A DNA stretch of 64,000 bases from Gonapodya sp. JEL0774 (taxonomy: Eukaryota; Monoblepharomycota; Monoblepharidomycetes; Monoblepharidales; Gonapodyaceae). Both the position numbers and the translations under genes were made by a program. Each line of letters opens with the position of its first letter. Positions within the stretch are counted from its first letter, which is position 1. Under the pieces are notes generated by a model. The model made no database searches, was not told where the DNA came from, and saw only the letters and a list, made by a program, of their open reading frames with translations. Below, one piece after another: positions 1 to 64,000 of this stretch. Where the stretch lies: NCBI GenBank assembly GCA_027604505.1, contig JADIIX010000084.1:919-64918 (forward strand). Direction: 5' to 3'.

Positions 1-329
1 TCGTACGAGACGTGCTGATCGTAGCGTGGTCGCATAAGATGCACAAGGCCGACAATATTCGTACGAGACGTGCTGATCGTAGCGTGGTCGCATAAGATGC
101 ACAAGGCCGACAATATTCGTACGAGACGTGCTGATCGTAGCGTGGTCGCATAAGATGCACAAGGCCGACAATATTCGTACGAGACGTGCTGATCGTAGCG
201 TGGTCGCATAAGATGCACAAGGCCGACAATATTCGTACGAGACGTGCTGATCGTAGCGTGGTCGCATAAGATGCACAAGGCCGACAATATTCGTACGAGA
301 CGTGCTGATCGTAGCGTGGTCGCATAAGA
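1..329. repeat. 58-bp perfect tandem satellite, about 5.7 copies
   Basis: Copies start at 1, 59, 117, 175, 233 and 291. The last is cut at about 329, where the sequence changes to unrelated DNA. I see no mismatch between copies. The unit contains TCGTACGA and ATAAGATGCACAAGG and has no convincing coding potential. The array reaches the left edge, so its true length is unknown. Perfect identity at a contig edge suits a young subtelomeric or satellite array, or an assembly-collapsed repeat. Confidence 0.97.
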
Positions 330-1236
330 GGGCGTAAGACGACACGTGTGGTCGGAGGGGTGCTGTGGGGGGCGGCCGCGGGCGCCGGGCCGCCCCCCCC
401 GGGCGGCGGGGGGGTCGGCGGCCGGGTAAGAGCTTTGCCCAGAGGGACACCGCGACACACCGCACCCTTGCCGCCCACCGAACCAACCACCCACCTCAAG
501 ATCTGGAAAAACCGGGGACACGACCGGTGGCCGGCGAGCGACCGGTCACATACGCGGGCGAGCTCCCCACCTCGGGGGTTGCACCACACGGATTGGCACG
601 AAACGTCGTCAGCCGGGCAAGAGAGGGGTGCGGGTTTGCGGTGTGTTCTGGGTGCCGACAAAAGCACCCACACACTAGGCACTCGTGACTCGACGACACA
701 CACGTTTGAAAATCATTCCACTCGGAGAGACGCAGACGCTCACCACCCACCCCTGCAAACTCTGCAACTCCTGTTTTATTTTTTACAGACGCGGGTACCA
801 TCCATTCCCGTTCTTCTCCGTGAAGTGTGCGACAAGGCACGGGGGTGGTCACTGTGTGCATTCATGCACCAGGTGGTGAGAATTTTTTTTAAATTTTGTT
901 TTTTGTTTGAGTGCACAACAAAAGCCGTCATTTCTGCGTAAGCAAACCCGCGTGGCATGCAAGCACGAGCCACCACGAGCCACCGCGAGCAAATTTCTAC
1001 GACCCCTATATGAGAATTCCACCGTCCAACGTCCACCGTTTCACCGTTCCACCGTTTCACCGCCCGCAACATCACGCACCCTCACGCACCGTCGCACCGC
1101 ACCGGCTGCGCGCCCCAAAGTCACCACCGTCTGTCTACAGAGCGCAACCAACTCAGAGTCCGTTCCGGGCACAACATAATGCACAATGGCCGCTCCACCC
1201 ACCCACCCACCCCACCGGTCCCCCCCCACCACCACT
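330..1236. other. Gene-poor, GC-rich, low-complexity stretch
   Basis: No credible gene was found. Positions 365-421 are an extreme G/C block with self-complementary GGCGGCCGCGGGCGCC-type sequence. Positions 950-990 hold short CGAGCCACC repeats and 1021-1065 hold repeated CACCGTTTCACCGTTCCACCG units. Open frames here are low-complexity and do not resemble proteins. It lies between the 58-bp satellite and the 3' end of eS25 and probably includes the eS25 3' UTR. Confidence 0.6.
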
Positions 1237-2663
1237 CTAGGCCTCGGCCTCCTCCTCCTCCTCCTCGCCCTTCTTCGCCTTCTTCGACTTTGGCTGCTTG
1301 GCCGCCTTGGCCTTTGGCTGTGCCTCTGTCGCCTTGACCTCCTCGGGGTCCTCCTTGGTGGCCCGTGTATAAATCAGCTGACTCTTGTGACTGGACACGA
1401 CCTTGATGTGCCCCTTGAGTTCGAGGTCCTTGATGACCTTGCGGGCGATCGAGCCATTGACCCGCATGCGGTCGACCAGGACAGAGGGGGTGATGAGCTT
1501 GTAGGTGGGGACTTCCTTGACCAGCTTGTCGTACAGGGCCTTGTCGACCGAGACGGCGTTGTTGGCCTTGTCCTTGACCTTGCCCTTGGACCACTTCTGT
1601 GGACGTGGGGAAAGGGGGAAGGAGAGGGCGAGAGGAAAGAGGAGAGAGGAGAGAGGGGAGAGGAAAGAGGAAGAAAGAGGCGAGACGAGAGAGGAGAACG
1701 AGAATACAATGACCAGAGTCGATTCGAAAATAGGAAATGGATAATCGTGTCGAAGAGTCGAGTCCAAGAGTCCACAAAGTAAATTGCACACATGAGGGAG
1801 GAGGGGAATGGGGAATCACGAGTGAGTGAAATCCCAACACGGGATGCCGAGTTGGAAACACAGTGCGTATAATCCTGCCCCATATGGGTTGTGGGCAACA
1901 CATTCCATCAATTCTGCCCATATGGGTGTGGGCAACACATTCCATCAATCAATCCTGCCCATATGGTCCACGCCTGAGGCACGGCCTCCAGGCGAGCCCG
2001 CCCCATTCAATCGCCTCGGGCAGACTCCCTCCCTCCGGTCGAGACAGACGCTCGCGGGTCCTGGGCTCAACGTACCTTTTTCTTGGCCTTTCCTCCACCT
2101 CCACCTGAAGGCTTCTTTGGAGCCGACTTTGAAGCCTTATCGTCCTTTTTGGGGGGCTAGGATGAGGAATGAGTGCGAGGGGGAGGGGGGGGGTTGGAAG
2201 AGGGAGAGAGTGTCAGATGGAGTGAAGGCGAGAGAGCATACGGGGGGGTCATGCAACAACGACCCAAAGAGGGAAAGGGGAGAGTGTGTGGTCCTTCTTG
2301 AGTGGGTGCGGCAAGAACCGGGTGGGGCACCGGGAAGGCCGGGGGTTGGACAAGCAGGACGCGGGTTGGGGGGCGGGAGTGATGAAGAAACATGGCTGGT
2401 CCACCATGCGATGAGGGATATGCGGCTGCTTGCCGTGTCTGAGTGTGGAAGGCTGTCGGTGTTTGGTGTTTCTGTCGCTGTTCGCCCTTGTGGTCCGGTT
2501 GTGTCGGCACTGTCCCCACTGGTCGGCTGCATGCACATCCATCACATCCATCGACCGCCTGCACTCGTCTCCCATCCCCATGAGCGCAGTATCTGCACCA
2601 CTCTGCTCTGTCTGTGTGTCCGCGTCCACGCTCCACGTTGCCTCCCTCACCCCCACTCACCAT
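1237..2663 (-). CDS. RPS25: 40S ribosomal protein eS25 (RPS25)
   Basis: Component of the small ribosomal subunit, near the head and E site. Three exons on the minus strand give about 147 residues: 2663-2661 (the ATG alone), 2156-2076 (PPKKDDK to KAKKK) and 1596-1237. The core [15 protein letters not shown], then the winged-helix segment [20 protein letters not shown] and [12 protein letters not shown], are diagnostic of eS25. The start rests on ATG followed directly by a GTGAGT donor and a CTAG acceptor at 2157; an intron straight after the start codon is common in fungal ribosomal protein genes. The C-terminus carries an extra lysine/acidic tail ending EEEEEEAEA, making it longer than the usual 105-125 residues. 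Both introns are large (about 500 and 480 bp) and filled with simple repeats. Confidence 0.93.
1608..1709. repeat. Polypurine/polypyrimidine tract in eS25 intron 2
   Basis: About 100 bases of nearly pure G/A on the plus strand, built from GAGAGGA/GGAAAGAGG-like units. On the coding (minus) strand it is a long C/T tract immediately upstream of the exon 3 acceptor at 1597, so it probably serves as an extended polypyrimidine tract. Its length and partial mirror symmetry are also compatible with triplex (H-DNA) formation. Confidence 0.8.
1873..1966. repeat. Short direct repeats with CATATG palindromes in eS25 intron 2
   Basis: Two near-identical units of about 40 bp begin at about 1873 and 1912, each reading CTGCCC(C)ATATGGGT, then GTGGGCAACACATTCC and ATCAAT. 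A third partial copy runs from 1953 to 1966. Each carries the self-complementary core CCATATGG. The repeats sit inside the second intron of eS25. Confidence 0.85.
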
Positions 2664-3309
2664 TGCGTGTCACTGTCCAGGTCCGTGTCCAAGTCAACAC
2701 CCCACCTACTCTGTGGCAAAGACATATGGCCGCAGTAAGCACATTTGTTTATTCCATATTTATGTATTGATTTATTCTTTCTTATTTATTATCCAACTAT
2801 TCCTGTTTTTATTTCTTGTTATTTCCTCGGTATTCTGTCATTCAAATGTGGAGTGGATATCATTCAGTGTTTTGTTGACGATGGAAACTATGAACGCCCA
2901 CCCCTCAACCCAAACCCACCTCCCACCAAAACGACAGTCTTCCCCTCCCGGCTTTTCAAATTCATGTACAGTACAATATACAGTACACAAAACTCCGAAT
3001 ACTTAATTGGTATACTCCATATTAATACATTGAGTCCTTATCAGAGACGTGGGGCCGGCGCGCAAGGGACAAAAGTCCGAACCGTCGTGGATCTCGTCGA
3101 TCTGACGCCCCCCCCCTCTCACTCTCACTCTCATTCGCCTCCTTCGACCTATGTGTGACCAAAGTGTGTGCGAGAGTAAGAGAGAAACAGATGGATGAGA
3201 GAACGGGTTAACGGGAGAGACGCATCACAGAGACTCGGGGTCAGTAACACAACAGGAACCACACCACTCCACTCCTACTCCCACACCACCACACCCAGCC
3301 ACACCACGT

Positions 3310-3438
3310 TCCCCCCCCCCCCCCCCCCCCCCAAAAAAAGGACCAAAACCCACCCCCAAAAAACCCCCCCCCCCACCCACCCCACACAAACCCCCCCCCC
3401 CCCCCACCCCCACCCCGTTCCCCCCCCCCCCCCCCCCC
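3310..3438. repeat. Long poly-C runs separated by A-rich spacers
   Basis: C homopolymers of about 22 bases (3311-3332) and 18 bases (3421-3438), with shorter ones between. The motif TTCCCCC...CCCAAAAAAA(G)GAC occurs twice, at about 3309-3343 and 3419-3452, so the block looks like an imperfect duplication. It lies at the 3' end of the WRAP73 gene, G-rich on the coding strand. Such runs are error-prone, so their exact lengths should be distrusted. Confidence 0.85.
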
Positions 3439-3469
3439 AAAAAAAAAGGACAAACAACACGCACCAAAT

Positions 3470-6400
3470 ACCCCACCGCGAACTTCTCCCTATCCATCAC
3501 CACCACCCCCTTCCCATCCGGCGTCCACTTCACCCCGACCACCGCAAACCCCACCGCCGGCACTTCCACCGCCTCCACTTCCACGCCCACTCCCTCCTCC
3601 TTCTCTGCGGGCTCGGGCACCCGTGCAACGTACACGTACCCGTTCCCACAGCACCACGTCAACAGGTTGGTGTGGACCGGGTTGAAGTGGACCGACGAGG
3701 CCCGCACGGGGGTCGTGTGGTGGATCACGGCCAGGTGCGAGAGCGTGCGGAGCGACCAGAGGTAGAGGGTGTGGGGGGAGGAGTCTGGTGTGGGGTAGGT
3801 TGGTGATTGGGTTGGGTTAGGTTGGGTTAGGTTGGGTTGGGTTGGTGATTGGGTTCGGTTGGCAGTTGGGTCGGTTTGGGTTGGGGTGCGTTAGTAATTG
3901 GGTTGGGTTTGGGTTGGGTTAGTAATTGGGTTGGGTTGGTAGTTGGGTTGGCAGTTGGGTCGGTTTGGGTTGGGGTGGGTTGGTAATTGGGTTGGGTTAG
4001 GTTGCGTTGCGTTGGTATTTGAGTCAATGGTAGAGTCATGGTGGTCGTTCCTCCCACCCGCTTTCCCCCGCACTCCGCAACCCACCGTGCCTCGTCACCA
4101 ACCACCTCCCGTCCCCACTCCACTGACACACCCCGACGCCCGTCTTGGGATTTGGCTTGTCTGACTCAGCGCGAAGGCGGGGGACGGTGTAGGGGGGGCG
4201 GACCAGGTGGACTTCGATGGGGGTTGGAGATGGGGGGGCGGTGGCCCAGTGAGCTGGGAGCTGCGTGGACGGGACACCACGGCACGGACCAGCAGACGGA
4301 CACGAGACTCACACCGCAACTTTGGCCTCCCCTGCAACAAATCATTATACCCCGCGTTCGCACCGCCACCCGCACCCGCACCGCCGCCCGCGCCCGTCCC
4401 AGTGCCCCCTGCGCTCAACCGTGCCGCCGCGTCCGAGCGGCCGGCCGACGCCGGAGTGTCGCGGAGGTCGACTTCTTTGAAGACGGGCTCCAAGGGGCCG
4501 GTGGTGGTGCGCGGTGGCGAGAAAGCGGTGGACAGACGACGAAATGTGCCACAGAAGAGGAAGAAAACACCACGTAGGTCCGTGAGCGGAACCAAACGAA
4601 AAAAAAAAAAACTCAACAACAACAATAAACAAAAGTCCAAAGGAAACCCCACCCCCGCGACACACTCACCACCCCTACATCCTCCACCACGCCGTTCCCC
4701 CCTGGGCCCTGCCCGAGCACCACACACACACCCCACGTGTAACTGTTCACGATGCGAACGTTGCCGTCGTACCCCGCCACGGCCAGAAACTGGCCCGTGG
4801 GGTGCCACGCCACGGTGTGCACGCCCAGGGTGTACGAGGTGCTCGGGGGGGGGACACGGGTCAGTAGGCGGCCGTCGGGGTGGTAGATGAGGAGGGTGTA
4901 CTGCGGGGTAAAGGGGGGGGGGTAAGATGGGCGGTGTGCGGAGGGGGAGAGACACACAGACACGACACGAGGCGGGGTACTCACAGTGAGCGGCGAGTCC
5001 CACACCGCGACGAACCGGCCGTCAGGGGACCACGCCAGGTCTTCCAAATCTGTCGTGTCCGCTGGCCAGTTCTGTAAAACCCGGTGTACCGATACAGGCG
5101 ATACAGTGGGCGTGGTACGAGTGGGGGGTGTGCGGGAGGGGTTGGGAGCATGAGAGTGGTCACGAACGGTGGGCCCTGTTACACCCGAGTTCCCTCGTAT
5201 GGAAAGACCAACCCCGCGAGCCCCCCAACCCCACTCCACCGTCCTGCAAACCACACACCTTCAACAACGCCCAGTCCTCTGCGTCGTATATGCTCACGTG
5301 GTCTCGGCCATCCCTCCGTTCGGCGAGCGCCAAGTACCGCCCATCAGCGCGGAACGAGAAGCCTAGGTGATAAAAAGTATACGGTGGTTGCCGCGTTGCG
5401 ATACTTGAGTCGTGTGCCCAACGGGTGCGGGAGACACAAAACAGCCGTTCGACCAACCTCGGTCGGTGTACTTCGGGTATTGGATGTGCACAGAGGTGCT
5501 GTCGATGAGAGACCAGATGGTGACACGGAGCTGGGGGGTGGCCAAAAGGGGGTGAGAGATAGGTCAGAGAGTACAGGTGAGAGCGAGACAACGACAAGGC
5601 GAGGTTTCCCGACCGCATTGCAACCGGAATCAGTTGAGGGGGTGTCGACTATGAGTGCCGAGACCAGAGCGGACATAAGGCAAAAGATATCTATATCTTT
5701 GAACTCGTCCTGTACTGTTGGTCTGCCCTACGCATCAATCTGAACCGGGATAGTGAGGGGGCAGATACTCGACTCCCATCCACCATCCTCCGTGCGACAA
5801 GTTCCATACGGAAATCCTGGCCACGTGTACGGCGCCCTCTTACGCACTCTCACGCCCACGCACCTGGAACTCCGAAAAGCACATGATCGCCCTCCCGTTG
5901 GGAGTCCACCTGACCTTCTCCAACCCCTCTGCCCCAGCCTCGATTTTGGCCGTCCACTCCGCATCCTCCACGCACCACACCTGGACCAGTCCCAGTTTAT
6001 AGCTCGCCACGGCTATATATTTCGAGTCTGGTGACCACACTACGTCCTGCACGGCGTCTGAGCAGGAAAAGAGGTGTCGGATCTGAAGGGTCGAGGCGTC
6101 CCGCAGGACCAGGCGGTGGGAGACGGCGACGGCGAGGAGGTCGGAGGAGGGGGATGGGTGGACGAGCTGGGAGGATTGTTTGTAGACCTGAAAGTGGTTT
6201 TTGATGGGGGGTTCGGTTGTGGTGTGAGATGGGGGGTGCGTCGAATGAAGAGAGGTTTTTGGGTCCATGTCCACCTCCGGTCACATCACGCAACTACCTC
6301 CACTTTATCAGACGAAAGTCTGGCTCATTTCCACTGTCTAGCTGCCATCAAGGGCTTCACAAAACTGGTTCCGCTTCTCTGATACATTGTTGAACCCATC

Positions 6401-6512
6401 CCACCTTTGACTACGAAGAACGAAAGGAGCGCCAAGAGTCTCTCGACAAAGAAATCAAAACGATCGCACAAAAAAATCGTCGTGGTTCGAGTCTCACCTC
6501 TGTAAAGTCCAT
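3470..6512 (-). CDS. WRAP73: WD40 protein WRAP73/WDR8 family (centriolar satellite and spindle-pole factor)
   Basis: WRAP73 proteins act at centriolar satellites or the spindle pole body and help spindle anchoring and ciliogenesis. Exons read on the minus strand: 6512-6498 (MDFTE), 6187-5864, 5530-5458, 5362-5259, 5071-4985, 4900-4670, about 4497-4310, about 4260-4086 and 3784 to about 3470. Joined in frame they give VYKQSSQLVHPSP, LVQVWCVEDAEW, GRYLALAERRDGRDHVSIYD, LAWSPDGRFVAVWD, VAWHPTGQFLAVAGYDG, DKPNPKTGVGV and HTLYLWSLRTLSHLAV, following the family from end to end. The N-terminus matches the expected MxFxEVxKxSS pattern. The true stop is unclear: after VMDREKFAVGYL the frame runs into poly-C sequence, so a GTGCGT donor near 3470 and a short last exon near 3100-3020 are possible. 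The start faces PEX16 across a 536-bp divergent region. Confidence 0.88.
3795..4017 (+). repeat. Degenerate telomere-like repeats in a WRAP73 intron
   Basis: Over 200 bases of G/T-rich sequence built from TTGGGT, TTAGG and TTGGT words (for example GGTTGGGTTAGGTTGGG). It fills most of the 301-bp intron 4085-3785 of WRAP73, whose flanking splice sites (CACG|GTGGGT and CACCAG|ACTCC) preserve the reading frame. The words resemble the fungal telomere unit TTAGGG but are degenerate and interspersed with TTGGTAATTGGG. The G-rich strand is plus, the opposite of a left chromosome end. Confidence 0.8.
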
Positions 6513-7048
6513 GTTGGTCTCAAATCAAGAGCAGGATGGATCCAACTGCTGGTCTGCCCAGAAGGACGCACGAGGGAAGGCCGGCGTCGCTAAGGGAGGC
6601 GGAAAACGACTGCGATGTAAGACGACTCGTATTCTGGGCAGGAAGGGATAGAGCTTTTCGACGCTGTGTAGTATGTATTGTGGTGAGGTGACATGGCCGC
6701 TTGTGTTGTTAGGTTTGTTGAATGGACACCAATGCCGCGCCGGGCAAGGGAATATCAAGTGGCATGCAATGCCAGTCCAAACAGTATGCAAAGTGGGCGA
6801 ACTGTGTCTTGAAACCGACATTCCGCAAAAGTTTCGTAGAGGGACTTAATAGATATGGAAGCACGCAATAGTAGAGCACAAATGAAACCCATAAACTTGC
6901 GAAGCTATCTCACCACAGTTGACACCAGTGTTCAAAATAGTGGATCGCGGGGGTGGACCGAACACACGCTAGTGGTCAGCTGAAGCCAGTCCCATTCAAT
7001 TCCGACACGAAGACAACATTTACATCCCCAAAACCGAATTCGATCACG
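6513..7048. promoter_or_regulatory. Divergent intergenic region, WRAP73/PEX16
   Basis: 536 bp between the start of WRAP73 (minus) and PEX16 (plus); it must hold both promoters. No coding region is credible. I see no clear TATA box or other named motif. Confidence 0.5.
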
Positions 7049-9320
7049 ATGGCGAATTCGCCACAAATCCATTCCGCGCCAGATCATCCGCCATCTTCAT
7101 CTAACGGAACACTCACGGATTCGGCTGCTGTGGGGGACAGCAACAGTTTCGGTCGTGGATTGGACGGGAACCGCGATTCCGTCGCCGACGAGTCCTCGTT
7201 ACCAATCGAACGACAAATGGAGCTGCATCCCCGTGTCGCACTGGTCGCCCGCATCATCGCGGTCCCGATGGCCGCGACTTCCCGACTGTACTCTGCCTAC
7301 GAGAAGGTCATTTTAGAGAACGCTCAGCAGGTTGTCGCGGGCGAGGCTTTGGCGAGAAATGCAACGTATTTACTTCCCTCATTCCATAACTACCTTGAGA
7401 CGAGGGGTTTTGCTGGTGAGTTGGTCTCTGTACATCGTCACCTGTTTCCCCCCGCTGGCCGGAAAATTTGTCCTGATCAAATTGAGCCATCTGCTCGAGT
7501 ATCCATTTTGTGTAAACTGAACGCTTTAAGACAAGATTATGCTGGATGGGATGGCCGCGTACTTGAACACTTCACTTTGACGCGGTGATGGAAATGTAGA
7601 TGCCACTGTTAACCTTGCCCTTCCTCGTGCCCCCCATCCGGTCCGTATCGTTTGTCCACGCCATCAGGATACATTCCGGACGCAGAGTTCACCATGGAGG
7701 CTTGTGAGTGCACGTGAATGATTACTTCACCCTGTGAGTCGTCTTTCTAAACTCTACGGTCCCCGGTGTATCTTCCAGTTCTTTCCACTGTAAACCTCCA
7801 TTCCACACTCTCCGATGCAATACTTGCTCGCCACCATCCCGTCAATCCGTCCGTTCCTCTCGCAGCTTCACTCCACAACCGTTATATGCGCGCGATGTAT
7901 GCCACTGCAGAGTTCAAGGCACCAAAACTCGAGGATGCGCTGGAGCTACCCGAGTTACCGAGGTGGATTGCCTCTTCCGCTGTAGCGCCTGGTTTCTCTT
8001 CTCGTCTGTCCCTGTCTTCCGGTGAACCCACATCTAAGCCCACGGACAAAATCCCTTCCACCCCTATCTCATCCACCCTCACGACTTCGTACACTCACCT
8101 CGCCATCTCATGGCGCCGCATCCTTGCCGCTCTCTCCTCCCAACTCCCCCGCGTCCCCAGCTCTCTCCTCCATCTCCATCAAGTTGCTTCGTATCTGCTC
8201 GCATGCCTGTCCCACACGCAAATCCTACTCGAGCTCATTGCGCTCCGAACGAAAGGTGACAAGGCGCGATGGCGCACGGTGACTGCTGTTGAGGCCGCGA
8301 AAGCCTTCTGCAGATTGTATATTTTGTGCGCAACTGGAGGGAGAATGGTACTGGATCCCCCGGTCCCTGAACGCGATTTCGATGCATCAGTGCCCGCTGC
8401 AGGCGCTGGAGAGGTGTCATTTTCTTCTCGGGCACCTCCAGCCTCCCTCTCCGCCCAACTTCCTATCCCCAGCCTGCCATCTGTGCTATCCACCCCGATT
8501 TCTCAATCCCCGACCACGCCTCCTTCCCCTTTCGGACCTCCGCAACTCCCGCCACCACAAACACCCGCAGACGCGTACTTAGCCAAAGTAGCATTGACAG
8601 ATGCGGGGTGCATCAAGCCCCGCGATATGGTCGGCCGTGTGAGAGTTGGAGGTGTTAGGTGGTGGGGCGAAGTGGGATACTCGGTGAGGGGTCTGCTTTA
8701 TGGTAAGTAGGCTATTTCATTATTGCCAAGTTCCGGTGTCGACTCTCTTTTGCTCCCACTCCGTCCACAGTGATTCTTCTCCGCCGATATCCTACTCGCC
8801 CCCTTCTTGCCACCCTAACTTCGCTGGTACTTCTCGTCTTCTCATCGTTTGCATCGCGGAGACACTTGCTGCTTCACGAACGGCCCTACGATTCGCCTCG
8901 ACTCACTGTCGATGCACCTTCGCCGGACAACGCAAAGGATCAAGAGGCACAGGGAGCGGAAGTTAGAGGCCGGAAAATGACGGCCTTGGAAAGGAGAGAA
9001 TACGAGCGGAGGGTCTTGCTGTTGGGGTATGTGCTGGTACATAGGGGGGTATGGGAGGGTTGGACAAGGTGGGTTTCAACGTTTTGTGTCGTATCGCCTT
9101 CACGTAGACGAGTGCAGTGACCCACCTTTTGCGTTCTTCAACTGAATCACCAAGACCAAAGCTGCACTCATTTGTTGCCTGGTCTTCCACAAAACCCATC
9201 ATCAACCTGATCGGGAACGTCGTCAAGGACTACACGTACGTAGAGTACAGCCAGGGCATGGCTGTTCGTCCTTTCGAATACCATGTGGAATCGATAGCTA
9301 ACGAAAGATGGTTTGACTGA
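7049..9320 (+). CDS. PEX16: Peroxisomal membrane biogenesis factor peroxin-16
   Basis: Pex16 is an integral peroxisome/ER membrane protein that recruits Pex3 and peroxisomal membrane proteins. Exons 7049-7415, 7779-8702, 8771-9068 and about 9113-9320 join in frame. Family landmarks appear in order: YSAYEKVILENAQ, RNATYLLPSF, STVNLHSTLSDAIL, the segment LELIALRTKGDKARWRTVTA with EAAKAFCRLYILCATGGRM, a low-complexity Ser/Pro linker, hydrophobic PLLATLTSLVLLVFSSF, then LERREYERRVLLLGYVLVH and KPIINLIGNVVKDYTYVEY. At about 600 residues it is longer than typical Pex16 (330-400), owing to an N-terminal Ser-rich extension and the linker. ATG 7049 is chosen because an in-frame upstream ATG at 6953 adds only unconserved sequence. 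The last acceptor (near 9112) and C-terminus are less certain. Confidence 0.85.
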
Positions 9321-9755
9321 ATATAGAACTGCTTGGGACACGGTTCACTTCCACACCGTTGGAAGTTAAGCACTATTTCTCCTGCCGAACGGACGGTGGA
9401 GGGGATTGCGTGAGAAACACGGTCGTGTAAGAGTTTTATTGCGAAATACGTGGCTCAATTTGAGAGCAGATGCTTACAGTGGGGATGGGGCAGGGCACGA
9501 GCGGCCGTTTTGGAAAGTGCAGATGAGCTCTGAAGGGACTCAATTGATAGTGGGATCCCTTTTATCATGTAGACTGAGCATGATATCAAGCAACAGTAAT
9601 GCTGGCAGGAATTTTTTGACGACCATTTGCGATCCGCTTTAATTCTTTCTCAGAGCCGAAAGCAGTTCAATGTTGTATGTATTCGTGACAGATGCAGCAA
9701 AACTAACAGTTCCTACTGGTTCGGGAGCTCGGAGCACCTCCAGTCGCGTACTAGC
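9321..9755. other. Convergent intergenic region
   Basis: 435 bp between the ends of PEX16 and the fucosyltransferase gene. No credible gene; presumably 3' UTRs of both. Confidence 0.5.
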
Positions 9756-11914
9756 TCAGCAAGTGCCCTTTCTCTTCACACCTGCCATCCTCTCGCAAAC
9801 TAAACACGGCATCTGGAAAAAGCTGTTTGCCCACACACGGCTGAGCCACTGATCGTTCAGGGGTCGCTCCTTCCAGGCAAAGTACCGGGCGTACAAGGTC
9901 GAATTGCGATGGAGCAGCCGGAGATGGTCTGAGCGGAGCACAAGAGTACCAGATAAAATACAACAATTGAGTGTTGGGCAACCTTCCCTGACCCTCACCT
10001 GCTAGCTTCTCGATCCCGTGCATTCTCCCCCCCACACCATCTCCAGATCCAGATCCTGCTCCAAACGCTCTGGCATCTACCCATGCTTCCAGACCATCCG
10101 CCGCGGGCTTTTCAGCAAATGTTTGATATAGTTTTCGTTCAACAACTAAACAGCGAGTTAAAAATTCCACGACATATCACGCACAGAATACTCCGACAGC
10201 GAGTTTGGAGCACCCAAGTACACAGGTAAAGTCTGTGCCCGGAGTGGATCAAAGAGCTTCTCGGTTACATAGTCAGGTTCCAAAGTATTGTCAATAGCGA
10301 GTGTAAACTGGAGTACGATGGCGAAGAGATGTCAGACGGGATGCTCATGTGCACGCCAGTGGATGCGTGCGAACAAAATATTTAATTCACCCACCTTGAA
10401 CTTCTGCATGAGACACATCTTGCTCTTTCGCATTTCAGGGTGCCCGCCATTGATAGACTGCTCGTTGATGCACTCGGGAAAGAGAGTATTCGCATTTTGG
10501 GTTGTGATACAACGACTGAAAAGGGCGGAATGTTATGTCACATGGTTTGCATGCATCAAAGCCCTTCAATCTTGCTCGAAGAACTACTGGCCACCAACTT
10601 ACCCGGTACTGACCACAGCAATTCCTTGGGCCATCAGTCGTTTTACCCATTCGTCTCGCCACCATTCGCATCTCGTGCTCATATACAGCACAACGGGCGT
10701 TTCTCTGTTTCCTGTATAACTTTCAGCAAAACGCATTTGCTCCAGTTCCGTAGGGTGATCGTACTTGGAGAAAGTCGTTTGAAAGTCAGAGGGGACGTGA
10801 TCGGGGTATGTGACGTGGATAATGTGCCCAGGTGGAGGTATGTCTGGGAATATGTTTGCTGGGTTGTTGATTGTAACAATATAGCTGTAGGACGAGGGAT
10901 TCCGAGTCAAAGCTGGCCAGCCTTGAGGTTCCATACCAAACCTGAAACGAAGGATGAGGGGATGGAGGTAAGTGTCGAGGAGGGAGGGTATGAGATGGGC
11001 ATCATGATACAAAATCACGGACTGTCATCTCTAAGAAGGCATTCCAGTACGCTGAAAACCCTCACCAAACAGTAGTCTCGTGGAAAGATGACAGACATGT
11101 GTTTAGACAGGAGGATTCGGAGATTGAGGAGGAGCGAATTGTACTCACTTTCGAACCCCCTTCATCACCGTGAGGCGGCTGACCTCCGCCGTTCGTGTAC
11201 AACCATGCGTCCGCTGTTCGAACAATATCCGAATTGCCTTTAGAGAGCTCCTCATCTTCCCTTCGCAAGTGGCACTGAATACTGCAACCACAAGTGTGGG
11301 TGCGAAATATGGAAGGATGCTTTTGAGATGCAAAATTGAATCAGTTTCCATTCAAACCACATCAAAAACGTCTCCCAGTGGTTCAACTAGCACACCTGGG
11401 ACATCCAATCGACGCCTCTCATGAGGAGTGTGATGTCAATCCCCCGAGTCGCTGGTTCGTCGCCCACGACGCACTGAAAATCATTGGGTCGCTCGAAAAC
11501 AGCAGATTCATTGTCTGTGTAGTTGTGTATCCGTCGCGGGTGGCAGTCGCGCACTGCACCGTCAAGAACGCTGATCCCAGTCGATACATGAGACTTTGTT
11601 CGGTTGATGCCCGAGGACTTGTCCTTATCAGACACAGCTAGCCCAGAGTTCATGCTAATTGCTTCATTGATTTCGGTTTCTCTGTTGAATACTCTTCTCC
11701 TGACGCTATGATGGAACGCAGTGACAGAAAGGGAGAACCCAACGGCGAACGCGACAGCTGAGACAAGAAGCTTCAGCTTTCGACGGCTTCCAAGTGAAGC
11801 TGAACTCCCTGAGTACGTGGGAGATGATGGTGATGTTAGAAGCGCTCGAAATCCCATGAGTGATACGTCTAGAATGGTTGCAGCAAATGTATTTATTCCA
11901 CTTGACCCCAACAT
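9756..11914 (-). CDS. GT10-family alpha-(1,3)-fucosyltransferase, type II membrane protein
   Basis: GT10 enzymes transfer fucose from GDP-fucose to N-acetylglucosamine of glycans in the Golgi. Starting at 11914, residues about 44-66 form a hydrophobic signal anchor (LKLLVSAVAFAVGFSLSVTA) after a basic cytoplasmic tail, as in Golgi type II transferases. Later exons give a stem and an N-domain ending VVLYMSTRCEWWRDEWVKRL. The GDP-fucose-binding core is then LQKFK|FTLAIDNT...DYVTEKLFDPLRAQTLPVYLG, matching the GT10 pattern YKFxLAFENSxxxDYVTEKL. The end, RYFAWKERP followed by a Cys-containing MPCLVCE, is also typical. Exon junctions in the middle (about 10150-10000 and 11380-11270) are approximate. 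Acceptor specificity cannot be read from sequence. Confidence 0.85.
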
Positions 11915-12600
11915 GACACAAAATCAACTTTCTATATATCTCCGTATCTCCGTGGGACAAAGACGGCGAATTTATTTTTCTTTACGCGGCTACTCTTCTG
12001 TCATAATGTCCAACGTCTTCATAAATGCCCTCTCACGTGTCTCAGAAACCATTCCGTCATCAAATGGTTGACTTCAAAACCTATTCGGTAAGAGACTGCT
12101 ATGGTAAATGTTAATGCCTTGACTGCTTCGTGTGAATGCAAATGATTGACAGTTGTCTAATCGATTCGAACAAAGATTAGCTGCCAGAGGCTACTCTGCA
12201 AAGGAGCGATTTAAAAGGCGAGGAGGGCTTGATGGCCGCTTCACGATAGAGGATATTCGTTTAAAGTCTTCAAGGCCAATTAACCCATCCTAGTATGGGA
12301 ACCATCTTGTGAGGTCAGGGAGCACATCGGAGGTTCTCCCCAGAGTTCATAACTCACAGAATCCCGGTCAAAGGTTCGAATAATGCATGTAACATCCGAT
12401 TTATGAGGCATACTAAACTCACTCATCTCAGAAGCGATTGGTATGAAAGCTTCGCGTGGAATGGAGCCAGGTTGATGTTGGGGGGTTGCACCGCTCTGTC
12501 GCCTCCCAGCTGAGGGGTTGACTTGTAGAAGCATCATGGAACCGCGGGTGGTGGTATGCTCAATTTCTGTTGAAGGGCGGTTTGCATTGCTTGCAAAAAT
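11915..12600. other. Intergenic region, no firm gene
   Basis: Lies upstream of the fucosyltransferase and downstream of the EF-hand-like gene. A minus-strand open stretch at 12537-12280 with TFDRDSVSYELWGEPP could be a further 3' exon of the upstream gene via the GTGTAG at 12601, but the donor is poor and the frame is unproven. No other signal was recognised. Confidence 0.35.
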
Positions 12601-13251
12601 CTACACCAAGGAACACCGCTCTATCTCATCTTTGATACCCCTGGAATCAAGAACAGGTTTCTTTCCACACACCTCCAGTGCTTCCTCATATGTTCCTCGA
12701 TTCTGAGATCCCAGGACCAGGGGGGTGGTTCCGAACGATTGCTTTTTGCACAGCAATTGTCTAAGCGAGTCCACAGTCTGTGTGTTGCCAGGACCCCGAC
12801 GATTTGCCGAGTTTACTCCTCTAGCATCAATACTTCGATTGGAAGGCTTCATTGTAGAGTCGGAAGGGTCACCGTCTGTACCAACTCCCTCAGAGTACGC
12901 CGACGAACCAAGCAGCCCCAGAGCTTTCATTTCACGAGAGGTGAGGTATGGAAAGAAAGGCAGCAGCTTTTTGTTGATATCATCGCTAGTGATGGTCTTG
13001 CCATCTGATGATAGAAACCGAACAGCCAGTTCAATATCCGACTCGAGAGCAGGAATACCTGCCGGTCCTCTTCTATTGTCAGACGATGCGCGCTTAACGG
13101 AGCTCCCTTGTTGTCCGGAGCGCCCTGTAAAAGTCGATGGGTCTGCAGTGAGAGTCGACGGTGCTGCCAGCACACGTGCAGAGTCCCCTTCGACAGGTAC
13201 CACAGCTGTGATATTGATTGCAAGATTTCCATGCAGTGAGGAAGCTGCCAT
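12601..13251 (-). CDS. Hypothetical protein with an EF-hand-like helical segment
   Basis: Single open exon of 216 residues that I do not recognise. The central part, from SDIELAVRFLSSDGKTITSD into INKKLLPFFPYLTSREMKAL, has the helix-loop-helix look of an EF-hand pair, but the acidic calcium ligands are mostly absent (loop SSDGKTITSDD). The flanks are Ser/Gly/Arg-rich and probably disordered. The C-terminal YEEALEVCGKKPV looks structured. The gene may continue through a 3' intron. Start 13251 is simply the first ATG of the frame. Role unknown. Confidence 0.5.
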   Translation of the reverse strand: MAASSLHGNLAINITAVVPVEGDSARVLAAPSTLTADPSTFTGRSGQQGSSVKRASSDNRRGPAGIPALESDIELAVRFLSSDGKTITSDDINKKLLPFFPYLTSREMKALGLLGSSAYSEGVGTDGDPSDSTMKPSNRSIDARGVNSANRRGPGNTQTVDSLRQLLCKKQSFGTTPLVLGSQNRGTYEEALEVCGKKPVLDSRGIKDEIERCSLV

Positions 13252-13578
13252 CCTGGTAGGCGCAACCGATCAGTCGGTTGTGGTTGCTTGCCCTTCCATG
13301 GTTCTGCCCACGCCCGCATCCCATTAGCCTTGATACAGCCCATTTTATCACACGAGATCAATCGTGAGTTGGGACATCGGGAAACTATCTCTATATCACT
13401 GTTGCTATGCTAAGAAGTATCACCCACTGCGCTTGCTTCAATGTTTTGGTTTTTCAGGTCGTCTTCATTTCTCTTCATCTTCTTATTATTCTCACGCAAA
13501 GCTTCTCGTGCAACTTGCTTTATTTGCTCGTTTTCAATTAGTCTCCAAACTGTGTTAGAAAGGTCGATCAGGCTTCAC

Positions 13579-16500
13579 TCAACTCGATCTTACACTCAAA
13601 CCACTCACAGTCGGGAAGGATGGCCTCTTCCGTTGGAAGAAGGTGCAGTCGTCCTGAGCAAAAAAATTCTTTTTGTAATGCCAAAACCTCTCTAAACCTT
13701 TTCTATATTTACCCTGGAGGACAAAGTAGGCACCCGAAATGGAAAGCTTGATAATGAGAAACACCACAGTAAGCTATTCAAATGCAGGAATGAGATTCTC
13801 GCGGTGGAATTTGCGTTAGTGCATGGAGACATACTTGGAAGTTCCAAGAGGTTGAGAGACCAGTTCCCAACATCAATGCGCTCAACAGAATGACCACGAG
13901 GGCACCAAGTATCCCCAATGGCGCTCGAACAGGACGTGGGACTCTTGGGTGCCTAAACCTGAACACCATAAAGCAGACCCCGATACCGATGTATGTGACG
14001 CATCCTGAAACTACTGTCAGATCGAGCAACACCGCCGCAGAAGCTTTCCCACCACAGCGACGTCAATAATCCTTCACTTGAAGATATTAGTACCGCAGCA
14101 CACTTACTTAGACCCGATCCATGCCAATTTCTTGTATAAATCACGAACAGGCTGTTTGTCGTGAGGTGATGTTTAGCAATAATCATTGTTATTTTCACAA
14201 CTCCCGCTGCTCACGCCATGAGATAAGCATACGCGGCAGTAAAATAAGTTGCACGTGTAGGTACTTGATCTGGGTTATCTGATGAAAGCATTGTCGTTGC
14301 AATTAAAGTAAATTGATTGAAGTCGACATGTAAACCGCACCTTCGGTGATCGCGAGGAAGTTAGGAAGGAAGCCAGCGCGTGAGAGGGCCCATGTCTGTC
14401 TACTCGAGCACCACAGCATGCCAATTAGATTTGCGAGATATGCGGGAAGCTGCCAAAATATGAGTCCTCGACGAGCCTCCTCTCCAAAGAACGAAACGAG
14501 GACTTCAACCTTGATCCACCAAATGCCAGTGAGAAACGGTGTGAGTTGGTTTAAAGTAGTACCAACTGACCATAGGATAGCTACTAGATGCCAAAGTATA
14601 GGCTGGTGTTTGTTTTGTGATGCATGAATAGACATGTTCGGGTCATTTCCTTGGTCTCGAAACTCACCTCCTGGGGCCACTAAGACACAAAAAATGTTCA
14701 AAGTAACAGCAAAAGCAAGTAAAGTGCCCCAACTAGTCCAAAGAGCTCTCCTAACGTCTCGTACTGGATGTTGAGACTCCTTTTTGCAAATGCGCAATCA
14801 TGGAGATGCATTCAGCTTCCCGCAAGACAAAGCTATATCCTACCTTTGTTGCCAGTGAGACACACTCAAATCCAGTGAACCACCATGCAGCATCTAAAGG
14901 ATCCTAAAGTTGATAAGCCACTATTCTGAAACGTAATCACGCACTATTCAACGGCACGAACCTGGCATAGCCATCAGGACACCTTTTCCAGCATTTATAA
15001 ACCACGAAAGAGTACAACTTGCAGGTAGAGGTGTCATGGGAGTACTACATCCGATTGCGTCTCCTGCAGCATTCACAATGGCGTTTTTGCACACACACTG
15101 ATCCCCAGGTGGTACGCTAAATGAAAAGCTCGAAGACGCGAACCACTTATCGAATCGAGTAGCAGCAATGATGGAAAAAACAAAGATCTGTGGCGATCGG
15201 AGCGGACTTAGGGAGTCTGACCTTTTAACCTCATGATCCAAAGGACGAACCTGTGCTGCCACCAAACCTTTTTACAGTGCACAAAAAAAAGCAGGTTACA
15301 TACAATGCACGAAGGGTCGTAGCACTTCTGTCAGACGCACCAGTCAAACCGAGCATCAGAGTCCAAGCTACGTTGTTTTTTTGATTGACGAGGTAAACTG
15401 CGAGTGGATTTGTGTCTCCGCAACGACTCAAATAAATACGCTCAATACAGCGAGACACTCACTCGCTGGAATCAAGTACAGTAGCCAGAGCAAAGGACCC
15501 CATTTTTGTTCGTCCACATTCTATTGAGTAGAAAATTCCAATAATCAACCACCCCACCCGTGCCATTCTTGGTCAGAACACTTACCAGTACTTCCGCCGC
15601 ATAATCCCCAAATCCGACCAGCAACAAGCTCACGAACATGCAATATTCCAGATTTTCACTGTTACCCACCAAAAACGCGGGCCAATTCCCTGAGAAACGA
15701 AATAACGATGCCGACATTGAAGCTTTCAACTCCCAAGTTCTCCACATTCACACACCCAAAACTGCCCGGACGTATGCAAAAACTCCCCCCGGAAGGGGAA
15801 TAGCGGCAGATAACTCGCTGATTGAGCTGGCGAGACCCGCATACAAACTTGCCGCTAAAACGGTGGATATCCAAAATCCTCCGTAACCGCTGGGAAAAAA
15901 CATCACACAACATTTTCAGTCACGAACAATCACGATGACTGAGCGAAAAGCCTCTTACGCGACTCTGATACCATTATTCCAACCAGCAAATTCGCCCGTG
16001 ATTACTGCTGATACGCCGAGGGCAACCAAGTGATACCATTCAACTCGATGGCGTGGCGGAGATCGTCGCTCCATGTAGATTTTCCATCGTTCTGAAGGAA
16101 CTATGAGGGTCCAGCTAAGTCGTAAAATTGATTCCTCAGTCACCTACCTTCAACTGTAGTCGTACTATCTGGATATACGTCATGCACGATCTGGTAGACA
16201 GAGATCGAGATTCAGATACACGTGATGCACCGCGAGCCATACCACAACAGAATGTAAGAGAGGGATTCACAACGCCATAATGCTCGGAGGAATGCTCACC
16301 ACCCGGTGGTAATACGCGTAAACAGAACCTTGCAGTGTCTGAAGCCAGCTAGGCTGATCAATATCAGCCGGTTTCGCAGGTGAAATACCAGTGTCAGTCG
16401 CAGTGAAGGACCTTATTCGACCCTTTTTCCTTTCTTGTCGGGGAGAGCCTCGCGTAGCTCCTTGCTGAGCGTCTGCTGCGCTCGAAGGAGCTAGTTTCCC

Positions 16501-16758
16501 TCTTCCGGGGACCGCTCGCTCTGGGTCACTATACGCTGACGCCGACGAGCGTCGTCGCTGTGCAATCTTTTCCGAAAAGATGTAAGAGCGCTGTGTGTGT
16601 GTGTGTGTGTGTGTCCCAGCTTTCGATTCTCCGAGTACCCACAGATTCTGTCACCACATCTGTGAAAAAAAACTAGGTCCCATTGGGGCAAATTAGTAAA
16701 GCCAAAGAACATAATTAAGTGACTAACTTACATTGTTCTGCTTGCGAATATTATCCAT
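13579..16758 (-). CDS. APC-superfamily amino-acid/ethanolamine-type permease
   Basis: Multi-exon membrane transporter on the minus strand. The likely start is the ATG at 16758 (MDNIRKQNN, then a GTAAGT donor). A long polar N-terminal tail follows, including SEKIAQRRRSSASAYSDPER and PSWLQTLQGSVYAYYHRV. The first transmembrane segment is in WYHLVALGVSAVITGEFAGW, which with NNGIRVA resembles the (S/T)GEYxGWNxGL signature of ethanolamine-permease-type (EAT) APC transporters. ELSAAIPFPGGVFAYVR and SENLEYCMFVSLLLVGFGDY match TM2-TM3 of that family. Later exons give TM segments in TSWGTLLAFAVTLNIFCVLV, LANLIGMLWCSSRQTWALSR and VTYIGIGVCFMVFRFRHPRVP. The C-terminus (LQGKYRKGLERFWHYKK) is cytosolic. 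At least ten introns; several internal junctions (15000-15300) are approximate. Substrate not determinable. Confidence 0.72.
16592..16614. repeat. (TG)n microsatellite in the permease 5' coding region
   Basis: Twenty-three bases of alternating T/G on the plus strand. On the coding strand they read in frame as alternating Thr-His (THTHTHTQ) in the N-terminal tail of the permease, if the predicted exon is right. Slippage here would shift the frame unless it occurs in multiples of three repeat units. Confidence 0.75.
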
Positions 16759-17387
16759 CGCTGTTTGAGGGAGTCTTGAGAGCATATGATCAAGGACCAC
16801 CTGTCCATCTTGTTCCCCAAAATTTGACAGCTGCACAGGCACAGCGACTCCACTCTGCTGAGATTTGAAAGATTGCACCTGTGATCTCATCGAATCGCAG
16901 TTTGGTCATTGATGAGGGCGGTCAGTTGGCAGAGGTGATGAGTGGAGACTTGATTGCAGCATCTCACATCCACATCAGCTGGTTGATTCCCTGCTCCGTC
17001 AAAAAGTTGACGATCGGCGGTCATGGCAAGATTATTGTTGAGGATGAAAAGATTTTGGTTCCCCGTCACCGGCTGTGCTGATGGATCCTCATCGCTTTCG
17101 ATCAGGCGGTGTCGTTTCTACCTTCATCAGGCTGGGTATCACGTCAAGTTTCGGCTGTCCGACCCGGGTGCCACCAAGGTTCCCCGCGTAATAGTGACTA
17201 CTATTGAGGGTCCCTTGCAAAATATGGACCTCATGTTCAATTTGACCCATCATGAGTGCCCGCGTGTATCAGCCACAGTTTTGGGGAAAATGACTCCAGG
17301 ACACAATCCGCAATCGTATATAAATGCTGGGCTGTAATAAACCTCTACGGGTCGAGTTTCAACCCTGGCAATGTTCAGAGCTAGCAA
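16759..17387. other. Intergenic region with an unassigned open frame
   Basis: Lies between the permease start and the uL15m stop. Plus-strand frames at 16881-17081 (66 codons) and 17023-17337 (104 codons) do not resemble any family I know and lack convincing splice context. It probably contains the permease promoter and the uL15m 3' end. Confidence 0.35.
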
Positions 17388-18667
17388 CTATTGCTCTTTC
17401 CTCTTCAAAGTGTATGTGCCTCTCTCCTCATTCAACACCATAACAAGATTCCCACGCTTCTGCGGAGACGTATAGTAAGCTGTGGTAGCAAAATGATGGA
17501 TTGATGGTCGTAAGGCGGAAAGGACTACGGATTAGGAATCGACTCGAAGACTCACCAACATCCCTCGGATCTCTCGGCATCTTGGGCCTTGGTTCCACAG
17601 CAAACTTTTCGGGATTGAGCAGAGCCTGCATACCAATGCGGTTGCGGTACTCCGATGTAACAGTCCCACCAAGCTTTTCCACGCGGGCGATGGCAGAGAG
17701 AGAGGCCCGGGCGACGGTGATTTTTACTTGATGAGTGAATGAGGAAGCACCCTGAATAGTGAATGACAGAAATGAGGGGTACATGCCCACGAAGGAACTG
17801 TATTCTCCAAGCCCTGCTCACATCACCAAGCAGCTTCACTCCATCATAGACTCCATGAATGCATCTTGTACGATTGAGTTCCCGGGCGGTGATAGGCTGA
17901 TTGGGATCGATTCGGCCGTCATCAATCCACTTTTGGAGTCGAGCGAGGTTAAGGGGAGCATAGCGGCGGTCTTTCCTACAATAGAACACAACAAGCGTTG
18001 ATGAATTAGTTTGGATGAAGGAAAACGGTCTGAAATTGTACCTCTAGGTACACTACATCAACGAACCTTCCCAGTCTGTATCCGTGTTTTGGTGCAGTCT
18101 TGATGAAGTTCGTCTGGCCGCCCTCGAAAGCTGGCGGACCAGGAGTTGCGGCCCCATGTCGTGCCTTCCATCCTTTGTTACCACGACCAGAACGCTTCCC
18201 ACGACCTGAACCAAGTCCCCGACCATAACGCTTGGCCTTGAAAAGTCCAGAGTCCATGATTCATTCCCCCCGGATGGACGTCGAAGACCGGGTTAGGCGA
18301 AGGAAGCCAGAAGAGCACAACATCAATGACGCACCTTTGGTCGTGCTTCCCGTTTGTCACTCAAAGAACTCAGATTGATGATTTTGGGGAATGTCGAGGA
18401 AGAGGAACTTGTAGATTTTTGTCGCAAATTGGTGGCAGGATGGTGGTTGTGTGCTTGTAGCGGTGACATCAAGCGAGCGAATGCGGAATGCGAAGCGAAT
18501 AGGGGTTTCGGGTTTCCCGAGCGGCTCATGAGGTTATGGGAATAGGTAGTTCGATGTTGTAGTTCAAGCAGTGACCACGGACAACGCGGGGGCCGGAGGA
18601 CGGATCCTGCAGGCGTAACTGAACTGAATTTCCATGTCATGATCCAGCTTGCTGCAGTGCGACGCAT
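17388..18667 (-). CDS. MRPL10: Mitochondrial large-subunit ribosomal protein uL15m
   Basis: Part of the mitochondrial 54S subunit. Five exons (18667-18335, 18236-18067, 17975-17822, 17751-17556, 17479-17388) join with consistent phase into 314 residues. Exon 1 is an Arg/Ser-rich mitochondrial presequence ([16 protein letters not shown]) ending [15 protein letters not shown], the start of the uL15 domain. Exon 2 has the hallmark basic loop [19 protein letters not shown] and [17 protein letters not shown]. Exon 3 continues [20 protein letters not shown], exon 4 carries [20 protein letters not shown], and the tail ends LKRKEQ. The length fits fungal MRPL10 homologues. It is divergent from the histidinol dehydrogenase gene 327 bp away. 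Confidence 0.93.
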
Positions 18668-18994
18668 TTTTCTGTCACAAAGTCAGGTATTATGGTGGAC
18701 GATGATTTGCTTTGGTCCGATGTTGGGCTTGTGGACGCAATGAAAAGGGGCGGAATCCAAACCGCGCTCTCACGATCGAAGTGAGTACTGTAATCCGAGC
18801 CATCGATCAGGGGAAGCACAAAAAATTTGAGACGAGCGAATGGAGAGCACATCTTATTGTATCCTCCATGGGGTGATGCTCTTGGGATACGCAGAATTTG
18901 GTTCCAACGATTAGCGACTCACAAAACGAATCTTGCGCGCCCACGCTCCGTCCCCTTCCCGCATTTGACCCAAAAATAGATCTGTGTCCTCACC
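18668..18994. promoter_or_regulatory. Divergent intergenic region, uL15m/HDH
   Basis: 327 bp shared by two head-to-head genes. No named regulatory motif recognised. Very short 5' UTRs are implied. Confidence 0.45.
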
Positions 18995-21037
18995 ATGTCT
19001 CCTGTTGCTGCTACCATGGATTTAGAGGCGGCTCTGGCTCGTATTGCTATCCTGGAGGCACAGCTCGCTCAACCATCTGCTGCAAAGCCATCGTCAAACG
19101 GACGGGGAACGGAAGCACCAAGACCGCCTCTAACTGCAAATCAAATAGAGCTTCCGGATTATGATGATGAGGAGCCGCCGTTGGAGCAGACAACCTCAGC
19201 AGATGCCTTCGCAACCTTGGAACTCAAATTGTATTCATACAGTTCTCTCACGCCTCGTCACAAGAACACCCTGTTTAAGAGACCCGTAATGGATTCATCT
19301 GTCATCATGGAGCGTGTCCGGCCCATTATTGACGATGTTCGAACTCGGGGGGATTCAGCGCTTGTGGATGCAACTCGGAAATTTGACGGCGTGGACTTGA
19401 CGGAAACAAAGGACAAACGGTGAGCATCTGCACAATATGTTACTGCGCCTGTGGACCTGCAGAGCTCGATTTCTATGCAAGAAACTTGCGCGTTGCATTT
19501 GTCCCGTTTTCCTTTCTTGATTGTCCTGCGGAAGCGATGGATCGTTGACTCCCGATCCATTTTGTATGCCAAGGTTTGCTTCAGGCCTTGGTGTTGTCAT
19601 GAATCGTCCGTACCCCCAGTCCATCATTGACTCAATCCCTGCGGAGACTCGTCAAGCAATCGACGTTGCTTTCAACAACATCAAAAAGTTCCACGAGTCA
19701 CAAATCGATTGGGATATATCTTCTGTTCAGACGATGGAAGTGAGTAAAACATGCTCGGTTAGCTGGAGAATGCGTGCCTCTATCCACATGCTTGAATGGA
19801 ACGAGGACGGACCATGATTAATTCGGCTTCCGGACATTTGTTGACATGACAATTATAATTTTCAATGCACATTAGGGTGTTTCCTGCCACCGATTCGCCA
19901 CTCCTATTTCCCGAGTGGGACTCTATGTCCCCGGTGGCACCGCCGTCCTCCCTTCCACCGCACTGATGCTCTCGGTACCCGCTCTGGTAGCCAAAGTCCC
20001 GCACGTCGTGCTGGCGACACCACCGCGCAAGGATGGAACCGTTTGCCCCGAGGTGGTTTACGTCGCAGCCAAGGCGAACGTCCAACAGATTGTTGTTGCC
20101 GGTGGTGCGCAAGCTGTAGCTGCAATGGCATACGGTACAGAAACAGTTGCAAAAGTGGATAAGATTTTTGGTCCTGGGAACCAGTACGTGACAGCAGCTA
20201 AGTTGTTGGCACAGGTGAGTATAGGCGTCCCAACTTGTGCTGCGTTTCCGGCTTTCTTAGGATCACCTCGCTTATGCTGCTTCTCTGCAACAACTTTGCA
20301 TAATTTTCATGTTTTGTTCACGTCAGAACGATTTCTCCTGCCTCCTTTCGACTGACCTTCCTGCTGGACCTTCGGAGGTCCTTGTCATCTGCGATTCCAC
20401 CGTTCCTCCCGCACATGTCGCTCTCGACCTCTTGTCCCAAGCCGAGCATGGTGCGGACTCACAAGCGGTACTTCTCACTGTTGGTGCCGATGACACTTAC
20501 GTGAAGAGCGTGATCGCTGCTGTTCAAGAAGAAGGTGCGAAGTTGCCTCGCAATAAGATTCTGAGGGAGAGTATCTCCAAGAGCTATATTGTCCGCTGCG
20601 ACACCCTCGAGGAGGCATTCGAATTTTCCAATGGGTACGCACCGGAGCACCTCGTAGTCAACGTCAAGGGTATTGGGGTACCAGAAGTAGCCAAGCTTGT
20701 AAGCAATGCCGGAAGTGTGTTTGTGGGAAGGTGGGCTCCCGTGAGGTAAGTCCATACTTGCTCTCCTCGTTTGGTTTAAGCGCTACATCTTATGTTCCCC
20801 TGTAGCTGCGGTGACTACGCTTCAGGAACCAACCACACCCTCCCGACCTACGGATACGCTCGCTCTTATAGTGGTCTGGGAACTGCCGCCTTCGTAAAAT
20901 ATGTAACGCTCCAGTCATTGACATATGGTGGACTCAAAGAGTTGGGGAAATCTGTAATGAGACTGGCTGAAGTAGAGGAGCTGAAAGCCCACGGAGAGAG
21001 CGTGAGAGTTAGAATTGAAGGAGGGGAGTATGAGTAA
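18995..21037 (+). CDS. HIS4 (HDH domain only): Histidinol dehydrogenase, stand-alone
   Basis: Catalyses the last two steps of histidine synthesis, L-histidinol to L-histidine, with NAD and zinc. Five exons (18995-19419, 19574-19739, 19876-20214, 20327-20745, 20806-21037) give 526 residues. Catalytic blocks are all present: [46 protein letters not shown] (catalytic and zinc-binding Gln/His), [11 protein letters not shown] (Glu-His base pair) and [16 protein letters not shown]. The first about 100 residues replace the PRA-cyclohydrolase and pyrophosphatase domains of typical fungal HIS4 with a short coiled stretch ([17 protein letters not shown]) and a Pro/acidic linker. The ATG at 18995 begins [12 protein letters not shown]; an upstream exon cannot be excluded but the uL15m gene leaves only 327 bp. 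Confidence 0.94.
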
Positions 21038-21266
21038 ATACAGCATATTGTGTCTTTTTTTGAGATTCAGCAGGTGGACGACACCCTAATGCTACACTAA
21101 GTCTATCAGGTCTATGTACGTTGGGAAATAAATGCAAGATAATATATGGACACTATATGAATACTTACACACATGCGAAGGGCGACTCTGGTTTCGTCCG
21201 GACTCACAACCTCTGTGACCTACAAAACTCGACGCTCACACCACATGGTGAATGATCTGCACATAC

Positions 21267-24147
21267 TCAAGCTGCATCGTACGCATCAAATGTAGACAGT
21301 GCCACCCCCAAAGCATCCATCGGCGTCATGGGGTGGCGCACGTCCATTGTAAAATAGTCAGGTCCACATCGTCCAAACTGCATGAGAACCAAATTTTCTA
21401 ATGGCCAAGACAATATGCGCTGTTGAACACAAAGCTATCATGCGCACACTGCTTGACGCACCATCGGAATCAGCAATCAACTGGAAATTCTTAATAGAGG
21501 GCATTGTTACGCGACCACCAAAGTTGAGACAATGTGATTGAGTGGCTTTGCACAGAAAACAAATCGATGGTGTGAACGCCTGTTAGGGTTTCGTTCCATC
21601 CACACGGAAATGAAACGCACCTTCACTCCAACGCGGCGGTTTGTTGCGGAGAAACAACAATTTCTCCTTTGCTTTCATCCGGAAGTCGTTTGAAATGTCC
21701 TTCGTGAATCCCTCCAACTGGAAACACAAACTTAGTGATTTCAACTTTGGAGAAGAAAGAGTGACAATCAATTACTACACACTTTATCATCAGGAATTGT
21801 AGCCGCAGGAATAGCTACACTCATTTCTCGAGGAAGAGTTGTGGTGCTCTTAACCGGACAAAATGTTAAAGAGTGGGTCGCCAAATCACTGCTCTCTCTC
21901 TCAAAGTGGTCACTCACATACTCAACCATGGATAACTCCTTCAACCCCTTGCTGGTTGCCTTGTTGTTGTAAGAACGAGCATCGTAGAGGACAAACATTG
22001 TTCGCTGAGGGTTCGCACTGAGATATGGATGAGCATTCGTGCCTAACACCAAACAGCCATGTTTCCAAAAGCGTGGACGTACCGAAGTTTCGCAATATAG
22101 TGCTTGCTTTCTTTCTTTATCTCAGCAGCGGACTCGCTGATGGAATAATTGATTCCTTTGACTTGCTTGCGTTTCTTGGCGGCTGCGATAAGTTTCTCGT
22201 CCACCTCGTTGTACAAGAAGAACGTGGGAAAGTTTTTGTCAAGAAGATTCGCTTTGCGATAGAGCTTGCATCGCAAGATAGTATTTTGAGGTATGCGTCT
22301 GCAACGATAAAAGCATTCGGTCTGATAAAGACGGGGGAAGCTCAGACGATGACATTCACCTGAAGAGTGCCCGCACACCTTCCTCTCCCCCAGCTTCCAA
22401 ACCCAACCCAGTAGCCGGGAATCCTCTACCAAATATGGGGAAGTCGACCTCTCCCTCTTTGAGAGGCGATGATTTTTCTTCGTCTTCTTGTGCTTCACCA
22501 ACTTTATCTCCACCGCCCTTTACTGTTTTGACTTCGGCGCGCTTTCTGGACCGGTCTTCTTCAACTACTGGTGCAGGTGCCACAATGGACCTTGGGTCTT
22601 CGAAATCGTTGTCTTCTTCGGGTCCTGCCTGCTCCACCGGTCCATTGCGTGCCACGTCCGGAATCTCGATTTCATCGTCCGACTCCGATTCCTCATGCCT
22701 GCTCGTATTGCGCGGAGAAGTGCTTTTCCTAGCTGGTTTCACTGGCGTTGATAAATCAGGCTTCTGTGGCGCCTCGACTGTAGCAGAGTTCCGCTTTTTG
22801 CGTGTACCTTTATCGGCGCTGTTTGATCGACGACTATCCTTTGTTTCAATTGCATTGGGTTGGCCATCAACTTCGTCCTCTGCTACAAAGCCAACCCTCG
22901 TCGCAGGGGGTCGTGGTGGACCGCTCTGCACAATGTGATTGTCCGGAATCTCGCTTCCGTCTGCGGACAACGTCAGAGAGGGCTTAGGGGTCTCTGCCGG
23001 AGAAGATTTCATTTCAGGTTGGGTCAAAGATAGTCGTTTACTCGAATGGCTGACTCTAGACTGGGGCACGTGCTGTACCACGACTGTTTTCACTTCGGAG
23101 CTCGCCTTTTGCTCTAGCTCTCGCTTCTTTTGCTCTTCTTGGAGAGCATCCAGCTGCCTCTTACGGACCAGAAATTCCTGGAAATCAGATGAAGGGACGA
23201 GTGGATTCGCGAAAGCCGCATCCACGTCAGAAGCACGGTCCGGAGTCGACGAGCGTACTAGATATTAGATCATAATCACGATTTTTAATGAGACATTGTG
23301 GGAGGTTGAATGCGCAAACCGTCCGTCCCTCACCAACACCAAAGCTTTGCTTCCGTTTTCTGGATAACTCTTCCATGAATTTCGTTGTAGCGGCGTTTGA
23401 GTTCGACTGTCTGGGCGAACTTGAGAGCCCGTCGCCCGAGTGTTGAAACGAAGAGGGATTGGCGAGAACAAAATTTGCCGGCAGCTCAACAGAGGCGCCC
23501 CACTTCGATGTGAACGAAGTGGGTTGTGCGCTACCTCCTGATATTGCACCATCGACCATGTTGATAGCTTCCAGGTTGGCAGGAGAGGGGGAGGCAACCA
23601 CCCCCAACGATTTCACGTCAGTCCTCTCCCGCGATTGTGGCTGGGGACCAGGGATATTTGGAGAATGAACAGGGAATCCAGAATGCAAGGGTGAGCCCAT
23701 GGCAAGCGATCTCGATTTCTGATCTTCCCGTTCGCCGTTTCGCTCCTTTGCAGCTCCCGGCCACACGTTAGCATCAGGCGAATTGTCGCCTGGCGCAACA
23801 TCCAGCCTTTCTTGTGATGATTGCTGAACGACAAGAGAATCATATTGTGTCTTAAGCTTCGAGTAAGACTTATAGCGTTTGGCTATCGCGTTGATGCACA
23901 AGGCCGCGAACGTCAGTCGCAACGCCCAAAAGACATGACGTCAGTAGAAAATGCAGTGGAACAATGAATTGAATGCAATTATCAACAAAAGCCCACCGAT
24001 TTCCTTCTCCCTTGCAATGTCTGTCTTGTCTGGCTTCCGTCCCTCTCTCACTTGAAAGTCGTGTTCCCAGTCTTTCAGCTCCTTCTTCAGTGCTTTTATA
24101 TCTGCTTGCAGAGCCAGAAAGTGATCTTGTGCTGTTTTCCAGGACAT
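21267..24147 (-). CDS. Sld2/Drc1 N-terminal domain fused to a tubby C-terminal domain
   Basis: Exon 1 (24147-23997) and the start of exon 2 (23882-23334) give KKELKDWEHDFQVREGRKP followed by DKTDIAREKEIAKRYKSYSKLK. This is the pattern of the Sld2/Drc1/RecQL4 N-terminal domain, which brings Dpb11/GINS to replication origins. A long Ser/Pro/Lys/Glu-rich linker fills exon 2 and exon 3 (23257-22360). From 22298 the frame enters a tubby barrel: RIPQNTILRCKLYR, FPTFFLYNE, YSISESAAEI, YIAKLR, REMSVAIPA, NKPPRWSE, CLNFGGRVTMPSIKNFQL, VLMQFGRCGPDYFTMDVRHP and an end like STFDAYDAA. Tubby domains bind phosphoinositides and carry cargo to cilia. Phases agree at the first three junctions (151, 549 and 898 nt). 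About 800 residues. Alternative: two overlapping genes, with tubby starting at an internal ATG near 23371. Confidence 0.8.
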
Positions 24148-24771
24148 CAATGCAAGTTAGTCGAGCAGGGAAGCGAACACAAGGTAAGCGATGGCAGAGA
24201 GATCGGGCCCCGACGCAACGGAAATCAATCCGATGATACAAGGTCTAGATAGAGTCAAATTGCTCGCGCAAAGAAAGTTGCGCAGCGTGCTTTTCAAAGG
24301 GATGGCGCGTTGTGGACGCGCTGCCGTTGGAATGAGGGACAGAGCTCGCATTAGCACTTACGTCCGATTTGTTCCGGAGAAGACATCATCGCAGTGGTTT
24401 GCAAATCAGAACGATTTGTCTCTTCGAGTCAGTTTGATTGTAAGAAGGGTGGCACCGGGATGTCAACATTGTCTCCCAAACAAGACAACTCCATGAATGC
24501 GGACCACCAGTTCCACAGAAACCTCATCGCCCTTGCAACTGTTACACATGCTCCCTACCTAAAATCTTCCGGCCTCATTGTGGATTCCGTTTCCCACCTC
24601 CATTCTCATTCGAACCATAGTCACCCTACACAGCATTTTTTAGTTTCTAAATTTATTATGTATTATTAGCGAAAGTATCGTCGACAGCTCAAAATGGTTT
24701 CCAGCAAAGTATCATCTGTACATTGATAGCCTTCCATGGGCTTCGGCCTCCAACAACCCTCCCATACAGAT
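24148..24771. other. Intergenic region with a weak plus-strand open frame
   Basis: A plus-strand frame at 24191-24496 (101 codons, MAERSGPDATEINPMI...) begins 44 bp from the Sld2-tubby start. It has basic stretches but no recognised motif, and may simply be the promoter region. The rest is AT-rich sequence at the 3' end of the ABCG gene. Confidence 0.3.
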
Positions 24772-27700
24772 CTACTTTTGCCTGAAGTTGCAGAAGCGCA
24801 AGCAAGCGAAGGCTGTTTGAAGCGAAACTCATATTAGCTGATGGACCATTTGCACCTAAACGTCATTTTCACTCACCAATGAGGAACATGAAAATACCCT
24901 GTGCAACGTTGTCGACGCAGTAAATCCACGACGGTGTAACTGAAACATCATCAAAGCCCGGTACGGTGTAAGTAGTACCATTCTCGTAGGTGCGGGTTTC
25001 GTCCAAAGCCAAGCTGACACCGTTAAGGAGGAAGTCGCGACCAGTATTGTAGAAGCACGTAGCGCTCCCATTGAGGGGGTTGGCGTACAAGAAATCAGCA
25101 AATCCAATCATTGAACTGGCCTGTGTACACAATGCTTCAGAATCAGGATCCAAACGTCCAACAGATTAATAACTTACAGTTAACAGGCCAGTCACGGTGG
25201 CGGTGAGGACCTTGGTGTCAGCGACGTTGACCACGGCGTATTGACCGAGAGCAACAGCCTGGCGCGTCACTTCAGTCGAAACGAGACCGAAAAGCTGAGT
25301 AACGTTGGCTGGGGCCGGGAGAGGTGTCGTGATGTTGGCGAGAACTGCTTGCGAGGTAAGCGCCTTGTAGAGGTTGCCGGCGAGGGTGTAGAGTTGCTTA
25401 ACAGTGTCGTTCTGTGCCTTGGTTGCGTATTGCCACCGTTGGAAACTGTTGATGGTGTCAACGATGGTTTTGTTGTTGATAACAGACTTGGTGACCGTGA
25501 GCGCAGCATCACCCATTCCACCGTAGGAGATACCGGTAAGGTCGAAAATGAACTTCTCGCTTTCCTTGCAGTAGGATTCCTGGCCCAACCACTCGTGGCG
25601 AATGATAGGGATGAAAACACCACGAGGGTAGCTACACAAGGGGATATCCAGGAAGTGATTAGTTAAAAATTGTAGAACCAAGAGTTGAGGAATTGTACAT
25701 ACGCAGTCCAAACGAGGAATTTCTGGAACAGAGATCCACCGGGGCGAGAGAAGAGGAAAGTGTCTGTAATGTACCAACCAGCGAGAAGGATACCCCAGTA
25801 GTAGTGGATGTTGAAAGCGGCGTTGGCGTATGGAATGGACTTCATACAGCAATTCTCGTGAGATTTCGAGGTGTCGACAAAGGATAAACGAGCACTCACA
25901 GCAGCCATGTACGCGCAGACCAAGTTCCAACCAGTAACAGCCCAGCATTCAAGGACGAAGTACAAAATGTAAAGCCCGAAGAATTCAGTGAGCCAGTTGG
26001 AAAGACTGAAAGCGATAAGAACGCAAATGGCCTGCATTGGAAGACAAACAGACATTAGACGGGGTTACTATTCTTCATCGATCGCCGGTTCAACTCACCA
26101 TCATGAAAGCCAAGAAAATGAACTCGACCAAGAAGTTGGTGGTAATGTAGAAGAATTTGTTGTAGTAACCAGCGGCCCTGTTGAGAGTTTAGGATTGGCT
26201 ATGGGTTCGCAATAGCATTTCCTTGACCAGCGAGCTCACTCTTCGTGGTAATATTGCTTCCGCTTTTCCAGCCCTGTATTGCGAAATCCAATTGTGATTA
26301 AAAAGGACAGTTCACACGCCGAGCGACGCAGGGAACGTACAGTAGGCAATAGCGGCAGATCCGAAACCAGGTGTCATGAGCTTAAGTGCAAACAGCTCCG
26401 AAATCCTATCACGGATGGAGCATGAGATGGGTGACTCATATGACACGATACCCAAGGCGAACGCTCACTTTCCACCGGAACCACCGTAAGAACGGTCTTG
26501 GCGGAAGAAGGCCAGACCAAAGAACAGGGCGGTGAAGATAGCAGCGCCCAATCGCGAAGTACTCATGACGGGGTTGCGGATGTAAATCCTGGTCTGACGG
26601 ATGAAGAGTTGCTTGATTTGTTGCCAGCCCGTCCCCTGCTGGTAGAAACCGAGGCTGTCCTTCCAGGTCTCAGCCTCATCCAGGCCGATGGGCTTGTAGT
26701 CCCGAATCGATCCCTGGCCCGAGTGAATGGCTGAAATCCGAGGAGATTGAATGGTCAGCAACATGTAAAAAGGGCTCAAGGAGGGTTGGTACCCCTGCAA
26801 CTTACCGGCAACAGACTTCTCGAGAATGTCCTTTTCATTGCTCTTCTCCCAAGCCTCAATGAGTTTGTCTGGGTTGGCAGCCTGAGCATCGGCGTAGATC
26901 TCAGCCGGGTTACCGTGGATGGGGATGCCGAGGTAGGTCTCGAAGTACGAGATACAGTCAGCAGTGCGGCCAAAGTAGCACATCCGCCCGTTGGCGAGGA
27001 GCAACAAGTTGTCGAATTGCCTCAGAATGGTGTATGACGGTTGGTGGATCGTCGCAACTGAATGGACATGGGTGAGTGAGTGCGAGGTCGAAGACACCAC
27101 CTACGAAAAGAGTCTTACTCACCACATGCGAGCTTGCGCAGCTTGACAACTTCGAGGGTGTTTTCAATAACTTCACGACCGGTGTTGGAGTCCAAACCAG
27201 TGGTCTACCAATTCAATTCAACGCCCAAGAGTGTGAATCACTCGGGACCGTGTTTCAGACTTGCCGCGCAATTCATTTACTCACAGGCTCATCCAAAAAG
27301 ACGACAGCCGCGACGGGAAGAAGCTCGACGGCAACGTTGACACGCTTGCGTTCACCGGTGGACAGACCACGGACGAGAGCGGAACCAATACGGTTGTTCT
27401 CCACGTAGTTGAGTCTCATAACGGACAACACGTCCTCAATCTGAGTGTGTGACCGTGGAGAGTCAGTCGAAGTCATAGTGAATTTCATTGCAATGCTGTT
27501 CCCCAAGAGCACTTACACGAGCGTTTCTCTGTTCGGCGGTCCAGTCAGGGGGAAGACGGAGGGCAGCGCAGAATTCAAGTGCCTCACGGACGGTAAGTTC
27601 GGGAGGGAGCAAATCGTCACTGGTGACTAAATGAGTTGAGAAGATGTGGTGATGATGAGGCGTACTTCAAAAGTGGGGCAAAAGAACATACCATAGCCGT

Positions 27701-28303
27701 TGTGCTTAATGAAGTTGCGTTGAGTGAGCTTTTCTCCGCTGCAGAATGTTATTGCACGTTCAGCATGGAGTGTCCTGGAATTTCCGATGGATGTCACTCA
27801 CTTGAGCATGACATCTTGAGTAAAGCGACCGGTGGTCTTGCGGTAAGAGAGAATATCAAGCAAGGTAGACTTGCCCGCTCCAGATGGTCCCATGATGGCC
27901 AAGCTCTCCCCGGGCTAAGTGGCGCAAAAACGATGAGGTGCTGAGCGAAGAGACAAACCAGCAGTGCCATCTCCAGACCGACCTTGCAGTATCCCGTCGC
28001 GCCATTCAGCAATTGTTTGTCAACGCCCTTGACGGGGAGAATACAGCTGATGTCTCGGAAGGAGAAGTAGGAAGGTCGCAGCTCGCTCTCGTCCTTGACG
28101 GCTGGTGATGTTTGCCGAAATGAGCAACCACTTAGACTTCCCAAGAGTCCCAACAGTCACCACTCACCCCAAGAGCCCATTCTGACCATCCGCTTCTGTC
28201 CGAGTTCCGGGATCCCGGCAGCGGAGGAGTTGGCGCTATCAGCAGCGGGTGCCACATCCGAGGCATTCGCAATCAGTTTTTCAGTGGCTTCCGTGGATGC
28301 CAT
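24772..28303 (-). CDS. ABCG (WHITE)-type half-transporter, minus-strand member of a divergent pair
   Basis: ATP-driven membrane exporter with nucleotide-binding domain (NBD) first and transmembrane domain second. ATG at 28303 begins MASTEATEKLIANAS. The NBD shows Walker A GPSGAGKSTLLDILS (about 27880), signature GLSTGERKRVNVAVEL (about 27340), Walker B VVFLDEP, D-loop TTGLDSNT and switch VATIHQPSYTI. The transmembrane part begins near LGAAIFTALFFGLAFFRQD, then FLVEFIFLAFMMAICVLIAF and YILYFVLECWAVTGWNLVCAY. A very large loop follows (about 25650-24900) with several N-glycosylation sites and many Asn/Thr. The last segment WIYCVDNVAQGIFMFLI continues, after an intron, into a short basic tail ending FCNFRQK at 24772. 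A dozen or so short introns. One NBD plus one membrane domain means it must dimerise. Substrate unknown. Confidence 0.88.
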
Positions 28304-29396
28304 TTGTAGAGAGTAGGTAGGTTTAAGTAAATGAGTTTTAGTTCGACTGGCTGCTGGAAATGGTTTCGATTCGATGTGGCGATCGAGTTGACACCCGCGG
28401 GGGAAAGGGGAGACAGACAGGGATGACACAAAGAGGTCGACCACAAAACGATTGATGTTGGAAATGAATGAGAAGACAACCAAGAAACCCAAGGCGAAAG
28501 GAAAGTAGGAAAGATCGGAGACCGATAACGGAGGAGGAACCACGACGGGGACGGGAAAGGGCTTTAGGACGAGTGTGGTAGCGATGGGGGGCAAGGCATG
28601 AGCTTACTTTGATTACTGGGGGGCAGTCGATAACGAAGTATGCCAGACGACGAACAAGTTGAGTAGAAGCTGAAGATAAACCGAGGATAGAAGTACCAGC
28701 GAGTCTTTAGTGGGAGACCGGGTGAAAATTGTTGAAATGGCAAAAGGGGTCTTGTGCCTCCTCCAAATTGGGGGACAGTGCTTTTTGCGGCAGGTCTGAC
28801 CGCCCAAGGACCGACTCATGTGATCCAAAATTTAAAATCTGAGCTGCAACTGTACAAACAGCAGTAATATTGGTCCACTACATTTTTTCCTCCGTGATTT
28901 CTCCGGGTAACTTATTTTGGGAATCGCTTCTTTGGACTCCGGGAAATTCGCGAGTTGGTTCGGCTTTGTATCCCGAACCTCCGACCACCTGCGCCACAGC
29001 ATAGACAATTAGGAGAGGCGCAAATTCGTTCTTTCCCGACCATTTGACATTTGCGACTCTTGGTATATTAGACCGTCTTCAAGACTGGACGAGATTTTTA
29101 CTTCATACTCGACGAGTCCATGTGGGTACCCCATTGCCCAGCATGGGGTCCAGTCGTCGTTCAGGACTTGTCTTCCTTTATCGTCTCATCGCATCTCCTC
29201 TTTCCCCCTTCGGAACTTTCCTTTTCTCCCCTTCACTCCCGTGTTCCTTGTTGGCCCCACTTGGCAATCTTTGCTTTGCGGATCTTTCCGGATTTGACTC
29301 TCTCTGTCTCAACCTCCCCCACTCCGTATCTGGGTCCGCCTCCCTTACCTCCTTACATCGCCTCCGAATCACAAACGTCTCCCTCTAGAAATTACA
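28304..29396. promoter_or_regulatory. Shared 1.1-kb divergent region between two ABCG genes
   Basis: The starts of the two half-transporters face each other across this region, with no credible gene between them. On the plus strand 29170-29380 is strongly C/T-rich (TCTCCTCTTTCCCCCTTC-type), typical of a fungal promoter or 5' UTR just before ATG 29397. GGTATATTAGACC at 29060-29072 is a TATA-like element. A common control region would allow balanced expression of heterodimer partners, which is an inference. Confidence 0.5.
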
Positions 29397-32300
29397 ATGG
29401 CCGAGAAAGCAGCGGCTCACGGAGGTCAGTGACATCTTTTGTGCAACGGCGATCGCCATTCAACTGGATTTGACATTATGCCATCTCCGATTATTTTCGC
29501 CACCCAATCGGGCACACTGATTCGTACGACACACTGCTTCATTTCTACATCGGATCCTCTTTCTCCTGCGCGACATTCAACTGGATCGTTTTCCTGATGT
29601 TTAGGGTGAGTTTCTTGGAGGACAGCCACTCCGTTCGCCACTTGCATTCACGCATAATGACCTGTTCGTGGTCTTCAGGTACACCCTCACTTGGAAAGAC
29701 GTTTCATTGGATATTACTGGAGGAGGAAAAAGCGTTCGGACTCTCAAGGTGAGTTCGGAAATGGCTGGTCCACTCTTGCGCGGAACGGACGTTAGACTGG
29801 GGGCTCACATATCTTTGGTGTTACCACAATTCTCTTAGAGCGCATGCGGATACGCTAAACCCGGAGAGTCTCTTGCCATTATTGGTCGTAAGTGGTCTTG
29901 GGGTGCGGAGGCTGTCGGAAGCTTGGCACCGACTCAACCCTCTCTGCATTCCCATCCGAACTTGGCATGACTCCGTATAGCGTCTGGCGCCGGAAAAACC
30001 ACTTTGCTCGGTACGTTTATATACTTTCTCCCATTCGCTCTTCTTCTTGCTCAAATTCTGTGTCTGCTCTCGCTCAGACATTCTCGCCCAACAAAAGACC
30101 CTCGGAACCATTTCCGGCGACATCCTAGTCAATGGAAAGAAGCCCGACATCTTTTTTGGCAAGCGCGCCGGTTACATCTTCACCTCGATGGCCCACATCC
30201 CGACCATGACGGTCCGCGAGACGCTCCTCTTCGCCGCCGAATGCCGTATGCCCCGCGACGCAACCAAGGAAGAACGTCTTGCACGCGTCGACGAGGTCAT
30301 TAAGAATCTTCGTCTCACCAACGCGGTCAACACCTATGTCGGTGACGAGCTGATCCGTGGTCTGTCATCGGGTGAAAAGAAGCGGCTCGAGGTCGGCATT
30401 GAAATGGTTGCCAGGCCCAAAGCGGTGAGTAATTTTCCCCATGCCCTTACGTGCGGAACAGTTTTCGTTTATCGAGGTATTGATTTTGCTTTCTCCGACA
30501 TGCAGCTCTTCTTCGACGAACCTACTTCCGGTCTGGACGACTACGGTGCCAGGTTCACAATGGAACTAGTGCTCGACTACGTCAGACGTGAGAATGTCAC
30601 AGTCGTGCGTATCGGTGTGCCAGTCGCTTCATCGGGGAAGACGTCTCACGGGGTCCGGATTCTTCTATCGCAATTTTCAGATGATTGTCATTCACCAGCC
30701 TTGCGAGGCGGTCTTCAAGCTCTTCGACAACTGCTGCCTGGTCGGTGAGCAGGGTCGGATTTGCTACTTTGGTCCCATCAGCCGCGCAGAGGAGCACTTC
30801 ACCTCGCTCGGTTACCCGACCCCGCCCCTCACTAACCCGATCGAGCACTACCGTAAGTTGTTGAAATCTTTGCGGAGGAGCGCCGTTGCGGAGGAGCGCC
30901 GCCGCAATCAGCTGACTTTCTGGACCTTACCTGCTGCCCTTTGTAGTCGATGTCATGGCCCTCGACACTGGCCGCGCGCACGAGTTCTTCGAGAAATCGC
31001 CAGTATACCAGGAGAACTTGCGGGAGATTTCCCGCCTCAATGCGCTCGAGCACCCCGAGGTGCCCCACTCGTCCCACCTTGTGGAGCGTCTTCCCCAGGA
31101 CCAGTTTGTCTTGATTTGGAACCGTGTTTGGCTCCGTTACTACCGGAACCCCAGTACCTCGTGGGGTCGTGCGTTCCTGTTCATTATGTTCGCGATCATG
31201 TTCGGTCTGTTCTTCTTGAACGTGAGTTGGTCGACGTGCGATGATCGGTTCCGTAACGCGATGCTCACTCGTATCCCTTTTGAAGTTGGACCCTGGTCTG
31301 TCTGGTATTCGAAACCGTCTGTCGGTCGCTTCGACGCTCTCCTTCCTGCCGATTTTCATTGCCGTCGCTGCCGTTCCCCAGTTCTTGGAAGACCGAGAAT
31401 TGTACATTCAGGAATACAACTCCGCCTTCTACAGCCTGTGGCCCTTCTGGATTACCTACCTCGTCATTGAGTAAGTTTTCTTCTCGAACCTCGTGGTTTT
31501 ACTATTCTACTTTGAATTTCTTTGCTAACTCGTCGATCTCGTGATAGGACTATCTTCAACATTGTGATTTCAACCATTCAGCTTGTGATCATTTTCTACA
31601 TGTGTAACGGTTTCCCATCAAGCTCGTTCGGCCCGACTTTCGCCATGATGCTTGTCCAGATGGGTCTCGCCACCACCGTGTCGCAGTCTATCAGTGCTTG
31701 GTCAAAGACCCTCTTCCAGGCTTACACTGGACTGTGGGCCGTCGGTCTCATTTTCTACGCTTTCTCTGGTACTCAGGCGGATTTGAACACTGTCCAGCCT
31801 TGGATCAGGTGGATGGCCGACATCAACTACTGGAGGTGGTCGCAGCAGTACATTGTGAGTGTCATATTTACCGTCGCAATGTTGAATTCTTTGTAACCAA
31901 GACAACGTCACGGGTTTCCAGGACTACCAAGTGCTCAAGGACTTCATCTACGAATGCCCGACCATCGCTTCTTCGACTTTCATCACTCCTGTCTCCGAAG
32001 GATTCCTGACCACTCTCGGCAAGAGCATTTCTGCCTCGAACGCCACTGCCGCTGTCACTGGCGCCAACAGTGCTCTGAGCGCTCTCGGCAACCTCCAAGC
32101 CATGAGGACCATTTCCGGCATGACCAACGAGACTACATTCACTTTGGAACTCATCATCGGTGGTCTCAAGAGCACTATCCAGCCGTTGCTCCCCGCCGGC
32201 GCGGTTCTTAACGACTCGCTGCTCGACGTCAACTCACTCTGTATGTCTGCGTTTTCCGCTTCGGCTTTTCGACTGTGAGCTTACTTTTCCTTAATCTCTT

Positions 32301-32609
32301 CCCAGACTCCGCCGTCAACACCGTCAGCGGGGCTGTGAAAGCCAACGAAACATTGTTCACCGCACAGCCTTACTGCCCCTTCGGAAACAACGGCAAAGAT
32401 TGGTTGCAAGCCTTCCGTGGCATTGGTGGAGACCAGCCGGCCATTACCAACGTTGCTTACGCTGCCAACCTTTCGCTCTACGTCTTCTTCGGTAAGACAT
32501 CAAGTGTCGGTTGTTGTTTGCTTTGTGCTAACGTGATCTATCGCCGTCTCCCACAGGTACCATGACTTACTTCGGACTCTGGTTCTCGAGGAGGTACCGC
32601 AAGCGTTAA
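29397..32609 (+). CDS. ABCG (WHITE)-type half-transporter, plus-strand member of a divergent pair
   Basis: Same NBD-then-membrane layout as its divergent neighbour. Exon 1 is MAEKAAAHG (29397-29424); the next exon or two are uncertain because of phase. Then come YTLTWKDVSLDI, Walker A split over introns (GPSGAGKTTLLDILA), signature IRGLSSGEKKRLEVGIEM, Walker B LFFDEPTSGLDD and H-loop MIVIHQPCEA. The linker includes QFVLIWNRVWLRYYRNPSTS. Membrane segments follow: AFLFIMFAIMFGLFFLN, ITYLVIETIFNIVISTIQLV, FAMMLVQMGLATTVSQSI and YTGLWAVGLIFYAFSG. A loop of about 190 residues rich in Asn/Ser/Thr precedes the last segment SLYVFFGTMTYFGLWF and the basic end SRRYRKR. About 13 exons. The two pair members differ clearly in sequence, so duplication is not recent. 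Substrate unknown. Confidence 0.9.
30871..30901. repeat. 16-bp tandem duplication in an ABCG intron
   Basis: TGCGGAGGAGCGCCGT occurs at 30871-30886 and again, minus its last base or two, from 30887. It lies in the intron between the codons for ...IEHY and VDVMALD (about 30853-30946). Confidence 0.8.
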
Positions 32610-33091
32610 ATCTTGTTTGTTTTTCCTAATGGGAGAGATGTACAGGGCCCTTGCCTGAGACACTATTGTACCTAAGGATGAATGTTTTGAGACTACTTTT
32701 AATACGAAGACACTATTACTTGAGAAATTTGTGCGCATTTGTTCTGTAAATTCCCGTAGTGCAAATGATACGAATTTCCGCATAGCCGATTTTCGAAGAT
32801 TGCGAGTGAGAAAGAAACATTTTGAAAACGTGAAGCTTGTCACATGTGTGGTGAAATGTGGTGGAACTGACTACGAACGACCACTTTCTAACGATCTTGC
32901 TGCATCTCCAGAAGAGTTTATTATTGACTGTCCCCGCATTTTGTTGTTCGTGTCTGGACAGCCTGTGTCCGTGCATCATGCATCATCGGCTCACCAAAGT
33001 TGGATCCTGATCGGTCCGCAATTCCACGCCAGAGCGGGCCGTTTTCTCATATACACGGCTGTGGCGATTCTCCTCGAAGGCGCCTGACAAG
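32610..33091. other. Tandem intergenic region
   Basis: 482 bp holding the 3' end of the ABCG gene and the upstream region of the agmatinase-like gene. No gene recognised. Confidence 0.45.
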
Positions 33092-34879
33092 ATGAAAGGA
33101 CGATCGTTCTTCGTGCTCCCGTTTTTGCTCGTGCTCTTTGCCCCGTCGCTCCATGCTCTGGGGCAGAGTCCACTCTCCGCACAGAACGTGAGCCCCATCG
33201 TTCTCAAATCTTCCGTAAATGTGAATTCCAGCAAGATTCAAGCTGTCCTTGATTTGAGTGAGCCAATAACAGTACGTGAATGCCCCGTCAAATTTGATTG
33301 CTTCTGGTGTTGACAAGGGTGCTCAGGAAACATTCGCTGGGATCGCTACGTACGCTCACATGCCATGGGTAAAATGCTTTACAGATGGCGCTGAAAGCCT
33401 TGACATAGGTATTGTGGGAATTCCTTTCGATGTGAGTTTGATAAACAGGATTGGTTCGTTCGTGCATTTCTTGACACGATCATGTATTCTGCAATCTCTT
33501 CGAAGACGGCTGTCACTTACCGGCGTTAGTATTAAGAGTCTAATGAAAGATTGGAAGTAGTTTATTTTGACGTTTTACCGTCCTGCAATGTCACATTAGC
33601 TGGTGCTCGGTTCGGTCCGTCGGCTATTCGTACTGGGGCTCGCAGAATCCAATATAAGAAAGGTGAGCACTTACGTGCGACGAAGGTCGGGTCACTTTCA
33701 TGGTTGCTCAATCAAGAACTCCCTCTTATTTCCGCAAGGCTACGACAACAACTGTACGTACAACGATATAGTTTAACAGCATCTTCCAGTTTTTTTCACG
33801 GCGCCTTGTCGAACAGGGAAATTCAGCCCTTTCTCTCAATGGGCGAAGGTCGTTGATTGCGGTGATATGGCTGTGTCGCCCTTCTCCAACACCAAAGCGT
33901 TCGACCAAATGTACCGAGGCTATTTGCATCTCATCACTCGACCACCTGCACACGAATTCAAAGGTCTCGTATCACACCCGAGGTTCATCACTCTCGGAGG
34001 GGATCACAGTATTACACTCCCAGTCCTTCGGGCTCTCAAAGAGGTCTACGGACCTATCGCTGTGCTGCACTTTGACAGTCACCTTGTGGGTCACTTTTTT
34101 TGTCAAATTTTGAAGAACGATTGCTTGAATTGACTTAATGAACTCAACCAACTTCAGGACAGCTGGCGAAATTACGGGGACTCTGAGGAAGAAGCATACA
34201 CACATGGGACGATGTTCTGGTAGGTCCCGCTTTAACTGCGACCTCACAATTTTACTGATGTTCAGCCTCCGGTAATGCAGGAACGCGTGGCGTGAAGGGC
34301 TCACCTTGCCAGGGAAGAACGTGCACGTTGGAATCCGAACTCGGCTTGTGTAAGTAGACGGGCGCGACTGGAATCTATATGTTCGTTGACCCTGACCGCG
34401 CTCATCACTGCAGTGACGAGAGGGACTACATCGAGGACAAGTCATACGGGTGGAGGATTATCGAGTTCGTCGACTATTACAAATTAGGGGTTGATGGCAT
34501 AATCCGCGAGATTAAGGAGACCATTGGAGATGCACCGTGTTATCTGAGTCTCGACATCGTGAGTTGCCCTAAGTTTTGTGGATTTTCGGATGATCTTGTA
34601 TTGACGATCGGGCCACAGGATGTTGTGAACCCTGGAGAGGCACCTGCAACGGGCACAATCGAACCAGGGGGTTTCCTTGCACGGGAAATTCAAGCAATAC
34701 TACGTGGTCTCGGTGGTCTCAATATTGTCGGTGCCGACGTCGTCGAAGTTGCACCAGCCTATGATAATGCGGAAATCACAGCAACCCTCGCGGCGAACTT
34801 GGTCTTTGACATGACAGCTCTGATGGTGAAACGTCCAGTGGCAATGAAAACTGATGCAACAGTGCATGCAGAGCTTTGA
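33092..34879 (+). CDS. Secreted agmatinase-like ureohydrolase (arginase superfamily)
   Basis: Manganese hydrolase predicted to cleave a guanidino compound, most likely agmatine to putrescine and urea. The ATG at 33092 starts a clear signal peptide (MKGRSFFVLPFLLVLFAPSLHA), so the enzyme should be secreted or vacuolar, as in some other fungal relatives. About eight exons give GIVGIPFD, ARFGPSAIR, the metal motifs LGGDHSITLP and VLHFDSHL|DSW, TMFWNAWREGL, VHVGIRTR and CYLSLDI|DVVNP...TGTIEPGG. The Asp pair of SLDID is intact. The usual D(P) after DV is N here (DVVNPG), a conservative change outside the two metal-binding Asp residues. The end, MVKRPVAMKTDATVHAEL, is ordinary. Exon junctions between 33260 and 33850 are approximate. 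Confidence 0.88.
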
Positions 34880-34999
34880 TGTATTCGTAGCACGACCTGT
34901 ATTATGCGACGCTATTGGAAAACATTGGATGGTAGGCCGCTGCTATTTTCTGCGGTCCAAAATTCCCGCCCGTCTCGCGATATCCTTGGAGAAAGACTG

Positions 35000-37136
35000 T
35001 TATCTTGATGACTCCACTCGAACCACATTCGCCATTCTCACCTGGTAGTCCTCAAGCACTCCGTCGTACGCCTCTCGAACTTTCTGTGTCCTTTCCCACA
35101 CTGGCATATCCGCAAGAACATCGCGATTCTTCAGGTAGATCCGACGCTTGACCATAAGGCGGTATGCCCGTGTTGCAGGGTCAGACTGCAACTTGGGTCT
35201 TGGAAGGTTAAGATAAAGGTGAAGTTCCGTTAGGCGAAGAGCTTGTTGCTGTAGAACATAGTGAACAAAGAGCTGACGTTCTCTCGCACAAAACAACTAG
35301 AAATCACCTTCGTAACTTTCCATCGCGTTGCCAAACGCTCTACCTCAACATCAAATACTTTTCTTTCGACGTCCGTTGTCGTGCATGTCACCACCCCATC
35401 AACACTTCTATCTAACAAAAGACCAACACTTCCATTATTTGTCGCAGCAGAGACATCATCCGAGCTAGCTCCGTCATAATCAGCTGGAAGCACTTGTACA
35501 GCTTTCTTCGAAGTTATTGTGCCTTTCACGGTACTACCATTCCAAAACAGATCAACGGATAGTCGGGAGAACGCGTTCTGAGATCTCAGGAGTCCGTAAT
35601 CACAATGATCACGGAGGTCCATCATGGTATCGTTGGGTTCCTCAACTGTGGATGCAGTTCCAACGTTTGGGTGCAAGTTCTCCCGTTCCATCCCATGTAT
35701 CATGAACATCACGGACTCACTCGCAATCTCGGCCACTTCCTCCATCCCAAAGTATGCGTTGTAAAGCGATCGATACAATGACGCTTCAGCACAATTCGGA
35801 AGAAATGGCAGATTGTGTCAGCTGAACGCCAAACTGATTGAGGAAATGGCCGAACTCACAACCCACGCTCTTGCCTTGCCACGGGGGCAAAACTAGAATC
35901 TGGCTTATCCTCTCTCTGGTCCGCCAGTTCACTTCTTTAGAACTGACAGCGCGCAATCCCAACACCTCGTCATTCCCTAGTTCCTCGTATTGCCAATCAA
36001 GTTTGGGATATCGGTATGGGTAACAAGTCGCAAACCCCGCAAAGGATCGATACGGATTCGTGGGAGAGTTGGGATTAGGAGTAGAGTGAAAACTGTCCAC
36101 GTGGAAGTTGCATCGAGTGTGGGGGTGTATAACAAGACATCAACGCTGGACATATCATTTGGACTCACACACAATAAACCTCCCACCGAAGATCGGAGTC
36201 ATCAATGTACTGTGCTCCGTCAATGTAGAAGAGCAGGAATAATCGAATGCGCCGGTAATAATTCAGACACACGGGATCTGAAAGTGGAAGCTTTGTCGCC
36301 ACACCAAACAGCGAAATGAGTCACCAATATCACGGTGGATCAACGTGAACGGCAATACTTACCTTATACACCTCGAATGAATCTACTTCATTGGACCCTT
36401 CAGACTCATTGATAACTGCCTCATGATTGGCCTCATCATAGTCGGCCATGCCCTCCATGGTATCAGCAGCATCGGATGCAGCACCAGGTCCTTTCTTCTT
36501 TGGATGACGCGAATCGCCTGGTGTGGAGCGCTTCCGCTTGCCATGGTTGGATGGGGCGCCGGACACTTCGCCGTTCCCTCCAACATCCGCAAAATGTTTC
36601 TTCACCGAAAATTCATGCCAAACTTCTCCGGGCGGCACAAACTCGCGATCTCCCTGTGTACACAAATGCACAAACGCACTCCAAGTGCATGCAAGTTCCA
36701 GGCCACATTCGTCGAAGCGGGCCTTGAACGCTCCACTTATGTCGTGAGGCTCGTATTCGGAGAGCGATGAATCATCGTTTATGACCGCGTCATAGGAGAC
36801 ATGCAGGAATGGATGAAGAGATGTTGCTGAAAATAGGCAAATGATTCGTAGCTTTTTGTATCCGAAAATCTTGTCATCCGGGAAAAGCGGCCACGCTACA
36901 ATCGGTGGATATGGTGCGAGACCGTCAAGTTCGTCTATGGATGGCTCTGACGTCGTCAAATCCGCTGCATGGACTGTCAGAGTCATTGGGACACCGTCAA
37001 TGATGATCGCGGACACACGAAAGGCATAGTGGTATCGGAATCACAAACCCCAACCGAATTTGATGACATCGGTCGCCTCGCAGATCCATTTTTCCAGTTG
37101 TGAAGGTACTGGTGGAGGTGTCGGTCGAAGCGCCAT
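35000..37136 (-). CDS. HAT1: Histone acetyltransferase type B catalytic subunit HAT1
   Basis: Acetylates Lys5 and Lys12 of newly made histone H4 with acetyl-CoA before chromatin assembly. Exon 1 (start 37136) reads PSQLEKWICEATDVIKF. Next come DELDGLAPYPPIVAWPLFPD, KIFGYKKLRIICLFSATSL and an extra Lys/Ser-rich insert (GKRKRSTPGDSRHPKKKG). The core follows as RRIRLFLLFYIDGAQYIDDS DLRW, then FAGFATCYPYRYP and RISQILVLPPWQGKSVG. The C-terminal domain has TVEEPNDTMMDLRDHCD and a helical end with YRLMVKRRIYLKNRDVL. Oddity: motif A normally reads Q-x-x-G-x-G (QNKGHG-like), while the spliced product here reads QGKSVG, losing the first Gly and the His, unless the junction near 35850 is misplaced. The gene ends convergent to the agmatinase gene. 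Confidence 0.88.
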
Positions 37137-37579
37137 ACATGTAAGGTCCAACAACGAAAAAGGGGAAGTCGTGACGTCATGTCCCGGACAGAAGGTGTAT
37201 CAAGAGGAAAGAAGAAGGTAGTGAGTCAACGCTGCTTGTTGAGACGGGACTAGCATCCTTACTTGTAGACATTGGGTTGAAGTTGATTTGACCCGATTAA
37301 GAACGATTCCAGACTGGATTCGCAAAAATCCTTCCTCGAGCGTTGGAAAGAATCGATTGCTGAACGATCGAAGGTTTCAAACTCTGTGGGTCGGGGAACA
37401 GGCGAATACTGCACTCACTTTTGATGAACAGGTGGTCTGAAGCAATGAAGAGCACAAAGGAGTAACCGCGATAAACAACATGATAAAGGTCCTCAAATTT
37501 GTGATTACATTCTCAAAAAATAGCTACATCTCCAACGTTGATCTTCGTAACTGATCACATCTGTTGGGAATGAAGGGCA
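37137..37579. other. Tandem intergenic region
   Basis: 443 bp between the HAT1 start and the two-cupin stop, both minus strand. No gene recognised; presumably the HAT1 promoter. Confidence 0.4.
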
Positions 37580-38983
37580 TCAGTCCAAATTGTGTAACGA
37601 CACGGTCTTGTATTCCGCAGGAGACGTAAGTTCAATCATCTCGATGTCGTCACTGTAATCGACGACTTCGTGCTTCCAGCCCGGTTTTTGCCTGCGTTCG
37701 CCCAAAACAGCGCTCAACAGTCACTTCTCAGGAAGAAAATGAGCTCCAGCTTCACCCACATTATGCAGCCACCAGCAATGGTCCTGTTTGGTTTATCGGT
37801 GCCAGATTCGATCTTTGAGTATCGAATGTCTATCCACCCTTTGATCACATAGACTAAGACACCCATCGCTTAGCAAGGAGTGATGTTCGCTCGCACAACA
37901 AAGCCCACCCACTCATTTGGAACTCCAGAAGATGTTGGTGAGCTCCAGTTCCGCCCTTGCATCCAGGCTTTGCTCGTATAACGTGTCCCCCAAAACGCCC
38001 TTGGGTACACTCGGCGATCCCCAAGTCCCGGTAGAGAAACATGGGCCTTTGGTCACAAAGTAACTATACGGAGACGACGAAAACGAGAGCGCAAAATCAC
38101 CTCAGGCCGTCCTCCTTGAAATCCGACCCGTCTGGTGCAGGATGACGAACTGAGAACTTCATGCCATTAGCACTGATTGGACCTCCTTCTGTAAGATCAT
38201 TGTGGTCGATTGGACCGACTGATCGCGTTGGGAAAGGATCCTGATCCCAGAATGGAGCAGAGCACTCTTCAACGTCGTTTATCACAACTGTGCACAACAA
38301 ACTTACCGGACCAATAACCTCCAGAAGAACAATATCATCGCTGGCACGCAGCTCGTTGTGATGAATACCCGGGTTTTGAAAAACGCAGGTCCCCGGGATG
38401 TAGTTGACCACGCCATGCCCTTTATAATCTGTTCATCATGTGTGAGAAACACAGCCGCTTCTCTCTGCCGAGCGTGTCAAGTGATCTCACCAAAGCTTAT
38501 AGAACCTTGCAAAACGTACACGAACTGGAAATAAAGATCGTGGGCGTGTGGACCTGTGGTACCTTTGCCCTTGAACTGGGCGCTGAAATCGCAAAGGCTC
38601 GTGAGAGCACAAAAAACAAGCAACTAGAGTTGTAACCAACTTTCCGCGGATAAGATGGGCGTGAAATGCTCCACCGGTAGCTTCCCGTACACCCAGTGAC
38701 CGATACTGAAATGCATTGCTTTGCAGGATTGAACAACAAATGACGATGAATACGTTGGCCCTCTAACCTCAAAAAATGGTCTCAGTCCTCCTGGAACAAA
38801 GTCTGCGTCACCGTGCTTTGTGAGATCACTCGGATTCAAGGCTAGAAAGCTCCAAGTCGCCGAATCATTCGCAAGGGCGGGTTTGGGGTTCGAATCGTTG
38901 GCAGCAACTGCGGATTGATTCAAATATTGGCAGCTCCGATTGTATAAGAACGACCGAGATGCGAGCAATCTACCTGGAGCCAT
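37580..38983 (-). CDS. Two-domain cupin protein, probably mitochondrial
   Basis: Two tandem cupin barrels in one chain. ATG 38983 starts a basic, Ser-rich leader (MAPGRLLASRSFLYNRS) resembling a mitochondrial presequence. Cupin 1: LRPFFEVR, then metal motif KGTTGPHAHDLYFQFVYVLQ (His-x-His) and closing strand VVNYIPGTCVFQNPGIHHNE with LRASDDIVLLEVIGP. Cupin 2: EDGLR, LGIAECTQGRFGGHVIRA, metal motif GGTGAHQHLLEFQM and closing PGWKHEVVDYSDDIEMIELT. Both keep the His pair and the final His, so both could bind metal. Substrate unknown; single-domain bacterial relatives are generally uncharacterised. Several introns of about 60-100 bp. Stop at 37580 after VSLHNLD. Confidence 0.8.
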
Positions 38984-39531
38984 TAGCCTTGGTGTTGGTG
39001 TCAGTTCTGTGCGGTTATCGGATAAAGTATCGCCGACGAACCCAAGAGAACTAGGAACGTGAATGTTTTTGTTCCCACTTTAATTCACTTGACTACTATA
39101 TGCTGCAACTGTTGTCTGGAGTGGCATGGGTGAGATGGTTTAGCAACGGTTGCTTGGGACTCCGGTCCAGCAAATCTTCATGGTCCACGTCTGGGGGGCA
39201 TTTGGTCCACATAGTGTCCAACGCTGAAGGGTACAAGAGCCGATGAGACTACATATATAGAACCCGAAGGCTTCGAGAAGAAATGAAAATTAGAGTCATA
39301 CTTTCTATATCGTACCACGGTTGTGAATGAGTCATTGGCTCCATTGAACAAAAGTGGCGTGACTTTCCAAGAAATGATTGATCCCGTCCGGCAAGATACA
39401 GTGACTTTGACGTTTTGTATATGTTCAAACTGGGCTTGCTTTCTTACTTTCCTTCTATTTCGCGAACATTTACTTCCACTGTTGCATGATGTTTTATGTA
39501 ATAATGTGCAAAAGTTTACTCAAACTGAAGT
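38984..39531. other. Tandem intergenic region
   Basis: 548 bp between the two-cupin start and the zinc-finger stop. Contains an ACTACATATATAG TATA-like stretch near 39247 and otherwise AT-rich sequence. No gene recognised. Confidence 0.4.
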
Positions 39532-41885
39532 TCAATCTGCTCCCTCCACTTCGGGATTGCACTGACTCCTAGTCTCCTCCTCACCAGGTGCGTCCAGTGC
39601 TGCTGGAGCCCGTCCGCTCACATCGAATAACGAAGGACTATCCGAGCTGGAGGTACCAGACAAGTACTCAGCATCAGCTGCTCTACGAGCTTCCCGCGCT
39701 GCACGGTAGCCCCGAAGCCGCCCGCGGTCGTGCGTCCGTGTACTAGTGAGGGAGATTGTCATCTTTCCATCATGAGCTAGAAAAGTAGAAAGAAAATGAC
39801 GTACTGTTGTTTCAGATGGTCGGCTCTGTAGAAGGTCCGACCACAACCGTGGTTTGGACATACGAAAGGTCTGAGGTCTGCGTGGCTTCGCCGATGCCGC
39901 TGCATAACCAGTGCGATATGAGCGACAAATTTCAAGAACATCAAAAGCTCGGGAGACTCACTGCTAAATGCGAGCCTGAAGGTCGCGACCACAACATTCA
40001 TGGCGTCAGACTCGAAGAGGGGTGGCGAACACATCCGACTTAACTCACTTGTTCGGTAGGCCTTGCCACACGCCCCACAGATGTATCTCCTCTCCTTGCT
40101 GTCACCGTCCTCCTCGCCATCAGAAGCATGGTGATATTCATGCTCCGCAGATTCCCAGGGCCTCCCGTTCCCTGGATCGTACAAGCCACCCGTCCGTCCC
40201 ATTTCCCACTGAGGATTCATTACACGTTCTGCAGGCTCCCAGGAGGGGGGTGCGCTAGGGAGCCCATAGTAACCTTGGCTAGGATGCAACGATGCCATAT
40301 CCTCGGGATGACCCACTCCGAACGCAGAAACAAACGGGGCTGGATTAGCATACGTAGGGCGACGAGAAAGAGCTGCAGCCGCAGGTGAAAGTCCCGAAGT
40401 GTCTCGATACAAGGGCTCTGGGATACTGTGTCCTGCCTGTGCCGTTGCCTCAGGACCTTGTTGTGGAGAGCCGTTATTTCCACTATGCGACAGACGAGAG
40501 AGCTCTGGAGCTGACATATGGCGACTATACGTATTCGAAAAGTTGCCTTGTTGGAAGGATGGTTCCACACTCGGTGGGTCTCGCCTCCCACCTTCCCGGC
40601 GCAACACATCGTTCGTATAAGAATAGGGGAGTTCTGGTTGCATTTGGTGTTGTTGGCGCTCTTGATGGTAAGGGTATCCTTGCGTCTCGCTAGATGATTC
40701 CGGGAAGTCAGAGACGCGGCGGTTGATAACATGCGGTAGGTTAGGAGGGAGAAATGGGGGATTAATGTACCGTCCGTGGTCGGGATAAGCGGGGTTGTAA
40801 TTAGTTGATGGAGGACTAAACAGCGGTTGTCTCATTTCGGGTGGAATTGTGGTATTCACTGCATCGCGGTGACTGGGTTGAAGAGGGGCGAGGGTGGTAT
40901 GACGATAAACACCCGATGGGTGTCCCTGGAGGGGAAGTACCACACAACGGACCGGCATAGCGACGAACCGTTGAGCAATATGTGACATGTGGCAACCACT
41001 CGAACTGAAGAGACAGTACTCACGGAATTGTGATCTGCATAGTGATAATTCGAGCCGCCCATTCCCATTGTCGGCAGCTCCCATGGAGGCGGCCCCAGCG
41101 CCGTCGGAGGACTCTCAAATCCACCACGTTCTAAGACTTCCATAGACGCGGAGACTCGGTTATTCTGGAAAATTCGTGGATAACGCAACCAAGAATCAGG
41201 TGCACTGTTCGCGAAGGGAGGATTCGGCGGAACAGCAGGAGAGGCTATGAGCTTCGAAGGATCAAAGTTTTGACGGACGGCCACTGGAATCTCCTGTGTG
41301 AAAAGATGACAACAGTGGTAGTGGTGGTCACTAACTTCCAGACACTGACAGCTGTTATTTTTCTCATACCTGGCGGAATGAAGGTCGACTATCCCCTTGG
41401 AGGCGAGAATCCCAAAGATTCAACGAGTTAGGATTCCAGTTTCCAGTATAATGTGGTGCTCTGGTGGTTGGGACCCAATTCTCCAACTTCAAACTTATGG
41501 TACTCTGGTGCGCGATATCACCCGGTCGAAGTGATGTGGGAGCGAACGGAGAACTTGCAGAAGGATGAGCAGGAATGTTATGGAAAGGGGGAAGCTGGGT
41601 ATGCGAGATTTTGTTGTGTCCAGAAAAATCGGAAGCAGAGCCGCGTAGCGGTTGACCTTCAGCTCCGGTGTGGCTGGACGCAGGCCGGGGAAATGTCAGT
41701 CTCGGGTTGAGTCCAGGAGAAGGCTGCCACGAGATATCGCCAGGATTGCTCTCGACAGTTCGAGTCGTAGACGAAGGGTTGTCGGACTGCGGACCCCCAG
41801 ATTTGAAGGCGTCCGGAGTCCCTGCTGCAGGAAGGGGGCCTCCTGCCGGGGAGCCTTGAGTGGGGTCTCCGCCCATTCCTTCCAT
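39532..41885 (-). CDS. C2H2 zinc-finger protein, probable transcription regulator
   Basis: Mostly disordered protein with C2H2 fingers near its C-terminus. The first about 170 residues from ATG 41885 are Gly/Pro/Ser-rich. Following exons are also Pro/Ser/Gln/Tyr-rich (such as YPYHQERQQHQMQPELPYSY). The fingers are ERRYICGACGKAYRT, split by an intron from RHRRSHADLRPFVCPN, then HGCGRTFYRADHLKQ in a second split finger. The spacing C-x2-C...H-x3-H with a linker before a C-x4-C finger is that of fungal DNA-binding regulators. The tail after the fingers is basic (DRGRLRGYRAAREARRA), then acidic and Ser-rich. At least one intron interrupts each finger; the junctions at 40000-40060 and 39780-39830 are approximate. 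Target genes unknown. Confidence 0.75.
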
Positions 41886-42575
41886 CTTTCAATGGCACTC
41901 GAACCCCGAAAAGAGTTTAAAGTTGGTACGGGACACCCCCCGAACGGAGCAAAGGCATCCGTAGGGATTGAGGGTGGGGTTTTCAATTATACGAAAGTGA
42001 CTGTGTTCCCAACCAACCGGCGGAAGCACACCTCTTCATCAATTTCTCTGTATCTTTTGAAGCGAGGTCACGAAACTAGTACTAAACTGCTTTCGTGGAG
42101 TGGTTGATTAATTTTCGCTTTCACAGATCGGCAATGATGGTCAACACGGCAACCGGCGAAGTGTCGTTGCTTCCAGATCAGGCCTGACGTCACAAGGTTG
42201 TAACACACAATCCTTATAATACTCTCTGTTCATCACCGTTTAGTCCCAATATGCATGAGACATTCAGTAAATCGATAAATTTTACTGTGCTTGAAGGTGC
42301 ATCGAGCGTTCGAGACCGAGCAGATCCAGCACAAACCGAACTTCCGGCAGGGCGAGGAAACCCTTCACAGCGTTTTGTGAACGACCTTCGATCGGAGAGC
42401 AGGGTTCTCAGAATCCTTTTTTGTGGATGGGTAAATTTCGAAGGGGGCTTTGAAGGGACAAACCAGCCCGCTCGGCAAAATACGGAACCACCGAAACAAC
42501 TGTCTGGGAAATGTTTCAAGTGCTTCGAAATTCATTCGCCGCCAGCGCTTTCTTGATCAACTGAACTATTTATTA
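41886..42575. other. Tandem intergenic region
   Basis: 690 bp upstream of the zinc-finger gene and downstream of the aminotransferase. A plus-strand open frame at 42251-42556 (101 codons) shows no recognised motif and is likely chance. Confidence 0.4.
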
Positions 42576-44808
42576 CTAGATCTTCAGTTTCGCTAGCCTC
42601 TCTGCAGCGGCATCCAACATGGACCTGCTTTTACAAAACGCGAATCTGATATACCTCCCAGCAATCACGTTCCCATCAACGTCATTTGAGTCGTAAAAAG
42701 GGGAAGGTGGGATACCACCCACCCCCGCCTCTGCGACAAGCCATCGCGCCATCCTATAATCCCGGCGATTCTCATGTGCGTAAAGAGGTGAGGAGGCAAG
42801 GGCCGGTACAGAAATGGGATCCGGGAGATGCGAAACGTCCGACATGATGAAGTATCCGCCTAGACATACTTGATTGCTCAGATTGAAAACGAGGTCGTGG
42901 AACGATGGATCTTACCATGTGGCTTGCATGGACTGAGGTTGGAGTCTCGTAAAATGTTCAGAAGATGATCGCGGAGGTCTTGATATTGCTTTCGCTGTTG
43001 CTCAAAAAAGCCGGTCTTGATCGCGTGCTCAAACGATAGAGCTGTCGCTTCCTCCACGAAGCCACCGAGAATGCTCAGAACAACACGAATTCCAAGTGAC
43101 GCTCCGCAGGAAACTTACTTGTAGAGGGTTGACGATAGCGAATGGTACCCATTGGTGTACTGATGACCAGATGTGCTCAAAAAAATGACTGCGAGACGAC
43201 TGATCAGCCCGACCAAAACGTCCTCCACACTCACCAAGCCAGACGGTCCTTATCAATTCCGCTGGTGCAGCAATCCAGCCGATTTTCCAGCCTGTCACCC
43301 CCATTCTACATGATTTTAATGCGTTCGAAGAATATTGTTGTCACTGTGGCATAACATTGGTCGAGAACACTCACGTTTTGCCGACCGAACCTATTGTGAG
43401 AGTCCTTTCCCACATTCCGGGAAGGGATGCTGAGAAAATACAACGCATTCCGTTTAACAGTTGATAGGCCTCGAGTTTGATACTAGGATGCGATATCTCA
43501 CCAAACTTGATCATTGGGTTGGGTGCATCGTCAAATACCAGTGTCTCGCTGCCATTGCACAAGAGAGGAATTCTTGGGAGTGTCCGTAGAGGATACTTTA
43601 AAAATACTCACTAAACTTCATCGGCAAGTACGATGAGATCGTGCCTGGTTGCAATATCTGCCAACCGTTCAAGCTCGGATAGCGTCCAAACCTTGCCTGT
43701 GCATGGATAAAATTCAAAGACGGTTCGACACATCCACAGTGAGATCCAGAACGAGTACAATTGTGCACACTAACCGACTGGATTGTTCGGGTTGTTGAGC
43801 AGCTTCGAGGAAGCGACGAGGATATATTTGTATTCCGAGCAAGTTTCGGCCACCACAACTCACAATCATTTTGACCTTGCCCTTTTCCTGCACACAAAGT
43901 CTTTCGATTTCATCAAAATCTACCTTCCAATCGTCCGATGTCTCAGCATTGCGGTCTTTTGGGGGCCGAATGTTGACGAACAAGGAGCGCCCTCCCGCAA
44001 GGTGCACGCTGGCAGGGTATGAGTCGTAATGGGGAGATATAAGAATTGCCGCATCTCCGGGAGAAATAAACGCTTGTATTGAAGAAAAAATGGCTGCCCG
44101 AATCGTCTCGAGGTTGAGCAATCCTCCTTTCCAAGGTGAATATTTCAAACTCTCACCTTCGGTGGCCCCAACAGTCGTCAAAATCTCCGTAAGAGGGTTC
44201 AGTTCTCTTTTCAGACCATCCTTGTAAAATTCAGCAAGGACTGATAACAGTAATTTCAGCAGATTTGCGTACATATTGAAATGATTGTCCCTAACCGTTC
44301 ACCAAATGGGGATTTCCCTCGCTCCGAGCGTACTGCTGGATAAGATTATCCTGGGCCATTGTCTGAGAAGCGTAATCTCGGATGAATTGAGGGACTGGGA
44401 TGGTTGGGAAACCCTGATGATCGGGTCACGTGTTCAAACTTGAACTTCGGATAGATAGCCCTTGCCAGCATTTCTCTCTTACTTGTCCTAGGTTGACTGC
44501 ATTGCGTTCAATGCACATAGCCGTGAATTCTTGGGTATGTTAAGAGGAGATAAGTAGGCAACGATATATCGCACCATCGCACCGGTGAGTTTTCGGACTC
44601 ACCTGAGAACACGGTTCCTTCGGGGTGAAATGCGTTGAGTTTATGCGAGCCCTAGTGCAGAGGCAGCATCAGAGTTATGGACTGCTTCCCGAGGTCGCGA
44701 TCGCTGTCGTGGCTAGATGATTTGAGACACTACCTTCGACGAAATCTTAGACTTCGAAGGCGCCGATTGCGGGTGGGCTCCATTCGCAGTGGAAGTATTT
44801 CCTGTCAT
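42576..44808 (-). CDS. BNA3-like: Class I/II PLP aminotransferase, kynurenine aminotransferase type
   Basis: Transfers the amino group of kynurenine (possibly also Gln or aromatic amino acids) to a 2-oxo acid, giving kynurenic acid. Short 5' exons from ATG 44808 (MTGNTSTANGAHPQSAPS) lead to GTVFSEFTAMCIERNAVNLG and QGFPTIPVPQFIRDYA, the family N-terminal pattern. The PLP fold shows NPLTEILTTVGATEG, ISPHYDSYPASVHLAGG and SELERLADIATRHDLIVLAD. The cofactor lysine lies in TIGSVGKT, followed across an intron by MGVTGWKIGWIAAPAEL. The C-terminal domain ends YIRFAFCKSRSMLDAAAERL, as in KAT enzymes. About ten introns. The N-terminus lacks a strong mitochondrial signal, so it is probably cytosolic. 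Confidence 0.88.
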
Positions 44809-45243
44809 CGTCGCGAAGGTAGTTGATTGGCCTTTGAAATGATGCTTGAAATGAGGAGAGGAAGGCTACAATAGGAGTTTGATTCCGCAGGTGAAAGAGG
44901 ATACCACTCACCAGCTTGCGTCCCGGCTGACAATTACTTTTCAAGCTGAAAAAGGCAAATTTGTTTGCAATGATGGGTGAAACAAGATTAGCGAGAATGC
45001 GGGTGTGCATGCAATATCAGATTGGGGGGACGTCCATACCGTGGTTGGCGATAAAAGCAAATCAACATCACTGACATTTTCACTGCTGGAGAACACTGTT
45101 ATATCATTGAGCAGAAGTACCATTTCGCACTGTACAATAGGCATGAAATAGTTTTGCGATAAGTTAATGACAAATGTTGAATGGGTTACTTGCAAAACTT
45201 CTCGGACAAGAAGCGAAAGTCTCAGTATATGTGGTAAATGTAG
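44809..45243. other. Tandem intergenic region
   Basis: 435 bp between the aminotransferase start and the stop of the membrane-protein gene. No gene recognised. Confidence 0.4.
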
Positions 45244-47001
45244 TTAGCTCGGCTCAGTTGCTGGTGATCCAATCTGGTATCTCCTCGTAGTTCTTCCCAT
45301 TGCAGGACTTGGGGGAGAACTTTCTGGGACCACCACGTAACCTGCCACTGGCGCTGGTGGAGGGCTATTTGTCGCAAGGTTAAGTGTTGATGCGGATCGA
45401 CGATTTGCGCCAATAGTTGGCATGGGGGTTGCTTCCTCCTCCTGTGTTCTCTGCTGCTCCTGCTTTCCTGCCACTCCACCAACCTCCTGTGCAGTTTCAG
45501 TCTCCTCGTCACTGTCATCCATTATTGATTGCAGTACCTGCACATGACCTCCCGCATTTCGATTCAGGTAGGGATTTACAGGCACTGGCTTCTTTACCGG
45601 TAATTTAGGACTCATTGGCACAAGAGGTTTCTGTGGACTCGTGGGGCTCTGGGCTGCCGCGGGGCTCCCAATTGTCACCGGGATTTGCGGCGATGCAACG
45701 GGATCGGGGAAAATTGGCACAGATGACTCCTGGATCAGTGGTTCTGGCCCCGAGTCCTCAACTTCTTCCGGACCATTCCCAGAAGTTGGCACGAGCGAAG
45801 ATCCTTGCGACGCTCCCCACGAATTTACATCGGCTGCTTTGGAGTTTGCAGGAGGCTTGGCATGCCCGTAATTTATGCGCTGGGGTGGTTGAGGTGGGTT
45901 GGTGTCTACACCACTGTCGGAGCCGGCAAACGATTGGGGCCGTGTGTGTGCAGTACCACCAACGGGAGAGGACATTTGAAAATCACGTCCTGGTCTAGCA
46001 TGGCACGTCGGAAGGGTTATGGTTGCGGCACTACTGGTGTCCATGGAACAGTGCACCAGAAAACTTACCTTGGAGTGCCGAGAGGACCCCTCATATCTCC
46101 TTGCTCTGGAGAACCACGGGATCCGTTGCGATGGTGCCTAGTGAGTGTATCAGATGGAGGAGTAATTGCATGAACACCTCCGAGAACTAATGGGACCCTC
46201 ACCACGGCTGGTACCCATGCATCGCTCCAGATTGTTCTATATCCCCACCTGGTTGCCGTTTGTAGTTGTTGAAAGCAGTGGGTGGTGCTGTTGGGCTTTC
46301 AGCTGGCAATTGTTCCATAACGAGTGTGTTGTGCGAATTGTGTGGACTGCCCGGCACTGACGATGAAAAAGAATTGACATTATCGTGTCAAGGAGCGCCA
46401 AGTTGCCAAGAAGTGTGTGAGGTTCGGAAAATGACATTGCATAGGGAGAAAAGATGATCTCACGGCAATGTAAGTTGAACTCACTTCGCGATGTTGACCT
46501 CGGCAGCAGCGGAGCATACTGCATCGATTGTATAAGCATACTCTCCCTATGTTTGTCCGTTTTAACGACTGCAGCTGTGATTTCTTTTGAAGCCATTGCG
46601 AGTGTCGACGCAAAGGGATTTCCTGAAAGTGATTGATTGAACGGGGAGAGTCGGAGCTTAAGACTGTGTATTTCACGAATGTTGTTCCTGTGTCGCCATA
46701 GCTGGAATCCGTTTAAAGCAATCAGTATCACAATCACACCGATGAGACCAAAGGAAACCGAAGTCAGGAGTGGACAAGACTGCTCAGCAGAGACGGTTTG
46801 CCGGAGAACAAGACGCAGCGATTGCGGGCTGGGCATCACTCCCAATTGGCGTGAAAAGCAGGAAATGACACAGAATCTGTCGATACTGTGTCGGTGGGTG
46901 GCGTTCTGTTCAGGCACTACCGGTAGGGACCAAGCATCCACGAGAGGAATGTATCCTCGCAAAACAGGCACAATCAAGAATGTACTGCACGAGAGAGTCA
47001 T
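45244..47001 (-). CDS. Hypothetical single-pass membrane protein with a disordered Pro/Ser-rich tail
   Basis: I do not recognise the family. From ATG 47001 the N-terminus (MTLSCSTFLIVPVLRG) could be a signal peptide. A short Cys-containing lumenal part follows, then one transmembrane helix (SVSFGLIGVIVILIALNGFQ) and basic LWRHRNN, giving a type I topology. The remaining cytoplasmic part is low-complexity: SKEITAAVVKTDKHRESM, then PAESPTAPPTAFNNYKRQPG in exon 2, and a last exon (about 46056-45244) dominated by Pro, Ser and acidic runs (MDDSDEETETAQEVGG). A frame-compatible ATG at 47055 adds 18 polar residues; I prefer 47001 because it puts the hydrophobic stretch at the N-terminus. It could be a membrane sensor or adaptor, but nothing shows this. 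Confidence 0.6.
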
Positions 47002-47393
47002 TAATAGTAGATAGCTTTCCTGAGTGTTGCATTTACGCCTATCCGTTATAATCATTCCCGTCCCTCAATTTTCTTTCCATCAGGGGCAACTGCTATCTAT
47101 TGCATAATTAGGCTAATAGTTAGGAGTATGATTCAACCCGACAGGAGCTGATGATTTTGAGAGTGCACCGGAATTGGAGCTCCCTCACACAGCAGGAAAG
47201 AGAAACCGGGAACCTGCTCTTCAATTGCGATGACACGCCCAGCGAAACGGCGGAAGGTCCGTCTCCACCTGTTTTTCTAAGCTCAATCAATACGGACATT
47301 TTCTAAAGCACTGTGAACTGTGGAGATTAGGTCAAGAACCCCAATCAAAAGGTCACCAGAAGAAGGGCAGACTCCAGAAGGAAGGGAGCCTCA
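47002..47393. promoter_or_regulatory. Divergent intergenic region, membrane protein/NOP16
   Basis: 392 bp between two head-to-head genes. No specific motif recognised. Confidence 0.4.
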
Positions 47394-48187
47394 ATGGCGC
47401 TTGTGCATCCTCTCATAACTAAACACTGGGAACCGAAGAAGACGTTGGAGGAGAATTACGAGAAACTCGGGTTCGTCGCTTCGGTGAACGGTTTGAGGGG
47501 AGGTAAGACCAAGAACACTATCAAGGAGAGAGACATCGAGGTTGGAGACTCGACTGATGAAGATAGTGAAACTGGGATGGACATTGCGATGCACGGAATG
47601 CTCCCGGATGACGAGATGTACAATCAATTAAAAGTTGGTGTTGCCGGTAATCCTGCGTCGTTTGCGCAGATTGCTGCCTTGCCCGAAGACATTAGTCTAG
47701 AGAAGCTGCTGGAATCGGGCCCTACAGTTGCCAGTGCATTCCAAATGGGTACGGTTGTGGGGAAGCTTCACCCTGAGCACGAGGACAGTGAGCAAGACCG
47801 TTCAACAGCCACAAAAGAGCCGAAAGTAATTGATGGTGAGTGTTTGTCGCTGTGTAGTACTTCCTTGCCAGGGAACTGTCTCAGAGTTGAATGCCGACTG
47901 TTTGGTGGTGGTGCAGAGCTGGAACGCATTGCAAATGACTTAGCCAAAATCAGGCCTGCAAGGCAACTTTCTGAACAAGAACAGAAATCTTTACAGCTTC
48001 TTATGAGCAAGCATGGAGACAACTACGAAGTGAGTGCTCACAGTGAGTCTCCTTCGACATGGCATGCCTAAATACCCGTTATATTTCTCTCCCACAGGCC
48101 ATGGCACGGGATAAGAAGCTCAACCCTTTTCTTTACACTGCAGGTCAAATGAGGAAAAAGTGCGAAAAGTTGCTTGGTCGACGATGA
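47394..48187 (+). CDS. NOP16: Nucleolar ribosome-biogenesis protein NOP16
   Basis: Pre-60S ribosome assembly factor. Exons 47394-47835, 47917-48029 and 48098-48187 join in frame to 214 residues, close to yeast Nop16 (231). Family features: ITKHWEPKKTLEENYEKLGF near the N-terminus (the conserved W-x-x-KKTLxxNYxxLG motif), an acidic middle, and the C-terminal KHGDNYEAMARDKKLNPFLY with TAGQMRKKCEKLL. The last exon starts exactly at AMARDKKLN. It lies just upstream of, and in the same direction as, the radial-spoke gene. Confidence 0.93.
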
Positions 48188-48639
48188 CTTCAAAGCGTCT
48201 GCCGCTCTCAAAAGCGACGTTGCGCGGAAGCGGGACGGACTAACTAGCTCACGATTTATTTGAGTACCATAGAAGTTGTATTACCATCATTGAACAAAAT
48301 GAATGAAACTGTTTGGACCCATTCTCCGAGCAGATGTGTCTGTAACAGCAAGTGCGTGCGAGTGATGTGCAACAAAAAGTTGTATGGGGAGACCATACCA
48401 ATCGCACTACATTCCGTCACCGATGGACCCAGATTTTAAAGCTGACGCGCAGCCAGTGCCTCCATCATGTTAGTTTCTTCCCGAGCTATACCTGAATCGC
48501 GTTCGGTGTGCGCCAGAACTGAACAAGCGCTCATCACGTTCTCGAACACCACCCTTCTGGTCTTTGAATCTTGCTGGAATCTCTACGTCTCCAAATGCGG
48601 CTGAATCACAAACCAACATGATACGTACTAGCATCAAAC

Positions 48640-51232
48640 CCGTCCTCTAAAACCGGATCCAAGACCGGCTCGGCCTCAGCGCTCCCACCGCTTCCTGCGC
48701 CGTCCGATACTTCTGTCGATCCCAGCCCCACACCATCTCCGCAACCGCAGGCACAACCTCCTGCACAGCCTGCACCGCTGTCTAAGCCGTCATCCCGTCG
48801 TGCATCGCAGTCACAGCTTGCCAAACCTCCATCTCCGGAATCCCACCCCCAAACCACGCATTCCCAGGAGCGGCCCGGGAGCACCGGCAGCGCGCTTCTA
48901 CCAGAAGACTCTGAGCTTGCACTTGCGAGGGCGTTTCTGCAACAGTCGTCTGATGTCACAGGTGTCAATTTGTATGACCATTTGTCGAACGTTATCCTCC
49001 GGGTGTTAGAGCAGAGGCCAAAGAATGCGGCAGGTCCGAAACGAAGTGGGTCGGTGCTACATTCAATGAGACTTAATTACTTGGTGCCTTGGCAGACATA
49101 TTTGAACAGTTGTCTGGTGAAGTGAAGAGGTCTAGGTTTCCTGCAGAGGATTCGAGCGCACCGGGTGCGTTTAGGGTGAGTTTTCATGAGAAGCTCGAGC
49201 ATGCCCTGTTTCCAACTCAAAGAATTGCATTTTTTTATAAAGACAGCAAAAGACCTCCTGCAACTGGTGGAGCTCGCAAAAGCCCAAATAAAGACAATTC
49301 AGGTATTGGTGGTTCCACCGAGTTAATTCGCGTCAGCTACAGTTAATGAATCATTTTCTAAAAGAACATAGGTTCAAATCGAACCACTGATGGACAACCA
49401 AAGGAAGAAGAAGGCGTTGGGGAGATTCCGGATATGGTGGATCTGGTCAATATGTTCGAATGGGCAGGGGTGAGGGCTCCGCGAAACTGCAATCAAGGGT
49501 TTCTTCTCCATAACTTGTTTAATGACTACTGCCTGCCCAAACTCCCCTTCTTGAGGTTGCTCCCCTTACGCCAACCGACACGTACATCCTCACCCTGTCC
49601 CTGCGCCACTTGACCTCTACCAAATCTCTCAAATCCGTTCGGCTGTTTGGGAGGATACACACTCTATCTTCTCATTCCTACATTATCGCCGAGTGTGAGC
49701 CCTCCAACCCGCCTGGAGAGGTGGACCCAAATGCGCCCGTCGCTGACGACCCAAACGATCCCGTGGCGGGATTCGCTGTGGACGCGGAGCTGGCCAAAGA
49801 AAGAGCCGAGAGAGAAGCACTCGTGGACAAATTGTTCGAGGAGCCAGTGGAGGGTCTACCGGAGGATCAGATGAAGTTGCTCCCCAAACCCAAGAAGAAA
49901 GGTGTTGGAGAGGTGCCCCCAGAGAGAGGGGTGGGGGTAAACAAATACGTGTATTATGTGTGTCGCTTTGGTAAGTGATGGCTGAAGTAGGGTTGATGTT
50001 CCTTCCCTCGTGGATGCATCTTACTGAGTCAATATTCCACAGCTGGTGACTCTTGGATCCGACTCCCCGATGCGCACCCTGAGAAGCTTCAAACAGCACG
50101 AAAAATCACAAAATACTTCTCGGGCGATTTGAATAAGAAGGTGCGCTGCTGTTTTGGTGGTTCACAACCTGTTTGTCCGACTCAGCCTTCCCGTGTAGAT
50201 TGTTACCTACCCGCCCATCGAGTGTTCTGAGGCCCAATATCTCCGGTGCCAAATTGCGCGCATTGCTGCAGGTACTGTTTTATCGCCGCAGGGATACTAC
50301 ATGTTCGATCCTGAGGAGGAGGCGGGGCTAGAGGACGGGGCACGTGAGTCCGTCATTCTGCGCATAAAGACAGTACGTTCGAATGTTTTGATAGCGTTAT
50401 CTGAACAATGGACACTTGGAAGATCCTACCACGATTATCGTCAATCCCGAGTACCGCACACCGCCCCCTGGTGAACTTCAAGTGGCGTCCTCGTGGGTGC
50501 ATCACGTACCATACATTCTTCCACAGGGCAGAGTCAACTGGGAGGCACCACCAAAAACTCCCAGTAAAGAGACAACCGAGGGTAAAGACGGAGAGGAAGA
50601 AGGGGAGGAGGACGAGGGAGGCAGCGAAGGTGGAGATGATGGTAGTGGAGGTGCGCAAGGGAAGGAAAGTGGACCTGCAGTGCTGACAGCAGTGGCAGAA
50701 GATGGAGGTGAGATGCGCATGGTTCAGCAATGCTGTCGGGAAGATTCAAGATCCGATCCTGTCTTTTGCGGCGGACACCGCATTTGCTCTACCAGAGATC
50801 GCTGCTGGTGTTCCCGCATTCAGCATTCGAATGTGCTCTACCTTCCACACAGTCAAGTACTCTCCCATCCATCTTGCGTCCAATCGCTGGCCCGGTGCGC
50901 ACACGATTGCCTACCAAGACCGCTTCGCAAATGTTTATGTTGGTGACGGCGTGAAGGCGATCACGAACACTCACGGATACCACATCCCCGAGGGCTTGCC
51001 AGAGTGTGCCAAAGAGTGGGTTGATAAAGACAAGAAAGAAGAAGAGGAAGAAGAGAAAGACAAGGAGGACCTTAGTGTTGAGGGTGAGGGGAAGGCCAAG
51101 GTGAATCTAGGAGTGCTGGTGGAACAAGTTGAGCCGACATTAGAGCAAGAAAAGGCGGCGGAAGAGGATAAAGCGGCAAAAGACGCTGAGAAGGAGGAGG
51201 CGGAAGCCGAGGGAAAAGAAGAGGAAGAGTAG
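48640..51232 (+). CDS. RSPH4A/RSP4-RSP6 homologue: Radial spoke head protein 4/6 (flagellar axoneme), 5' end unresolved
   Basis: Structural protein of the radial spoke head that transmits signals from the central pair to dynein in motile cilia; expected in the zoospore flagellum. In frame from about 48640: a Pro/Ser-rich leader, then LARAFLQQSSDVTGVNLYDH with LSNVILRVLEQRPKNA and DIFEQLSGEVKRSRF, IPDMVDLVNMFEWAG, HSYIIAECEP, an acidic stretch, GVNKYVYYVCRF, ARKITKYFSGDLNKKIVTYP and YLRCQIARIAAGT. Next come SSWVHHVPYILPQGRVNWEA, PAFSIRMCSTFHTVKYSP, ASNRWPGAHTIAYQDRFANV and YVGDGVK. The C-terminal tail is Glu/Lys-rich. The leader frame has a stop just before 48625, so the first exon with its ATG lies upstream and was not found. 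At about 50712 the frame shifts by +1; a 43-nt intron (GTGAGATG to TTCAAG) repairs it. Confidence 0.88.
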
Positions 51233-51884
51233 TCCTAAGGAGCACCCTCTCGTGGGCCTAGATTGTAATCCTTTGTATTTTATGATTGTATTCTCAAATT
51301 TGAGTTAGTGTCTTCTTTCTTGTGCGGTCAGTAAGCACGTCTTAGTTGTGTTGTCTGTCTCAGCTGTGTTTGTTGCACAACTTTTCAATATTTTTAGTGT
51401 GCCTTTGTTGTTCTGGAATACTTGACTTCCCAGCCGGTTTGACGGTAAGGTTTCACACGGTTCGGTCATCGGAGGGAGGGGCGTGCGTGCTGTGTGACTA
51501 TCGCGAGTTAAAGCGCTCCGTAGAGTGCGCACCACGGAGAAGAGGTCTGCACGTTGTGAGGCTCCAGGGGAGAATGTGGTGGATCTGACTGCTCTCGGGC
51601 TCCCCCCACCATCAGATCTGGCCAACGGCAGGACTTTTCACCTCCCCTCTTTCACCCTCCCCTTTCCTCAGTTCTCTCGGCGGCTATTTTTATTTCCATT
51701 TCAATCTCGGGTCGGTGGGCACTGCAGAGATTTTCACGGAGATTTAACCGTTCCAAGGACTGATCCTGATGTTGGTTTTAGTTCGTATATATGGGCGATC
51801 GGGTTCGTTCTTGGGTGCACCATCAGCCCCTGCTCACCGCACTCAATCACGACAGTGGGCACATTCTTTGGAAGATATTTCCAG
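51233..51884. other. Tandem intergenic region
   Basis: 652 bp between the radial-spoke gene and the SH3 receptor-like gene. C/T-rich stretches at 51635-51715 look like a fungal promoter or 5' UTR of the downstream gene. No gene recognised. Confidence 0.45.
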
Positions 51885-54800
51885 ATGGGCAAGGAATCAA
51901 GACGCCACCTTGTTCTGGCTTTTCTCGTGCTCGCCGCTGCTTGGATTCCGTGTGCCCAACGGGTCTCTGGCTCTCCTCCCCTAATCAATCGCGTCAATGA
52001 CACCATGGTAGTTCCCTTGGAACCCGACGCCTTTTCTCTGCTCAATCGCATCCCCTCTCGCTACCGGATTTTGAGTCGTCAAATGGTGTACGCTGGTGAA
52101 AAATGTGGGACAAGCCCGTGTGCGGGGAACTTGTCCTGCACCACAGAGAGAATATGCGGTTGCAATCTGGGTTTCACCCCCTGTTTAGGTAGCAATGTAA
52201 CTTGCTGCTCCGTCTATGGGCGATCATGTCAGCTTGAGAGCCCCAAATGCGGGCTAGCATTCTCATGTGAGTACACACTTCCAGGTTCCGAATTCGCCAG
52301 AAACAAATTTGGATAACAAGGACGACAGGTTCAAATTTAACACAGACCTGCCAATGTCCTAACTCGACGGTCCCCTGCAGCGGGAACACTGGCTGCTGTG
52401 TTGCATTATCCAATTACACAGGGAACACAGAAACCGTTGCCACCACTGCTCTCGCCGTGTCAGTGCCCACTCCCACTATTGACAATGGGGGAGTTGTCTC
52501 ACAACCTGCTTCCACGAATGGATCATCGATTCCTTTCAATATCTACCTTACTGCCTGCAACTCTTCTGCACCGTGTCCGCTTCCCTTCGTCTGTGCCTCT
52601 AACCGTTGTCACTGCGAAGCAAACCTCACGGTTTGTGTGTCCCCTGGCCTAGAAGGGTGCTGCAACATCAATCAATCGAATGCCACTCAGTCTGCGGGGT
52701 ATTTAGATAGTCCGGTCACGAGCATAGTAGTGCCACTAGTCGCAGGAGTTCTAGGTGGTCTGACTGGAGCAGTTGTCATGGGGTGCATGCTCTGGCACTT
52801 CTACCGACGCTACATCAGCAAGATGAAGTCAGGCGGCACTGAAGTCCAGAGTTCTGAGGATACAAAGCCCACTTCGAAGTCTGGCGTGTCAGACACGCCC
52901 GTCCTCGTCCACTCCAACACATCGAGCTCTGCTACTACCCCGAGTGTGCCACCTCCTGCCGTACTGACATCGAAGGTTGTCGAACTTGCAACACCTGGAG
53001 CTGCGCCATCCGCCGAGATGATTCAAAGGACTCCTCCAGAGCTGACCCAACCACCAGTGGAAAATAAGCGGGTAGGTACACCATTGCTCTGCTTTCAATA
53101 TTTGAAACCGCAAACTCTCATCTCTCTCTCTCTCTCTCTTGACGTCAAATTTGAATGACAGCTTCCTCACTGGTGAGAAAAACCTCTTCTGTCAATCGCC
53201 AGCATTTTCTCACACGAGGTCAGGCTTTTTGTCCGAGTGGCAGGCCCCCTTCGTAAGATCGACCAACCCAGCATTCCTTATTCAGGTGCACCATTGCTGG
53301 TCGAAAATGACGTAAGTGTGACTGATTTCAGTCCGTCATGCGTCCCTCATTAACCCGTGGTTTTTGGATATCACAGTTTGAGCCCACAGCACCAGATGAA
53401 ATAGAACTTACGGCTGGCCATTTTGTTCAACCATCAGACGTTTTTAGGGATGGGTGAGCGCGTTTTCGTCTGCAAGGGAAGTTCAACCTCGCAATTGATG
53501 CAATCCGTGCCTCCTCCCTTTTTGTATATTGCAAATGTCAAGGTGGATGCTCGCACTGAACATTGATACGGGCGCGCGTGGAGTGATTCCAATGTGGGCG
53601 TTCTGTTTTGTCGCAGTGTGCTGCTCATTCCATTTGCCCACATAATCCACGCTCTTTCGATGCACCCTCACTCTTTCACTTGTCCGCTTTTCCTCTCCAC
53701 GCACACATTATCCGTTTGTATCTCAGAGACTGCCTCCGCACTTCGGGACTCATTCCCACTGCCGCGGGACTTCCCACGGGAGGAGTTGCCCTCCACTCCT
53801 CAGCGCTCCGTTCTGAATCCCAACTTTCTTCCTCGATCGCTCACCGCGCAGCTGCTGAGCAGGCACGGCGACTGCCTGCGAGATCGGAAGCAGAGGGTGA
53901 AATGAGCGTCGAGGGTTCTCGGGGAGGAGACACGACTCTCGCAAATGCTTCCAACGATGCTGTTGGGTGGAGTTTACAGGGGAGTCCGCGGACGGTACGT
54001 TCCACTCTGACATGATATTAAGAATGTGTTGCTGAGAGCTTGGCACTGTCCACGACTGCTTCGCAAGCAGCCAGTGACACCACGACTCGTTGCCGACGTG
54101 CGGGGCCCTGGCGCGCCGATCTCTCACCCTCACCTACCTCCAAAAGCTCAACTGAGACCCCTAGAACCCTCGCCACCAGGCTTACTGCGTACTGGTCCGA
54201 GCGCACCTGCACTTGTCGCAGGTGCTCCTCCACTCGCATCCAGTAACGCTGGGATCCCTGCACTGGCAAACGATACCCAAGCTTCTTCTCCCTCCCCAAC
54301 ACCGGCTGGCTTGCTTAATCCGACCGTTTCAGCTGCCATCATTCTTCCCCCGCCACTGAGTGGTTCCGACTACCCCCCAAGTCTGAACACATCTTCAGCT
54401 TCCTCTACTGCGTCATCGACGCCCCTCCGTCCCCCTCCAATCCTGCTCCCTGCTCATGTTCCCCCAGTAGCCATGTCGGGTGAACTGGAGCTCGACAGTC
54501 GTGTTGCACTGCCTCAGCATCTATCTGTAACAACCTCGACAGCCCCGCCGAGTTCCGCACCACCGACTTCCTCGTTCTACATTCTATCAGATCCTCAGCA
54601 ACGTCTTTCAAGGCAGCCCGTAGTTTCCAGTAGTCTTTTCGAGCTTCCTTCACCAGTGCAAACAGAGGGCAGCACTGGGTTATCACTCAACAGTGATAAG
54701 GTCGTCTTTCCCACTACACAATCGTTCGCAGAACCACCCAAAGCGCCTCGTCTCCTCAGCGCTTTGCCACCAACTGTTTCAGACGAGCTCGCCTTGTCGT

Positions 54801-55015
54801 CCAAGCTACTTGCCAGCTCCACCGCATCACAAACCACGCCACACGCGCCAAACATTGATCCAACGCTTCCTCCCACAGTTTCACAGGAATTTGATTTGGC
54901 GTCACAACAGGCGACCAGCTCCATCATCACATCACCAACCTCGTATTCCATACCGGATGCCCCACGCCTCATGCCGATACCAGTAGTCTCTCTTCAACTG
55001 GATGATGGACGTTAA
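51885..55015 (+). CDS. Cys-rich single-pass membrane protein with cytoplasmic SH3 domain
   Basis: ATG 51885 begins a signal peptide (MGKESRRHLVLAFLVLAAAW). The outside part has three or four Cys-rich modules, such as CGTSPCAGNLSCTTERICGC, SNVTCCSVYGRSC, CQCPNSTVPCSGNTGCC and CNSSAPCPLPFVCASNRCHC, with many N-glycosylation sites. One transmembrane helix, SIVVPLVAGVLGGLTGAVVM, ends in a stop-transfer HFYRRYISKMK. The cytoplasmic tail is Ser/Thr/Pro-rich. After several short exons it holds an SH3 domain spread over three exons: APDEIELTAGHFVQPSDVFR, DG|WMLALNIDTGARGVIP and IDCL, matching DEIEL...DGW...G...GVxPxxCL. A proline-rich tail of over 300 residues (APRLLSALPPTVSDELAL) could be an internal or trans SH3 ligand. 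The layout recalls yeast Fus1 and Sho1 sensors, but the ectodomain is different. Exons between 53060 and 53310 are uncertain. Confidence 0.78.
53120..53139. repeat. (TC)n tract in an intron of the SH3 receptor-like gene
   Basis: Twenty bases of alternating T/C followed directly by the palindrome TGACGTCA (53140-53147), a CRE/ATF-type site. It lies in the intron after the codons for VENKR, so the tract may be only a splice-acceptor polypyrimidine stretch. Confidence 0.7.
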
Positions 55016-55352
55016 GGAATGCAGATCAACGATCACCTATTTCGAAGCATATAGCAATGAGGACTATGTGATTTCTTTATACTATTTATTGGTTGTATTA
55101 TGAAATCATGAAATCTCGTTTTTGAATCTCCGAATTACTTCGACTCGAACACATTCCTGTCCCATATAATAAGGAGATGCGCTCCCACAATACTCATTCT
55201 GTTGCGCATCCTTTGATGAATTACTATGATAAGTGTTGCAGAACCGGCCCAAGCCTCGATGCACCAATTTATTTGTATATCCGACTCTTTGAAGGTCGGC
55301 ACACAGATCTTCCGACCAGTCAAAGACTGCCATCACGAACGGAGAAGCGACG
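55016..55352. other. Tandem intergenic region
   Basis: 337 bp between the SH3 receptor-like gene and dihydroxyacetone kinase. AT-rich at 55065-55110. No gene recognised. Confidence 0.4.
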
Positions 55353-58241
55353 ATGGCTGACAGCAATGGGAAAAAATTTGTGAATCACGCCTCGACGGTA
55401 AGTAATCCTCACTTGTGACCGTCAAAGAGCAGGCGAAGTGCCTTCATTGTATTCGGCATTCAACCGACATTGTTGCGCACCACCGCTGTCTCCCCAAGGT
55501 CGTCCTTGATTCACTGAAGGGTATGTGCATGCTAAACCCGGGATTGGCTCTTCTTGAAGACCACAAAGGTGGGGACGAAGGATGTCAAAATTTAATGTCG
55601 ACATCACTTCTATTGACAATTGCTTGTCATGTACTTCCACTTTCGTTTTGCATGGTGAACCGGTTACACGCACTGCTGACATGTTATACGCTTCTGCGAT
55701 GAATCGCCCCTACAAGTTATCTACCGTGCGTCGCTATCCAACCTGAGCGTCAGGAACTCTCAGGTCCAACTTATTTCTGGCGGAGGAAGTGGTCATGAAC
55801 CCGCTCACGCTGGCTACGTCGGTGACGGGATGCTCTCTGCTGCCGTGTGTGGTGACGTGTTTGCGAGCCCGAGCTCTGTTGCTGTCCTGGCGGCCATCAA
55901 TAAATGCGCTGGAGACAAAGGTGTGCTGCTTCTCGTGAAGAACTACACAGGTGAGTTGGTGAGGTTTGAATGCTTTTGAGAGCATGAAGCGACTCGCTGA
56001 GGAGCACATCTGAAACCAACATTGCCGCTGCAACGGCGCATCAAGGAAACGTTGAGACAGGGGTTTGGTTGCCTCTGTTTGCCATACTCTCCTGCAGAAT
56101 CATCACAATTGACCTTAAATCTTCTTCGTAAATCAGGTGATCGCCTCCAATTCTCGATGGCGCTCTCCCAAGCTCGAGCTCAAGGCATCCAAGTCGACAT
56201 GGTTGTAATCGGCGACGACGCCGCCATTTCTGCCAAAGGAAAGGAATTCGCAGGGAGAAGAGGGCTAGCGGGAACAGTCCTAGTGCACAAGATTGTGGGG
56301 TCTTGGGCAAGGAAGGGGTGAGTGCAACTGACTCGTCAAAACCACCTGTAAGAGTGAATTGGAGCGAGCTCAGATGGCGTTGGAGCTTCTCGCCTCTGTG
56401 CTTTGAAAATCCATTCTTCCGATTCGCTCGGTGTTCGGATGAGAGCTCATCCCCTCTCACTTACCCGGCATACCTACAGCCTACCCCTTTCAATTCTCGC
56501 CCGTTTAGCCTCCCACCTCGCCAATCACCTCCTTACCCTCTCCGCTTCCCTTTCTTCAATCTCACTTCCCGGGTCTCCACCTACCTTTTCTATTCCACCC
56601 ACATCATATGAGCTCGGACTTGGTATCCATGGGGAGCCTGGTGCGCTCACCTTGCCTATGGAGGGGTGTAAGGAGATCGTGAAACGGATCGTGGAAGGAC
56701 TTGTCGGCGTGGAGAGTACGGGAATGGAGTACTGTGAAGTGAAGGAGGGTGATGACTGCGTGGTGGTGGTAAATAATTTGGGTGGAGTAAGTGGGTTGGA
56801 GATGGGAGTGGTGGTGAAAGAAGTGGTTGAGGCGTTGAGTGAGTTTCTCGTGGAGCGCGCGAAATAATGCCTCGCGCCTGTCTATGATCATCACAACTCC
56901 ACCTTGTTAGCCGCTTTCAAGATTTCCCCAACTCGTCTCCTCTCCGCTCCTTTGATGACTTCGCTTGACATGCGCGGCATCTCCGTCACTCTTCTGCGCC
57001 TACCCCGCGCTGACGAAAAGCCTCCCCTTGAAGTTATGGAAACAGGATTTGAATATTCTAAAGAATCTGTTCTCTCCAGCTTGGAGGAGTCGGTTGGGGC
57101 GACGGGGTGGCCGGGCGGGGTCAGCAGCACATTGCGAGAAGTCCCAGCGAGCGGCCAGGCAATGGAAAGGGCGGAGGTGAAAGAATGGAGTAGCGGGGGA
57201 AGTGACGATAAAGGGAAAAAGTTGGCCGATGCCGCATTGGATGATAAGTCAAAGTATCAGAGTGGTGAGTGTGTGACTGTTCCAATTTTAATTGTCTTAC
57301 TTTCTGCCACGACCGCAAAATAACCCCCGTCTCAATCACGAACGGATATTCTTCCAAGCGGACAAATTGCGTACTTTATTGCTCACTGCCTGTCACGCCC
57401 TCATCAAGTTCTCTACAGAGTTAAACACCCTCGACGCCCAATCCGGCGACGGGGACACTGGAACCACACTTTCGGCAGGAGCGCAGGCTCTCATAGCTGC
57501 AGATGAAGTGGGCGGACTGGACTATGGGGATCCCGCCGTATGTTTTGGAGAGATTCAGAGAGTGCTTGCAAGTTCGATGGGAGGAACAATGGGGGCCTTG
57601 ATTGGAGTGTGGGTTGGAGCCGTGGGAGAGTTTCTAAGACAAGGAAAAGACAGGGTTCGCGAAGAGAATGAAGGTGTGTGGGATAATTTGACGGGGAAGG
57701 CATGGGGGGAGGCAGTTCAGGTAAGTAATTGCAAGCAATCTATTGTGATTGCGCCTTATTCGTTTCTCCTATCGGATTTATGTTCCAGATCGCCACAAAA
57801 AATCTTACTGCCGTTTCTGGCGCAAAATATGGAGGTAGAACTCTCCTTGATGCCCTTTCCCCTTTTGCGTCCACCCTTGTGTTCTCGGGAGACGTGGATG
57901 TGGCAGCTAGATCGGCAAAGATGGGTGCAAAAATGACAGCAGACATTGAGCAGGCGACACACGGGAGGTCCAGTTATGTGGGCAAGAGTTTGAAAGGGCA
58001 CATGGACCCTGGAGCGGTGAGTAACAGACGTTTATAAATTAAAATAGTTCTGTTCTGCCTCATGCTTTCTCACTAGGTTGCGGTATGGCGGATCACCGAA
58101 GCTATAGCGGAGCAAACAGAGAAATGGTATAATGAAGAAAAACTGAGGAAGCAACAGCAGATGATGGGAGCTGGGAGTATGAGTGGGATGCAGCAATTCA
58201 TGGGACAAGGGGCAAAGGAGAAGAAGATCGTTTTCGGATAG
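55353..58241 (+). CDS. DAK: Dihydroxyacetone kinase (ATP-dependent, DhaK-DhaL fusion)
   Basis: Phosphorylates dihydroxyacetone (and glyceraldehyde) with ATP, detoxifying dihydroxyacetone and feeding glycerol into glycolysis. Exon 1 is [15 protein letters not shown]. The DhaK domain continues [20 protein letters not shown], then the substrate site [20 protein letters not shown] with [12 protein letters not shown] (the His that binds the substrate covalently is in GHEPAHAG), [52 protein letters not shown] and [19 protein letters not shown]. The DhaL domain has [20 protein letters not shown] (the ATP/Mg Asp cluster), [15 protein letters not shown] and [10 protein letters not shown]. The C-terminus is extended and Gln/Met/Lys-rich, ending KEKKIVFG. 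About nine exons; those near 55930-56150 and 56320-56400 are approximate. Confidence 0.92.
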
Positions 58242-58758
58242 TCTTGCAGGGAGGAGCAGGTACACTAACTAACTTGTTACGTGTCCACGCGTTCTCCTCA
58301 AAAGATCTCTTGCGCGATCTGAATCCCACATTATTCTTGCTGTCACCAACGCTACCCACTCACTTTGCTTTGTACTAGTGTAGCCGTCCATAATTGGCTG
58401 AGCCGGGCAAGATCACCATGCGTCCGTATGATTGTCTCTTATTTGGATCTTCATCTTTACAAAAAGACATCACCTTCTGACGAAGCATGTAACAATTGGA
58501 GAATTGATGACCGCTTTTGCTGTTTGTATCTTATTTTCATTGGTGTTCAATCCGCAAAATACCATCGAAGTCCCAATATAGCGAGAAGAAAATAAAATTG
58601 TTGCATATAGTTACATCAAGATGCCTTACATTACAATTCCAGTCCGTTTGGTGATGGTGTTGTCTCAGTGACAGTCAATGCTCCGATTGTTACCATTAAT
58701 CTGCGAATTACTTTATTTGCAAACTCCCAACCTCAAAAAACCAACCGATTCAAGCTCA
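58242..58758. other. Convergent intergenic region
   Basis: 517 bp between the ends of DAK and the BTB gene. No gene recognised; presumably 3' UTRs with AT-rich poly(A) signals (AATAAAATTG at 58591). Confidence 0.45.
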
Positions 58759-60769
58759 TCAGAACAATCCAAAACGTTTTTTCGATGCACGCTCAGTATC
58801 CAAATCAGATCTCTCTTTCCTTGCGTGTGGGGAAGAATGGCGGTTCCTGAGTCGACCGTCTCTCCCAAGCCCGCTCTCCACTCTGGACAGCAACGGTCGA
58901 ATGACACCAGAACTTGTACGATCCACAGTACCGCTTTGTTCTGATGTCACGGAAGCAGTATCTCGTTTGTCGTTGGGTACGTTCGACGCCAAAATGGAAG
59001 CGGAAGGAGCCCGCGCTGCAGAGGCACCATCACCGTGGCCTACTCCCAGGGATGTTCCCGTCTCCCCACGCGCACGAAGAGCGCCGCCTCGAGAGGGCAC
59101 TGGAGATCCTTGAATGATGGGTTCGGTAAGACCAGACGTGGAAGTGAGAACCAAACTGCTCTGCCCGTTGATCAGTTTATCAAGGCCAGTCATGTACTTC
59201 AGATCGTGCGAGAATATGGCAGATGTTGGTCGTTGAATAGGTGTACTTGGGGTCACCTCCCGAGTTGCATATGTCAGAGGTCGAGGCCGTACATCGTGAG
59301 ACACGATGGACATGTTCTCAAGGGAGGTCATTCGTGTAGGGCGGCGGAGCCTACAAATTTACCCCAAGAGTTTTCACAGTGTCCAAGCAATAGCAAATGA
59401 TTGGGATACAAATGCTTACTTCGTAAACAAAGTGTCGACGATGAACAAATCAGGTGCAACCCCTTCTCTGTTCACCGTCTCGAGTTCGTCGACCTCAAGC
59501 TGATGGAACGGCACGCTACCCCAGAGTGCTTGAGCAAGTTTTGGCGGCAACTTTGGATTGCTAGCAACGTGGTTCCGAACTAGCAGATACTGCGTAAAGC
59601 CGCTCAGTGGAGATTTCGGAGAGGATGCTGTATGCCTCAAGAGTCCAAGAAGGAAGTCACTGGAGACATCTTTGAGGGTTGTGGGGTCAGTAGCTGCATG
59701 CAAAGAGGCTCCGTCGAAGATGCGTCCGTACGGGAGCTGGGTTGATAAAGTTGGGGAAGTCATAGCAGCCTGCATCTCGGAAACAGTAGTGAAATCGAAT
59801 GGTACTTGGTTCCACAATTCAGTCAGTACGTCCGGAGAGATGTGGTCCTTATACTGCGCTTTTGCCTTCAGGAAACGGCAAACACATCCGAACGCGCGGG
59901 TGGGCTCCACAGTCTCAAGAGCAAAGGAGAACGCATTTGCCGTAGCCTTCCCGAGAACTTGGTCCGTCGCTGCCGGTCCTACCAGTAGATCCAATAGCCG
60001 CGATACAGCGCGTTCTGCTACTTGAGATACTTCCCATTCCCGCGCTTCCAACGCTATCCGATGCAGTTCGTTTGGATCCGGACTCGTTCCTTCCAGAGTC
60101 TGCTCGAACGTTCGTTGAGCCTCAGTCGCTATTTCGGGAATTTCGAAAGACTGTGCTATGCGAATAATTCCTAAAATCTGCTCAGGAGGGATTGTCCGTC
60201 ATGAGGTTGCCGCCGTTGGTAAGAAGGGAACCGTACCTCGGGCCAATTTCGTTCTCTCGGGACTATCGGACCTTCAGACATTGAGTATAGGTGCAGCAGT
60301 ACTTCCCCAACGACTTGTAAAAGAGCTGCGTGTGCTGGTAGTGTCGGCAGCTCAAACACTCCTAGGTTCGTGACAGCGTGGATTTCGGGGTTTGTTTGGC
60401 TCGCGAAGATAGTTTCAAAGAAAGGAGATCGAAAAGATAATAATACACGGTGGATTGGGATGGCTGTCATCTGTGAGAGTGTGAGGGTTCACGAGGCGGG
60501 TGATTGTTCGGCTTATCCACACATTCCATGCGAGTGAGAGATGCCCCCTGCTCTGCTGGGATTTCCCCCACCTTTCCGTCCGTAGATTTGAGTTTCAGCA
60601 TTGCATCCGCGTACTTGCCAGCCCTTAGATAAGAGCAGAATCCACCCTTTGCAGGTGGAGCTTTCGCCGCTACCCACGGTTTCGATTGTGAGTGAAGAGA
60701 GATCCCATCTGAAGCGTTCCATTTGGTCTCAACCGAAGATGCGCTATCGCCAGCGTCAATAGCGAGCAT
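58759..60769 (-). CDS. BTB/POZ-domain protein
   Basis: BTB domains mediate dimerisation and often recruit substrates to Cullin-3 ubiquitin ligases. From ATG 60769, exon 1 reads a polar leader then GGFCSYLRAGKYADAMLKLK STDGK. After a GTGGGG intron the BTB signature follows: IPIHRVLLSFRSPFFETIFA, then LPAHAALLQVVGEVLLHLYS. The downstream exon (60051-59416) is helical, with REWEVSQVAERAVSRLLDLL, and could be a BACK-like region. No kelch repeats, MATH domain or zinc finger is visible. The last exon (59331-58759) is Ser/Arg-rich and disordered, ending SKKRFGLF. Partner and substrate unknown. Confidence 0.75.
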
Positions 60770-61081
60770 GCCAAATGGTTAATTCGTGGAAGTATGTTTT
60801 TATTATGGAAGGCACTTGAAAGCTAGAGAGGAACCGCCCGACTCCTGACCACGGGGAAACCGTTATGAACTAATAAAGTAAGCTGCTATATACGAATAGA
60901 AAAGAATGAGCACAAATCAATATCAAGATTCATAGACTGCATATGACACGGCAAAGAACAGCGCTTCTCTGAACAAATAGCCCATTCACGAAGGGGGGAC
61001 ATCAGGTACGATTTCAACAACTAATTAGTCCAAATCGGGAAGGTCGCAGGGTTCAAGTGGCAATCCGTTCATTGATTCAAA
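60770..61081. promoter_or_regulatory. Divergent intergenic region, BTB/ankyrin genes
   Basis: 312 bp between two head-to-head genes. AT-rich; no specific motif identified. Confidence 0.4.
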
Positions 61082-63088
61082 ATGGCGGCGACCGTCGAAG
61101 GCAGCTTGTCTTTTTCATCGAGGAACGGAGCGAGTATGGCCTCTCGAAGCTTGCCTTCGTCTGAGTCGCTTCCCAATATCCGCACCGAAACTGTATCCTC
61201 ACCGCGGCCCCGCCCGAAAACGAGCATCTTTGATCGGCGGGCCTCTGGACTTGGCGGGACAGCATCCAGCACGACGAAACCTCGGCCTAAATCCATGATG
61301 ATGTTGGTGTCTTCGCCTCTGGCTGCCTACCCGCCGATTCCCGCAGCCACTCAAATTCCAAACTGTTCGCCAAGCACTGCAACAGAAACACTGGTGCGCG
61401 CATGCGAGGATGGGGATATCTCACTTCTTGAGGAGGCTTTGTGTCGTGGAGCGAATCCTAATGCGAGAAAACTGGTTCAGCTCTGCGCTCATGTACCTGA
61501 GCGCATAAAATCGGGATTGTTCTTTAAGAAGCACGAGACAGTCTGTGAATCAAAAATTGACTCTCAGCCCGCAGAGAGCGCTCTTGCACTGGCGATTCGT
61601 GGGGGACGGGTGGACATTGTGGCCTTGCTCTTGGATGTTGGTGAGAACATTGGTTTTCGCGAGTGAAATCTTGCCAGCAAAATCCAACACAAACACATCA
61701 CTAACCCGAGCGTTTTGTACTCCTGACGCTTTCTTCACACTGAAACATCACTAGGTGCAGATGCTGGATTGCCCATTTCTTGGCAGGTGCCTAATTGCAC
61801 TGCCAACTGGAGCAAACAGTTTTGGGAGACCCAACGCTGGTCTCCTAAGGAAACTTACGGATTTCCGTCCGCTCTTTCGTTCGCTCTCGCGCGAGGAAAT
61901 CACGCATTTAATCTCCCCGGTGGCAAGATCACAGTGACCAACCCGTCCAAACCAGAACATTCCCGCCGGCGATACATTTTGGAACCCAGCATCTCAATAG
62001 TGAAATTGATCCTCGATCGCGTCGCAGGGAACCCAGAAGCTGCGGCTGAAGCCACACGTGCACTTAATGAACGTGAACTGAGGGAGCTTGCGCCCGTCAT
62101 CGGGTGGGCCTCGAGAGAGATTTCAGAATTCCGGCGAATGCAAAGGGAGAGACAACAGGAGGCTGCTGCGTTGGAGGCCCTTTTGGACACTCAGGCAGCT
62201 CGTGTGGGAGAGTTGCAGTCCAAGGTTGCTGAACTGGAGCGAGCGCTGAAGGTCAAAGATCACGCTCTGGCCGTACAAGAAGCTTACGCCATGCGAGAAG
62301 GAGGACGTGTGACGGTCGTACCACCAATCCGTGTTGCTGAGCAGTCGGAGAACGGCGGAGAGATTTGTAAGTTGGAGGCCCAGCCCCCGTCGAGATATCG
62401 ACACTCTAAGCAACAAGAAGGCTGATAATCCTTTTTCTCTTAATATTTCTGGTCTGGTCTGGTCAGCAATTGGGTTTGATGTAAGCAACATGGATACACT
62501 CGAACGGTAGGTTGACCTGCGCGGAAACAAACTCCTCCAGCCCCACATATCAAACGATGTGCTACCCACAGGAACATCTACCTAGCCAGAAATCAGCAGT
62601 ACCAAACACCTGCCTCACCCACCAGTTCACAGAGCCAAGATGACGAGACGCTCCGCAGATCGACGTTCTCGTCTCGTCGAAACTCGGTCATACAACTCGC
62701 CCGTCCAGCATCGGTCGTGCTTCTTCCAAACGGAAAGGTCATGGAATGGGGGAGCACACCGGCCATAGTCCTCGAGGAAGCGTCCGACGCGGGAGGGTCG
62801 GGGGAAGGGGAACATGAATCAGACGAAGACCAAACGTTCGGAGACGACGCAGAATGGGAAAATACCCCGGAGAGTGGTGGTGCACAAAAGTACGAGCTTG
62901 TCGCTGAGGATGGACCGGATGAGGATGGGAAAGGTACCAGAGGGCGCGCAGTGCGGGCTCCGGTCGCAGGTTCGCGACCTACACCGAAACTAGTGAAGCA
63001 GCCAGCATTTCATCGGCAGTCTCTTATGCAGGAAATTGCGGAGATGACAGCGGCAATGAAATGGTTTGGGACATTCGAAAGAGCGTAG
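61082..63088 (+). CDS. Ankyrin-repeat and coiled-coil protein
   Basis: From ATG 61082: a disordered Ser/Pro leader, then ankyrin-type helices ETLVRACEDGDISLLEEALC RGANPNAR, a spacer, ALALAIRGGRVDIVALLLDV GAD and ALSFALARGNHAF. A coiled coil of about 100 residues follows, including EISEFRRMQRERQQEAAALE, LQSKVAELERALKVKDHALA and VQEAYAMREGG. The C-terminal part is acidic, with EGEHESDEDQTFGDDAEW, and ends MKWFGTFERA. Exons 61082-61638, about 61754-62366 and two or three small ones after 62465. The ankyrin count is low (two or three), so it looks like a scaffold rather than an enzyme. I do not recognise a specific orthologue. Confidence 0.7.
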
Positions 63089-63363
63089 TTTCGCTCGTAA
63101 TGAGTCTCCGGGATCAATCTCTTATAATTCAGAAATTTCCATTTTCAAACACCGATCTCCATCATATCCAGCACTATTGTCCTATCGAAATCGTTGATCA
63201 AAATTGTATGTAGTTGCTCCAATGTAATGCTTCGTCACTCCGATTCCCACGTTGCAGACAAACCATTATTGTCTCCACTGATTGCATTAGAAGCGACCAT
63301 TCCAATGAATGTATTGCTCACAAACCAGCTCAGTCATGAATATCCGTTCGTTCGACAAAGTAA

Positions 63364-64000
63364 CTAGATGCCAACCTCGGATTGCGAAGCGCCTCCAATG
63401 GTTCTCATGGATCTCGGCTCGTGCGTCGGGCTGTCGTCTGTCAACTGTTCTTTTTCACCCAAGGGTTTCATCGGTCCGCTAGATGGGCGTACACCCGACG
63501 CGCTCGTCTTGATTTGCTGTGAGGACTTTACAGACTTATCTGACACGGCTTTGAAAGATTTATTGGACTTTGCCGAGGTGGGGATCGTGTGAACTGCGGA
63601 GCTCGGTCGTTCAACTTGAGCGACAAAGACATCGGCAGTTGGGATCAAATCCGTTTCATTCGAGGTTATACCTCCATCTGGACCCCGAGAATGGATCGAG
63701 GTTACCGGAGGGATTGATTCGTTGTCGAGTGGTGCTCCGCCCATGTGAGGCCCTTCGTGAGTGGTGGCATCACCACCGACTGGGCTGATCTCTTCAGATT
63801 TGACGTTCCCTCCGGAGCTTTCATTATCCACCTGTACGCCAGGTTCAGCGAGCCCTTGGTTTACACCGTTCGCACGTTGAGTTTTCGCCTGAGCACTGGT
63901 CACCCGACTACTGCCTTTGGCCGTGGCCGGGCCACTCGACGACGATCTCTTTGAAACGAGTTCCTGTTTCCGCTCACTTGCCGACGACGGTTTGGTCGAC
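63364..64000 (-). CDS. C-terminal part of a disordered protein, cut by the window edge
   Basis: Minus-strand frame open from the right edge to a stop at 63364. The sequence is low-complexity: Ser/Lys-rich near the edge (SKRSSSSGPATAKGSSR), then Gly/Glu/Pro-rich, and later AKSNKSFKAVSDKSVKSSQQ. It ends SEVGI. No domain is visible in this part, so the family cannot be named. The start lies beyond the window. Confidence 0.55.
   Translation of the reverse strand, partial: STKPSSASERKQELVSKRSSSSGPATAKGSSRVTSAQAKTQRANGVNQGLAEPGVQVDNESSGGNVKSEEISPVGGDATTHEGPHMGGAPLDNESIPPVTSIHSRGPDGGITSNETDLIPTADVFVAQVERPSSAVHTIPTSAKSNKSFKAVSDKSVKSSQQIKTSASGVRPSSGPMKPLGEKEQLTDDSPTHEPRSMRTIGGASQSEVGI

Follow-up and report, generated by a model that had tools for sequence, protein, structure and literature searches.

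We identified a minus-strand gene in 64,000 nucleotides of DNA from Gonapodya sp. JEL0774 (the whole stretch analysed, referred to here as the window) that is predicted to encode a Sld2/RECQL4-type N-terminal domain and a complete tubby domain in one protein. The Sld2-type domain and the tubby domain almost certainly belong to a single polypeptide. The fusion architecture, first proposed from the sequence alone, is well supported by Pfam matches, open-run shuffles and relatives, with the same architecture occurring far beyond the window; it is presumably expressed as a single transcript. Across the sequences compared, it is apparently a conserved feature of Chytridiomycetes chytrids, apparently undescribed and yet already visible in database annotation. 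Searches for papers joining Sld2 with tubby, Sld2 with chytrid, or Drc1-Sld2 with chytrid found none, in a literature set that covered few subscription papers. Found in at least six orders of flagellated fungi, the fusion connects a Sld2-type domain with a module linked to lipids and cilia.

Gene structure and domain content

The spliced model joins nine exons (151, 549, 898, 216, 100, 66, 97, 84 and 131 nt from 5′ to 3′) into one frame of 763 amino acids on the minus strand, running from an ATG at 24147 to a TGA at 21267, with an in-frame TAA immediately 5′ of the ATG. All eight introns (61-114 nt) have GT...AG boundaries. The lengths of the first three exons, which had been given in a first-pass annotation of this DNA, were reproduced exactly. 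The exons, with the evidence for each, are as follows:

23997..24147, minus strand: exon 1, containing the ATG and residues 1-50 and covering most of the N-terminal helical domain of Sld2/RECQL4 type (splice model, Pfam)
23334..23882, minus strand: exon 2, in which the N-terminal domain ends (AKRYKSYSKLK) and linker bearing the WG..LP.NF motif follows (splice model, relatives' alignment)
22360..23257, minus strand: exon 3, containing linker with the conserved DFQEFLVRKRQLD island and a 302-codon open run (splice model, alignment, shuffles)
22083..22298, minus strand: exon 4, the start of the tubby domain, reaching the K/R pair that aligns with mouse tubby K330/R332 (Pfam, alignment)
21918..22017, minus strand: exon 5, tubby domain (splice model, Pfam)
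21783..21848, minus strand: exon 6, tubby domain (splice model, Pfam)
21621..21717, minus strand: exon 7, tubby domain (splice model, Pfam)
21462..21545, minus strand: exon 8, tubby domain with TQSHCLNFGGRVTMPSIKNFQ (splice model, Pfam)
21267..21397, minus strand: exon 9, the end of the tubby domain (FDAYDAA) followed by the stop codon (splice model, Pfam)

When the region was dinucleotide-shuffled 1000 times, no shuffle reached the 302-codon open run of exon 3; the longest open run averaged 129 codons, did not exceed 275, and was at least 237 codons in six of the shuffles. Retention of intron 3 (donor at 22359, AG/GTGA) would bring an immediate in-frame stop and yield a Sld2-type half without tubby, an outcome that is perhaps meaningless, as any phase-2 intron with a GTGA donor behaves in this way. 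Histidinol dehydrogenase exons (PF00815) can be found at 19876-20746 on the plus strand, convergent with the fusion gene, and an ABC-2 type transporter exon lies upstream of it on the same strand (26468-27100, minus).

In a Pfam scan, Tub matched residues 533-758 over profile positions 3-255 of 256 (198.5 bits, 2e-58), and Drc1-Sld2 scored 35.1 bits against a cut-off of 28 (1.6e-8). Families other than these two were not found at E <= 1, and a RecQ helicase domain was absent. A profile of the N-terminal helical domain also matched the RECQL4 structure 2kmu (E 4.6e-5). The domain carries the motifs K.LK.WE..F, GRKP..DI and YK.Y.KLK, its core residues are kept across relatives in the alignment, and the domain alone scores 56.7 bits in P0029. 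These matches agree with the first-pass assignment of the N-terminal segment to Sld2/Drc1 and RECQL4, and the nearly full-length Tub match with its call of a complete tubby barrel. Foldseek returned seven chains at E <= 0.001, all of them tubby or TULP1 structures. The RECQL4 structure 2kmu was unlisted for the N-terminal part in the second structure search, the list of which was filled by tubby matches, so that the N-terminal part was barely tested by it.

The Sld2-like part recognisably comprises the N-terminal helical domain only. A profile search gave a Sld2 match in none of three linkers (360-478 aa), and none of eight matching proteins contained a Drc1-Sld2 stretch beyond profile position 336 of 416, a search that a short diverged motif could escape. 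The linker is long and mostly disordered, with a few conserved short motifs; its DFQEFLVRKRQLD island is conserved and is helical in the model of the relative P0002. A second conserved motif, LP.NF...GPI.T, was considered as a Sld2 motif and rejected, with no Pfam match in any of four fragments, and an NCBIfam scan of two relatives gave no match. Enrichment of CDK sites was likewise discarded as weak: the linkers of 35 rows (omitting P0031, which is too short, and non-chytrid rows) contain 345 S/T-P sites versus 295 expected by shuffling. The window linker contains 12 versus 7.4 expected, a count reached in 4.5% of 200 shuffles.

The positions of mouse tubby K330 and R332 are occupied by K and by K or R, respectively, in 34 of 36 rows, including the window; the two exceptions are P0031, whose model breaks off within the segment, and P0036, which is without a tubby part. 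Changes at these residues in mouse tubby are described as lowering PI(4,5)P2 affinity and nearly abolishing clustering (PMC10445746). Retention of this basic pair makes lipid binding by the tubby domain of the fusion plausible. At the second lipid site, of which residues 301-305 of mouse tubby are given as a part (PMC10445746), RKRKK is present in 19 of 36 rows and KKRKQ in the window.

Occurrence in chytrids and in the Gonapodya genome

Used as a query, the spliced protein matched 35 sequences, made up of 30 named chytrid records, three unnamed records (P0013, P0024 and P0033) and two others, an oomycete tubby and a mollusc tubby, both without PF11719. In precomputed domain annotation, PF11719 and PF01167 are both present in 28 of the 33 chytrid or unnamed relatives. 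Two Synchytrium endobioticum records and Boothiomyces fall below the Drc1-Sld2 cut-off (20.8, 17.2 and 18.5 bits), and a Drc1-Sld2 match was absent from Siphonaria P0021 and from P0033 in the Pfam scan. P0021 has an odd start that can still be read as the last part of the N-terminal domain, and the gene model of P0033 is apparently incomplete. Gaertneriomyces P0002 (691 aa) shares 37% identity with the window protein in an alignment over 99% of the latter. Spizellomyces is represented by a fused protein of Spizellomyces sp. 'palustris'; no fused gene of Spizellomyces punctatus, a species reported to be transformable (PMC7213984), was among the matches. Kelch-type families beside Tub were seen only in P0027 and P0031 (Polyrhizophydium) among the first-search matches, where they probably come from a neighbouring gene merged into the model. 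Precomputed annotation also places PF26116 on many of the fused proteins and on the partial P0036; the Pfam scans run on relatives did not return this family, which may represent a more recent model for the N-terminal domain.

All nine genera whose taxonomy was retrieved (Gaertneriomyces, Globomyces, Synchytrium, Cladochytrium, Rhizophlyctis, Quaeritorhiza, Obelidium, Dinochytrium and Polyrhizophydium) belong to the class Chytridiomycetes and represent six orders, with one genus for which no order is given. The remaining named relatives we take to be chytrids. Database names of the fused proteins are mostly 'Tubby- protein 3', 'Tub family' or hypothetical, which means that a replication-type domain is present in chytrid proteins labelled 'Tubby- protein 3'. 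Sensitivity was low in two further protein searches, which were aimed at stand-alone Sld2 from other early fungi. The second search gave 11 matches from 113 candidates and missed the known fused P0001, P0002 and P0005; the third gave seven among 7992 scored candidates, a low yield that we think came from low-complexity words. The fusion may therefore also occur outside these chytrids, and other chytrids may have a stand-alone Sld2. Two more chytrids were added by the second search. Physocladia P0037 is fused and is listed in UniRef as 'DNA replication regulator SLD2'. The record of Quaeritorhiza P0036 is flagged as partial and stops at PKLF, which corresponds to the joint between exons 3 and 4 in the window (ALF/R). 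This ending suggests that the intron at the linker-tubby joint is conserved.

Within the Gonapodya genome (assembly completeness not stated), no second Drc1-Sld2 (PF11719) domain was found at E <= 10, and the N-terminal domain of a relative, searched at the same threshold, found the fusion gene only. A second tubby of ordinary type is present on contig C16 (L008:3658-5096), with a short acidic N-terminus by open frames and the ending SFDSKIACE, which makes the fused tubby an extra copy. The two tubby domains share ~32% identity, the C16 domain having been joined approximately by eye. In a tree of tubby domains the 31 fused-type domains form a clade that excludes the C16 copy (support 96/93), and the nearest partner of the window row is P0024 (87/83). 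This tree was midpoint-rooted, its two outgroups are long branches, and it left out P0029, P0031, P0032, P0035, P0036, P0037 and P0039 by choice, as well as P0038, which was missed by the start pattern.

The same genome contains CDC45 by profile search (no control genome matched) and IFT57 (three archaeal controls matched below the cut-off), the latter suggesting a flagellated organism, together with PI-PLC-Y and PIP5K. PTCB-BRCT domains are also present; the family matches 10 of 14 prokaryote control genomes, and so no Dpb11 was identified. An MZB domain, of the kind present in the Hrq1 helicase, can be found on another contig, in a family that matches eight of the 14 controls, and so no particular gene is named. 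Searches for Sld3 and IFT43 gave no match in the genome or in any control genome.

The first-pass annotation had looked to other chytrid proteins for both domains, a pairing that the 28 relatives display, and had set against the fusion a separate complete Sld2 and a separate complete tubby in close relatives; in this genome, of the two, only an ordinary tubby was found. It had also offered the alternative of two overlapping genes with an internal tubby promoter near 23371. On such a reading, adjacent or overlapping Sld2-type and tubby genes would have been joined wrongly by gene models. Exons 2 and 3 do contain internal Met codons N-terminal to the tubby domain (112, 159, 220 and 316; a start near 23371 would be Met220, with its codon at 23376), and read-through of intron 3 meets a stop at once. 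Against this, the frame of exon 4 contains no ATG from its upstream stop to the tubby domain, which therefore needs an upstream exon, and the four Met residues are matched by M in only 2, 1, 4 and 1 of the 28 rows of alignment A1 (window row included). Since both domains also recur in single protein models of relatives, and motifs in the linker between them are conserved, the two-gene arrangement is unsupported and we regard it as very improbable.

Candidate roles of the fusion

Our preferred explanation, held tentatively and as a whole given somewhat less than an even chance, is that a single transcript encodes a chytrid counterpart of Sld2 that is held at the membrane by its tubby domain and released to the nucleus. 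One transcript would give one protein with a homeodomain-like helical domain of the Sld2/RECQL4 type, a disordered linker and a complete tubby domain, the last having taken the place of the remainder of Sld2. Through its tubby end the protein would be held or concentrated at a PI(4,5)P2-containing membrane, either the plasma membrane or the zoospore flagellar base. Once PI(4,5)P2 is lost or hydrolysed, for example when the zoospore encysts, the protein would be released for a nuclear role as replication begins. The fusion is probably the chytrid counterpart of Sld2. A mechanism of lipid tethering and release for its tubby part is possible, although we lean slightly towards doubting it, and a physical coupling of flagellum loss to S phase by the fusion seems decidedly unlikely. 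We would give equally little credence to the full scenario of a lipid-gated origin-firing factor retained throughout a class of flagellated fungi, in which the sole Sld2-type protein of chytrids is tethered to PI(4,5)P2 in the zoospore and released at encystment, linking flagellum retraction to S-phase entry.

In the Spizellomyces zoospore, the flagellum is reported to be retracted within 1 h and the first division to occur at 8-12 h (PMC7213984), and in R. globosum an increase in cell-cycle and replication categories is reported from germling to immature thallus (PMC8887899). A membrane-held zoospore protein that is freed later would fit this timing, and could offer a route for timing the first S phase in a cell that loses its flagellum before division. 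The absence of a Sld2 match in the linkers, S/T-P counts little above expectation and the disputed animal counterpart argue against a simple Sld2 reading, and KKRKQ in place of RKRKK at the second lipid site of the window also counts against the preferred explanation.

A real fusion could instead have an N-terminal domain that has left replication and serves as a homeodomain-like DNA- or protein-binding module in a membrane-tethered nuclear regulator or adaptor, with initiation relying on another factor such as DONSON or an undetected Sld2. The confinement of the Sld2 likeness to the N-terminal domain, the lack of clear CDK-site enrichment, the homeodomain-like bundle at the RECQL4 N-terminus (PMC4757822) and the listing of tubby domains among fungal transcription-factor families (PMC5415576) would all suit such a role. 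It is rather unlikely in our estimate: the genome search found no other Drc1-Sld2 domain, though Sld2 is called essential in yeast (PMC4757822), and the core residues of the domain are kept across relatives. The fusion could also be primarily a flagellar transport adaptor, in which the DFQEFLVRKRQLD linker helix would act as a TULP3-like IFT-A binder, the tubby domain would carry cargo and the N-terminal domain would be an additional binding site. Such a role would draw on the reported binding of IFT-A by the N-terminal helix of TULP3 (residues 19-44; PMC10066299), on the conserved linker island that is helical in the model and on IFT57 in the genome. A 37-position profile of the linker helix, however, matched no solved structure at E <= 10 in a set that included the TULP3 chain 8fh3_I, a weak test given so short a profile. 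With a separate ordinary tubby in the genome and the Sld2-type domain left unexplained, we consider the adaptor role improbable.

Comparison with Sld2, RECQL4 and tubby proteins

Sld2/Drc1 binds the BRCT repeats of Dpb11/TopBP1 in a CDK-dependent manner and is required for origin firing. It is described as a key CDK target for the start of replication in yeast, with an animal counterpart that is debated and that may not be RECQL4, DONSON having been proposed (PMC10570026); a second, DNA-binding homology region is placed at its C-terminus (PMC4757822). The fusion resembles yeast Sld2/Drc1 (PF11719) in the three motifs of its N-terminal domain and differs from it in a linker without detectable similarity and in a C-terminal end that is a tubby domain. 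RECQL4, whose N-terminus (1-54) is described as a helical bundle resembling a homeodomain (PMC4757822), likewise has a homologous helical domain at its extreme N-terminus joined to another module, which is a RecQ helicase in RECQL4 and tubby here. The complete barrel and the basic pair of the PI(4,5)P2 pocket are shared with tubby and TULP1-3 (PF01167; 1c8z, 1i7e, 8fh3), from which the fusion is set apart by the Sld2/RECQL4-type domain at its N-terminus; a TULP3-type IFT-A helix was not detected in it. The ordinary tubby on contig C16 has a Tub domain in common with the fusion, but no Sld2-type domain was found there, and it ends in FDSKIACE whereas the fusion ends in FDAYDAA.
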